From Candidatus Terryibacteriota bacterium (GTDB lineage Bacteria > Patescibacteriota > Minisyncoccia > UBA9983), in NCBI GenBank assembly GCA_016208535.1, contig JACQXW010000006.1, positions 1 to 39,071 on the forward strand: a DNA stretch of 39,071 nt, in the 5' to 3' direction. Below, in pieces: positions 1 to 39,071 of the stretch. The notes beneath the pieces were generated by a model. That model was not told the origin of the DNA. It saw only the letters and a program-made list of their open reading frames with translations, and made no database searches. Position numbers and translations under genes: made by a program. Numbering within the stretch: the stretch's first letter is position 1; the number at the start of each line of letters is the position of its first letter.

Positions 1-32
1 AGATTCTCATGTTTCGGGTATAATACTTGTTA

Positions 33-132
33 AAGATTTCCTGACGTTGAACGGGTGTCAGGCGAGCCCTTTTGTGAATTGTCATAACATTGTTTACTTT
101 ACCAAAAAGTGTAAACAACGCTAGGAAATCTT
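33..132. repeat. Structured inverted-repeat element, possible MITE or RNA
   Basis: AAGATTTCCT (33-42) pairs with AGGAAATCTT (123-132). Inside is TTGTTTAC (90-97)/GTAAACAA (111-118). A TATAAT lies at about 19-24. Confidence 0.4.
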
Positions 133-155
133 ACAAATAACTATAACATATCTGT

Positions 156-1013
156 TTAGTCGTTCAAGTACTGAAATGAGGAGAAGCGACGAAATATTTC
201 TTTGAGCGGCTCTTCATCGGTCGTTATTATCAAATAATCCCGACCCATAAAAGAATAAAGCAAAAGCGGTTGGCTGTCTTTGTCATTTAAAACTCTGATA
301 TCGCGGTTTTGGATTTCCCTGTCCTCAAAAAAGGATCTTGCGTTTGAAAGTTCCAAAGAAAAAACATCTTTAAAATCATCTGCCATTGCTGTTTCCCATT
401 TCATCATGCCGGCAAAGGCGGAATCAAAGGCTGCCACTTTAAAAATCAAAATTGGGCAGTCTTTGGTAAAATAGAATTTTGAAAGCATAAACTCGTTCTC
501 CAGGGAATCAAGCAGTTCTTGGGGCGGGCTGGCTCCAGTAATCCTAAAAAACTCCCTTGAGCCCACGGCCACTTTTGATTCGCCCACCTGCCTTACCAGT
601 GAAACATAAAGCAGTTGGTTAATTCTGGTTTGACTCTGAATGGCCTTTTTGATTTCATTCAGGACTCTTGGATAATTTTCCGGATAAACATAGATTTCAA
701 CTTGATCTTCGCTGATAAGGATTGGTTTTAAAAAAGAGGTTGGCTGGCCTTCTTTTTGTCCTTTTGTAAAAAACCAGATTCCGGCAAAACTGATTCCGAT
801 TATTATAACGCTGGACGCAGAGATTATTATTATCTTTTTTAACGAGAATCTGTTTTCCTCCTCTATTTTTATACCTCTCCCCCTTGCCTCCTCAGCCGCA
901 ATCTCAATAAGCGACACTCCCCTCTTTTTCACATATTCCGAGGTGTCTGTCTTATAGGTCCTCAAGGCCGGAATTTTATCCTCTTCCTTTTTTATTTTCT
1001 CCTCGGAGGGCAT
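156..1013 (-). CDS. Hypothetical single-pass membrane protein
   Basis: 285-aa ORF with a basic N-terminal segment followed by a hydrophobic helix (IIIISASSVIIIGISFAGIWFF). Confidence 0.75.
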   Translation of the reverse strand: MPSEEKIKKEEDKIPALRTYKTDTSEYVKKRGVSLIEIAAEEARGRGIKIEEENRFSLKKIIIISASSVIIIGISFAGIWFFTKGQKEGQPTSFLKPILISEDQVEIYVYPENYPRVLNEIKKAIQSQTRINQLLYVSLVRQVGESKVAVGSREFFRITGASPPQELLDSLENEFMLSKFYFTKDCPILIFKVAAFDSAFAGMMKWETAMADDFKDVFSLELSNARSFFEDREIQNRDIRVLNDKDSQPLLLYSFMGRDYLIITTDEEPLKEIFRRFSSFQYLND

Positions 1014-1130
1014 AATTTTATATTATACAATAAAAGTTTTAATTCTTATAAAAAGGTGTAACCAAAAACCTGTTTCTTTCTCTTACAAAATTAAAGGCGG
1101 GAAACATTCCCCGCCTTTTTAAATCTTATT

Positions 1131-1529
1131 TTAGACTTTTTCTCCTTTGACTTCTTCATACACAGCATCTTCTATTTCTTCTTCTTTAATAACCTTCACT
1201 GTGTTAAGCGCAAAATTTCCCGAAAGGATTTTTATTAAATCATTCAGCAAATCTCTTTCTGTTCCGTGCTTTTTTTCTGCCATGTCTTTTAAAATCTCAT
1301 CAACTGTTTTGTAGTGGCTCTTTATATTTTTAACAGCTTCGTCAATAAGATTCTCTTTGGAAAGGTCCATAAATCTTTCAAACAAATCGCTGAAACTCTT
1401 TAAGTCGGAGTGGTATTTAAATCTGCTGCATTGCGCACAAAACGAAACGGGACTGGAGATAAATCTTCCATTCGGCTCTCCATAAGGACATTTTTCGCTA
1501 TCAAGCCAACATGCAGAAATTGTGTTCAT
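1131..1529 (-). CDS. Hypothetical protein with Cys-rich N-terminus (Cx6C ... CxxC)
   Basis: 132-aa ORF with AGGAG-type SD just upstream; CWLDSEKC and CAQC motifs suggest metal binding. Confidence 0.7.
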   Translation of the reverse strand: MNTISACWLDSEKCPYGEPNGRFISSPVSFCAQCSRFKYHSDLKSFSDLFERFMDLSKENLIDEAVKNIKSHYKTVDEILKDMAEKKHGTERDLLNDLIKILSGNFALNTVKVIKEEEIEDAVYEEVKGEKV

Positions 1530-1554
1530 TTTTTCTCCTTTCTTTCAGTTAAAA

Positions 1555-3597
1555 TTATTCTAGAGACAATATAATAAAAACACCTTTAAAAGTCAAGGAA
1601 AGTGAAAAAATTAGAAAATTATCTCTTCCCTCTAAAATTATTGTTTCTGCGGGGCGGACGGTCGCCGTTTCTGTCCCTTCCATTGCCTCGCTGGTCAAGT
1701 TCTGGTTTGTAGTCCAGATTGGCTTGTTTGAGAGATAAATCGCCGCGCTTGTGTCCTTATGATTTTTGCCGGTGATGAAAACCGAACCGTCCTGCTCAAT
1801 GTCAATTTCTGCGCCGGTTTTTTCTGTAATGCTTTTTATCATTTTTCCTCCAGGGCCGATAACCGCTCCGATCTTGTCTGAATCAATCATAATTTTCACA
1901 ATTCTTGGAGCAAAAACGGAAAGCTCTTTGCGCGGTTCTGGAATTTCTTTGAGCATCGCCTCCATAATCTCCATTCTCGCCTTTTTGGCTTGCGCCAAAG
2001 TTTTTTCCAAAATCTCAACAGAAACACCATCAACTTTTACATCCATTTGAATGGCAGTGATGCCGTTTTTTGTGCCCGCGCATTTAAAATCCATATCGCC
2101 ATGATGATCCTCCGGCCCCTGAATATCAGTCAAAATCTTATACTGCTGTCGGCTGTCAGCTGTCAGCTGTTGGCTCATTATGAGTCCCATGGCAATGCCG
2201 GCCACTGGTTCTTTTATGGGCACGCCTGCGTCCATTAAGGCCAAAGTTGAGGCGCAAACCGAACCCTGCGAGGTGGAGCCGTTTGAAGCCATTGATTCTG
2301 AAACAATTCTGATGGTGTATGGAAACTCCTCGCGCGAAGGAATGACAGGAAGCAATGCCTTTTCCACCAAGGCGCCGTGGCCGATCTCGCGCCTGCCCGG
2401 ACCGCCCATCCTGCCTGTTTCGCCGGTGGAAAACGGAGGAAAATTATAATGGTGCATAAAATGCTTTTCTGTCTGCACCTCCATTCCCTCAATAAGCTGA
2501 ACATCTTTTGGTCCGCCAAGAGTCAAAATGGAAAGAACATGGGTTCCACCTCTGTAAAAAATTCCTGAGCCGTGCAAAACCGGCAATATTCCGGCCCTGG
2601 CGTATAAAGATCTGATCTCGTCAATTTTTCTTCCATCCGGCCTTTTTTCTTCGCCAGCCGGCGAATCCAAAATTTCTTTGTGAATTATGTCATTAATTCT
2701 GTTTTCAAAATGGTCGTCAGCCAAAAACGCGTTTTCCTCGCCGAATTTTTCCATGGCAATTTTCATCCAAAGCGTTTTTGCCTCGCCAATTTCCTCTTTT
2801 GCTCCTGAAAAAATCGCCCTTTCCGCGCTTTCCAGTGCATTCTTATCAAAAAAGCCCTTCATCTCAGCCGGCTCTTCTTTAATCTCAGGAATAATTTTTT
2901 TCTTGCCAATATCAGCAATTATTTCTTCCTGGAATTTTTGGATTTTTGCGATTTCATCAGCCGCTTTTTCCAGCGCCTTTACTACTGTGTCCTCTGGAAT
3001 TTCAAACGCGCCCGCTTCAATCATATTTATTTTTCCATCCTTTCCGCAAGCAACAATGTCCAATAAACTTTTCTTGCGTTCCTCAAAAGTCGGGTTGACG
3101 AGAAAATTATTTCCGCCAGCTGGCGGAACAAGTCCGATTCTCACTGCCCCAACCGGGCCACTCCAGGGAATATCGGAAATGGCGAGCGCCAAAGAACCTG
3201 CCAATATTGCCGGCACATCTGAATCGTTTTCTCTGTCAACAGCAAGAGCAAGAACCGTAACCTGTATCTCGTTGCGGATGCGGCTGTCAAACAAAGGCCG
3301 AATGGTGCGGTCAATCGCCCTGCCGGTCAAAATCGCCTCTTCCGACGGTCTGCCCTCCCTTCTCATAAAACGGCTGCCCAAAATCTGGCCAGCGGCGTAA
3401 AATTTTTCTTCATAATCAACAGTCAAAGGCAAATAATCTATGCCTTCGCGCCTGTTTTTTGACATAACAGATGTGGCAAAAACCGCTGTTTCGCCATAAC
3501 GGACAAGTACAGAGCCGTTGGCCTGGTCTGCCAAATCGGAGATTTCCACGGAAAGCTTCTTTCCGCCAAAATCAGTTTCATATGTTTTTGTTTGCAT
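1555..3597 (-). CDS. pnp: Polyribonucleotide nucleotidyltransferase (PNPase); S1 domain apparently deleted and C-terminus frameshifted
   Basis: RNase PH-like domains and a KH domain (IGAVIGPGGKMIKSITEKTGAEIDIEQDGSVFITG). No S1 domain follows. Likely start is MQTKTYE, not the ORF start at 3654. Confidence 0.93.
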   Translation of the reverse strand: MQTKTYETDFGGKKLSVEISDLADQANGSVLVRYGETAVFATSVMSKNRREGIDYLPLTVDYEEKFYAAGQILGSRFMRREGRPSEEAILTGRAIDRTIRPLFDSRIRNEIQVTVLALAVDRENDSDVPAILAGSLALAISDIPWSGPVGAVRIGLVPPAGGNNFLVNPTFEERKKSLLDIVACGKDGKINMIEAGAFEIPEDTVVKALEKAADEIAKIQKFQEEIIADIGKKKIIPEIKEEPAEMKGFFDKNALESAERAIFSGAKEEIGEAKTLWMKIAMEKFGEENAFLADDHFENRINDIIHKEILDSPAGEEKRPDGRKIDEIRSLYARAGILPVLHGSGIFYRGGTHVLSILTLGGPKDVQLIEGMEVQTEKHFMHHYNFPPFSTGETGRMGGPGRREIGHGALVEKALLPVIPSREEFPYTIRIVSESMASNGSTSQGSVCASTLALMDAGVPIKEPVAGIAMGLIMSQQLTADSRQQYKILTDIQGPEDHHGDMDFKCAGTKNGITAIQMDVKVDGVSVEILEKTLAQAKKARMEIMEAMLKEIPEPRKELSVFAPRIVKIMIDSDKIGAVIGPGGKMIKSITEKTGAEIDIEQDGSVFITGKNHKDTSAAIYLSNKPIWTTNQNLTSEAMEGTETATVRPAETIILEGRDNFLIFSLSLTFKGVFIILSLE

Positions 3598-3732
3598 ATA
3601 AATAAAATGTAGAAAGTAGAATGTTGAAAGTAGAATCAATAAATCATATTCCACTCTCTGCGCTCCACTCTCTACTTAATTAAATTGGTAATGGTTTTAG
3701 TGTAGCAAAAGGCGGTAAAAAATCAACAATTT

Positions 3733-3972
3733 TTATATTATTAATTTAATTATTGCGACAATGGCGACAACTGCCCAAATTAAATTTAAGACCACTGGCT
3801 GATAATTTTTATCATTAAAAGCATCTGCCACAATTCCCACCGCACCTGTTCCGTTAAGAATCAGATACAAAAGATCAGTTGGTTTTATAAAAGAAAAAGT
3901 TACCATAATATAGGCCGCGACAATTGCCACAACTCCGTACCAACCTAAAATTTCAGTAATTTTATTTTTCAT
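3733..3972 (-). CDS. Small membrane protein, CBU_0592-like
   Basis: 79 aa with GWYGVVAIVAAYIM ... LLYLILNGTGAVGIV pattern. Confidence 0.65.
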   Translation of the reverse strand: MKNKITEILGWYGVVAIVAAYIMVTFSFIKPTDLLYLILNGTGAVGIVADAFNDKNYQPVVLNLIWAVVAIVAIIKLII

Positions 3973-3975
3973 ATC

Positions 3976-4494
3976 CTACCCCTTTATCAAAAACTTTTTC
4001 GGGTTTTCATCAAGGTCGGTGAAGTCGTCGGCTGTTTCCCGTAGTTTTGAGGAGGTGGATTTGCCAAAGGCAATCACCTCCACGCGCCTGCCTTGATTTT
4101 TCAGATATTCAACTAACGGCACATAATCTCCATCTCCGCTGGCCAAAATAATCACATCAACCAAAGATAATGTTTTGATGGCGTCAACCGCCAAGCCCAC
4201 GTCCCAATCTGCCTTTTTCATTCCGCCGTAGTATTCCTGCAATTCCTTGCTTTTTATTTCAATACCCAATTTTGTGAGCGCCTCAAGAAAAGGCTTTTCC
4301 TCTCCGGTTTTTGTGGTCACCACATAGGCAAAGGCGCGCACCAGCTGCCTGTCCCCTACCGCTGTATCCAAAAGTTCTTTAAAATTTACGCGCCTCTGGT
4401 AAATGGCTTTGGCAGAATGGTAAAGATTCTGCACGTCAATCAAAACCGCCACCCGCTGATTTTTATATTTTGATGAGGAGAAAATTGAAATCAT
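3976..4494 (-). CDS. NYN domain protein (LabA/DUF88-type PIN-like nuclease)
   Basis: VAVLIDVQNLYHSAK, DVGLAVDAI, IILASGDGDYVPLVEYLKNQGRRVEV motifs. Confidence 0.88.
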   Translation of the reverse strand: MISIFSSSKYKNQRVAVLIDVQNLYHSAKAIYQRRVNFKELLDTAVGDRQLVRAFAYVVTTKTGEEKPFLEALTKLGIEIKSKELQEYYGGMKKADWDVGLAVDAIKTLSLVDVIILASGDGDYVPLVEYLKNQGRRVEVIAFGKSTSSKLRETADDFTDLDENPKKFLIKG

Positions 4495-4501
4495 AAATAA
4501 T

Positions 4502-4771
4502 TTATTTTTTTAATCCCAGTTTTTTCGCCAATGCCCCGTGCCTTTTGGCGCTCTTTTTTACTAGATAACCCATCAACGCCCTTCTCTTTGCCACCATCTT
4601 CAAAAGACCAAGGCGCGAATGAGTGTCTTTTTTATGTTTTTTGAGATGTTTTGCCAATTCGTCAATCTGCTTGGTCAAAACAGCAACCTGCACCTCAGGC
4701 GAGCCGGTATCTTTTTCATGCACCTTGTATTCTCCGATGATTTTCTGTTTTTTCTTTGTGGCTAATGCCAT
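4502..4771 (-). CDS. rpsO: 30S ribosomal protein S15
   Basis: IGEYKVHEKDTGSPEVQVAVLTKQI ... HKKDTHSRLGLLKMVAKRRALMGYL. Start assigned at MALATKK. Confidence 0.96.
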   Translation of the reverse strand: MALATKKKQKIIGEYKVHEKDTGSPEVQVAVLTKQIDELAKHLKKHKKDTHSRLGLLKMVAKRRALMGYLVKKSAKRHGALAKKLGLKK

Positions 4772-4833
4772 TATTTGGAATATACCAAAAATCCCAACTT
4801 TTTGCAAATTAAATATTTTGATATACTGAAATA

Positions 4834-5745
4834 ATGTTGTGCGACATAAAAACTTTACATAAGCAATTTCTTGAATATCTTGAAATTGAAAAAGGGAGGA
4901 GCTTGAAGACGGTTGAAAATTACGACCGCGATTTGCGAAAGTTTTTTGAATTTTCCAAAATTAAGACGCCTGATGAAATCACTGACGAATCTGTCCGTAA
5001 TTTTCGTCTTTGGCTCAACAGAAAGGAATTAAAGAAAAAAACGCAGAATTATTATTTGATAAGTTTGCGGGTATTCTTAAAATATCTTGCAAAAATGGGG
5101 ATAAAATCTCTGCCAGTTGAAAGGATTGAACTGGCTAAGATACCTCAAAGAGAACTTGACCTTATTACTGAGGAAGAACTTTCCAGATTATTAGACGCAC
5201 CAAAGGGCGGTCCGCCAGCTGGCGAATTAAAGACCTCGCGCGACAAAGCCATTCTGGAATTATTATTTTCCACTGGCTTGCGCGTTTCAGAATTATGCTC
5301 TCTGAATCGCGACCACATCACAGACGCTCGGGCTGGCGAGTTTTCCGTGCGCGGAAAAGGCGATAAAATAAGGGTAGTTTTTCTATCAGACAGCGCCCAA
5401 AAAGCCATTAAAGATTATTTAAATAAAAGGACGGATACTGAAGAGGCGCTTTTTGTGTCAATTTCCAATTCCCAATTTCCAATTTCCAATAATCGTCTCA
5501 CTCGGCGCTCAATCGAACGAATCGTAAAACATTATGCCCTTAAGGCCGGCATTGCCAAAAAAGTGACACCCCATGTCCTCCGCCACTGCTTTGCCACAGA
5601 TTTGCTTTCCAACGGCGCCGACCTGCGCTCTGTCCAATCCCTGCTCGGCCACGCCTCCATCACCACCACGCAGATATATACCCATATTACAGATAAACAA
5701 TTAAGAGAAGTGCATAAAACGTTCCATAATAAACGAAGAAAATAA
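4834..5745 (+). CDS. Tyrosine recombinase, XerC/XerD family
   Basis: N-terminal SAM-like domain; catalytic HVLRHCFATDLLSNGADLRSVQSLLGHASITTTQIYTH. Confidence 0.95.
   Translation: MLCDIKTLHKQFLEYLEIEKGRSLKTVENYDRDLRKFFEFSKIKTPDEITDESVRNFRLWLNRKELKKKTQNYYLISLRVFLKYLAKMGIKSLPVERIELAKIPQRELDLITEEELSRLLDAPKGGPPAGELKTSRDKAILELLFSTGLRVSELCSLNRDHITDARAGEFSVRGKGDKIRVVFLSDSAQKAIKDYLNKRTDTEEALFVSISNSQFPISNNRLTRRSIERIVKHYALKAGIAKKVTPHVLRHCFATDLLSNGADLRSVQSLLGHASITTTQIYTHITDKQLREVHKTFHNKRRK
5211..5226. repeat. In-frame palindrome (TCCGCCAGCTGGCGAA) inside xer
   Basis: CGCCAGCTGGCG core, encodes GPPAGE. Core shared with pnp and cca sites. Confidence 0.7.
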
Positions 5746-5746
5746 A

Positions 5747-7231
5747 TTACTTCACATACCACTTCTTTCTGATCTCTTCTATTTCCTTTTTCTCCACCTC
5801 CTCCTTTGTTTCCTTCGCTTTTTTACCTAATTTCTCCATTTCTTTTTCTGGCAAAGCATTGAGTTCTTTTGCCCTCTTTTCAAGCCATTCTTCGGTATTT
5901 CTTGCAGGTTCGTCCAGTACTTCCTCAAGCAAAATATGCAGAATCTGGCCGATTTTTGGCCCTGGTTTCACGTGCAACAATTCTATAATTTTATTGCCGT
6001 CAATTTTGAGCATGCCAACAGAAAGCGGCTGCCGCAATGCCTCATCTATCATTGATTCATATTTGCGCAACCGATAAGGCGTTTCCTTTGGTTTGCCCAT
6101 GCCGATTCTGTCGCTAAATCTTACCTTCATTAAATCCCAGACATTTTCCGGCCCCACATTGCGCACAGTCCGGCGCACAGCAGAAAGAGTAATTTTCTCT
6201 GTATCTGAGAAAAACATATGATAGCGGATAAGTTTTGCCACCAGTTCAATGGTTTTTTTAGAAAATTTAAGCCGAGACAAAGCTCTTATCGCCATTTTGG
6301 CGCCAATTATCTCGTGGCCATAAAAGGTATAATCTTTTTTTTCTTTGCTCCATTGCCGAGAGGCGGGCTTGCCAACATCATGCAAAAGCGAAGCAATCCT
6401 TACCTCCAGAGGCCAGTTCTTGTCAGCTGCATGATCCAAAGCCTTCAAATTATGCTCCCAAACCGGGTATAAATGATCTTTGTTCTGTTTGACGCCATAC
6501 CCCTCTTCTAATTCCGGCAGAATATATTTCAACACCCCAAATTCCCGCATCATTTCAAAACCAATACTTGGCCTATCGGACATTATAATTTTAATAAATT
6601 CGTCTCTAATCCTCTCTTTGGAAATCATTTCCAAAAGATGCGCCTGTTTTTTAATGGCCTCTTGTGTTTCACGTGCAACCTTCCAGCCCAATTCTGCGGC
6701 AAAACGAATAGCCCTTATAATCCGCAAGGCATCTTCATCAAATCTCTCCTTTGGATTACCTACTGTCCGAATGATTTTGTCCTTTATGTCCTTTTGGCCA
6801 TTAAATAAATCAATTAACTTATTATCCATCCCTTCGACTACGCTCAGGGCAAGAGCATTTATCGTAAAATCCCGCCTCTTTAAGTCATCTTCAATGTTTC
6901 TCGTGAAACGAACCTCGTCCGGGTGCCGCTTGTCAGAATATTTTGCCTCCAGACGATAAGGGGTTATTTCAATAATTTTTAAACTCGGGTCATCAGCATC
7001 AGTAATAACTGCCACTGTGCCGAATTTGTTTTCATAAACTGTTTTTGGAAATAATTTCTGGATTTCCTCTGGTTTGGCATTAGTGGTAATGTCCCAATCT
7101 TTGGGTCCGCCAGCTGGCGGATTTTCCATCAATAAATCGCGCACGCAACCGCCAACCAAATAGGTCTCAAAACCGGCGTCTTTTAAAACTTGCGCTGTTT
7201 TAGAAATTATTTCAGGAATTTTAAAATCCAT
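5747..7231 (-). CDS. cca: CCA-adding / polyA polymerase family nucleotidyltransferase with HD domain
   Basis: YLVGGCVRDLLM, DWDITTNAKPEEI, RRDFTINALAL, HDVGKP motifs; charged coiled-coil C-terminus. Confidence 0.93.
   Translation of the reverse strand: MDFKIPEIISKTAQVLKDAGFETYLVGGCVRDLLMENPPAGGPKDWDITTNAKPEEIQKLFPKTVYENKFGTVAVITDADDPSLKIIEITPYRLEAKYSDKRHPDEVRFTRNIEDDLKRRDFTINALALSVVEGMDNKLIDLFNGQKDIKDKIIRTVGNPKERFDEDALRIIRAIRFAAELGWKVARETQEAIKKQAHLLEMISKERIRDEFIKIIMSDRPSIGFEMMREFGVLKYILPELEEGYGVKQNKDHLYPVWEHNLKALDHAADKNWPLEVRIASLLHDVGKPASRQWSKEKKDYTFYGHEIIGAKMAIRALSRLKFSKKTIELVAKLIRYHMFFSDTEKITLSAVRRTVRNVGPENVWDLMKVRFSDRIGMGKPKETPYRLRKYESMIDEALRQPLSVGMLKIDGNKIIELLHVKPGPKIGQILHILLEEVLDEPARNTEEWLEKRAKELNALPEKEMEKLGKKAKETKEEVEKKEIEEIRKKWYVK
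6832..6855. repeat. In-frame CTTCGACTACGCTCAGGG-type repeat inside cca
   Basis: CCCTTCGACTACGCTCAGGGCAAG encodes ALSVVEG. A related repeat lies at about 27102 in tsaE. Confidence 0.6.
7106..7121. repeat. In-frame palindrome TCCGCCAGCTGGCGGA inside cca
   Basis: Perfect 16-bp palindrome encoding PPAGG. Confidence 0.75.
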
Positions 7232-7240
7232 ATTATTTTT

Positions 7241-7444
7241 GCGCCCGGCAGGATTCGCCCCGCACTATTTTGCTTAAATTATACGTCCCCAGAGGGATTC
7301 GAACCCCCAACGACGGTTCCGAAGACCGTTGTGATATCCGTTTCACCATGGGGACAAAAAGTGCGGGGTAAAAACCCTAGCGTGATACTTGCCCCGTAGT
7401 TAAAACGAAGTTTTATACTATGGGGTCCGTTTCACCACAGGCGC
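7241..7444 (-). pseudogene. Disrupted tRNA gene enclosing tRNA-Arg
   Basis: Minus-strand GCGCCTGTGGTGAAACGGA (7444-7426) and CGAATCCTGCCGGGCGC (at 7241) give a full 7-bp acceptor stem. D-loop contains a hairpin (7392-7425); anticodon and T arms are not intact. Confidence 0.6.
7284..7355 (-). tRNA. tRNA-Arg (UCG)
   Basis: Cloverleaf: GTCCCCA acceptor, GTGA/TCAC D-stem, ACGGT-CTTCGGA-ACCGT anticodon arm, TTCGAAT T-loop. Confidence 0.93.
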
Positions 7445-7490
7445 AATATATTTAATCTAACATAGAAATGTTAAGATATAAAATAAAAAT

Positions 7491-7718
7491 ATGCAGACTG
7501 ATAAACAGAAAATAGGGGAAATAGGTGAAAATACAGCCTGTAAGTTTCTCATGAAACAAGGATTTATAATAAAAGACCGCAATTATCGCAAAAAATGGGG
7601 AGAAATTGACATAATAGCCCAAGATGAAACCGAATGGCAAGTGGATATAATGGCTGTTTTTCTTGATTTTAACGCCAAAAAGGCTAAAATAAGAACGACA
7701 GAAAATGTAATTTTGTAA
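7491..7718 (+). pseudogene. YraN/UPF0102-like nuclease with apparent internal deletion
   Basis: GEIGENTACKFLMKQGFIIKDRNYRKKWGEIDIIAQ (N-part) is joined directly to EWQVDIMAVFLDFNAKKAKIRTTENVIL (C-part). The catalytic VEVK region is missing. Confidence 0.7.
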
Positions 7719-7721
7719 TCC

Positions 7722-7792
7722 CGGGCCGTAGTATACCGGTAGTACGCATGCTTTGGGAGCATGTAGACTGGGTTCAATTCCCAGCGGCCCGA
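7722..7792 (+). tRNA. tRNA-Pro (UGG)
   Basis: CGGGCCG/CGGCCCG acceptor, CATGC-TTTGGGA-GCATG anticodon arm, TTCAATT T-loop. Confidence 0.94.
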
Positions 7793-7795
7793 ATT

Positions 7796-8089
7796 CTACT
7801 TCATCTCCTGCAAAAAGGTCATATTATAGAAGATGAAAATCATACCTGCGATTATCAGCGCCAAATGATGGATGCTGTTTAAATCCTCTCCTATCAAATA
7901 ACCAACCAAATCAAAGACAAAACCAAGGGTAAAAACAATGGCGCCAATGGTCATCCAGGTGAAATAACTCTTTGGCAGTTTACTGGATAAAGAAACTCTG
8001 TCTTTAATAATCAACACAGTAAACAAAAAACCGCTCACTATTCCCAGAAGATTAATGATAAAAGAATATGTTCCTGTTATTGCTATCAT
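7796..8089 (-). CDS. Hypothetical multi-pass small membrane protein
   Basis: 97 aa with three predicted hydrophobic segments. Confidence 0.65.
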   Translation of the reverse strand: MIAITGTYSFIINLLGIVSGFLFTVLIIKDRVSLSSKLPKSYFTWMTIGAIVFTLGFVFDLVGYLIGEDLNSIHHLALIIAGMIFIFYNMTFLQEMK

Positions 8090-8133
8090 TGTTAATATTT
8101 TTATAATATGCTAAAATCGCAAACAATACAATT

Positions 8134-8592
8134 ATGGAATTATTCAGCAACATAGATTGGAATATTTTTTTGCGGCTGTTTGTGGCCATGATTCTGGGAG
8201 TGGCCATCGGGATTGAGAGAACAGTTGCTCACAAGACCGCGGGCATGAGGACTTACGGCCTGGTGAGTATGGGTGCGGCCTTGTTTGTAATAATTTCTTC
8301 TGTTATGACTCAGCAATATTCAGATACAGCCTCTCTTGATCCCCTGCGAATGGCCTCGCAGATTATTGTGGGAATCGGCTTTTTGGGCGCCGGGCTGATT
8401 ATATTCAGGGAGTCCACTCTCAGCGGGCTGACCACTGCAGCCGGTCTCTGGGTGGCAGGAGGAATCGGCACTGCCTGCGGATTCGGGCTTTACACCATTG
8501 CCATTTTTGCCACCATTCTCACTTTATTTATCTTCAGTATTCTTTGGATCATAGAAAATAAAATCAAAAAAATAACAGATGCCAATGAATAA
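8134..8592 (+). CDS. MgtC/SapB family membrane protein
   Basis: LGVAIGIERTVAHKTAGMRTYGLVSMGAALF ... GIGFLGAGLI ... GLTTAAGLWVAGGIGTACGFG. Confidence 0.93.
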   Translation: MELFSNIDWNIFLRLFVAMILGVAIGIERTVAHKTAGMRTYGLVSMGAALFVIISSVMTQQYSDTASLDPLRMASQIIVGIGFLGAGLIIFRESTLSGLTTAAGLWVAGGIGTACGFGLYTIAIFATILTLFIFSILWIIENKIKKITDANE

Positions 8593-8633
8593 AAAATGGT
8601 CGTTATTATTATTAAAAACCAAACATAATTGAT

Positions 8634-8747
8634 ATGGATAAAATCATTTTAAACTGCGCCTGCGATTGCGGAACTTGCGATGAATGCGAGACAGAAAAAA
8701 AAGAGGAGGGGAGTGAGGATGATGGAAAAGGAGAAGAAGGGGAATAA
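8634..8747 (+). CDS. Candidate 37-aa Cys-rich acidic microprotein
   Basis: MDKIILNCACDCGTCDECETEKKEEGSEDDGKGEEGE; CxCxCxxCxxC cluster. No clear SD seen. Confidence 0.4.
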   Translation: MDKIILNCACDCGTCDECETEKKEEGSEDDGKGEEGE

Positions 8748-8759
8748 AAATGGCAGAGT

Positions 8760-8830
8760 GCGGACGTAGTTTAGTGGCAGAATAATTGCCTTCCAAGCAG
8801 TGGGTGCGGGTTCGATTCCCGCCGTCCGCA
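8760..8830 (+). tRNA. tRNA-Gly (UCC)
   Basis: GCGGACG/CGTCCGC acceptor, ATTGC-CTTCCAA-GCAGT arm, TTCGATT T-loop. Confidence 0.94.
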
Positions 8831-8831
8831 A

Positions 8832-8868
8832 TTGAAAATCCGCCGATGAGGCGGATTTTCAATTTTTC
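8832..8868. terminator. Rho-independent terminator between tRNA-Gly and HU gene
   Basis: ATTGAAAATCCGCC-gatga-GGCGGATTTTCAAT followed by TTTT. Confidence 0.8.
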
Positions 8869-8902
8869 TGGACCAGAAAAAAATTTACTGCTTGCAAAGA
8901 GT

Positions 8903-9175
8903 TTATCGAACTGCCTCTTTCAAGGCCTTGGCCGCTCTGAATTTCGGCACTTTTGTTGCAGGAACATTTACTGTGGCGCCTGTTTTTGGATTGCGCGCCT
9001 GCCGGGCCTTTCGCTGTTTAACCGCAAAAATACCAAGTCCGGCAATTGAAACATCCTCTCCTTTCTTAAGTGTTTTAATAATGCTGTCAATCACAGTATC
9101 AACCGCCTTTTCAGCATCCACCTTTGTGCCGCCCAAAACCTCCTGAACGGCATCAACAATTCCAGCTTTATTCAT
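8903..9175 (-). CDS. hup: HU family DNA-binding protein
   Basis: MNKAGIVDAVQEVLGGTKVDAEKAVDTVIDSI ... GIFAVKQRKARQARNPKTGATVNVPATKVPKFRAAKALK. Confidence 0.96.
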   Translation of the reverse strand: MNKAGIVDAVQEVLGGTKVDAEKAVDTVIDSIIKTLKKGEDVSIAGLGIFAVKQRKARQARNPKTGATVNVPATKVPKFRAAKALKEAVR

Positions 9176-9290
9176 AGTAATATAATACTAATCTACAATT
9201 TATAAATTTCGACCTATTTCTTAGACTTAAATAATTATATAATAAGCCATTTTTAAAGCAATAAGTTATCAACATCCTTATTTTATCTAA

Positions 9291-10820
9291 TTATCTGGCA
9301 TATTCCACTATTCGGTTTTCCCGAATCACATGCACCTTTATTTCTCCGGGATATTTCAATTCCTGTTCAATGCGGTCGGCAATATCCCGGGCCATTTTTT
9401 GGGCCTCCAAATCGGAAATTTTTTCAGGAGTGACAAAAATCCTGATCTCCCGGCCAGCCTGAATGGCAAAGGATTTTTCCACTCCCTCAAAAGAATTGGC
9501 GATGTTTTCCAAATCCTCAAGCCTTTTAAGATAATTTTCCAAGGTATCCCGTCTGGCTCCTGGCCTGGCTCCGGAAATGGCGTCAGCAGCCTGAACAATG
9601 ACTGATTCCACGGTTTCAAAAGGATATTCCTCATGATGAGCCTGCATGGCCTGGAGAATTTTTTCATCAGTATTAAATTTCTGCAAAATTCTTTTCCCGA
9701 TTTCCACATGGCTTCCTTGAATCTCATGGTCCATGGCCTTGCCGATGTCGTGAAGCAGGCTGGCTTTTTTTGCCACAGAAACATCTGCCCCTAGTTCAGC
9801 GGCCAACATACCCGCAAGATGAGCCACCTCAATGGAATGCTGAAGAACATTTTGGCCGTAGCTGGTTCTGAAATAGAGCCTGCCGAGAACAGAGAGCAAC
9901 CGGGGGTCAAGATCAATAACTCCTGTTTCATAGGCTGCGGCCTCGCCTTTTTGTTTGATTAATTTTTCAACCTCAATCTTTGCCTTTTCCACCATCTCCT
10001 CGATTCTGGCGGGCTGAATCCTGCCGTCAAGAATAAGATTTTCCAAGGCAATCTTGGCAATATGCCGGCGCACCGGATCAAAACTGGAAACCACAATCGA
10101 GCCGGGAGTATCATCAACAATTATTTCCACACCTGCAGCCCGTTCCAATGCTCTGATATTTCTTCCCTCTTTCCCGATAATCTTTCCCTTTATATCATCA
10201 GAGGGAATGGAAACAGTGGTGGTGGTGATTTCTGAGGAAGTGGGGGAGGCCAGGCGCTGGATGGCAGTGACAAGAATCTCCCGGGCCCTTTTTTCAAATT
10301 CCTCCCGGCCGGTCATCTCCAGTTTTTGAATGCGGCTGAGAAGGTCGTCCTCATGCCTTTTTTCAATTATCTTTAAGAGCTCGTTTTTTGCCTCCTCTTC
10401 TGTAAGGCCGGCAAGTTTTTCCAATTCATTCTTTTTCCGCTCCTCCATGGCCTCAATTTCCTCTTTTTTCTTTTTTAATCTCTCAATTTTTTCCTGAAAA
10501 TCATGTTTCTCTTTTTCCAATTCTGTTCTCTGTTTTTCCAGATTCTCCTCTTTTTGCAAAGACCTTTCCTCAAGTTTGCGCGCCTGCAAGACAGCGGTTT
10601 TTTCTTCCTGCTTGGCGTCCTCAAGAATTTTTTCCGCCTTTTTGGCAGCCTCCTCTATTGCCTTTTGGGTCTTGTCTTTGGCATCCAAAAGAAGCTGTTT
10701 GATTTTTAATTCAGCAGAGCTTTTTTGCCGAAGGGTGATGAGCTGATGAAGAAAATAGCCGATGACTATTCCTCCCAAGCCGGAAAACCCGGCCAAAAGC
10801 ACAATTTTGGTTAGATTCAT
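9291..10820 (-). CDS. rny: Ribonuclease Y
   Basis: N-terminal TM, coiled coil, KH (GRNIRALERAAGVEIIVDDTP) and HD (LLHDIGKAMDHE) domains. Confidence 0.97.
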   Translation of the reverse strand: MNLTKIVLLAGFSGLGGIVIGYFLHQLITLRQKSSAELKIKQLLLDAKDKTQKAIEEAAKKAEKILEDAKQEEKTAVLQARKLEERSLQKEENLEKQRTELEKEKHDFQEKIERLKKKKEEIEAMEERKKNELEKLAGLTEEEAKNELLKIIEKRHEDDLLSRIQKLEMTGREEFEKRAREILVTAIQRLASPTSSEITTTTVSIPSDDIKGKIIGKEGRNIRALERAAGVEIIVDDTPGSIVVSSFDPVRRHIAKIALENLILDGRIQPARIEEMVEKAKIEVEKLIKQKGEAAAYETGVIDLDPRLLSVLGRLYFRTSYGQNVLQHSIEVAHLAGMLAAELGADVSVAKKASLLHDIGKAMDHEIQGSHVEIGKRILQKFNTDEKILQAMQAHHEEYPFETVESVIVQAADAISGARPGARRDTLENYLKRLEDLENIANSFEGVEKSFAIQAGREIRIFVTPEKISDLEAQKMARDIADRIEQELKYPGEIKVHVIRENRIVEYAR

Positions 10821-10935
10821 GATAGTGAAGCATGTTGTCCGTTATCCTCATATTTTTATTTGATTTCGAACGAATGCGAAATTAAATGATAAAGTTAATG
10901 ATTTTATAATAAACCATATGCTAAAATAAAGCAAT

Positions 10936-12516
10936 ATGAAATACAAACCCGTGGTTTTAATCATCCTTGATGGATTCGGGATTTCGCCGGACAAAATTGG
11001 CTCGCCGTGGGAGATTGTTGAGAGAAAAACTTTTCATGATATAGAAAAATTTTATCCCTTTACCGCCATCCAGGCCTCAGGCATTGCCGTGGGCCTGCCC
11101 TGGGGCGAGGCAGGGAACAGCGAGGTTGGACACCTCACCATTGGCGCCGGCAAAATCATTTATAATTATCTGCCAAAAATTTCCACTGCCATTACCGACG
11201 GCTCGTTTTTTAAGAATGATGCTTTTCTCAGGGCGATTGAACACGTAAAAAAAAATAATAGTTCCCTCCATCTTTCCGGACTTTTTTCCTCAGGCACGGT
11301 TCACGCCTATTTCGAGCATCTTTACGCCCTCTTGGATCTGGCCAAACAAAATGAAGTAAAAAATGTCTATCTCCATCTCTACACTGACGGCAAAGACGCC
11401 TACAAAAAAGAGGGGATGAAATTCTATAAAGATTTTGAGCAAAATCTCAAAAAAAATTATCCCAACGCAAAAATCGCCTCCATCATCGGCAGGAATTTCA
11501 GTATGGACAGAGATAATAATTGGAATAAAACAGCCAGAGCTTACAATCTTTTTGTAAATGGAGAGGGAGAGGAATTTGAATGTGTTTCCGATTATATTGC
11601 CAGCCAGTATAAAAAAGAAATTTTTGACCCAAATATCGAGCCCGCCTTCGCTAAAGCTACTGCGGGCAAGCCCGGTATTATTAAAGACAATGATGCTCTA
11701 ATTTTTTTCAATTTCCGCGAGGATAGCATGAGGCAATTAACCAGGGCTTTTGTCAGCAAAGATTTTTCCCATTTTCCACGCAAGAGCATCAATAATCTCT
11801 TGGTTGTCACCATGACTGAATATGACAAAAATATTCCCTGTTTAACCGCCTTTAAATCAGCAGAAGTAGAAGAACCCTTAGCCAGAATTATTGCGGAAAA
11901 CGGCCTTAAACAGCTTCATATTGCTGAATCAGAAAAATACGCCCATGTCACTTATTTTTTGAATGGCGGCAGAGAAACTTCGTTTGAAGGTGAGGAAAGA
12001 ATCCTGGTGAAGTCCCCGGAAACTCCTTCCTATGCCTTAGTGCCGGAAATGTCTGCGGAAAAAGTGACTGAGGCTGTTTTGGACAATCTTGAAAAATACG
12101 ACTTCATTGTCGTTAATTTTGCCAATGCCGACATGGTGGGCCACACAGGGAAATTCGAGCCCACAGCCAAGGCCATTGAGACAATTGACAGATGTCTGGG
12201 AAAAATAATCCCTGCGGTTTTAAAGATAAACGGAGTGATGGTCATCACCGCTGACCATGGCAATGCCGAAGAAAAAATTTACAAAATCACGGGCGAGGAA
12301 AAATCAAAACACTCCATCAACCCTGTGCCCCTTTATCTCATTGCCACTGATTTTAAAAGAAAAAAGGAGGAAACAGAAAAGGAAATCATTGACGATTACA
12401 AAGACATCAAAGGAACCCTCTCTGACGTGGCTCCGACAATTTTGGAATTACTCGGCCTAAAAAAACCGGCCTCTATGACTGGTAAAAACCTGTTAGAAAA
12501 ATTACTTAGTTCTTAA
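10936..12516 (+). CDS. gpmI: 2,3-bisphosphoglycerate-independent phosphoglycerate mutase
   Basis: [60 protein letters not shown]. Confidence 0.96.
11641..11675. repeat. In-frame palindromic insert inside gpmI
   Basis: CCCGCCTTCGCTAAAGCTACTGCGGGC encodes [11 protein letters not shown]. Confidence 0.65.
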
Positions 12517-13080
12517 AACAACATCTATGATGCCGTATTTTTTTGCCTCGTCGGCATCCATAAAAAAGTCGCGGTCTGTGTCTTTGGAAATTTTTTCCAC
12601 TGACTGACCTGCGTGTTTGGCGAGAATCTGGTTTAATTTGTCTTTTATTTTGATGATATGCCTGGCCTGAATATCCACGTCAACTGCCTGGCCCTCTGCG
12701 CCTCCCATCACCTGATGAATCATCACCTCTGAATTGGGCAGGGCAAATCTTTTTCCCTTCTTGCCCGTGGCCAAAAGAATGGCTCCGCCAGAGGCAGCCA
12801 GACCAACGCAATACGTGGCCACATCCGCCTTGATGTGATTCATGGTGTCGTAAATGGCCAAGGTGGCGGTCACTGACCCCCCGGGCGAATTGATGTACAA
12901 ATGAATGTCTTTTTTGGGGTCCTGAAGTTCTAAAAATAAAAGCTGGGCAATGATGGTGTTGGCCAAGGCGTCTGTAATCGGGCCGGCCAAAAAAACAATC
13001 CTGTCCTTTAGGAGTCGGGAATAGATATCGTAGGCACGTTCCCCAAATTGGCTCTTTTCAATTACTGTTGGTATTAACAT
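12502..13080 (-). CDS. clpP: ATP-dependent Clp protease proteolytic subunit
   Basis: [46 protein letters not shown]. Confidence 0.97.
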
Positions 13081-13892
13081 GATTCTAAAAATTGAAACAC
13101 TTTTTCGTTTCTAATTATGCCGTAAGTATAAATCCTCACCCTTTCTGGGTCAACTCCTTTATGTTGTGCCAATATTTTCTCAGCCTCTTTGTTTAATTCA
13201 TCTTGCGGCACCTCTATTTTTTCTCTTTCAGCAATTTCATTTAAGGCCAAACCGTATTTCACCCGCTTGAGAGCGTCTTTATCCCAGTCCCTTAAAAGTT
13301 CGTCTTCTGTTTTTTTAAGATGATTTAAATAATCCTCCCATTTTAGGCCGGATTGCTCTATGCTGAATTTAATCTCCTCCAGCATCTTGTTTTTTTCCGC
13401 CTCAATTAAAATTTTTGGAATTTCAACTCTCGCCGCATTTATTATTTTATCAAGGATTTCCAGCCGCCTCTGCTGTTGAACCTTTATATCTGCCGCATCT
13501 CCCGAGACAACAGTCTCTTTGGCAATCTTTTTATAATCCGGCAAATCAATTTCCGGAAGAACGGCTGTTTTAATTTTATATCCCAAGGGATTGCCTCTTG
13601 CCATCTTGGTAATTAAAATCTCCGGCTGGCCAATGGCCTTAATTTTATGAGTTTGAATAATTTTGGGATATTCCCCTTGGAGAGCAAAAATCGCCATCTT
13701 CTCCAGAATGACTGGCTCGCCGACTTTTTCTATTAAAATTTTTTCCGGCACACTGCCTGGCCGAAAGCCGTCTACTTTTATCTCCTGAGATAATTTTTTG
13801 ATAACCTGCTCTCTGTAAGATTCAAAATCGCCGGCTAAAATCTCTCCGGTAATTTCCACTTCAGAACCAGGCAATAATTTAATTTCTATCAT
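13074..13892 (-). CDS. tig: Trigger factor-like protein lacking the PPIase (FKBP) domain
   Basis: N-terminal ribosome-binding domain ([20 protein letters not shown]) joined directly to the C-terminal chaperone domain; no FKBP region visible. Confidence 0.85.
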
Positions 13893-14349
13893 AAGGCTTT
13901 ATGACCACCCGCCGGTCGGGATCCACGCCAACGCTTTCCGTAATAATATCGGGATATTCTGTGAGTACAGAATGAATGATTCTTCTTTCATAAGGATTCA
14001 TTGGCTCAAGCTCAATCTCCTTTTTAAGATAGCGTACCTTTTGAGCGTTCATTCGGGCCAAGTTTTTTAATTCCTCTGTTTTTTTTATCTGGTAATCATT
14101 AACATCCAAAAGAAACTGAATCTTCTCCAGATTATTTCTTTTAAACTCGCTCTCGGTGATTTTTTTGACCAAATGAGTTAAGGCAAGAAGATGCTGTCCA
14201 TTTTCTCCGATTAAAATCCCTGCCTCCTGGGTCCTGATGACAAACTGGAAACATTCGCTGCCCTCTCTCACATCAATTTCTCCTTTGACTGTCATTTTCT
14301 CCAGAACCGCCTCCACTGATGATTTGATTATTTTTATTTGCTGTTCCAT
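13879..14349 (-). CDS. khpB: Jag/KhpB-like KH-R3H RNA-binding protein
   Basis: ILIGENGQHLLALTHLVKKI (KH) and NPYERRIIHSVLTEYPDIITESVGVDPDRRVVIKP (R3H). Confidence 0.92.
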   Translation of the reverse strand: MEQQIKIIKSSVEAVLEKMTVKGEIDVREGSECFQFVIRTQEAGILIGENGQHLLALTHLVKKITESEFKRNNLEKIQFLLDVNDYQIKKTEELKNLARMNAQKVRYLKKEIELEPMNPYERRIIHSVLTEYPDIITESVGVDPDRRVVIKPYDRN

Positions 14350-15067
14350 AAATTTTCCCCGCCTTTTTCCTGACAATGGTTTCATGCACTATAGCAAAAA
14401 TATTCATGGTCGTCCAATAGAGACCGATGGCAGAGGAAAGCCGGGAAACGATAAAAAAAATAAAAACCGGCATAATGTATCTCATCTGGAGATTGAGGCT
14501 TCTGGCAAAATCGTTCTTAAAAGAGGCCTTGGCGATTGGCTCCTTTTTAACAGGCGGCAAGGCCAGCCTCATTTGAATGAATTGGGTGAGGCCGGTGAGA
14601 AAGGCAAGAACATAACTGTTTTTTGTCATATCAAAAAGGCCGAGAAATTTTAAATTAATATTTTCAGGCATGCTGATAAAAGAATACAAGTGACTGAAAT
14701 CAAAATTAAAACCAGCGGTAAAAATTTTATAAAGGGCGAAAAAAACGGGAATTTGGATTAAGAGAGTGAGAAAACCGGAAAAAGGGTTTATCCCGTGCCG
14801 GCGATAAAGCTCCATTGTTTTTTTTGCCTGCTCCTGACTGTTGCTCTTAAATTTTTCTTTAATGTTTTTGAGGTCAGGCTCTAATTGTTTTATTTTGATT
14901 TGAGTGACAGTAGCGCGATGGGTGAGAGGAAAGATGAGAAAACGGATGGCCAAAGTTAAAATGATGACGCTTAAACCCACATCATGAAAAGGCAAAACAT
15001 CTATCAGCCAAATCAAGCCGTTCAGAAACGGCTCGTAAAAAACGTTGTTAAAAATTAAGGATATCAT
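14273..15067 (-). CDS. yidC: YidC/Oxa1 membrane protein insertase
   Basis: ILTLAIRFLIFPLTHRATVTQIKIKQLEPDLKNIKEK ... PVFFALYKIFTAG. Confidence 0.93.
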   Translation of the reverse strand: MISLIFNNVFYEPFLNGLIWLIDVLPFHDVGLSVIILTLAIRFLIFPLTHRATVTQIKIKQLEPDLKNIKEKFKSNSQEQAKKTMELYRRHGINPFSGFLTLLIQIPVFFALYKIFTAGFNFDFSHLYSFISMPENINLKFLGLFDMTKNSYVLAFLTGLTQFIQMRLALPPVKKEPIAKASFKNDFARSLNLQMRYIMPVFIFFIVSRLSSAIGLYWTTMNIFAIVHETIVRKKAGKIYGTANKNNQIISGGGSGENDSQRRN

Positions 15068-15070
15068 ATC

Positions 15071-15475
15071 TTATAGTATTTTCGTCTTTTTTAATGATTC
15101 TTGCAATACCTTTCCCAATTCATGAAAGGTGAGTTTTTCACTGCCGGATTTAAAGAAAATTATCGCGCCAAGACCGGATTTGATTTTTGGAAGCAGTTTT
15201 TTAATAATATGTCTGGCTCTTTTTTTAAGTTTATTCCGAATAACCGATTTTTTTGAAACCTTTTGAGATGCCACAAAAGCAAACAAACTGATTGGTGTGG
15301 ACCCCGTTAGAGACAGGCTCTCTTTGAGAGCCGACGGATTTCGAAGAAATCCTGTCTCTAACGGGGTGGACAAAGAAGCAATCCTTAAAGAGAGATATTT
15401 AAAAGGAAAAGTTTTTCCTTTTTTAAAAATTTCTTCAAATAAAACCTTGTTAATTCTGTGTTTTTTAGGAAGCAT
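15071..15475 (-). CDS. rnpA: Ribonuclease P protein component, with internal palindromic insert
   Basis: MLPKKHRINKVLFEEIFKKGKTF ... FAFVASQKVSKKSVIRNKLKKRARHI. Insert STPLETGFLRNPSALKESLSLTGST lies between conserved blocks. Confidence 0.92.
   Translation of the reverse strand: MLPKKHRINKVLFEEIFKKGKTFPFKYLSLRIASLSTPLETGFLRNPSALKESLSLTGSTPISLFAFVASQKVSKKSVIRNKLKKRARHIIKKLLPKIKSGLGAIIFFKSGSEKLTFHELGKVLQESLKKTKIL
15301..15367. repeat. Three-stem palindromic element inside rnpA
   Basis: ACCCCGTTAGAGACAGG / CCTGTCTCTAACGGGGT (17-bp arms) enclosing GGCTCTC-ttt-GAGAGCC and GGATTTC-gaa-GAAATCC. Confidence 0.92.
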
Positions 15476-15524
15476 AAAGATTATCCTAATCATACAATAA
15501 AAAATTTCTTGGTCAATATTCACT

Positions 15525-15612
15525 TTCTATCCACAGATTATTAACATAAGTATAAAGGTTTTGTTAGTTTAGTAATTAGTAATTAGTAATTAGTAATTAG
15601 TATAATCAGGTT
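15525..15612. promoter_or_regulatory. dnaA upstream region: DnaA-box-like site and tandem repeat, probable part of oriC
   Basis: TATCCACAG near 15529; four tandem AGTAATT units at about 15571-15600. Confidence 0.6.
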
Positions 15613-16977
15613 ATGGCACTGGATTATGAAAAAATGTGGCGAGATACTCTGACTGAAATAGAACTCAATGTTTCCAGAGCTAATTTTTCCACTTGGTTTA
15701 AAAATACCAGTATTTCCGGCATGGAAAACGGCAAAGTTCTTCTTAATGTTCCTAGTAATTTTGTAAAAGAATGGCTGACCAACAAATACCATAAGTTTAT
15801 TATCAAAGCTCTGCGCAATATTAATTCCACCATTAGAGATGTTGAATATTATATTATCTCTCCGTCCGCTTCCTTTGTTAAAGAAGAGGGAAAAATCAAA
15901 CCGCTCCAACCGGCTGTCGAGGAACAACTTGGTTTTAGCGAATTTTATATAGACAAAGAGGCTAATCTTAATCCAAGATACACTTTTGATTCCTTTATTG
16001 TCGGCTCGTTCAACGAAGTGGCTCATGCCGCTGCCTTGGCTATTACAAAAAATCCCGGCACGGCCTATAACCCGCTTTTTATCTACGGAGGAGCCGGTCT
16101 GGGAAAAACCCATTTACTCCAGGCGATTGGAAACAAAATCAAGGGAACAAATCACGGCAATAAAGTTTATTACCTAACCTCTGAAAAATTCGCCACTGAA
16201 TTTGTCAGCGCGATGCAGAACAAAGATATTAATTCTTTTAAAGAGAAGTACAGAAAATATAATCTTTTGATAGTTGACGATATTCAGTTTTTCGCCAACA
16301 AACTTAAAATTCAGGAAGAATTCTTCCATATTTTCAACACTCTCTATGAGAGAAACAATCAAATTGTCTTTTCCTCTGATAAGCCGCCCAAATATATTAC
16401 GGGCCTGGAGGAGAGACTGCGTTCGCGCTTTGAAGGAGGAATGATGGTGGATATCTCGCCGCCAGAATATGAGTCGCGCCTGGCAATTTTAAAAGCGAAG
16501 GTGCAGGCAAAAAACATTCCCATATCTGACGAATCTCTGGAATTAATCGCCTCAATTATTCAGGAAAATATCCGAGAATTGGAAGGCGCCCTAAATTCCG
16601 TCGTCTGCCAACAAAAAATAAAAGAGGGGGCGATGAGTCTTCAAGAGATTAAAGATATTCTCAAAAAAAATACCAAGCCTTTAAAAACCCTGACCATGAC
16701 CCAGGTTATAAAAACAATTGCGGAGTTTTACAATATTGAGGAAAAAAATTTATTCCAAAAAACAAGGAAAAAAGAGATTGTCAAACCAAGACAAATTGCC
16801 ATGTATTTACTGAGAGAAGATTTAAACACTTCCTATCCCTACATTGGTCAAAGATTCGGGCAAAGAGACCATACCACGGTCATCCATGCCTATAAAAAAA
16901 TAAATGAGATAATCAAAAAAGACGAGAGATTAAATCAAGAAATAATAAGTATTAGAAATATTCTTTATGAAAAATAA
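15613..16977 (+). CDS. dnaA: Chromosomal replication initiator protein DnaA
   Basis: NPLFIYGGAGLGKTHLLQAIGN, LLIVDDIQFFANK, C-terminal GQRDHTTVIHAYKKI. Confidence 0.98.
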   Translation: MALDYEKMWRDTLTEIELNVSRANFSTWFKNTSISGMENGKVLLNVPSNFVKEWLTNKYHKFIIKALRNINSTIRDVEYYIISPSASFVKEEGKIKPLQPAVEEQLGFSEFYIDKEANLNPRYTFDSFIVGSFNEVAHAAALAITKNPGTAYNPLFIYGGAGLGKTHLLQAIGNKIKGTNHGNKVYYLTSEKFATEFVSAMQNKDINSFKEKYRKYNLLIVDDIQFFANKLKIQEEFFHIFNTLYERNNQIVFSSDKPPKYITGLEERLRSRFEGGMMVDISPPEYESRLAILKAKVQAKNIPISDESLELIASIIQENIRELEGALNSVVCQQKIKEGAMSLQEIKDILKKNTKPLKTLTMTQVIKTIAEFYNIEEKNLFQKTRKKEIVKPRQIAMYLLREDLNTSYPYIGQRFGQRDHTTVIHAYKKINEIIKKDERLNQEIISIRNILYEK

Positions 16978-17115
16978 CTAATTAATAAATAATCCATAAA
17001 TTATCCACATTACTAATTACTGATTACTAATTACTGATTACTTAAAATTAACTTATCAACATATTAACAGAGTAAATAATAAAAATAAAAAATTATTAAT
17101 TAATATATTATTATT
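16978..17115. promoter_or_regulatory. Probable oriC (dnaA-dnaN intergenic)
   Basis: TTATCCACA and TTATCAACA boxes, tandem TTACTGATTACTAATTACTGATTACTT, then an AT-rich stretch. Confidence 0.7.
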
Positions 17116-18222
17116 ATGAAAGTAATTTGTTTAAAAAATCATCTTAAAGAGGCGATTAATTTATGTGAAAAAATTACCGGGAAAAATTTAAGTTTGCCGA
17201 TATTAAGTAATATTTTAATTTCCAATGAAAATAATAGAATTTTGAGATTTACAGCCACTAATTTGGAATTAGGGATTGAGGTGGAGATTCCGGCAAAAGT
17301 TGAAAAAAAGGGGAGAGTGGCGGTTCCCGGCGGAGTTATCAATAATTTTCTTGCGAATTTCCTTGTTGAAGAAAATATCACCTTTGAATCCCAAAATAAC
17401 AATCTTTTAATTTCATCGCTAAACAGCTCCACTTTAATAAAAGGTCAGTCTCCGGAAGATTTTCCCATTCTCCCTAAAATAAAGACCGATAACCAGGTTT
17501 TAATTCCTGTTGCTGATTTTGTATCCGGATTAAAGGCTGTTTGGTACGCCTCTTCTTTGTCAAATATCAAGCCCGAGATTGCCTCAATTTATCTTTTTTC
17601 AAGTAAAAACGAGCCATTAACCTTTGCGGCCACAGATTCCTTTAGATTGGCTGAGAAAAAAATCAATTATTCATTTCCCAATCTCGGCTCTCTTTTGATT
17701 CCTTTCAGAACAGCGGCGGAAATTTTAAGAATTTTTGAGGGGAGAGAAGGTAAAATCAAATTAATTTCTGATAAAAACCAGATAAGCCTTGAGTTGGATA
17801 ATATTAAATTTATTTTCCGGCCGACTGAGGGCGTTTTTCCCGATTATCAGCAGATTATCCCCAAAAAATTCGTCACCGATGCGATTGTTGATAAAAATAT
17901 TTTTATCAATTCCCTGAAGACAGCCGGGATTTTTTCCAGCAAACTAAATGAGTTGAATATAATTGTCGGGCCGGACAGCAATTCTGTCGCCATTAAAACA
18001 TCAAATGCGGATGTGGGAGAGCACACGGCGCAGATCCCGGCCAAGATAACCGGAGAGGAACTGAAGATGGGTTTTAATCATAAATATATTTTTGAATGCC
18101 TAGGGCACATATCGTCCCAAAAAATTCTTCTTCGCTTCAGCGGCCAGGGCAAACCCCTGCTCATCACCGGCGCCGACGATAATTCTTTTCAATACCTCGT
18201 CATGCCTATGAACACGATGTAA
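17116..18222 (+). CDS. dnaN: DNA polymerase III beta clamp
   Basis: LPILSNILIS, FTATNLELGIEVEIPA, C-terminal FQYLVMPMNTM. Confidence 0.97.
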   Translation: MKVICLKNHLKEAINLCEKITGKNLSLPILSNILISNENNRILRFTATNLELGIEVEIPAKVEKKGRVAVPGGVINNFLANFLVEENITFESQNNNLLISSLNSSTLIKGQSPEDFPILPKIKTDNQVLIPVADFVSGLKAVWYASSLSNIKPEIASIYLFSSKNEPLTFAATDSFRLAEKKINYSFPNLGSLLIPFRTAAEILRIFEGREGKIKLISDKNQISLELDNIKFIFRPTEGVFPDYQQIIPKKFVTDAIVDKNIFINSLKTAGIFSSKLNELNIIVGPDSNSVAIKTSNADVGEHTAQIPAKITGEELKMGFNHKYIFECLGHISSQKILLRFSGQGKPLLITGADDNSFQYLVMPMNTM

Positions 18223-18223
18223 T

Positions 18224-18493
18224 ATGCCCTGGGAAAATATTGGGAAATTTTTAGAGAGGTTCAGTAGTTTTAAACCAACCAAGGGGTTTGTTCAGGATGA
18301 GGCGGCAATGGCTATTGAAAAAGTTTTGAACCTAAAAATTAGTCCTGACGACATTGAATGGCGGACCGGGGTGGTTTATATAAAAATCAAAAACTCTTCT
18401 CTCAAAAACGAAATTTTTCTCAATAAAGAAAAAATTTTAGAAATTCTTAAAGAAAGAGTCGGCACTAAGGCGCCAAAAGATTTGAGATTTTAA
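18224..18493 (+). CDS. DciA-like (DUF721) short protein
   Basis: 89 aa; VVYIKIKNSSLKNEIFLNKEKILEILKERVGTKAPKDLRF resembles the DUF721 core; directly follows dnaN. Confidence 0.7.
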   Translation: MPWENIGKFLERFSSFKPTKGFVQDEAAMAIEKVLNLKISPDDIEWRTGVVYIKIKNSSLKNEIFLNKEKILEILKERVGTKAPKDLRF

Positions 18494-20643
18494 TACCCAT
18501 TTTCTTTTGCCCATTTTGCGACCGGCCATTCCCAAAGCGAAAATTGGGAATCATGTTCCGGATTTTGCGGCTGGGGACCAAGAGGGTTATCTTTGTTCAG
18601 CCAATAGAGAATTTCGTGGATTTGAGGGGTGTCAGCCAAAGGCTGACCAGCCTCGGGCTGGGTGGTTGAAGTTGAGGTTGCCTGTGCCAGCCAGTCTCCT
18701 GCCAAAATCGGCTTTGGTTCAGGCAGGGGAATCGGCTTTTCAAAATTTTCAACTGGCAGTTTTTTAAAAACCTCTGTCAAAAAAGCATTCCATAAGGGAG
18801 CGGCGATAAAGCCAGCCACTTTTTTCTCCATTGGCGTGTTGTCATTATTCCCAGCCCACACCCCCACAGCCAGATTTGGCGTATAGCCCATTACCCAGGC
18901 GTCGCGGTAATTGTTGGTGGTGCCGGTTTTCACCGCCACTGGCCGGTCTGAAAAATAAAGCCAGGACATCTGCCCAAATGCCGGCGCCCTTGCCTCATTA
19001 TCAGTGAGAATATCGGAAATCAAAAGGCTGATGTTTTTATCAATAACCTGCTGGGGAGAGGAGGCAAATTTTTCCAAAGTTTTTCCGTTTCTGTCCTCAA
19101 TTTTTAAAATGCCGGTCACAGGATTTCTCGCCCCGTTATTGGCAAAGACCGCATAGGCGCCGGTTAATTCTAAAGGAGTGACTTCGCCTCCGCCCAAGAC
19201 TAAAGTGAGGCCGTACCTGTCAGGGTCGGTTAAAGAGGTGATGCCCATGTCTCTAGTGGTTTGTAGAGAATCTCTTAGCCCGGCCAGATAAAGAACTTTT
19301 ACTGAGGGGATGTTGATGGATTGGGCCAGGGCATTGCGCAAACTAACCGGGCCGCGAGTTAGGTTGTCATAATTCTCCGGCATATAGCAATCTTCCGGTT
19401 TTACGCCTGGTTGGGGAGTGCCGTCAGGATTGCAAGAGGCGTTGAATTCTGTCAGCAGATCAAAAACAACAGTATTGGGTGTGTATCCTTTTTTAAAGGC
19501 AGTGGCATAGACAAAGGGCTTGATACTGGAACCGGGCTGGCGGTGCGCCAAGGTGATATTAAAATTTCCCTCTTCCTCCACATTAAAATAATTTTTTGAG
19601 CCGACCATGGCAAGAATCTGGCCGGTTTTTGGGTCAATGGCCACCAAACCGGCGTTTGAGGCGTTGAATTTTTCCTTGTTCTCCTTGGCGAATTTTAGCA
19701 CCAGTTCTTCCGCTATTTGTTGGAGATTATAATCCAAGGAGGTGGCAACTCTAAGCCCGTCTTCCTCTATCGCGTCTTTGCCGTATTTTTTCTCCAGATA
19801 AGACCTGATAAAGATTGAGAAATGAGGGGCCTTGAGAGAATTGTCAGCCTTGCTGACAAATTTAACTTTTTCTTTTTTTGCCTTTTCTGCTTCTTCTTGC
19901 GCGACAAATCCCAATTCAGCCATTCTGCTTAAAACCAAATTTTTCCGCTCCTCAAGTTCGTTCCGATGTTCTCCATAGGGAGAGTAATAAGTCGGCGCCT
20001 TGGCTAGGCTGGCAAGATAGGCGGATTCTACCAAAGTCAGCTGACGGGCCGGTTTGTTGAAAAAATTCTGACTGGCCGCCTCAATGCCGTAACTGCTGCC
20101 GCCATAGGGGATTTCATTCAAGTAAAGATTTAAAATTTCCTCTTTGGGAAGCATTTTTTCTATTTTGACAGCCAAGATGAGTTCTTTTATTTTTCTTTCA
20201 ATACTTTTCTCTCTGGTGAAAAACGTGTTTTTGACCAATTGCTGGGTGATGGTGGAGCCGCCCTGTTTTGCGCTGCCGGTGATGAAATCAACAAAGAGGG
20301 CGCGCATTATTGCTCGCAGATCAACTCCCTTGTGCTGGTAAAAAGAGGAATCTTCAATGGCCACGGTGGCGTTTTTGATGTGCCTGGAGATTTGGTCAAA
20401 AGGCGCCACTGTGCGCTGGATGTTTTGATGGATGTCCCATAATAAAATTTTTCCGGTGCGGTCATAGATTTTCGTGGATTCAATCACCTTTCGCTCATTG
20501 AAAGATTGGAGGTCGGGAATTTTCAGATTGCTTGCCCATGTGGCAATAATAAGCGTTCCCAAAGCCACCCCTGCCACGCAAAGCGCCGTCAGGCTGTAAA
20601 AAATCCGAGCAGTCCGCCAACCGGCGGATTTTCTTTTTCTCAT
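18490..20643 (-). CDS. Penicillin-binding protein 1A (glycosyltransferase + transpeptidase)
   Basis: AIEDSSFYQHKGVDLRAIMRA, GGSTITQQLVKNTFF, QPGSSIKPFVYATA, VKTGTTNNYRDAWVMGYTPNLAVGVW. Confidence 0.97.
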   Translation of the reverse strand: MRKRKSAGWRTARIFYSLTALCVAGVALGTLIIATWASNLKIPDLQSFNERKVIESTKIYDRTGKILLWDIHQNIQRTVAPFDQISRHIKNATVAIEDSSFYQHKGVDLRAIMRALFVDFITGSAKQGGSTITQQLVKNTFFTREKSIERKIKELILAVKIEKMLPKEEILNLYLNEIPYGGSSYGIEAASQNFFNKPARQLTLVESAYLASLAKAPTYYSPYGEHRNELEERKNLVLSRMAELGFVAQEEAEKAKKEKVKFVSKADNSLKAPHFSIFIRSYLEKKYGKDAIEEDGLRVATSLDYNLQQIAEELVLKFAKENKEKFNASNAGLVAIDPKTGQILAMVGSKNYFNVEEEGNFNITLAHRQPGSSIKPFVYATAFKKGYTPNTVVFDLLTEFNASCNPDGTPQPGVKPEDCYMPENYDNLTRGPVSLRNALAQSINIPSVKVLYLAGLRDSLQTTRDMGITSLTDPDRYGLTLVLGGGEVTPLELTGAYAVFANNGARNPVTGILKIEDRNGKTLEKFASSPQQVIDKNISLLISDILTDNEARAPAFGQMSWLYFSDRPVAVKTGTTNNYRDAWVMGYTPNLAVGVWAGNNDNTPMEKKVAGFIAAPLWNAFLTEVFKKLPVENFEKPIPLPEPKPILAGDWLAQATSTSTTQPEAGQPLADTPQIHEILYWLNKDNPLGPQPQNPEHDSQFSLWEWPVAKWAKENGY

Positions 20644-20669
20644 GCGTTAGATTATGCTATGATTTTATT

Positions 20670-21815
20670 ATGGATGCAATAGAAAAATTATTAACTCGCG
20701 GGGTAGAGGAGGTGATGGAGAGAGAGCATTTGGAGAGGCGGTTGCGGGCCGGCGAAAAATTAAGAATCAAGCATGGCGCTGACCCGACGGCGCCGGATTT
20801 GCATCTTGGCCACGCGGTGGTGATGCGCAAACTGAAGGAGCTTCAAGACCTCGGCCATAAAATAATTTTTATCATTGGCGATTTTACCGCCAAAATAGGC
20901 GACCCGTCCGGAAGAGCAATAACCCGGCCGGTTCTTTCCGATAAAGAAATAAAAAACAACGCCAAGACTTATTTCCAGCAGGTCGGAAAAATTTTAAACA
21001 TTAAAAAAACGGAAATACATTACAATGGCGAGTGGTTTGCCAAAGAGGGATGGAAAGAGGTTTTGGAACTGACGGAAAAGTTCTCCTTGCACAGGATTTT
21101 GGAGCGCGACGATTTTGAGAGGCGCATTGAATCAGGGACGGAGTTTTCCGTTTCGGAAATTTTATATCCCGTAATGCAGGCGTATGATTCCGTGAAAATA
21201 AAAGCGGACGTTGAAATCGGCGGCACAGACCAGAAGTTCAATATGCTGGCAGGCCGGGCGCTGCAGAGAAGAGTCGGCATGGCTGAGCAAGATATCATTA
21301 CGGTTCCGCTTCTAAGGGGTATTGATGGCGTTAAAAAAATGTCAAAATCAGTTGGCAATTACATCGGCATTACCGAGGCGCCAGATTCGCAATACGGCAA
21401 GATTATGTCCATTCCGGATAAATTGCTTCCGGAATATTTTGAACTGCTTACAGATTTGGTTTTTGATAAAAATGAAAATCCGCGCGATGCCAAAATGAGG
21501 TTGGCTTATGAAATCATAAAAATGTTTCATTCTGAAAAAGAGGCGAAAAGGGCGCAGGAGAATTTTATAAAAATTTTTCAAAAAAAAGAAATTCCCGAAG
21601 AAATTGAGGAGATAAGAGTGAGACAGGGAGAGGAACTGGGAGAGGTATTGGTAAAAAATAAAGTTGTTTCCTCAAAGAGCGAATTCCGCCGGCTGGTGGG
21701 AGAAAGGGCTATAGATGCAGATGCCAGAGTGATTAATGACCCCCGTTTTAAAATAGAAAAAGAAATCGTGGCAAAAATAGGCAAAAAGAAATTCATAAAA
21801 ATTGTTCCAAAATAA
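20670..21815 (+). CDS. tyrS: Tyrosyl-tRNA synthetase
   Basis: HGADPTAPDLHLGHAVVMRKLKELQDLGH, KMSKSVGNYIGI, C-terminal S4-like domain. Confidence 0.96.
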   Translation: MDAIEKLLTRGVEEVMEREHLERRLRAGEKLRIKHGADPTAPDLHLGHAVVMRKLKELQDLGHKIIFIIGDFTAKIGDPSGRAITRPVLSDKEIKNNAKTYFQQVGKILNIKKTEIHYNGEWFAKEGWKEVLELTEKFSLHRILERDDFERRIESGTEFSVSEILYPVMQAYDSVKIKADVEIGGTDQKFNMLAGRALQRRVGMAEQDIITVPLLRGIDGVKKMSKSVGNYIGITEAPDSQYGKIMSIPDKLLPEYFELLTDLVFDKNENPRDAKMRLAYEIIKMFHSEKEAKRAQENFIKIFQKKEIPEEIEEIRVRQGEELGEVLVKNKVVSSKSEFRRLVGERAIDADARVINDPRFKIEKEIVAKIGKKKFIKIVPK

Positions 21816-21846
21816 AACCCCTTCGCTCGCGAGCGAAGGGGTTTTA
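21814..21846. terminator. Terminator after tyrS
   Basis: AAAACCCCTTCGCTCGCGAGCGAAGGGGTTTT, near-perfect hairpin. Confidence 0.88.
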
Positions 21847-21850
21847 TTAA

Positions 21851-21991
21851 TCAATATTCTTCTGTTTCTTCTTTTTCGTCATCCTCATCAATTGGCGTTG
21901 GCGAAGGAATATCTGTGTCATCATCGCCTAAATCTAATTCCTCTTCTTTACTAAGATCATCGTCTTCGTATAAATAAAGATCGTCTTTCAT
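21851..21991 (-). CDS. Candidate 46-aa highly acidic small protein
   Basis: MKDDLYLYEDDDLSKEEELDLGDDDTDIPSPTPIDEDDEKEETEEY, not in ORF track because of length. Confidence 0.55.
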   Translation of the reverse strand: MKDDLYLYEDDDLSKEEELDLGDDDTDIPSPTPIDEDDEKEETEEY

Positions 21992-22073
21992 ATTGGAAAT
22001 GGTTTTAATAAAAATACGACCGTTTTTTAATTAATTTACTTTTTATCAAGAAAAAAATGGTTTGTAAAGCGGA

Positions 22074-22580
22074 TTAAAAATTCCTGTGGATAACTGAGAT
22101 AGAGCAAGTTAGGGCGCAGGCAATGGCATCAATTTCGTCATCGTATTTAGGGGCTTTTTTAAGATTCAAGATGGCAATAGCCATTTTTTGCACCTGTGTT
22201 TTTTCTGCCCTGCCATACCCGGTCATTGCCATTTTTATCTCCAGGGGCGTGAATTCCAACACAGGAATTTTTGCCTTAGCCGCAAGATATAAAATCATGC
22301 CCTTGGCCTCTGCCACTCCGATGATAGTCTTCTGGTTTTTAAAGAAAAATAATTTTTCAACGGCAATTACATTTGGCTTGTGTTTTTTTATTATTTTTTC
22401 CAGTTTTTCTCCGAGCGCTAACAGCCGCTTTTCGTGCGCAAGTTTTTTGTCGGTTGTAACACAAGTAGAATATAGTAAGGTTTCTCGCCTCTTCGGCGAG
22501 TCAGCCGAAGAGGCTGATTTCTCCAAAACCGCGCATCCCATTCTTCCAAATCCAGGATCAATGCCCAATATAATCATAAT
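22074..22580 (-). CDS. ruvC: Holliday junction resolvase RuvC
   Basis: IILGIDPGFGRMGCAVLEK, AVEKLFFFKNQKTIIGVAEAKG, YDDEIDAIACAL. Start approximate. Confidence 0.95.
   Translation of the reverse strand: MMIILGIDPGFGRMGCAVLEKSASSADSPKRRETLLYSTCVTTDKKLAHEKRLLALGEKLEKIIKKHKPNVIAVEKLFFFKNQKTIIGVAEAKGMILYLAAKAKIPVLEFTPLEIKMAMTGYGRAEKTQVQKMAIAILNLKKAPKYDDEIDAIACALTCSISVIHRNF
22487..22514. repeat. In-frame palindrome inside ruvC
   Basis: GCCTCTTCGGC-gagtca-GCCGAAGAGGC, 11-bp arms; encodes SASSADSPKRRE. Confidence 0.88.
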
Positions 22581-22671
22581 TTTCAATTTTCAATTTACAA
22601 TTTTCAAACAATAATTGAAAATTGATTCATTGAAAATTCATTGTAAATTGATAATTGATCATTGGAAATTT

Positions 22672-23205
22672 TTATTCAGAATTTGTGTAAATTTCTTGTA
22701 TATCATCATGGTCATCAAGTTCATTTAAAAGTTTATCCAGCGCTTCGGCGTCTTGCTCACTTAATTCAATGGTGTGTTTTGGCAGCCATTTTTTATCTTT
22801 GTTTTCAAACGCCCAGAGAACAGACCCGCTTTCCGCCAGTTTGGAATTGTTTTTTAATAAGATATGTTTTATTTCCGCCACAGTGCGGTTTTTATTGTCT
22901 GTAATTCCCTCTATAATAATTGCCGTTCCGCCAGGTCCGTAAGCTTCAAAGCGAATACTTTCTAATTCTGTTCCCTTTTCCTTGCCAGCACCTTTTTTTA
23001 TTGCCCGCTCAATATTATCACTCGGCATACTGGCTTCTTTTGCCTTTTCAATGACAGCGCGAAGATCTGGATTTATTTCTGGATTTTCTCCCTTGCGCGC
23101 CGCAAGAGAAATTCTTCTGGAAATTTTTCCAAAAATCTGGCTTCGCTTGGCATCAGCCGCGCCTTTCTGCCTTTTGATTTGAGACCATTTAGAATGTCCG
23201 GCCAT
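22672..23205 (-). CDS. YebC/PmpR family protein
   Basis: MAGHSKWSQIKRQKGAADAKRSQIFGKISR ... PSDNIERAIKKGAG ... YGPGGTAIIIEGITDNKNRT. Confidence 0.96.
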   Translation of the reverse strand: MAGHSKWSQIKRQKGAADAKRSQIFGKISRRISLAARKGENPEINPDLRAVIEKAKEASMPSDNIERAIKKGAGKEKGTELESIRFEAYGPGGTAIIIEGITDNKNRTVAEIKHILLKNNSKLAESGSVLWAFENKDKKWLPKHTIELSEQDAEALDKLLNELDDHDDIQEIYTNSE

Positions 23206-23243
23206 TCCATTAGAATAAAGAATTAAGAATTAAGAAGCAAGAA

Positions 23244-24251
23244 TTACATCAGCGGTTTTTGCGGCGGTTTTTTGCCGAGGTGGGTGTAGGCGTGAGGGGT
23301 GGCCACGCGGCCGCGGGAAGTGCGCTCAATAAATCCGAGTTGGATGAGATACGGTTCATAAACTTCTTCAATGGTTGCCTCGTCCTCAGAGAGAGCGGCA
23401 GAAAGGGTCTGTAAACCCACTGGCCCACCGCTGAATTTTTCTATGATATTTTTCAGAAGCTGGCGGTCGTGGGCTGTTAGTCCGGCTTCGTCAATTTCTA
23501 AAAGCTCCATTGCCTTTACGGCAGCTTCAATATCAATCAGCGATTGGTTGTGAATCTGGGCGTAATCCCGGCTTCTCTTCAGAAGGTTATTGGCAATGCG
23601 CGGAGTGAATCTGCTTCTTTTGGCGATTTTCTCAGCCGCCTCGTTTTCAATTTCGGTGTTGAGAATTGCGGCAGAACGCAGAATTATTTTTTTAATTTCT
23701 TCATGATTGTAAAAATCCAAACGAAAGGTGCCGCCGGAAAATCTGGAGCGCAGGGGGGAGGAGAGCAGGGCGATTCTGGTGGTGGCGGCAATCAGGGTGA
23801 AACTAGGAAGTTCCAATTGAATGCTTCTTGCCGAAGGTCCCTTGCCGATGATAATATCAAGAGAGCGCGACTCCATTGCCGGATAAAGAATTTCCTCAAC
23901 CATCTTGTTCAAGCGGTGAGCCTCGTCAATAAAAAGAATGTCGCCCGGCGAGAGATTGGTTAAAATGGAAGCCAGGTCACCCACCCTTTCAATGGCCGGG
24001 CCAGAGGTGACCTTGATTTGCCTGTTCATCTCTTTTGCGATAAGATAGGCAAGTGTGGTTTTGCCCAAGCCAGCCGGACCGTAAAAAAGAAGATGCTCAA
24101 CCGGCTCGTTTCTTTCTGCAGCCGCATCAATCAGGATTTTTAAATTCCTTTTTATCAATTCCTGGCCGATATATTCGTCCCATTTTTGGGGCCGCAGGGT
24201 CTGGTCAAGAATTTTATCCTCCCTTATAAGATTATTTTTAGGTCTTGACAT
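23244..24251 (-). CDS. ruvB: Holliday junction helicase RuvB
   Basis: LRPQKWDEYIGQE, LLFYGPAGLGKTTLAYLIA, DILFIDEAHRLNK, C-terminal PYLIQLGFIERTSRGRVATPHAYTHLG. Confidence 0.97.
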   Translation of the reverse strand: MSRPKNNLIREDKILDQTLRPQKWDEYIGQELIKRNLKILIDAAAERNEPVEHLLFYGPAGLGKTTLAYLIAKEMNRQIKVTSGPAIERVGDLASILTNLSPGDILFIDEAHRLNKMVEEILYPAMESRSLDIIIGKGPSARSIQLELPSFTLIAATTRIALLSSPLRSRFSGGTFRLDFYNHEEIKKIILRSAAILNTEIENEAAEKIAKRSRFTPRIANNLLKRSRDYAQIHNQSLIDIEAAVKAMELLEIDEAGLTAHDRQLLKNIIEKFSGGPVGLQTLSAALSEDEATIEEVYEPYLIQLGFIERTSRGRVATPHAYTHLGKKPPQKPLM

Positions 24252-24287
24252 TTTTATTAAAATTTGTTATTTTTAGATTGAATTCTA

Positions 24288-24450
24288 TCCGGTTCATAAA
24301 TTTCCAAACAACAGAGCTAATCGCTTAATCAGATTTCTTTAAAGGACGTTTTGGTCCCGAGCTTGTCGAGGGAACTGAAACTATCCTAAAAAGAAATTCA
24401 AACTTTTGGCACCCCTGTCAAAAGTGTTGTTTGGAAATTTCTGCACCGGA
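24288..24450. mobile_element. 163-bp element with 26-bp terminal inverted repeats (MITE-like or structured RNA)
   Basis: TCCGGTTCATAAATTTCCAAACAACA (24288-24313) and TGTTGTTTGGAAATTTCTGCACCGGA (24425-24450) are complementary at 24/26 positions. Internal hairpins at about 24348-24381 and 24403-24424. Confidence 0.75.
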
Positions 24451-24486
24451 AAACTAATTTTCAATTTTTAAATTACTAGCCACTAA

Positions 24487-26151
24487 TTACAACTCTACCA
24501 CTCTCCTTAATTCATCAAGACTGGTTACTCCATTCAGGGCTTTTAAAATCCCGTCCTGCTGCATATTTAAAATATTTTGGCCCTTGCTGGCCCCCCAAAT
24601 TTTGCTCTCAGTGGGTTTTTCCATGGCAACTTTCTCAATATTTTCATCCATTAGAATGGCCTCATAGATGCCGATTCTGCCTTTGTAGCCGATGTTGTTG
24701 CATTCTGAACATCCTTTTGCCTTCCACAAAAAAGAAACTGTTGGCTGTTCGTAATCCAACGGCAGTGTTTTGATAATTTTTTCAACAGTTTCTTTCTCTT
24801 CAGAAACGGGTTCGTATTTTTCTTTGCACTTGTTGCATAATTTTCTCACCAGACGCTGGGCCATGGAAACATTCAGGGCTGAGACAAGATTGCCTGTTGT
24901 CACTCCCAGATCAAGGAACCGGGGGATGGTGCCAGCCGCATTATTGGTATGAAGAGTGGAGAGAACCAGGTGGCCGGTGAGGGCGGCGTTGATGGCGATT
25001 TGCGCGGTTTCCAAATCCCTGATCTCGCCTACCATGATGACATCGGGGTCCTGCCGGAGGATGGCCCTCAATCCATTGGCAAAGGTGTATCCCTTTTCCG
25101 GCTCAATCTGAGTTTGGATTATTCCTGTGAGATGGTATTCCACGGGATTTTCCAGAGTGATGATTTTTATTTCCGGATTGTAAATTTTTTTGAGAAAGGC
25201 GTAGAGAGTGGTGGTTTTTCCGGAGCCAGTGGGCCCGGTGGTGAGAATCATGCCGTTCGGCTTCCCGATTTCCTTTGCCAGTTTTTCAAAAAGATTTTTT
25301 TCAATGCCAAGTTCTTCAAAGGACACTGAGATCGATTTCGGGTTAAGAATTCTCATGACAATCGATTCTCCGTAATTTTCAGGAATGACAGAAACGCGCA
25401 CCTCCACTTCTGTCTCCTTGATATGGATGCTGAAGCGGCCGTCCTGAGCCTGGTCATGAATATTGAGTTTTAGACCGGAAACAAGTTTTATCCGCGAGAG
25501 AAAAAGATTGTACATTTTTTTGTCAAAAAAGGTAATGTCATGGAGAACTCCGTCTAGGCGGAAACGCAGACGAACCTCGTTTTCCTGAGGTTCAATATGG
25601 ATGTCCGAGGCGTCAGCGCTCACTGCTCCGGCCAAGACAATTTCCAAAATTTCGGATATTTTTCTGGTTTTTTGGGTGCTGATGGCGGTGGAAAAGAGAT
25701 TTTTCAAATCCTCAATGGTTTTAATCTGGGCTATAAACTCCTCCATTTTTTGGGCAGAGACATCAATGATACCTTTGGAAATTTCAACATACTCAGGCAC
25801 CTCGGCATATCTTTTCCATGCCCGTTGGAGACTTGTTTCTGAAACTAAATAAATCTCCATTTTAAAATTCCTACTCTCAAGGTCTTTGAGGAGATTGCGG
25901 GTGGTTTCGAGATTCGGGCTCTGGATGGCTATCAGGAGTTTTTTGCCGGTTTTTTGGAAGGCAACCAATTTTGCCTCTCTGGCTTTTTCTTCCGGCACCA
26001 GTCTCAGGGTATCAAGATCAATGGTTACTCTGGAGAGATCAAGATAAGGCAGGTTATATTTTTGAGCGAGAATCTGCGTCAGGTCCTCCGCCTCTTTTTC
26101 GCGCATCTCTTTTATTTTTCCTGAATCTTTTTCACTAGCGAATTTGATCAT
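24487..26151 (-). CDS. pilB: Type IV pilus assembly ATPase PilB/GspE family
   Basis: GMILTTGPTGSGKTTTLYAFL, QDPDVIMVGEIRDLETAQIAI, CNKC/CSEC zinc motif. Confidence 0.95.
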   Translation of the reverse strand: MIKFASEKDSGKIKEMREKEAEDLTQILAQKYNLPYLDLSRVTIDLDTLRLVPEEKAREAKLVAFQKTGKKLLIAIQSPNLETTRNLLKDLESRNFKMEIYLVSETSLQRAWKRYAEVPEYVEISKGIIDVSAQKMEEFIAQIKTIEDLKNLFSTAISTQKTRKISEILEIVLAGAVSADASDIHIEPQENEVRLRFRLDGVLHDITFFDKKMYNLFLSRIKLVSGLKLNIHDQAQDGRFSIHIKETEVEVRVSVIPENYGESIVMRILNPKSISVSFEELGIEKNLFEKLAKEIGKPNGMILTTGPTGSGKTTTLYAFLKKIYNPEIKIITLENPVEYHLTGIIQTQIEPEKGYTFANGLRAILRQDPDVIMVGEIRDLETAQIAINAALTGHLVLSTLHTNNAAGTIPRFLDLGVTTGNLVSALNVSMAQRLVRKLCNKCKEKYEPVSEEKETVEKIIKTLPLDYEQPTVSFLWKAKGCSECNNIGYKGRIGIYEAILMDENIEKVAMEKPTESKIWGASKGQNILNMQQDGILKALNGVTSLDELRRVVEL

Positions 26152-26168
26152 TGATTTATATTTATTTT

Positions 26169-26231
26169 ATCCCGTTAGAAATTTTTTGTAAACATCTTTA
26201 ATCTAAAATAATCACATATTTCTAACGGGAT
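26169..26231. repeat. Inverted repeat ATCCCGTTAGAAAT ... ATTTCTAACGGGAT upstream of pilB
   Basis: 14-bp perfect arms at 26169-26182 and 26218-26231; core CCCGTTAGA shared with the rnpA element. Confidence 0.85.
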
Positions 26232-26238
26232 TACATAA

Positions 26239-26751
26239 TTAAAGCGCTTCTTTCAAGATTTGCTGGATTTTTATTTCCGCCTCAGTAAAATTTTTGTAAG
26301 GGCCCGAGGTTTTAATTTCATCGTCTTTGAGCACGGCTCCGAATACGACATCGTTTTTTTGCCACAGAATTACGGCGATTGGCTGGGAGAGAATAATATT
26401 TTTTATGTTTCTGATTATTTGAAAAAAAAGAGAATCGCCAGCGTCTTTATTGTTTGTTTTTTCAAGGTCTTCTTTGGAGATGAATGTCCAGATGCTTTGC
26501 AGGGGCTTGTTGACGCGGGTGCGGGCAAGGGCCCTTCCAAAGAGCTGGCTGAAAGAGAGATTTTGGCCTGTTTTAATAATTTCAAAAAGGTCGTGGTAAT
26601 CAATGTTGATGATAAAAAAATCCTCTTCGTCTTCATAGTTGATTTCTTTGATTTTAAAACGGTCCTTGGGAATGCGGATGGAGGCGCGATGCAGAATGAT
26701 GAATTCCTCAAAGTTTTTGTCAGAATCTTCCATTACCTTTATTCCTCGCAT
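26239..26751 (-). CDS. Hypothetical protein
   Basis: 170-aa ORF upstream of pilB in the same orientation. Confidence 0.65.
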   Translation of the reverse strand: MRGIKVMEDSDKNFEEFIILHRASIRIPKDRFKIKEINYEDEEDFFIINIDYHDLFEIIKTGQNLSFSQLFGRALARTRVNKPLQSIWTFISKEDLEKTNNKDAGDSLFFQIIRNIKNIILSQPIAVILWQKNDVVFGAVLKDDEIKTSGPYKNFTEAEIKIQQILKEAL

Positions 26752-26772
26752 TTTTAGAGGACAGCCGCAATA

Positions 26773-26800
26773 TTGACAATTATTTTGTTAGTGATATAAT
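26773..26800 (+). promoter_or_regulatory. Sigma70-type promoter
   Basis: TTGACA-N16-TATAAT. Confidence 0.8.
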
Positions 26801-26830
26801 TTAGATAGATTATCTAAAAAAGGAGGGAGT

Positions 26831-26965
26831 ATGTTGAAAGAATACTTTGAGTTCGTTGATAAATTGCCGCCTGAATACGATTTGGCGGTAATAGGTGTAG
26901 GAACTTTAGTTTTGATAATTTTGTACATAATAAATAAAAAACTAGAAAAAAGAAAAAGGAGATGA
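26831..26965 (+). CDS. 44-aa single-TM small protein
   Basis: AAGGAGGG SD, ATG; MLKEYFEFVDKLPPEYDLAVIGVGTLVLIILYIINKKLEKRKRR. Confidence 0.8.
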   Translation: MLKEYFEFVDKLPPEYDLAVIGVGTLVLIILYIINKKLEKRKRR

Positions 26966-26974
26966 GATTGTAAT

Positions 26975-27005
26975 GGGTGACAGTAGAAATAATGTCGCCC
27001 TTTTT
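26975..27005 (+). terminator. Rho-independent terminator
   Basis: GGGTGACA-N10-TGTCGCCC followed by TTTTT. Confidence 0.85.
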
Positions 27006-27035
27006 CTTTACAGGCGCAAATGCTATCTTTAGGTA

Positions 27036-27557
27036 ATGAAAAAAATTTCAATTTCAATCAAGCAGACAAAAGAAATTGCCGGAATTCTGGCGAGAAAAAT
27101 CCTTCGACTGCGCTCAGGACGAGGGGCGGTTATTGTCGGCTTGTCCGGGGAATTGGGAAGCGGGAAGACGACCTTTAGCCAATGCTTTGCCAGGGCGCTG
27201 GGTATTAAAGAAAAAATTCACAGCCCGACGTTTGTAATATTTCGGAAGCACGAAATCCGAAATCCGAAATCCCTGCCCGCAGATGCTTCACATCAAGCGA
27301 TGCAGGCGGGCGAAACAAATTCAAAATCAAAAAATCAAAAATTCAAAACCCTTTATCATTTTGATGTCTATAGAATAAAAAAACCTAAAGAAATAATTGA
27401 TTTGGGTTGGAGAAAAATAATTTCCGACTCAAAGAACATAATTTTGGTGGAATGGCCGGAGAAAATCAAAAAAATTTTCCCAAAAAAACATTTTTGGATA
27501 AATTTTACCCACCTTGCCCCAAAAAAGAGAGGTATTGACATTTATTTGCATAAATAG
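27036..27557 (+). CDS. tsaE: tRNA threonylcarbamoyladenosine biosynthesis ATPase TsaE, with repeat-derived inserts
   Basis: VIVGLSGELGSGKTTFSQCFARALG, SPTFVIF, LYHFDVYRI, ILVEWPEKI. Confidence 0.93.
   Translation: MKKISISIKQTKEIAGILARKILRLRSGRGAVIVGLSGELGSGKTTFSQCFARALGIKEKIHSPTFVIFRKHEIRNPKSLPADASHQAMQAGETNSKSKNQKFKTLYHFDVYRIKKPKEIIDLGWRKIISDSKNIILVEWPEKIKKIFPKKHFWINFTHLAPKKRGIDIYLHK
27250..27350. repeat. Repeat-derived in-frame insert in tsaE with nested palindrome
   Basis: GAAATCCGAAATCCGAAATC, then CCTGCCCGCAGATGCTTCACATCAAGCGATGCAGGCGGG, then GAAACAAATTCAAAATC; encodes EIRNPKSLPADASHQAMQAGETNSKSKNQKFKT. Confidence 0.7.
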
Positions 27558-27563
27558 TATACT
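27535..27563 (+). promoter_or_regulatory. Near-consensus promoter for the downstream secreted protein
   Basis: TTGACA-N17-TATACT. Confidence 0.82.
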
Positions 27564-27624
27564 CTAAAATTAGAAAATAGGTAAGGACTTTGATTATAAA
27601 TGAATATAAAAAGGAGGTGTGGCA

Positions 27625-28296
27625 ATGAAAACAGTTGCCAAAATAGTCTTAGTTTTCTTTATTATTTTTTCTCTTGTCCCAACCCAAGGCTGGGCAGAAA
27701 AGGGAAAGAAGAAGACAGGTAAAGGAAAACCAGTGGTGGAAGAAAAAAAAGAGGAGAGGCACTATCTCCCAATTAAGAATGCGATTTATCCTCTGCCGCC
27801 AATGGCTGAGGGCGAAGGTTTGGTTATCTTAAGAGAAGACGTGAGTGTCATCGTGCGTGATGGCGCAGGTGATATTTACGAAGGTTGGGTTCCTTCCGGA
27901 ACCGTAGTAGTGGTTCAGGAAGGGGAAATAGTGAGACTTTATAAGACAGGAGTTCCTGTGCTTAATAAAGTTTTACTAAAAGATCTTCAGAAACCTCTTC
28001 AAGCGATTGAGGGTGAGAAGCTTAAATTGTTGTTTCTTGAACAAAACCTTTCTTCAAAAGAAAAAAAGAAGGTAACACCTTCAAAAGATCAAAAGACCTC
28101 TTTTTTTTCCTCTCTTGGTCTTGGCAATGGAAAAACAGAGTCACTACCCCAGTCAGAGGTGAAAAAGAAAAAAAAGAAAACATTACTTGTTGTGCTGGCA
28201 GTAGTTGTAGTTAGTGGAATCGTTCTGGTTTTAACGCAGAAAAAAGACGATAAACCAGGCGGTCCAGGCGGAGGAGGTCACCCTGCACCTCCTTAA
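27625..28296 (+). CDS. Hypothetical exported/membrane protein with Gly/Pro-rich tail
   Basis: AAGGAGG SD; N-terminal signal-like helix, C-terminal TM (LLVVLAVVVVSGIVLVL), tail PGGPGGGGHPAPP. Confidence 0.75.
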   Translation: MKTVAKIVLVFFIIFSLVPTQGWAEKGKKKTGKGKPVVEEKKEERHYLPIKNAIYPLPPMAEGEGLVILREDVSVIVRDGAGDIYEGWVPSGTVVVVQEGEIVRLYKTGVPVLNKVLLKDLQKPLQAIEGEKLKLLFLEQNLSSKEKKKVTPSKDQKTSFFSSLGLGNGKTESLPQSEVKKKKKKTLLVVLAVVVVSGIVLVLTQKKDDKPGGPGGGGHPAPP

Positions 28297-28299
28297 AAA

Positions 28300-28332
28300 A
28301 GAAGGAGAGAAATCAAAAATTTCTCTCCTTCT
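28300..28332. terminator. Strong hairpin after the secreted protein gene
   Basis: AGAAGGAGAGAAAT ... ATTTCTCTCCTTCT. Confidence 0.75.
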
Positions 28333-28398
28333 ATCCATTCTTAAGTTCTTAATTTTTTTTAAGAATTTAATAATGGAGTTAGATTAAAAAATAAATTT

Positions 28399-30516
28399 AT
28401 GAACAATAAAATAAAAAATTTAATATACGGATTTTCATTAATAACTTTAATGGTTGTGATTTTCGCGCCTGCTGGTTTTCTCTATGCCGCTGACCTTGAT
28501 TCCTGGAGAAACGAGAGCATCAAACTTTTGCAGATAAAGAATTACAGCACGACTCCCGGCTCAGGAAACTGGCAGAATTATTCTGTGAGCGCCAGTCCGG
28601 GCGAAATTATTTCCTTACTTGTTCATTATCATAATTTCACCTCAACAGAGGTGGCTCAAAATGTGAGGATACGGGTGGATGTCCCTACTGGAAATTCAAA
28701 CAGCCACATGCTCCGCCTTTATTTTTGGGCTGACAATTCTCCCACTCTCTATGACTCTGTGACAGTCAATGTTTCCAACAGCCAATACATTTCCTTTGTT
28801 ACCGGATCGGTTCTCCAATACCAGGGAGGCGGATCTGCAACCGTGCCCTCTGGCGGAGACAATATTGTCACTGCCTCGGGATTGAATATCGGCAATGTTT
28901 CTTATGGCAACAGCGAATCCGGATATATCACCTTAAGGCTTCAACTGAGCAACAATTCGACAACAGGCGGCATTCCAACAGCCACCACCACCTCAGCCAC
29001 CAATATTACCCAGACATCGGCAATCTTAAACGGGACAGTCAATCCCAACAGCAATAGCACCAGCGCCTGGTTTGAATGGGGAACCACTTCCTCTCTGGGT
29101 AACACGCTTTCCTCAATTAATGCGGGCAATGGCTCGTCAAATGTTGATGTTGCCATAACCCTTTCCGGCCTTTCAGAAAATACTGTTTATTATTACCGGG
29201 CCGTTGCCCAGAATTCCTATGGCATTGCCTATGGTTCTATAATGAATTTTGTCACCTTGGGCGGAAGCGGCGGAGGCAGTTGCAATCCCACGGTTTCCAC
29301 CCAGGCGGCAAGTTTTATCACGGCAAATTCGGCGACTGTCAGGGGCATAATAAATCCGCAGGGCAGAACCACCAGCGGCTGGTTTGAATATGACACCGCT
29401 TACAGTCTTAGCTATAGGACTTCTACTCAGGATATGGGAAGCGGCACCATGGATGCCGACCTTTTAAGATATTTATCAACTCTTGCCACCAACACCACTT
29501 ATTACTACCGGGCAGTGGCGCAGAACAGCTGCGGCACAACCTACGGCAGTATTTTGAGTTTTAGCACTGGAACAGAATATGCTCAGGGAACCGCGCCTCA
29601 GGTGAATGCTATTTCTCCAGCAACAGAAATCACCCAGACCTCAGCCCTATTCAGCGCCAGCGTCAATCCCAAAAATTCCGAAACAACAGCCTGGTTTGAA
29701 TGGGGGCTTGGTTCAACTTTTGTTTCCTACAACAGTTCCTCGCCATTAAATATTGGCACAGGCGATCTTGATAAATTAGCCAATGCCCGGCCATTGACGC
29801 TTTCCCCGAACACAACATATTATTTCCGAGCCGCGGCTAAAAATTATTTTGGAACCACTTACAGCGCTGTTTTGAATTTTCAAACTTTGAGTCCAACAAT
29901 AGTCAGCCAGCCAACACAACCAACTCAGCCCAGCCAGCCAACTTCTCAGCCCTCAGCGCCTGCGCCATCTTCAAGCGTTTCAGTATCTCCGACAACCACA
30001 ATTTTAGGCCTTAGTCTGATGGCTCTGGAGATGAGCGCGGACAGAGATACAGTTGGTATTGGCAAAACTTTTACCTACAGCGTCATATACAGAAATACCG
30101 GTATTGCCGATGCTGACAACAATCTCTTGAAAGTTGTTCTTCCTAAAAACGTTGTTCTGATGGATGCTGGTTTGCCAAATTATTCTTTAGAGGAAAATGT
30201 TTTATTTTTTAAATTGGGCAAAATAAACAAAGATGAGTTTGGTTCTCTTGATATCAAAGTAAAAGTCGGCGATTCGGCAGAAAACGGGGAAAAATTGACA
30301 GCCACTGGCATTCTTGATTTTACCGATGCCAAGGCTAATGGCCAACCAAATATCTCTGCCTCGGCTGCGAGTGAGGTCGGCAGCACCGGTTTTTTAGGAA
30401 CTGCGGCCACAGGGTTTTCTCTTGCAGAGTTGCCGTGGTGGTTTTATCTGGTGGTAATTATGGGAGCTGTCATCTTTTTCGCCCGCTATAAAATTTCTAA
30501 AATCCTCAAAATCTGA
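28399..30516 (+). CDS. Large cell-surface protein with three Fn3-like repeats, DUF11-like domain and C-terminal TM
   Basis: Signal peptide; repeats of type AWFEWGTTSSLG ... TVYYYRAVAQNSYGIAYGSIMNFVT; Pro/Thr-rich linker; C-terminal TM and basic tail. Confidence 0.85.
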   Translation: MNNKIKNLIYGFSLITLMVVIFAPAGFLYAADLDSWRNESIKLLQIKNYSTTPGSGNWQNYSVSASPGEIISLLVHYHNFTSTEVAQNVRIRVDVPTGNSNSHMLRLYFWADNSPTLYDSVTVNVSNSQYISFVTGSVLQYQGGGSATVPSGGDNIVTASGLNIGNVSYGNSESGYITLRLQLSNNSTTGGIPTATTTSATNITQTSAILNGTVNPNSNSTSAWFEWGTTSSLGNTLSSINAGNGSSNVDVAITLSGLSENTVYYYRAVAQNSYGIAYGSIMNFVTLGGSGGGSCNPTVSTQAASFITANSATVRGIINPQGRTTSGWFEYDTAYSLSYRTSTQDMGSGTMDADLLRYLSTLATNTTYYYRAVAQNSCGTTYGSILSFSTGTEYAQGTAPQVNAISPATEITQTSALFSASVNPKNSETTAWFEWGLGSTFVSYNSSSPLNIGTGDLDKLANARPLTLSPNTTYYFRAAAKNYFGTTYSAVLNFQTLSPTIVSQPTQPTQPSQPTSQPSAPAPSSSVSVSPTTTILGLSLMALEMSADRDTVGIGKTFTYSVIYRNTGIADADNNLLKVVLPKNVVLMDAGLPNYSLEENVLFFKLGKINKDEFGSLDIKVKVGDSAENGEKLTATGILDFTDAKANGQPNISASAASEVGSTGFLGTAATGFSLAELPWWFYLVVIMGAVIFFARYKISKILKI

Positions 30517-30528
30517 TATATTTGAGAC

Positions 30529-31419
30529 ATGAAGACTTTGGTTCTGATTGACAGCCATGCGGTTTTGCATCGCGCCTTTCACGCCCTGCCGAATTTTACC
30601 TCTCCGCTTGGCGAGCCCACTGGCGCTCTTTATGGTTTTTCTTCCTTTCTTTTGAAAATCATCAATGAACTCAAGCCGGATTATATTGCCGCCTGCTACG
30701 ATCTGCCGGAACCGACTTTCAGGCATATTGCCTACGAGCATTATAAGGCAAAGAGGCCGAAAATGGATGACGAACTTGCCGCTCAAATTAATCGCTCGCG
30801 CGACATCCTTAAGGTATTTAATATTCCTGTTTACGATTCACCGGGATTTGAAGCAGATGATATTCTTGGCACAATCGTAGAACAATTGAAAATTGAAAAT
30901 TGTAAATTGAAAATTATTATTGCCTCTGGCGATCTTGATACCTTGCAATTGGTGAAAGATGACGATGTGGTTGTTTACACCTTGTCCAAGGGGATTAAGG
31001 AGGCGGTGATTTATAATGAAGATAAAGTGAGGGAGCGCTACGGTTTTGGCCCGGAATTAATTCCTGATTTTAAGGGGTTGAAGGGCGATCCCTCGGACAA
31101 TATCATTGGCGTTGCCGGCATAGGCGAAAAGACAGCCAGGGAATTGATTGAGAAATTCGGCTCTCTTGAAAATTTATATAATTTATATAAGAAGAAGGGG
31201 GAATTAAAACCAAGGATATCAAAGCTTTTGGAGGAGAATGAGGAGGAGGCGAGATTTAGCAAGGTTTTAGCTGAAATAAGAAAGGATGCGCCGATTAATT
31301 TTTCTCTGGAGGAAAGCGCCTGGAAAAAAACGACTGATTTGGGAAAAGTCAAATCTCTTTTCAGGGAATTCGGCTTCAAGAGTTTGGTTGATAGATTGGA
31401 GCAATATGTTAAAATTTAA
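30529..31419 (+). CDS. 5'-3' exonuclease (PolA N-terminal-like, stand-alone)
   Basis: LVLIDSHAVLHRAFHALP, SPGFEADDILGTI, GDPSDNIIGVAGIGEKTARELIEKFGSLENLY. Confidence 0.93.
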   Translation: MKTLVLIDSHAVLHRAFHALPNFTSPLGEPTGALYGFSSFLLKIINELKPDYIAACYDLPEPTFRHIAYEHYKAKRPKMDDELAAQINRSRDILKVFNIPVYDSPGFEADDILGTIVEQLKIENCKLKIIIASGDLDTLQLVKDDDVVVYTLSKGIKEAVIYNEDKVRERYGFGPELIPDFKGLKGDPSDNIIGVAGIGEKTARELIEKFGSLENLYNLYKKKGELKPRISKLLEENEEEARFSKVLAEIRKDAPINFSLEESAWKKTTDLGKVKSLFREFGFKSLVDRLEQYVKI

Positions 31420-31427
31420 AACAAAGT

Positions 31428-31808
31428 ATGGATAAAAAGAAAATCCTTATTATAGAAGACGACGACTTTTTCCGGCAGATGATTTCAAAGAAACTTCAGA
31501 AAGATTTTGAGGCCGGTTCTGCCAGGGACAGTAAAGAAGCCTTTGCCTATCTGGAAACCAGCCTTCCTGACTTAATAATCCTTGATCTTATTTTGCCGGG
31601 TTTGGACGGCTTTGAAATTCTTTCCATTATTAAGAAAGACAAAAAAACAGCCGGAATTCCGGTGATTGTTTTAAGCAATCTCGGTCAGGCAGAGGAGATT
31701 GAGCGGGCAAAATCTTTGGGTGCTTCTGACTTTCTTGTAAAGATTAATTTCACCGTTGAAGAAATCTTGGCGAAAATCAAGGGAATTTTCAAAGAAAGAT
31801 ATCTTTAA
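31428..31808 (+). CDS. Response regulator receiver (CheY-like)
   Basis: KKILIIEDDDFFRQMI, LPDLIILDLILPGLDGFEIL, IPVIVLSNLG. Confidence 0.93.
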   Translation: MDKKKILIIEDDDFFRQMISKKLQKDFEAGSARDSKEAFAYLETSLPDLIILDLILPGLDGFEILSIIKKDKKTAGIPVIVLSNLGQAEEIERAKSLGASDFLVKINFTVEEILAKIKGIFKERYL

Positions 31809-31821
31809 TTTGGAAATCACC

Positions 31822-32613
31822 ATGCTCTATCTTCTTTATGGCAAAGATATATTAAGAAGCAGAAAGAAACTCAATGAGATTCTGGATTTTTTTCGTTCTA
31901 AAAATAAAGATGTTTCAATTTTCAAGATTGATGAATATGATTTTGAAAAAGAAAAATTAGAGGAACTACTTGGCGCCAACACCCTTTTTGGCGGAAAGGT
32001 GGTTGTTGTTTTTAACAGGATTTTAGGCGAGGAAAGTGTTTCCCGGATGATTATGGAAAAAATTGACCGTTACGCGGCGTCAAAAAATATTTTCATTTTT
32101 TACGAAGAAGAAGTGGATAAGGATATTCTTGGTTTGTTTAAGGAAAACTCAGCGAAGATTCAGAGATTTGATAAAGGACCGTCCTTCGCCAAAGGCGAAG
32201 GACGGTCCTTTAAAGGCGAGGGTCGGGTTTTTTTTGCTATTTGCGACGCTGTGGCTGAGAAAAATAATATCCGGGCGTGGATATTGTTCCAGCAGGCGCT
32301 GATGGATGGCATTGACGCGGAGGAAATTTTCTGGAAAATCTGGTGGCAGATTAAAAGCTTGCTGATGGTTAAAAATTTATTTGAATTATCCCAAGGACCG
32401 ACCTTCGCGGGACGCGAAGGTCGGTCCTTCAGTTTAGAAAAAGAAACCGGCCTGCATCCTTATGTGGTAAAAAAGAATTTATCAGCCATTCATAATTTTG
32501 ACAAGAGCGAACTCCAAAATTATTCGTTTCATCTCGTGAAACTCTATCATGACGCCCGCCGTGGTATGGCTGATTTTGAAATCGGCCTTGAAAAAATTCT
32601 AATAAGCATATAA
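31822..32613 (+). CDS. holA: DNA polymerase III delta subunit-like
   Basis: LYLLYGKDILRSRKKLNEIL, LLGANTLFGGKVVVVF; C-terminal delta-like domain. Start at MLYLLYG. Confidence 0.8.
   Translation: MLYLLYGKDILRSRKKLNEILDFFRSKNKDVSIFKIDEYDFEKEKLEELLGANTLFGGKVVVVFNRILGEESVSRMIMEKIDRYAASKNIFIFYEEEVDKDILGLFKENSAKIQRFDKGPSFAKGEGRSFKGEGRVFFAICDAVAEKNNIRAWILFQQALMDGIDAEEIFWKIWWQIKSLLMVKNLFELSQGPTFAGREGRSFSLEKETGLHPYVVKKNLSAIHNFDKSELQNYSFHLVKLYHDARRGMADFEIGLEKILISI
32173..32211. repeat. In-frame palindrome 1 in holA
   Basis: AAAGGACCGTCCTTCGCC-aaa-GGCGAAGGACGGTCCTTT, 18-bp perfect arms. Confidence 0.95.
32393..32429. repeat. In-frame palindrome 2 in holA
   Basis: AAGGACCGACCTTCGCG-gga-CGCGAAGGTCGGTCCTT, 17-bp perfect arms. 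Confidence 0.95.
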
Positions 32614-32625
32614 TATTTATTTTAT

Positions 32626-32698
32626 CCGCCCATAGCTCAATTGGCAGAGCAGCTCCCTTTTAAGGAGAAGGTTCTAGGTTCGATTCCTAGTGGGCGGA
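32626..32698 (+). tRNA. tRNA-Lys (UUU)
   Basis: CCGCCCA/TGGGCGG acceptor, CTCC-CTTTTAA-GGAG anticodon arm, TTCGATT T-loop. Confidence 0.94.
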
Positions 32699-32701
32699 TT
32701 T

Positions 32702-33220
32702 TTATGTGTGGCGGTCGGCTAAGACGAAAGCGCAGAAAGAATCAGGTTTGATAATCGCCTCAAAGCCGTATCCCTTAACCATTCCCACCACATTTTCAAT
32801 GAAATCTTTTGTGGGGCCGTTTTTGCCCACATCCAGATGAACTGTAATCTTATTATCCCCGCCTGCCATCTGGCGGGCAGGCCAGAAAAATTCCTCTCCC
32901 AGTCTATCTTTTAACTGGCTTTTTAATTCCTGAACAAACATTATGGAATGCATGGTTTCTTTGTAAATTCTGTCGCGGAGGGTTGGGCAGAAAGTTTTTT
33001 CCGATTTTGTCCAGAAATATTTCCCGCCGTTGCCCACGCGCAAGACAGCAATGGCTGTCACAAAATGGGTTTCATTGCTACCCTCAGAATCCGTTCCCAC
33101 GGTAATTTTATACCGGCCTCCAGATTCATTATTCACATATTTTACGATTTCCTCAACAACTTCCTCAAAACTAATGTGTCTTTTTAAGGTTTCGTTGTAA
33201 AATTGTATGTTATCCGACAT
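32702..33220 (-). CDS. DUF458/YkuK-like RNase H-fold protein
   Basis: ITVGTDSEGSNETHFVTAIAVLR ... VHLDVGKNGPTKDFIENVVGMVKGYGFEAIIKPDSFCAFVLADRHT; contains palindrome-derived PARQMAGG. Confidence 0.85.
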   Translation of the reverse strand: MSDNIQFYNETLKRHISFEEVVEEIVKYVNNESGGRYKITVGTDSEGSNETHFVTAIAVLRVGNGGKYFWTKSEKTFCPTLRDRIYKETMHSIMFVQELKSQLKDRLGEEFFWPARQMAGGDNKITVHLDVGKNGPTKDFIENVVGMVKGYGFEAIIKPDSFCAFVLADRHT

Positions 33221-33229
33221 AAACTAATT

Positions 33230-33352
33230 AAATTCGAAATTCTAAATCCGAAATTCGAAACAATATCTAAATTCTAAATTTTTAATGTTTTAAACTTTTG
33301 AATTTCTGTCATTTGAATTTGTTTCGGATTTTGTGCTTCGTGCTTCGGATTT
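33230..33352. repeat. Intergenic AAATCCGAAAT / GAAACAAATTCAAA-type repeat
   Basis: Contains the same AAATCCGAA and GAAACAAATTCAAA (as complements) words as the insert in tsaE. Confidence 0.65.
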
Positions 33353-33353
33353 G

Positions 33354-33707
33354 TTAAAGTGGTAGATCAAAAGAAAACAATCCCGAACCCAGAAGTATTA
33401 AGGAGAGGGCAACACCCAAAATTAAAAACTTCAATGCCTTTTCATCTATGGGAAGATTTTTAATCTTTGACCTCAATGCTCCGGCAATTACGACAATGAT
33501 TGTCAAAAGAGCAGCCGCCTGAGTGAGAAATCCAACCAGGAGAAGGCCCGCGCTCAACGCCTGGATTGCCGTGCATATCTTTGGGCATTTTTCCTGTTTT
33601 TTAAAATTCAAATAAACCATTCGCAATAAGACGATTGCCAAGGAAACGCGCAGGATAAAAGGCGCCAGATGAGAATAATTAAGGAGTTCTGGAAAAATAC
33701 TGGGCAT
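33354..33707 (-). CDS. DoxX-like small membrane protein
   Basis: 117 aa; FILRVSLAIVLLRMVYLNF ... multiple TM segments. Confidence 0.6.
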   Translation of the reverse strand: MPSIFPELLNYSHLAPFILRVSLAIVLLRMVYLNFKKQEKCPKICTAIQALSAGLLLVGFLTQAAALLTIIVVIAGALRSKIKNLPIDEKALKFLILGVALSLILLGSGLFSFDLPL

Positions 33708-33722
33708 ATCTAATATTATACC

Positions 33723-34556
33723 TTAGTACGAGCGCTGGTCAATAATTTTCCCGTTTTCATCGCGGAGAGTTACAGTGTCATGATTGTTATCCCAAAGTTC
33801 GCTAGCGTTGTTCAGATAGACTCGCCATTCATTGTCGTAAAAATCAGAATCATTTTTATGCCAATCTGCGCAGCCATTGTAGGTGGTTCGATAATTTGCA
33901 TAATCTTTACAAGTAGTGGATAGATTAGAGGGCAGATTAAAAATGGCTATGCAGGTTTTATAATTTTGGTTGAGGTAATCAATACAGGCATTATCTAGAG
34001 CTGCAGGTAAAAGTTCGTCTTTTATAAGATGCGGACACCTAAGAGATAATTCAGGAATAAAAGTTTGCATTTGGGCCAGATAGCCGGTGCATTTATTCAA
34101 TCTAAAATTCATCCCAATGGGGCTTTGGCCGCTGGTTACATAAATTGTTTCATTGGCTGAGGGAGAGAGGAGACCTGTGGCGCCGATTCCCGGCAGAAGA
34201 AGCAGATTTGCCGCTGCGCCTAATTTAATCCTGATTCCGTTTTTATTCTCCAGGGTCCAATCGGAGATGTTGGTGGAGCTTTTAATGTCCCAGTCTGTTT
34301 TGATTTTTATATATTCTTTTTGAGGGTCGGATTGTTTGATGGCATCAAAATCAATTTCCAGAGATATTCCTGCAGCAGTCCCAATAATTTTTTCTGTGGT
34401 GCTTTTGACCTCTTCGCTATATCTTTCTTGGGGCTTGTATAAAAACAGGCCTTCTTGGGAGGTGGGCCGGTTTGGGCCGCCGGTATAATACCAGACAAGC
34501 GCAATAATAATAAGGAAAAATATTACCCAAAATAAATCTTTTTTCGCGTCATCCAT
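33723..34556 (-). CDS. Exported protein with lamin-tail-like (LTD) domain
   Basis: N-terminal TM; ISDWTLENKNGIRIKL ... VYLNNASELWDNNHDTVTLRDENGKIIDQRSY. Confidence 0.75.
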   Translation of the reverse strand: MDDAKKDLFWVIFFLIIIALVWYYTGGPNRPTSQEGLFLYKPQERYSEEVKSTTEKIIGTAAGISLEIDFDAIKQSDPQKEYIKIKTDWDIKSSTNISDWTLENKNGIRIKLGAAANLLLLPGIGATGLLSPSANETIYVTSGQSPIGMNFRLNKCTGYLAQMQTFIPELSLRCPHLIKDELLPAALDNACIDYLNQNYKTCIAIFNLPSNLSTTCKDYANYRTTYNGCADWHKNDSDFYDNEWRVYLNNASELWDNNHDTVTLRDENGKIIDQRSY

Positions 34557-34595
34557 GATATAAGAATAAAGAATTATGAATTATGAATCAAGGAT

Positions 34596-35450
34596 TTAAA
34601 GTTTTTGGTGAGTGGGGCAAAAGTGTGCCGAGCGGCCGGCGATTCTTATTTTTTTAATAATTCCGTTGTCTTTCTTTTTGCATTTTTTGCCGGTTTGCTG
34701 GTAGGCATAATGCATTTTTTGGTAATTTCCTTTGCGGCCAAAGGCATCGCGGTAATCAATATAAGAGCTGCCGCGCGCTTTAATTGCTTTATTGAGAATT
34801 TGTTTAATGGCTTTGTAAATATTTTTAATTTCCTCTTCTTTGAGTTTTTGCGCCGGTTTTAAGGGATGCACGCCAGCCAGCCAGAGAATTTCGTCGCTGT
34901 AGATATTGCCGATGCCAGCGATTACACTTTGATCCATCAAAACGATTTTTATCTTGCCGGATTTTCCCCTCACTATTTTTTTAAACTCAACAAAGGATAA
35001 TCCTTTGTCAAACGGGTCGGGACCAATATTCCTGAATTCTTCGGGGATTTTTTCCGTTGCCAAAATAACCACCTTGGCGAACTTGCGCATGTCGCAGAGC
35101 GCGAGCTGCCAGCCGTTAGATAAAAAGAAAATAAGATGAATGAAGCGGTTTTCCGGGTCGCGCAAGGGGCCGGGGATGGCGCTTTGCCACGCGCCGTTTT
35201 TCTTTTGCCATTTGCCGTAAAGTAAATGGCCGGTCATTTTTTGGTGCACCAGAAGAGTGAGGCTTTTATCAAGATGAATCAAAATATTTTTCCCCCGGCG
35301 TTCAACTTTTAAAATTTTTCTGCCAACAACTTCTTTCTTGATATTCTTTGGCAATTTTTTCAGATCAGTCCAAACATCCCGGATTTTCAACCCCGGCAAA
35401 ACTTTTTTCAAATCATTGACAATTGTTTCTACCTCAGGTAATTCTGGCAT
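34596..35450 (-). CDS. mutM: Formamidopyrimidine-DNA glycosylase
   Basis: MPELPEVETIVNDLKK, LLVHQKMTGHLLY, GIGNIYSDEILWLAGVHPL, C-terminal AGRSAHFCPTHQK. Confidence 0.96.
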   Translation of the reverse strand: MPELPEVETIVNDLKKVLPGLKIRDVWTDLKKLPKNIKKEVVGRKILKVERRGKNILIHLDKSLTLLVHQKMTGHLLYGKWQKKNGAWQSAIPGPLRDPENRFIHLIFFLSNGWQLALCDMRKFAKVVILATEKIPEEFRNIGPDPFDKGLSFVEFKKIVRGKSGKIKIVLMDQSVIAGIGNIYSDEILWLAGVHPLKPAQKLKEEEIKNIYKAIKQILNKAIKARGSSYIDYRDAFGRKGNYQKMHYAYQQTGKKCKKKDNGIIKKIRIAGRSAHFCPTHQKL

Positions 35451-35974
35451 AAAAGTTCATATTTTGGGCCCTTTGGCGATAAATGGCTTTCCATTATATT
35501 TATTGATTTTACCATAAATGACTTGGTCTCGTTTTTTAGATCAATGCCATCTTGCGGTAAAAGCGGTTTGAGGTTTGAATAATGTTTTTCCTCAAAACGT
35601 GCAAGAGTAAGATGGAGGAGGGGTTCGCGGGCTTCCTGATTGAATTTAGAAAATAATTTTGATATTTTTGAAAATTCCGGAGAGTTTTTAAAAGTTAACC
35701 AAACCATTCGGGGTGTTCTTTTTGGTGGAGCAAAGATTATTTTATCCGGAATTAATTCAAAAGATTTTGTTTCTTTCGTAATTTTACGCGCAATTTCTTT
35801 TAGTTTATTCAATTTTTCATCGTCTAAATATCCGCAAAAAGCAACCGTGATGTGCCAATTTTCTCTTTCTACCACCCGCACTAATTTATTTTTATAAAAT
35901 TCGCCGATATGCGCCTCAGCGGCGTTTTTTAATTCCTCTGGTATATCTATGGCAACAAAAATTCTATGTTTCAT
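35429..35974 (-). CDS. thpR: RNA 2',3'-cyclic phosphodiesterase (2H superfamily)
   Basis: RIFVAIDIPEEL, NWHITVAFCGYL, LLHLTLARFEE (two HxTx motifs). Confidence 0.92.
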   Translation of the reverse strand: MKHRIFVAIDIPEELKNAAEAHIGEFYKNKLVRVVERENWHITVAFCGYLDDEKLNKLKEIARKITKETKSFELIPDKIIFAPPKRTPRMVWLTFKNSPEFSKISKLFSKFNQEAREPLLHLTLARFEEKHYSNLKPLLPQDGIDLKNETKSFMVKSINIMESHLSPKGPKYELLCQNYLR

Positions 35975-36006
35975 GTTTTATAAAGTTTTACATAATTTAC
36001 ATAATT

Positions 36007-36038
36007 TAGCACTTACTAGCTATGGCCAGTAAGTGCTA
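36007..36038. repeat. Palindrome copy 1 flanking the Cas2-like gene
   Basis: TAGCACTTACTAGCTATGGCCAGTAAGTGCTA. Confidence 0.92.
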
Positions 36039-36052
36039 GTTTTTATAATTAA

Positions 36053-36607
36053 TTATTCCAATTCAAAGTGATGCTTAAGGTGTAGTTCGTTGTCTATTGA
36101 TTCGGCCACCATAAATCTCACAAATTTTCTGATGTCATAAACTTCTATTATGTATTCTATCTCATCTTGGCAGTCATAGGGATGGGCGAACACGCTTTTC
36201 TGAAATTGATAAAATCCGAGATTATTCAGATGATTTCTAAGAGCCTCTCTGATTTTCTTTCCATTTTTTGGAATATCAAATAAAACAATTCGCCACTTGC
36301 CATCCCATTGTTCCGGTTTTTTTATTTTCATCTCGTCAAGATTATAAGTGAGTGCCTTTTGTTTTCCTTTGTCGGTGAGAAATAAGGTGACAGTGCCGTC
36401 GGAATTTTCTTTTTCTTTGACAAGTTTTGATTCGTATAATTTTTTGATGGCGCGCCGCAAGGCCTGACGGTCGATATTTTTCCATTCTTCTTTTAATCCC
36501 TTGATAACCCTGAAGCTGGTTTTAGGGGAGTGGGAAAGACCGAGGGCCAACCCGGCCATTAAGAGAAGCAATATTTTCTTTTGAGTATCTCCAAGCCCAC
36601 GCGACAT
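36053..36607 (-). CDS. wHTH + Cas2-like (PaaX-type) protein
   Basis: N-terminal winged helix (ALRRAIKKLYESKLVKEKENSDGTVTLFLTDKGKQKAL), then KWRIVLFDIPKNGKKIREALRNHLNNLGFYQFQKSVFAHPYDCQDEIEYI (Cas2/PaaX C-terminal-like). Confidence 0.8.
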   Translation of the reverse strand: MSRGLGDTQKKILLLLMAGLALGLSHSPKTSFRVIKGLKEEWKNIDRQALRRAIKKLYESKLVKEKENSDGTVTLFLTDKGKQKALTYNLDEMKIKKPEQWDGKWRIVLFDIPKNGKKIREALRNHLNNLGFYQFQKSVFAHPYDCQDEIEYIIEVYDIRKFVRFMVAESIDNELHLKHHFELE

Positions 36608-36672
36608 AAATTTATTATCAGTTTTATAATTTTATCGTTGATTCCATTTTAAAACAGCTAAATAGTAAATCA

Positions 36673-36704
36673 AGCACTTATAAGCCATGACTGGTAAGTG
36701 CTAA
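36673..36704. repeat. Palindrome copy 2 flanking the Cas2-like gene
   Basis: AAGCACTTATAAGCCATGACTGGTAAGTGCTA; 25/32 identical to copy 1. Confidence 0.88.
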
Positions 36705-36733
36705 TTTGTACAGTATCGTTAAATTTTTTAGTG

Positions 36734-36761
36734 TTGACAAAATATTTTTTAAGAATATCAT
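36734..36761 (+). promoter_or_regulatory. Candidate promoter, overlapping a divergent minus-strand -35
   Basis: Plus: TTGACA-N16-TATCAT. Minus: TTGTCA-N17-GATACT. Confidence 0.55.
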
Positions 36762-36765
36762 GAGT

Positions 36766-37041
36766 ATTAATGGCACCTATCGGAGGATAGTGATTTGTCG
36801 GCAGTAAGCTGATGATCTGTCGTAGAGGCAGGGGCCGGTGATCTCGGAAAAGGTTTCATTCCAAAAGAGGATTGATTCCTTTCCCCATAAGATCCTAGAT
36901 TCAGCGAAAGTATTGGATAGAATACTTGGCGCTCATCCGGAGAGCAAAAAGGAGATATTTTCTCAAGCTCCATCTATCCCACGCAATTATAGTATAGTTC
37001 TTTTTAAAAAGCCCAAGGGTTAAACCTGAGGGTTTTTTTAT
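36766..37041 (+). other. Transcription unit of unclear nature: possible ncRNA or 61-aa ORF (36838-37023)
   Basis: Promoter upstream, hairpin plus T7 at about 37012-37039; GTG-started ORF with AGGGG upstream. Confidence 0.4.
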
Positions 37042-37046
37042 TTTGT

Positions 37047-38330
37047 TTATTTTGTGCTTAAAATTTTTCGCAGTTCTTCGCGGGCGGTTTCTCTGTCGTC
37101 CCATTTTATTTTTGTTCCCTTTGGGCCCATGAGCCATGGTTCGCTGCCCTTGCCGGTGATTATCACTGCGTCGCCGGTTTGGGCATAAGAGAGCGCCTTG
37201 GCTATTGCCTCGTGTCTGCCCAAAATGATTTCAAAATTGGAATTTGGAAATTGGTCATTGGAAATTCCAGATTTTATATCTAATAAAATCTGGTTGGGGT
37301 CTTCGTCATAAGGATCTTCATTTGTGAGAATTATTTGGTCGCAGTGTTTGGAGGCGATTTTTCCCATTTCTGGCCGCTTCCATTTATCCCTTCCTCCGCC
37401 AGCAGAACCGAGCACACAAACTTTGCGCGAGGTCTGGAAAGTTTCATAAACTTTTTCCAAGGAATCGGGCGTGTGGGCATAATCGACTATTACAGAGAAA
37501 TTTTGCCCCTCATCAATTTTTTCCAGCCGGCCTTCTATCCCCTGAAATTTTTCTATCGCTTTTTTTATCGTTTCATTTCCGATATTTTGCGTTTTGCAAA
37601 AGGCGACGGCTGCCAAAATATTATAAAGATTGAACAAGCCGGAAAGTTTTGACTTTATTTCTATGTTGTCAAGAATGAAACTTAATCCGTCTTTTTGCAG
37701 ATTGTAATTTGAAACGTCTTTTAATCCGTATTTTATTTTCTGCGGAATATCAAATTTTAAAAAATACGGAGCAGCCGAGTCATCTTCATTAACTACCGCT
37801 AGCCTTCGTTTCTCTCTTGATTTTTCCAAATCCCTGAAATATCTCAATTTGGCGTCGCGGTATGCCTCAAACGAGCCGTGCGACTCAATGTGCTCGGGCG
37901 CGAGATTGGTGAAAATAAGCGCGTTTGTTTTTATGAATTTGTTTCTGTGCTGGACGGCGCCCTCAGAGGTCATTTCCAAAACAGCGTATTGGCATTTTTC
38001 TTTTACCGCCCTGCGCAAAAATTTTTGCAGAAAAAATCGGCCGGGCATTGTCATTTTGTATTCGTTTTTCCATGATTCTCTGCCGACCTTGAAGTGGAGA
38101 GAGGAGGTAAGGCTGGTTTTAAATCTCGCCTCTTCCAAAATGGCGCTGATAATTTCAATTGTGCTGGTTTTACCTTTGGTGCCGGTGACGCCAATCACAA
38201 AAATTTTCCGCGAGGGAAAGCGATAAATCACGGCCGCCAAAAAAGCCATCAGCCAGTGGTAAACCGGCTGCAGCGCCTTAAAAATCTTTTTCGGAATTAT
38301 TTTCCGTGCCAATCTTAAAATTTTTTCCAT
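37047..38330 (-). CDS. MurE-like Mur ligase, lacking the usual N-terminal domain
   Basis: VIGVTGTKGKTSTIEIISAIL, NLAPEHIESHGSFEAYRDAKLRYF, GRLEKIDEGQNFSVIVDYAHTPDSLE, VITGKGSE. Confidence 0.9.
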   Translation of the reverse strand: MEKILRLARKIIPKKIFKALQPVYHWLMAFLAAVIYRFPSRKIFVIGVTGTKGKTSTIEIISAILEEARFKTSLTSSLHFKVGRESWKNEYKMTMPGRFFLQKFLRRAVKEKCQYAVLEMTSEGAVQHRNKFIKTNALIFTNLAPEHIESHGSFEAYRDAKLRYFRDLEKSREKRRLAVVNEDDSAAPYFLKFDIPQKIKYGLKDVSNYNLQKDGLSFILDNIEIKSKLSGLFNLYNILAAVAFCKTQNIGNETIKKAIEKFQGIEGRLEKIDEGQNFSVIVDYAHTPDSLEKVYETFQTSRKVCVLGSAGGGRDKWKRPEMGKIASKHCDQIILTNEDPYDEDPNQILLDIKSGISNDQFPNSNFEIILGRHEAIAKALSYAQTGDAVIITGKGSEPWLMGPKGTKIKWDDRETAREELRKILSTK

Positions 38331-38339
38331 TTTTATATT

Positions 38340-38903
38340 TTATTGTTTAGATGGCATCCAATTTTTATCAAGACCAACTTGTTTAAAGAAATCAAAAATA
38401 TCATCAGTTAGAAAAATAAATCTATCTTCCTCTTGAAAAAATAATCTTTCTTTTGAACCAGCTTTTTCTAAAAGATTGTTAATTAAATTATAAAAATTTT
38501 CAAGAGTTTTGTTGTATGGATCCTTTGGATTACTCATTATGTATTTTTGTCCATTTAATATTATGTAATAATTATCTTCTTTATCGTATTCATCTGCACT
38601 CAATTCATTTATAATCACACCTTCTTTTTTTAAAATATTTTCAAATTTACCAATTGCACCACTTACACCACCTTCCATTAAATCCTCGTAGTCAGTCAAG
38701 AAAATTCTTCCATCTAGAGAGACGTAATCTTCTATTTCCGTGTCAAGAGTTTTATTTTTTATAAAGTTTGATTTTATTTGCTTCCTTGCCTCATTTAAGT
38801 TTTCGGGTAGTGTAAATTTAAAATAATTTAAATCTTCTAATTTTTTTAAAATTTTATCTGCGTTCATAAAAATTGAAAATATTTTGTTTTTTAAAAATTT
38901 CAT
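38340..38903 (-). CDS. Hypothetical protein
   Basis: 187-aa ORF, Asp/Glu/Lys-rich. Confidence 0.6.
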   Translation of the reverse strand: MKFLKNKIFSIFMNADKILKKLEDLNYFKFTLPENLNEARKQIKSNFIKNKTLDTEIEDYVSLDGRIFLTDYEDLMEGGVSGAIGKFENILKKEGVIINELSADEYDKEDNYYIILNGQKYIMSNPKDPYNKTLENFYNLINNLLEKAGSKERLFFQEEDRFIFLTDDIFDFFKQVGLDKNWMPSKQ

Positions 38904-38908
38904 GATTT

Positions 38909-39071
38909 TTATTTCCCTCCTAAATTTTTTAACGCCTCTTTGATGCGTTGACTGGCGCCTTCTATGCCATCTGGAATTTGTTTCATGGCCTCGCGGGCTT
39001 CGGAGAGCGAATAACCGAGCGATTGAAGCGCGCTCAAAACATCTTGGTCTTCTTTTAAAATTCCTCCGCTT
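38909..39071 (-). CDS. ruvA: RuvA C-terminal fragment (runs off window)
   Basis: GILKEDQDVLSALQSLGYSLSEAREAMKQIPDGIEGASQRIKEALKNLGGK*. Confidence 0.8.
   Translation of the reverse strand, partial: SGGILKEDQDVLSALQSLGYSLSEAREAMKQIPDGIEGASQRIKEALKNLGGK

Follow-up and report, generated by a model that had tools for sequence, protein, structure and literature searches.

The gene for the RNase P protein of this Candidatus Terryibacteriota bacterium contains a palindrome that is read through in frame. This raises the question of what the palindrome is and how it came to lie in an essential gene. The window, that is the whole stretch of DNA analysed, is 39,071 nucleotides long, and the features relevant to this question are as follows.

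15071-15475, minus strand: rnpA (RNase P protein), identified by a PF00825 match and by alignment with relatives in the family
15302-15366, no strand assigned: 65 bp palindromic element CCCCGTTAGA...TCTAACGGGG in rnpA, with boundaries set by the 4 bp duplication and the family ends
15298-15301, no strand assigned: left target duplication, TGGA
15367-15370, no strand assigned: right target duplication, TGGA
15316-15332, no strand assigned: inner hairpin 1, GGCTCTC-TTT-GAGAGCC, from sequence and fold
15336-15352, no strand assigned: inner hairpin 2, GGATTTC-GAA-GAAATCC, from sequence and fold
26170-26230, no strand assigned: second family element in the window, 61 bp, with TIR half-sites at 26171 and 26221

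An earlier note on this DNA had described a palindrome at 15301-15367 inside rnpA, with 17 bp arms and two 7 bp hairpins, and the sequence confirms this. The arms, ACCCCGTTAGAGACAGG (15301-15317) and CCTGTCTCTAACGGGGT (15351-15367), are perfectly complementary over 17 bp each, and both inner hairpins have perfect 7 bp stems. As the outer GG/CC pairs of the hairpins overlap the inner ends of the arms, formation of both hairpins leaves an outer stem of 14 bp (15302-15315 with 15353-15366). The note was also right that the palindrome is read through in frame and adds about 23 residues, but its 67 bp boundary does not hold. A TGGA duplication that had been overlooked includes the A and T at the outer ends of the arms, and the element is therefore 65 bp. 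Together with 4 bp of duplication the insertion amounts to 69 bp, exactly 23 codons, and the rnpA reading frame on the minus strand is uninterrupted across it. The gene has 134 codons with the insert and 111, an ordinary length for RnpA, when the flanks are joined.

An rnpA gene was found in all 11 genomes of the order. In the comparison of relatives, nine were counted (L070 was left out), and in all nine, read in the right frame, the insertion site corresponds to a short loop of variable length that has no insert. The palindrome is thus absent from the RnpA of these relatives, and the alignment contains no homologous non-palindromic segment at this position. The variation in loop length suggests that the insert sits in a surface-exposed loop, and the modified RnpA is presumably made and functional. 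A structure of RnpA predicted by AlphaFold from the single sequence had a mean pLDDT of 43.5, too low for use, and a PDB search with RnpA found no match at E<0.01.

Elsewhere in the window, gpmI includes an in-frame, GC-rich segment of 10 residues (11644-11673) with GCCCGC/GCGGGC inverted ends, which occurs once in the genome and has the appearance of a further small in-frame insertion. A different short palindrome, TCCGCCAGCTGGCGGA with its variants, is present in four copies (3111-3132, 5210-5231, 7105-7126 and 20612-20633). Tandem repeats of AATTAGTAATTAGT flank dnaA on both sides in inverted orientation (15571-15606 and 17000-17059), and are possibly related to the origin.

A search of the source genome with the 67-mer, as the earlier note had proposed, revealed one further copy, 87 % identical over 67 bp. 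The palindrome belongs to a larger family defined by its ends, (Y)CCCGTTAGA...TCTAACGGG(R). The half-site CCCGTTAGA occurs at 55 places in the genome, and these form 27 inverted pairs and one orphan. All 27 pairs are no more than 320 bp apart, with elements ranging from 27 bp to 312 bp. A perfect 4 bp duplication was present in 15 of the 23 copies recovered with flanks. The second element in the window, between two minus-strand genes, has a non-foldback interior and no clean duplication. Recognizable coding content is confined to four copies of 278-312 bp, each with a GIY-YIG protein; two are intact and two are broken by a nested palindrome. No TIR pairs more than 320 bp apart and no transposase-size coding element with the family ends were found in the genome. 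Exact occurrences of the 15-mer CCTGTCTCTAACGGG in this genome are limited to both arms of the rnpA palindrome and the right end of each of the four GIY-YIG elements, which at the level of sequence is a direct link between palindrome and elements.

The palindrome in the broken GIY-YIG elements, CCACGTTAGA...TCTAACGTGG, is at the same site in both (L005 1501-1812 and L008 1501-1812; G000, C3 and C28). Two 60 bp copies (L230 and L242; G000, C3 and C7) are flanked by duplications of TATAA, apparently -10 promoter boxes (TATAAT).

BLAST searches with the 67-mer against the remaining genomes of the order found no match. As only the ends and the architecture, and not the 67-mer sequence, are common across the order, pattern searches were needed. 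The short form, with ends 30-60 bp apart, was found in 124 of 384 genomes of the class, and the reversed-pattern control gave none. This, together with the 87 % copy in the source genome, shows that the rnpA palindrome is not a chance structure. The long form, with ends 250-280 bp apart (268-298 bp when given as TIR pairs), was found in 43 of the 384 genomes, again with none in the control, and nearly all examples include GIY-YIG. The two forms occur together, with the short form present in 33 of the 43 genomes that have the long form and in 91 of the remaining 341 (odds ratio 9, p = 2e-10). Similarly, a strong GIY-YIG match (E at most 1e-15) was found in 13 of 19 genomes rich in the short form compared with 5 of 20 free of it (p = 0.01), and one rich genome, G333, had no GIY-YIG match.

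A scan of one genome per species found at least 115 stretches with the family pattern. Among the matches listed most are from Patescibacteria, and Omnitrophota, Phycisphaerae, Cloacimonadota, Nitrospirae, KSB1, WOR-3, Bacteroidetes and others are also represented; some of the matches outside the Patescibacteria may be binning errors. The short form is also on 12 viral contigs. Empty sites are illustrated by a copy in G163. BLAST showed that in its congeners G334 and G273 the two flanks are contiguous, with no gap at the point of insertion; a third congener, G069, has an insertion at the same place.

Exact 4 bp duplications were found outside the (Y)CCCG...CGGG(R) ends in 126 of 254 distinct pairs, compared with a mean of 14.6 and a maximum of 27 when the right flanks were shuffled; about half of the family copies have no clean duplication. 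The duplicated 4-mer is YNNR, with T (88 %) or C (12 %) as the first base and A or G as the last. TGAA, TAAA and TCAA, counted on either strand, are the most common. What the targets have in common is YNNR alone; TNNA and ATGAR are favoured, and there is no single conserved long site. In nearly all copies the terminal Y and R are complementary to each other, and in 97 of 123 the pair matches a base adjoining the duplication on one side or both, suggesting that the target may serve as the template for the last base pair.

The rnpA palindrome thus has structural features of a MITE, namely TIRs, a target duplication, multiple dispersed copies, empty sites in the family and a coding partner with the same ends. 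Our preferred reading, to which we assign a probability of about 0.8, is that it is a non-autonomous, MITE-like copy of a GIY-YIG insertion element family with shared TIRs and YNNR duplications. The identification of the rnpA element itself is strong.

The full members of the family are 270-310 bp, typically about 280 bp, and contain a single gene for a GIY-YIG nuclease of about 86 aa. The set of coding copies examined comprised 36 elements with a clear GIY-YIG match, of which 31 are intact and 20 have a duplication. Their placement relative to host genes is distinctive. In 26 of the 36 a host ORF with the same orientation begins, with its start codon, directly after the element, and no antisense case was seen (0/36); 2 % of random positions are at a start codon that opens at least 60 codons. 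In 23 of the 36 the stop codon of the nuclease gene is within the duplication, one base past the right end (CTA ACG GGA TGA), and consequently overlaps the start codon of the host gene (ATGA). In 13 of the 36, the open frame of the nuclease reaches back to the upstream copy of the duplicated host start. As a 284 bp insert within a gene would shift the frame, the placement at start codons must partly reflect survival.

The protein matches PF01541, and the Y, YG, R, E and N positions are conserved. The nearest PDB entry is UPF0213 protein BH0048 (1zg2). Homologues found by the protein alone that have the family ends are in Omnitrophota and Phycisphaerae, and other homologues found in this way have different long TIRs. 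In one protein clade the ends are of the CCAGGWAGT type and TATG duplications lie exactly at start codons. A Cloacimonadota genome with two GIY-YIG elements of a second TIR type had no passive copies of that type. In a strict automatic test, a TIR and duplication were detected in 7 of 54 protein-found loci, indicating that many GIY-YIG homologues are not, or are no longer, in TIR elements. The GIY-YIG genes at L254, L257, L258 and L265, in non-CPR genomes, are flanked by tRNA-gene-like sequence that is partly repeated on both sides, and these are perhaps a tRNA-targeting relative.

The association suggests that the GIY-YIG protein would be the mobilizing enzyme, and both this role and the cutting chemistry are inferred from sequence. 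To our knowledge, characterized GIY-YIG enzymes act as nucleases in homing, restriction or repair and not as transposases. Hence, it could be argued that an unrelated transposase moves these ends in trans and that the GIY-YIG gene is merely captured cargo. The many homologues outside TIR elements are in keeping with this proposal, as is the fact that 4 bp target duplications are common among DDE elements. However, the genome contains no other type of coding member with these ends, and TIR pairs more than 320 bp apart have duplications in only 2 of 36 cases across genomes. In addition, the TIR sequence follows the GIY-YIG clade, with 5 changes compared with 24.5 in shuffled sets, in a set that was fetched in part by TIR. 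We consider a transposase acting in trans unlikely.

Among the short, passive copies, about one-fifth of 172 distinct elements fold more strongly than their interior shuffles (z below -2), and most of the strong folders have the three-stem layout of the rnpA copy. In an alignment of 13 elements belonging to one sub-type, 97 % of cells are paired and 14 pairs have changed on both sides; 57 cells have changed on both sides, compared with 17.5 in shuffles. The stems vary and the shape is kept, which indicates either selection on the folded shape or copying of the arms from each other. This covariation, and the strong three-stem fold of the rnpA copy, would suit selection for a functional RNA structure, or for a regulatory hairpin, in rnpA. 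However, the palindrome is missing from the rnpA genes of relatives and is bounded by a target duplication, elements of the same kind are found in unrelated places, and no Rfam family matches the rnpA element. This explanation is extremely improbable.

Consistent with genes being avoided, 26 % of the short copies are within ORFs compared with 67 % of random positions. Of those that are inside ORFs and have duplications, 21 of 22 add a multiple of three bases, a figure that is partly built in because the ORF test favours in-phase insertions. Outside ORFs the lengths are even across the three phases.

The earlier note had likened the palindrome to Rickettsia palindromic elements. A review of MITEs (PMC10969869) describes them as IS derivatives, and the Rickettsia elements as in-frame palindromes. 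The likeness holds for behaviour, as both are palindromes within genes that are read through in frame, in this case in an essential gene. It probably does not extend to identity. The Rickettsia elements, compared by description only, are approximately 150 bp, and no coding partner is mentioned in the passages of that review considered here. Although an in-frame palindrome in a housekeeping gene is what that source reports for them, the ends, size, duplications and coding members tie the rnpA element to a CPR-centred, MITE-like family, and it is very unlikely that a Rickettsia palindromic element or a close relative of one spread to the source bacterium.

Bacterial IS MITEs, as described in the same review (PMC10969869), are likewise short and multi-copy, with TIRs, target duplications, no gene and ends common to a coding element; they differ in having partners of approximately 800-2000 bp with recognized transposases, where the partner here is approximately 280 bp and encodes only GIY-YIG. 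DDE and HUH ISs differ in that no transposase-size coding element with the family ends was found in the genome. REP/REPIN sequences and the associated RAYT (Y1) also combine foldback DNA with a gene for a small single-domain nuclease (PMC2817692, PMC3116915). REPs have GTAG or CGTC tags and use HUH chemistry (in part from PMC3733652), whereas the rnpA family has TIRs with CCCGTTAGA ends, 4 bp duplications and GIY-YIG, rather than a tag at one end and no duplication. A further parallel is provided by a 2024 study of CPR rRNA genes (PMC11270868). It reported insertions with GIY-YIG genes that differ from introns and are not explained by homing, along with short insertions (<200 bp) lacking an ORF, and left their origin open. 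By description, the combination of coding and ORF-less insertions is the same. A conserved rRNA motif scan of our loci gave one match to a 16S start and no further support for copies in rRNA genes.

UPF0213/YhbQ-like proteins (PDB 1zg2) and GIY-YIG homing endonucleases share the PF01541 domain with the nuclease, and we know of none that is located between inverted repeats with target duplications. Homing endonuclease elements also differ in having one conserved long target, where the targets here have only YNNR in common. We found no description of GIY-YIG elements with TIRs and target duplications in the open-access literature, and the family is widespread and apparently undescribed.

We propose that the GIY-YIG nuclease would recognize the ends common to the full elements and the passive palindromes, and would make a staggered, 4-base cut at a YNNR target, with gap repair leaving the 4 bp duplication. 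Against this, known GIY-YIG cuts leave short 3' overhangs. Full elements would survive mostly where they had landed on a start codon. There the host start signal could drive the nuclease gene, and the duplicated target would supply the nuclease stop (GGA TGA), overlapping the regenerated host start (ATGA). Passive copies would survive at start codons, between genes, or within genes if the element and duplication together are a multiple of three, and the insert in rnpA would be tolerated in a loop of naturally variable length. It is fairly probable that these full elements represent a new class of autonomous transposon of approximately 280 bp, perhaps the smallest known, with a GIY-YIG nuclease as the sole enzyme. 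It would insert at start codons, borrowing the host translation start and returning a working start codon, and would have seeded CPR and other phyla with passive palindromes, some of which are read through in essential proteins.

The transposition chemistries known to us are DDE, HUH, serine and tyrosine. If GIY-YIG mobilizes these elements, this would be a chemistry outside those four, in an element with one gene of 86 residues. It would account for the abundance of small GIY-YIG genes and of short palindromes among CPR genomes, and the insertions in CPR rRNA genes, both GIY-YIG-coding and ORF-less (PMC11270868), may have the same explanation. Insertion at start codons with an ATGA overlap would be a striking way of inserting while leaving the target gene intact. 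The rnpA copy indicates that passive copies can add new peptide segments to essential proteins.

Follow-up and report, generated by a model that had tools for sequence, protein, structure and literature searches.

Two related palindromes within a holA gene

The window, the whole 39,071-nucleotide stretch of patescibacterial DNA that was analysed, contains a holA-like open reading frame of 263 amino acids (31822..32613, + strand) that carries two palindromes of one family in frame, raising the question of what these elements are and how they came to lie in a gene for the DNA polymerase III delta subunit. The gene was identified by its matches to PF21694 (DNA polymerase III delta C-terminal domain, E 2.8e-10) and PF06144 (N-terminal delta domain), by alignment with ten relatives, and by Foldseek, where the best matches of the predicted fold are clamp-loader delta subunits (8giy_A and 3zh9). 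Palindrome 1 (32172..32212, no strand assigned) is an inverted pair of REP-like units, TAAAGGACCGTCCTTCGCC-AAA-GGCGAAGGACGGTCCTTTA, with 19-bp perfect arms and a 3-nt loop. Its left half-unit (32174..32186, + strand), AAGGACCGTCCTT, is itself an imperfect palindrome, and its right half-unit (32198..32210, - strand) is the inverted copy, reading AAGGACGGTCCTT on the + strand. Palindrome 2 (32393..32429, no strand assigned) has the form AAGGACCGACCTTCGCG-GGA-CGCGAAGGTCGGTCCTT, with 17-bp perfect arms and a 3-nt loop. A sequence-only reading of the window had placed both palindromes and the 17-bp arm correctly; the arm that it took to be 18 bp is 19 bp long. The two palindromes encode the peptides KGPSFAKGEGRSF and QGPTFAGREGRSF. 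In the predicted HolA structure, which is inaccurate overall (pTM 0.51), palindrome 1 codes for about residues 117-131 (DKGPSFAKGEGRSFK) of a linker predicted to be disordered (residues 119-133 have pLDDT values below 50, about 28), and palindrome 2 codes for about residues 191-203 of a loop (mean pLDDT about 62 over residues 191-200).

The arm motif AAGGACCGNCCTTCG, with up to 2 mismatches allowed, has 4 matches versus 0.24 expected, and 4 matches were reached in 0 of 100 shuffles; this test and the repeat family described below rule out a chance origin of the palindromes. A reading as terminator hairpins was rejected because both lie inside the holA frame. The HolA proteins of this genome and of G009 lack about 60 amino acids (domain II) that the nine other family members possess, and palindrome 1 sits where domain II is missing. 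Elsewhere in the window, a self-complementary CCGCCTGCCATCTGGCGGGCAGGC at 32855-32890, within an ORF at 32702-33220 (- strand), is possibly another in-frame repeat class, and a perfect 19-bp palindrome, AATAAAACCCCTTCGCTCG/CGAGCGAAGGGGTTTTATT, at 21811-21848 lies at the end of the ORF at 20670-21815 and resembles a bidirectional terminator.

A palindrome family dispersed over the genome

Copies were located by pattern searches and in the stretches around the elements. The source genome of the window (G000; 519 kb, 28 contigs) contains 11 related elements of the window family (family A), counted as ten plus one in a gene that, from reading its sequence, we take to be infB. The other hosts are holA (two elements), pilB/gspE, an Fe-S protein gene, priA, recG, a NiFe hydrogenase gene, mreC and Wzy (O-antigen ligase; two elements). 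Every element is an inverted pair with 0-12 nt separating the arms, and family A is thus both dispersed and built of two inverted units, as expected of REP/REPIN elements. The genome-wide tally of placement, frame and arm covariation proposed in the sequence-only reading showed that all 11 copies lie within long ORFs, that two reading frames are in use (KGPSF and KDRPS) and that the arms covary. Ten of the family A elements comprise 8 distinct arms with only 3 of 170 stem pairs mismatched, and differences between elements fall in both arms 94 times versus one arm 23 times, so that the mirrored differences noted in holA, which leave the stems perfect, extend to the family as a whole. Mirrored changes alone would be compatible both with selection for folding and with copying of already-perfect subfamilies. 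They could also be accounted for, within a stem, by local template switching (quasi-palindrome correction), which would have built each palindrome from native sequence without a mobile element; such switching cannot, however, account for a family sequence shared by 11 unrelated places and found around RAYT genes. As an origin it is largely refuted by the repeat family and is exceedingly improbable, although as a secondary process it may keep the arms matched.

A second family in the same genome (family B, TCCAAGGACTACCCTTGGA) has copies in a RAYT gene as well as in iscS, infB, a gene for a PAP2 protein and an ORF of 231 aa, and some copies are intergenic. Both families occur together in infB (L030:2865-4403), family A as a pair (AKDDPSRAAKDHPSP) and family B as a single unit (ENFQGLPLEEA). 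In sequence, the elements of priA and recG fall between the window core and the core of a RAYT of this genome, C22 (AAAGGATAATCCTTT). Repeat-like peptides outside this palindrome family were also seen in G000, namely NPVRSRQSLIADGFQRNPASNGVK, RLRQGSGGQARIF and DPVRSRERGSRSTSNGVD (L019:12290-12982, L021:1064-2965 and L027:3670-5931).

Of the palindromes in 356 kb sampled from relatives, 10 lie in ORFs, 17 are intergenic and 3 are partial, a placement differing from that in G000 with a Fisher p of 0.0003 for two counts that were obtained differently. The coding fraction in the relatives is about 0.88, and no ORF enrichment is claimed from G000 alone. When the whole phylum was searched by pattern, only 2 of 290 genomes had the exact family A sequence; the sequence family is therefore local, even if palindromes of this kind are widespread. 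Scanning of a contig collection gave 30 stretches with an element, mostly from Patescibacteria and several outside long ORFs. The Nomurabacteria MAG MH-09jul19-147 contains more than 10 tight inverted pairs of a related GAAGGTCAGTCCTTC palindrome, many outside long ORFs (L100, L104, L107, L109, L113, L114, L117-L119, L122 and L123).

RAYT genes and their private palindromes

Genes with a Y1_Tnp domain (PF01797, over cut-off) were found in 10 of the 11 family genomes, with five copies in G000. The HUH motif is present in 52/52 RAYTs, and both features, domain and motif, are as expected of this class. Automatic pairing gave 37 of the 52 RAYT genes a matching palindrome at two places, mostly upstream and downstream, and three more were added by eye, bringing the genes with a private palindrome to 40/52; its copies lie upstream and at or after the end of the ORF. 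In 24 of these 40 genes the RAYT ORF itself also contains the own core in frame, allowing up to 2 mismatches, compared with 0 of 1160 tests for unrelated cores. The internal palindrome usually precedes the HUH motif by about 20-31 codons. Internal together with flanking copies were found in 6 of 17 RAYT genes of a phylum sample, five of these at amino acids 49-62.

The window family itself flanks a RAYT of the sister genus (G005, L061) as AGCGAAGGACGGTCCTTCGCT, with a 15-bp core in common and flanking copies TAGCGAAGGACGGTCCTTCGCTA and CAGCGAAGGACGGTCCTTCGCTG, and a near form of the window palindrome flanks one RAYT in G004. In G000 the exact window palindrome is carried by 0/5 RAYTs. The nearest of these, C22, has the palindrome given above and shares 56% identity with the cognate RAYT of G005. 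Family B has its cognate RAYT in G000 (C16, L051), with the palindrome twice upstream, once in frame within the ORF and once near the C-terminus. With palindrome-coded residues masked, RAYT identity and palindrome mismatch are correlated at r = -0.50, a value reached in 0 of 5000 permutations. Copies within one RAYT unit are identical in 85 of 117 pairs, a figure biased toward agreement as only copies within 3 mismatches were counted, and the palindromes of units whose RAYTs are at least 65% identical differ at 4 of 15 positions on average. One 0.5-Mb genome, G004, has 15 Y1_Tnp matches, most with differing private palindromes. No qualifying hairpin was detected at the E. coli rayT locus, which is a poor control as the detector also misses the bulged REPs of E. 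coli.

Matching of gene palindromes to RAYTs of the same genome succeeded in 11/30 cases (permutation p 0.045), a weak test because many families have AAGG...CCTT in common and the window family is without a cognate RAYT in G000. Matches with 0 mismatches involve IscS, PAP2 and the 231-aa ORF for family B in G000, IscS in G003, RecG in G004, IscS, a 286-aa ORF and a 908-aa ORF in G005, a 171-aa ORF in G008 and a 1134-aa ORF in G010.

This association with RAYT genes bears on a comparison with Rickettsia palindromic elements (RPEs), according to which the palindromes would be selfish in-frame elements spreading without RAYT involvement. The phenotype is alike, with in-frame palindromes in housekeeping genes, and according to PMC3733652, RPE-4 and RPE-6 are CGTC-type REPs without a transposase. 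Here, however, RAYT genes have palindromes of the same family on their flanks and within them, and the palindromes co-vary with the RAYTs, making such an origin improbable.

The same protein sites in relatives

Alignment showed HolA site 2 to be empty in 10/10 relatives. Site 1, the linker before (Y)NPFAICDA, holds palindromes of differing sequence in at least five relatives (G004, G005, G007, G008 and G010), that of G008 being short with 9-bp arms, and is without a palindrome in G001, G002, G003 and G006. The alignment therefore rules out a conserved HolA peptide as the explanation. It bears out the earlier suggestion that the palindromic DNA is conserved rather than the peptide, and nowhere among the ten relatives was the same peptide seen without palindromic DNA, the observation that had been named as contrary to it. 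The G005 assembly contains two holA copies on separate contigs (L072 and L079), in which the same linker has an inverted pair in one and a single palindrome in the other; a strain mixture, with mixing in the MAG, or a duplication is possible.

Similar patterns are found in other proteins. RecG contains differing palindromes in G000 and G004 and none in G002, G003, G006, G007 and G009, and one loop of IscS holds differing inverted repeats in most relatives. In G001, G006, G007, G009 and G010 this loop contains a longer inverted-repeat class of about 75-90 bp, with a peptide like SLRTDxxGNSTE, and in G002 and G005 another class, of the SSRLYPQAGSDAGSE type (loci of the differing classes: L166, L167, L168, L170 and L172). 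HolA site 2, RecG and PilB are in-frame palindromic insertions missing from orthologs, which is the hallmark of RPEs, and these sites, plain in relatives, suggest that new insertions also occur. The net gain is +11 amino acids at HolA site 2 and about +10 in RecG, in both cases below the palindrome length, and +12 in PilB relative to the two closest orthologs. Net gains are thus often smaller than the palindrome, and simple insertion is therefore not the whole story. The site comparisons, which span genera rather than strains, revealed no copy that was polymorphic or had been excised.

These observations could be explained by conversion in situ, in which a palindrome long present at each site (HolA linker, IscS loop, RAYT internal site) would be replaced time and again by the currently active one in a homing- or gene-conversion-like manner, instead of being inserted independently in each genus. 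The differing palindromes at one protein position across genera, the net length changes smaller than the element, and the identity of copies within a RAYT unit as compared with the divergence between related units are in its favor. The within-unit figure is nevertheless inflated by the 3-mismatch cut-off, and relatives in which a site is plain (five genomes for RecG, and also HolA site 2 and PilB) point to new insertions as well; we regard conversion as possible but less likely than not. A function of the hairpin for the host, such as mRNA stability, pausing or protein domain spacing, maintained by selection, would fit stems that remain near perfect despite sequence change and the same-site recurrence in HolA and IscS. 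The host genes are, however, functionally unrelated, many orthologs have no palindrome, the peptides are predicted to be disordered or of low confidence, and palindromes of the same kind are also intergenic, which renders such a function highly improbable.

Comparison with known repeat systems

The elements most resemble REP/REPIN sequences and their RAYT (TnpA_REP, 'REPtron'), for which flanking palindromes, inverted doublets, co-variation and orphan families without a cognate RAYT have been described (PMC2817692, PMC3116915, PMC3686654). Palindromes on both sides of a Y1/HUH gene, dispersed inverted doublets and co-variation with the RAYT are all found here, the cognate RAYT being that of G005 for the window family and that of G000 for family B, and none of the five RAYTs of G000 carrying the exact window palindrome. 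The Stenotrophomonas REP (PMC8266576), whose perfect stem of 8 bp carries a 3-nt loop, is close in shape. In contrast to REP/REPIN elements, which are mainly extragenic and of high copy number, copies are few here and the window family of G000 is found only inside ORFs, and many RAYT ORFs hold a further in-frame copy. No tetranucleotide 5' of the palindrome, GTAG (or GTGG) or other, is common to the copies compared; identity between copies drops to background a few bases beyond the palindrome edge, and the conserved unit stops there, unlike in experimentally studied REPs. Lacking a GTAG head, the elements are therefore not classified as classical GTAG REPs, only as working like them.

Intragenic GTAG and CGTC REPs and dimers, many in replication and repair genes, are described in PMC3733652, including differing REPs at about one recB site in two Xanthomonas species. 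The families of that survey are defined by a GTAG or CGTC tag, unlike the headless palindromes here, and Patescibacteria do not figure in its passages on intragenic REPs; same-site recurrence is seen here in at least three proteins (HolA, RecG and IscS), compared with recB there. The survey also describes TIRYT/TIRtrons, RAYT-like genes lying between inverted repeats that have no relation to GTAG REPs and in some cases are self-complementary, as here; its passages on these mention no internal in-frame copy, unlike what is found here. Rickettsia RPEs likewise are in-frame palindromic insertions in functional protein genes. Compared by description rather than by sequence, RPE-1 is longer than the elements here, and the CGTC-type RPEs are given in that survey as having no transposase.

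Proposed origin and implications

The holA elements are probably (probability roughly 0.8) copies of a short REPIN-like mobile palindrome, spread by a RAYT and surviving in protein loops. The mobile unit would comprise two self-complementary units of 15-23 bp in inverted orientation, moved as an inverted pair. The RAYT, a Y1/HUH tyrosine transposase, would act on the folded single strand of its palindrome; known RAYTs cleave single-stranded REP hairpins (PMC8266576). Hairpin selection and template-directed copying, the two causes offered in the sequence-only reading, are both compatible with a RAYT-type element that has a folded single-strand substrate. In-frame copies in flexible loops or linkers would survive because the frames used contain no stop codon and the encoded peptide is short and soluble. 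RAYT action would thereby yield perfect stems, inverted doublets, dispersal, cognate specificity and in-frame survival in tolerant loops, and the hairpin rather than the peptide is what appears, from the sequence comparisons, to persist. We infer that the RAYT moves or converts palindrome copies, and that the window family of G000 was spread by a RAYT that is now lost, unassembled or changed by an 'orthoswitch', as described for Pseudomonas (PMC3686654). A more far-reaching proposal, which we consider speculative and rather unlikely, is that each patescibacterial RAYT gene has the palindrome that it recognizes both at its two ends and in frame within its coding sequence, and that a change in specificity would rewrite every copy at once, host-protein copies included, making this a self-editing palindrome system that marks and remodels protein linkers.

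Intragenic REPs in other phyla, RPEs and RAYT-REP co-variation are already known (PMC2817692, PMC3686654, PMC3733652). No report of REPIN, RAYT or in-frame palindromes in Patescibacteria was found in the open-access literature and, as far as this was searched, the phylum, the lack of a GTAG head, the recurrent filling of the same site in several essential proteins and the palindrome lying in frame inside RAYT genes are new; self-coding palindromes inside RAYT genes appear to be undescribed. In-frame coding palindromes, puzzling since their discovery in Rickettsia, are here linked, in a large uncultured phylum, to one defined class of transposase; in this phylum unrelated palindromes fill one linker of essential proteins in different genera. 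For annotation, peptides like GPSFAKGEGRSF in patescibacterial proteins probably derive from mobile DNA, and RAYT genes with their own in-frame palindrome provide a direct handle on the co-evolution of RAYT specificity and substrate.
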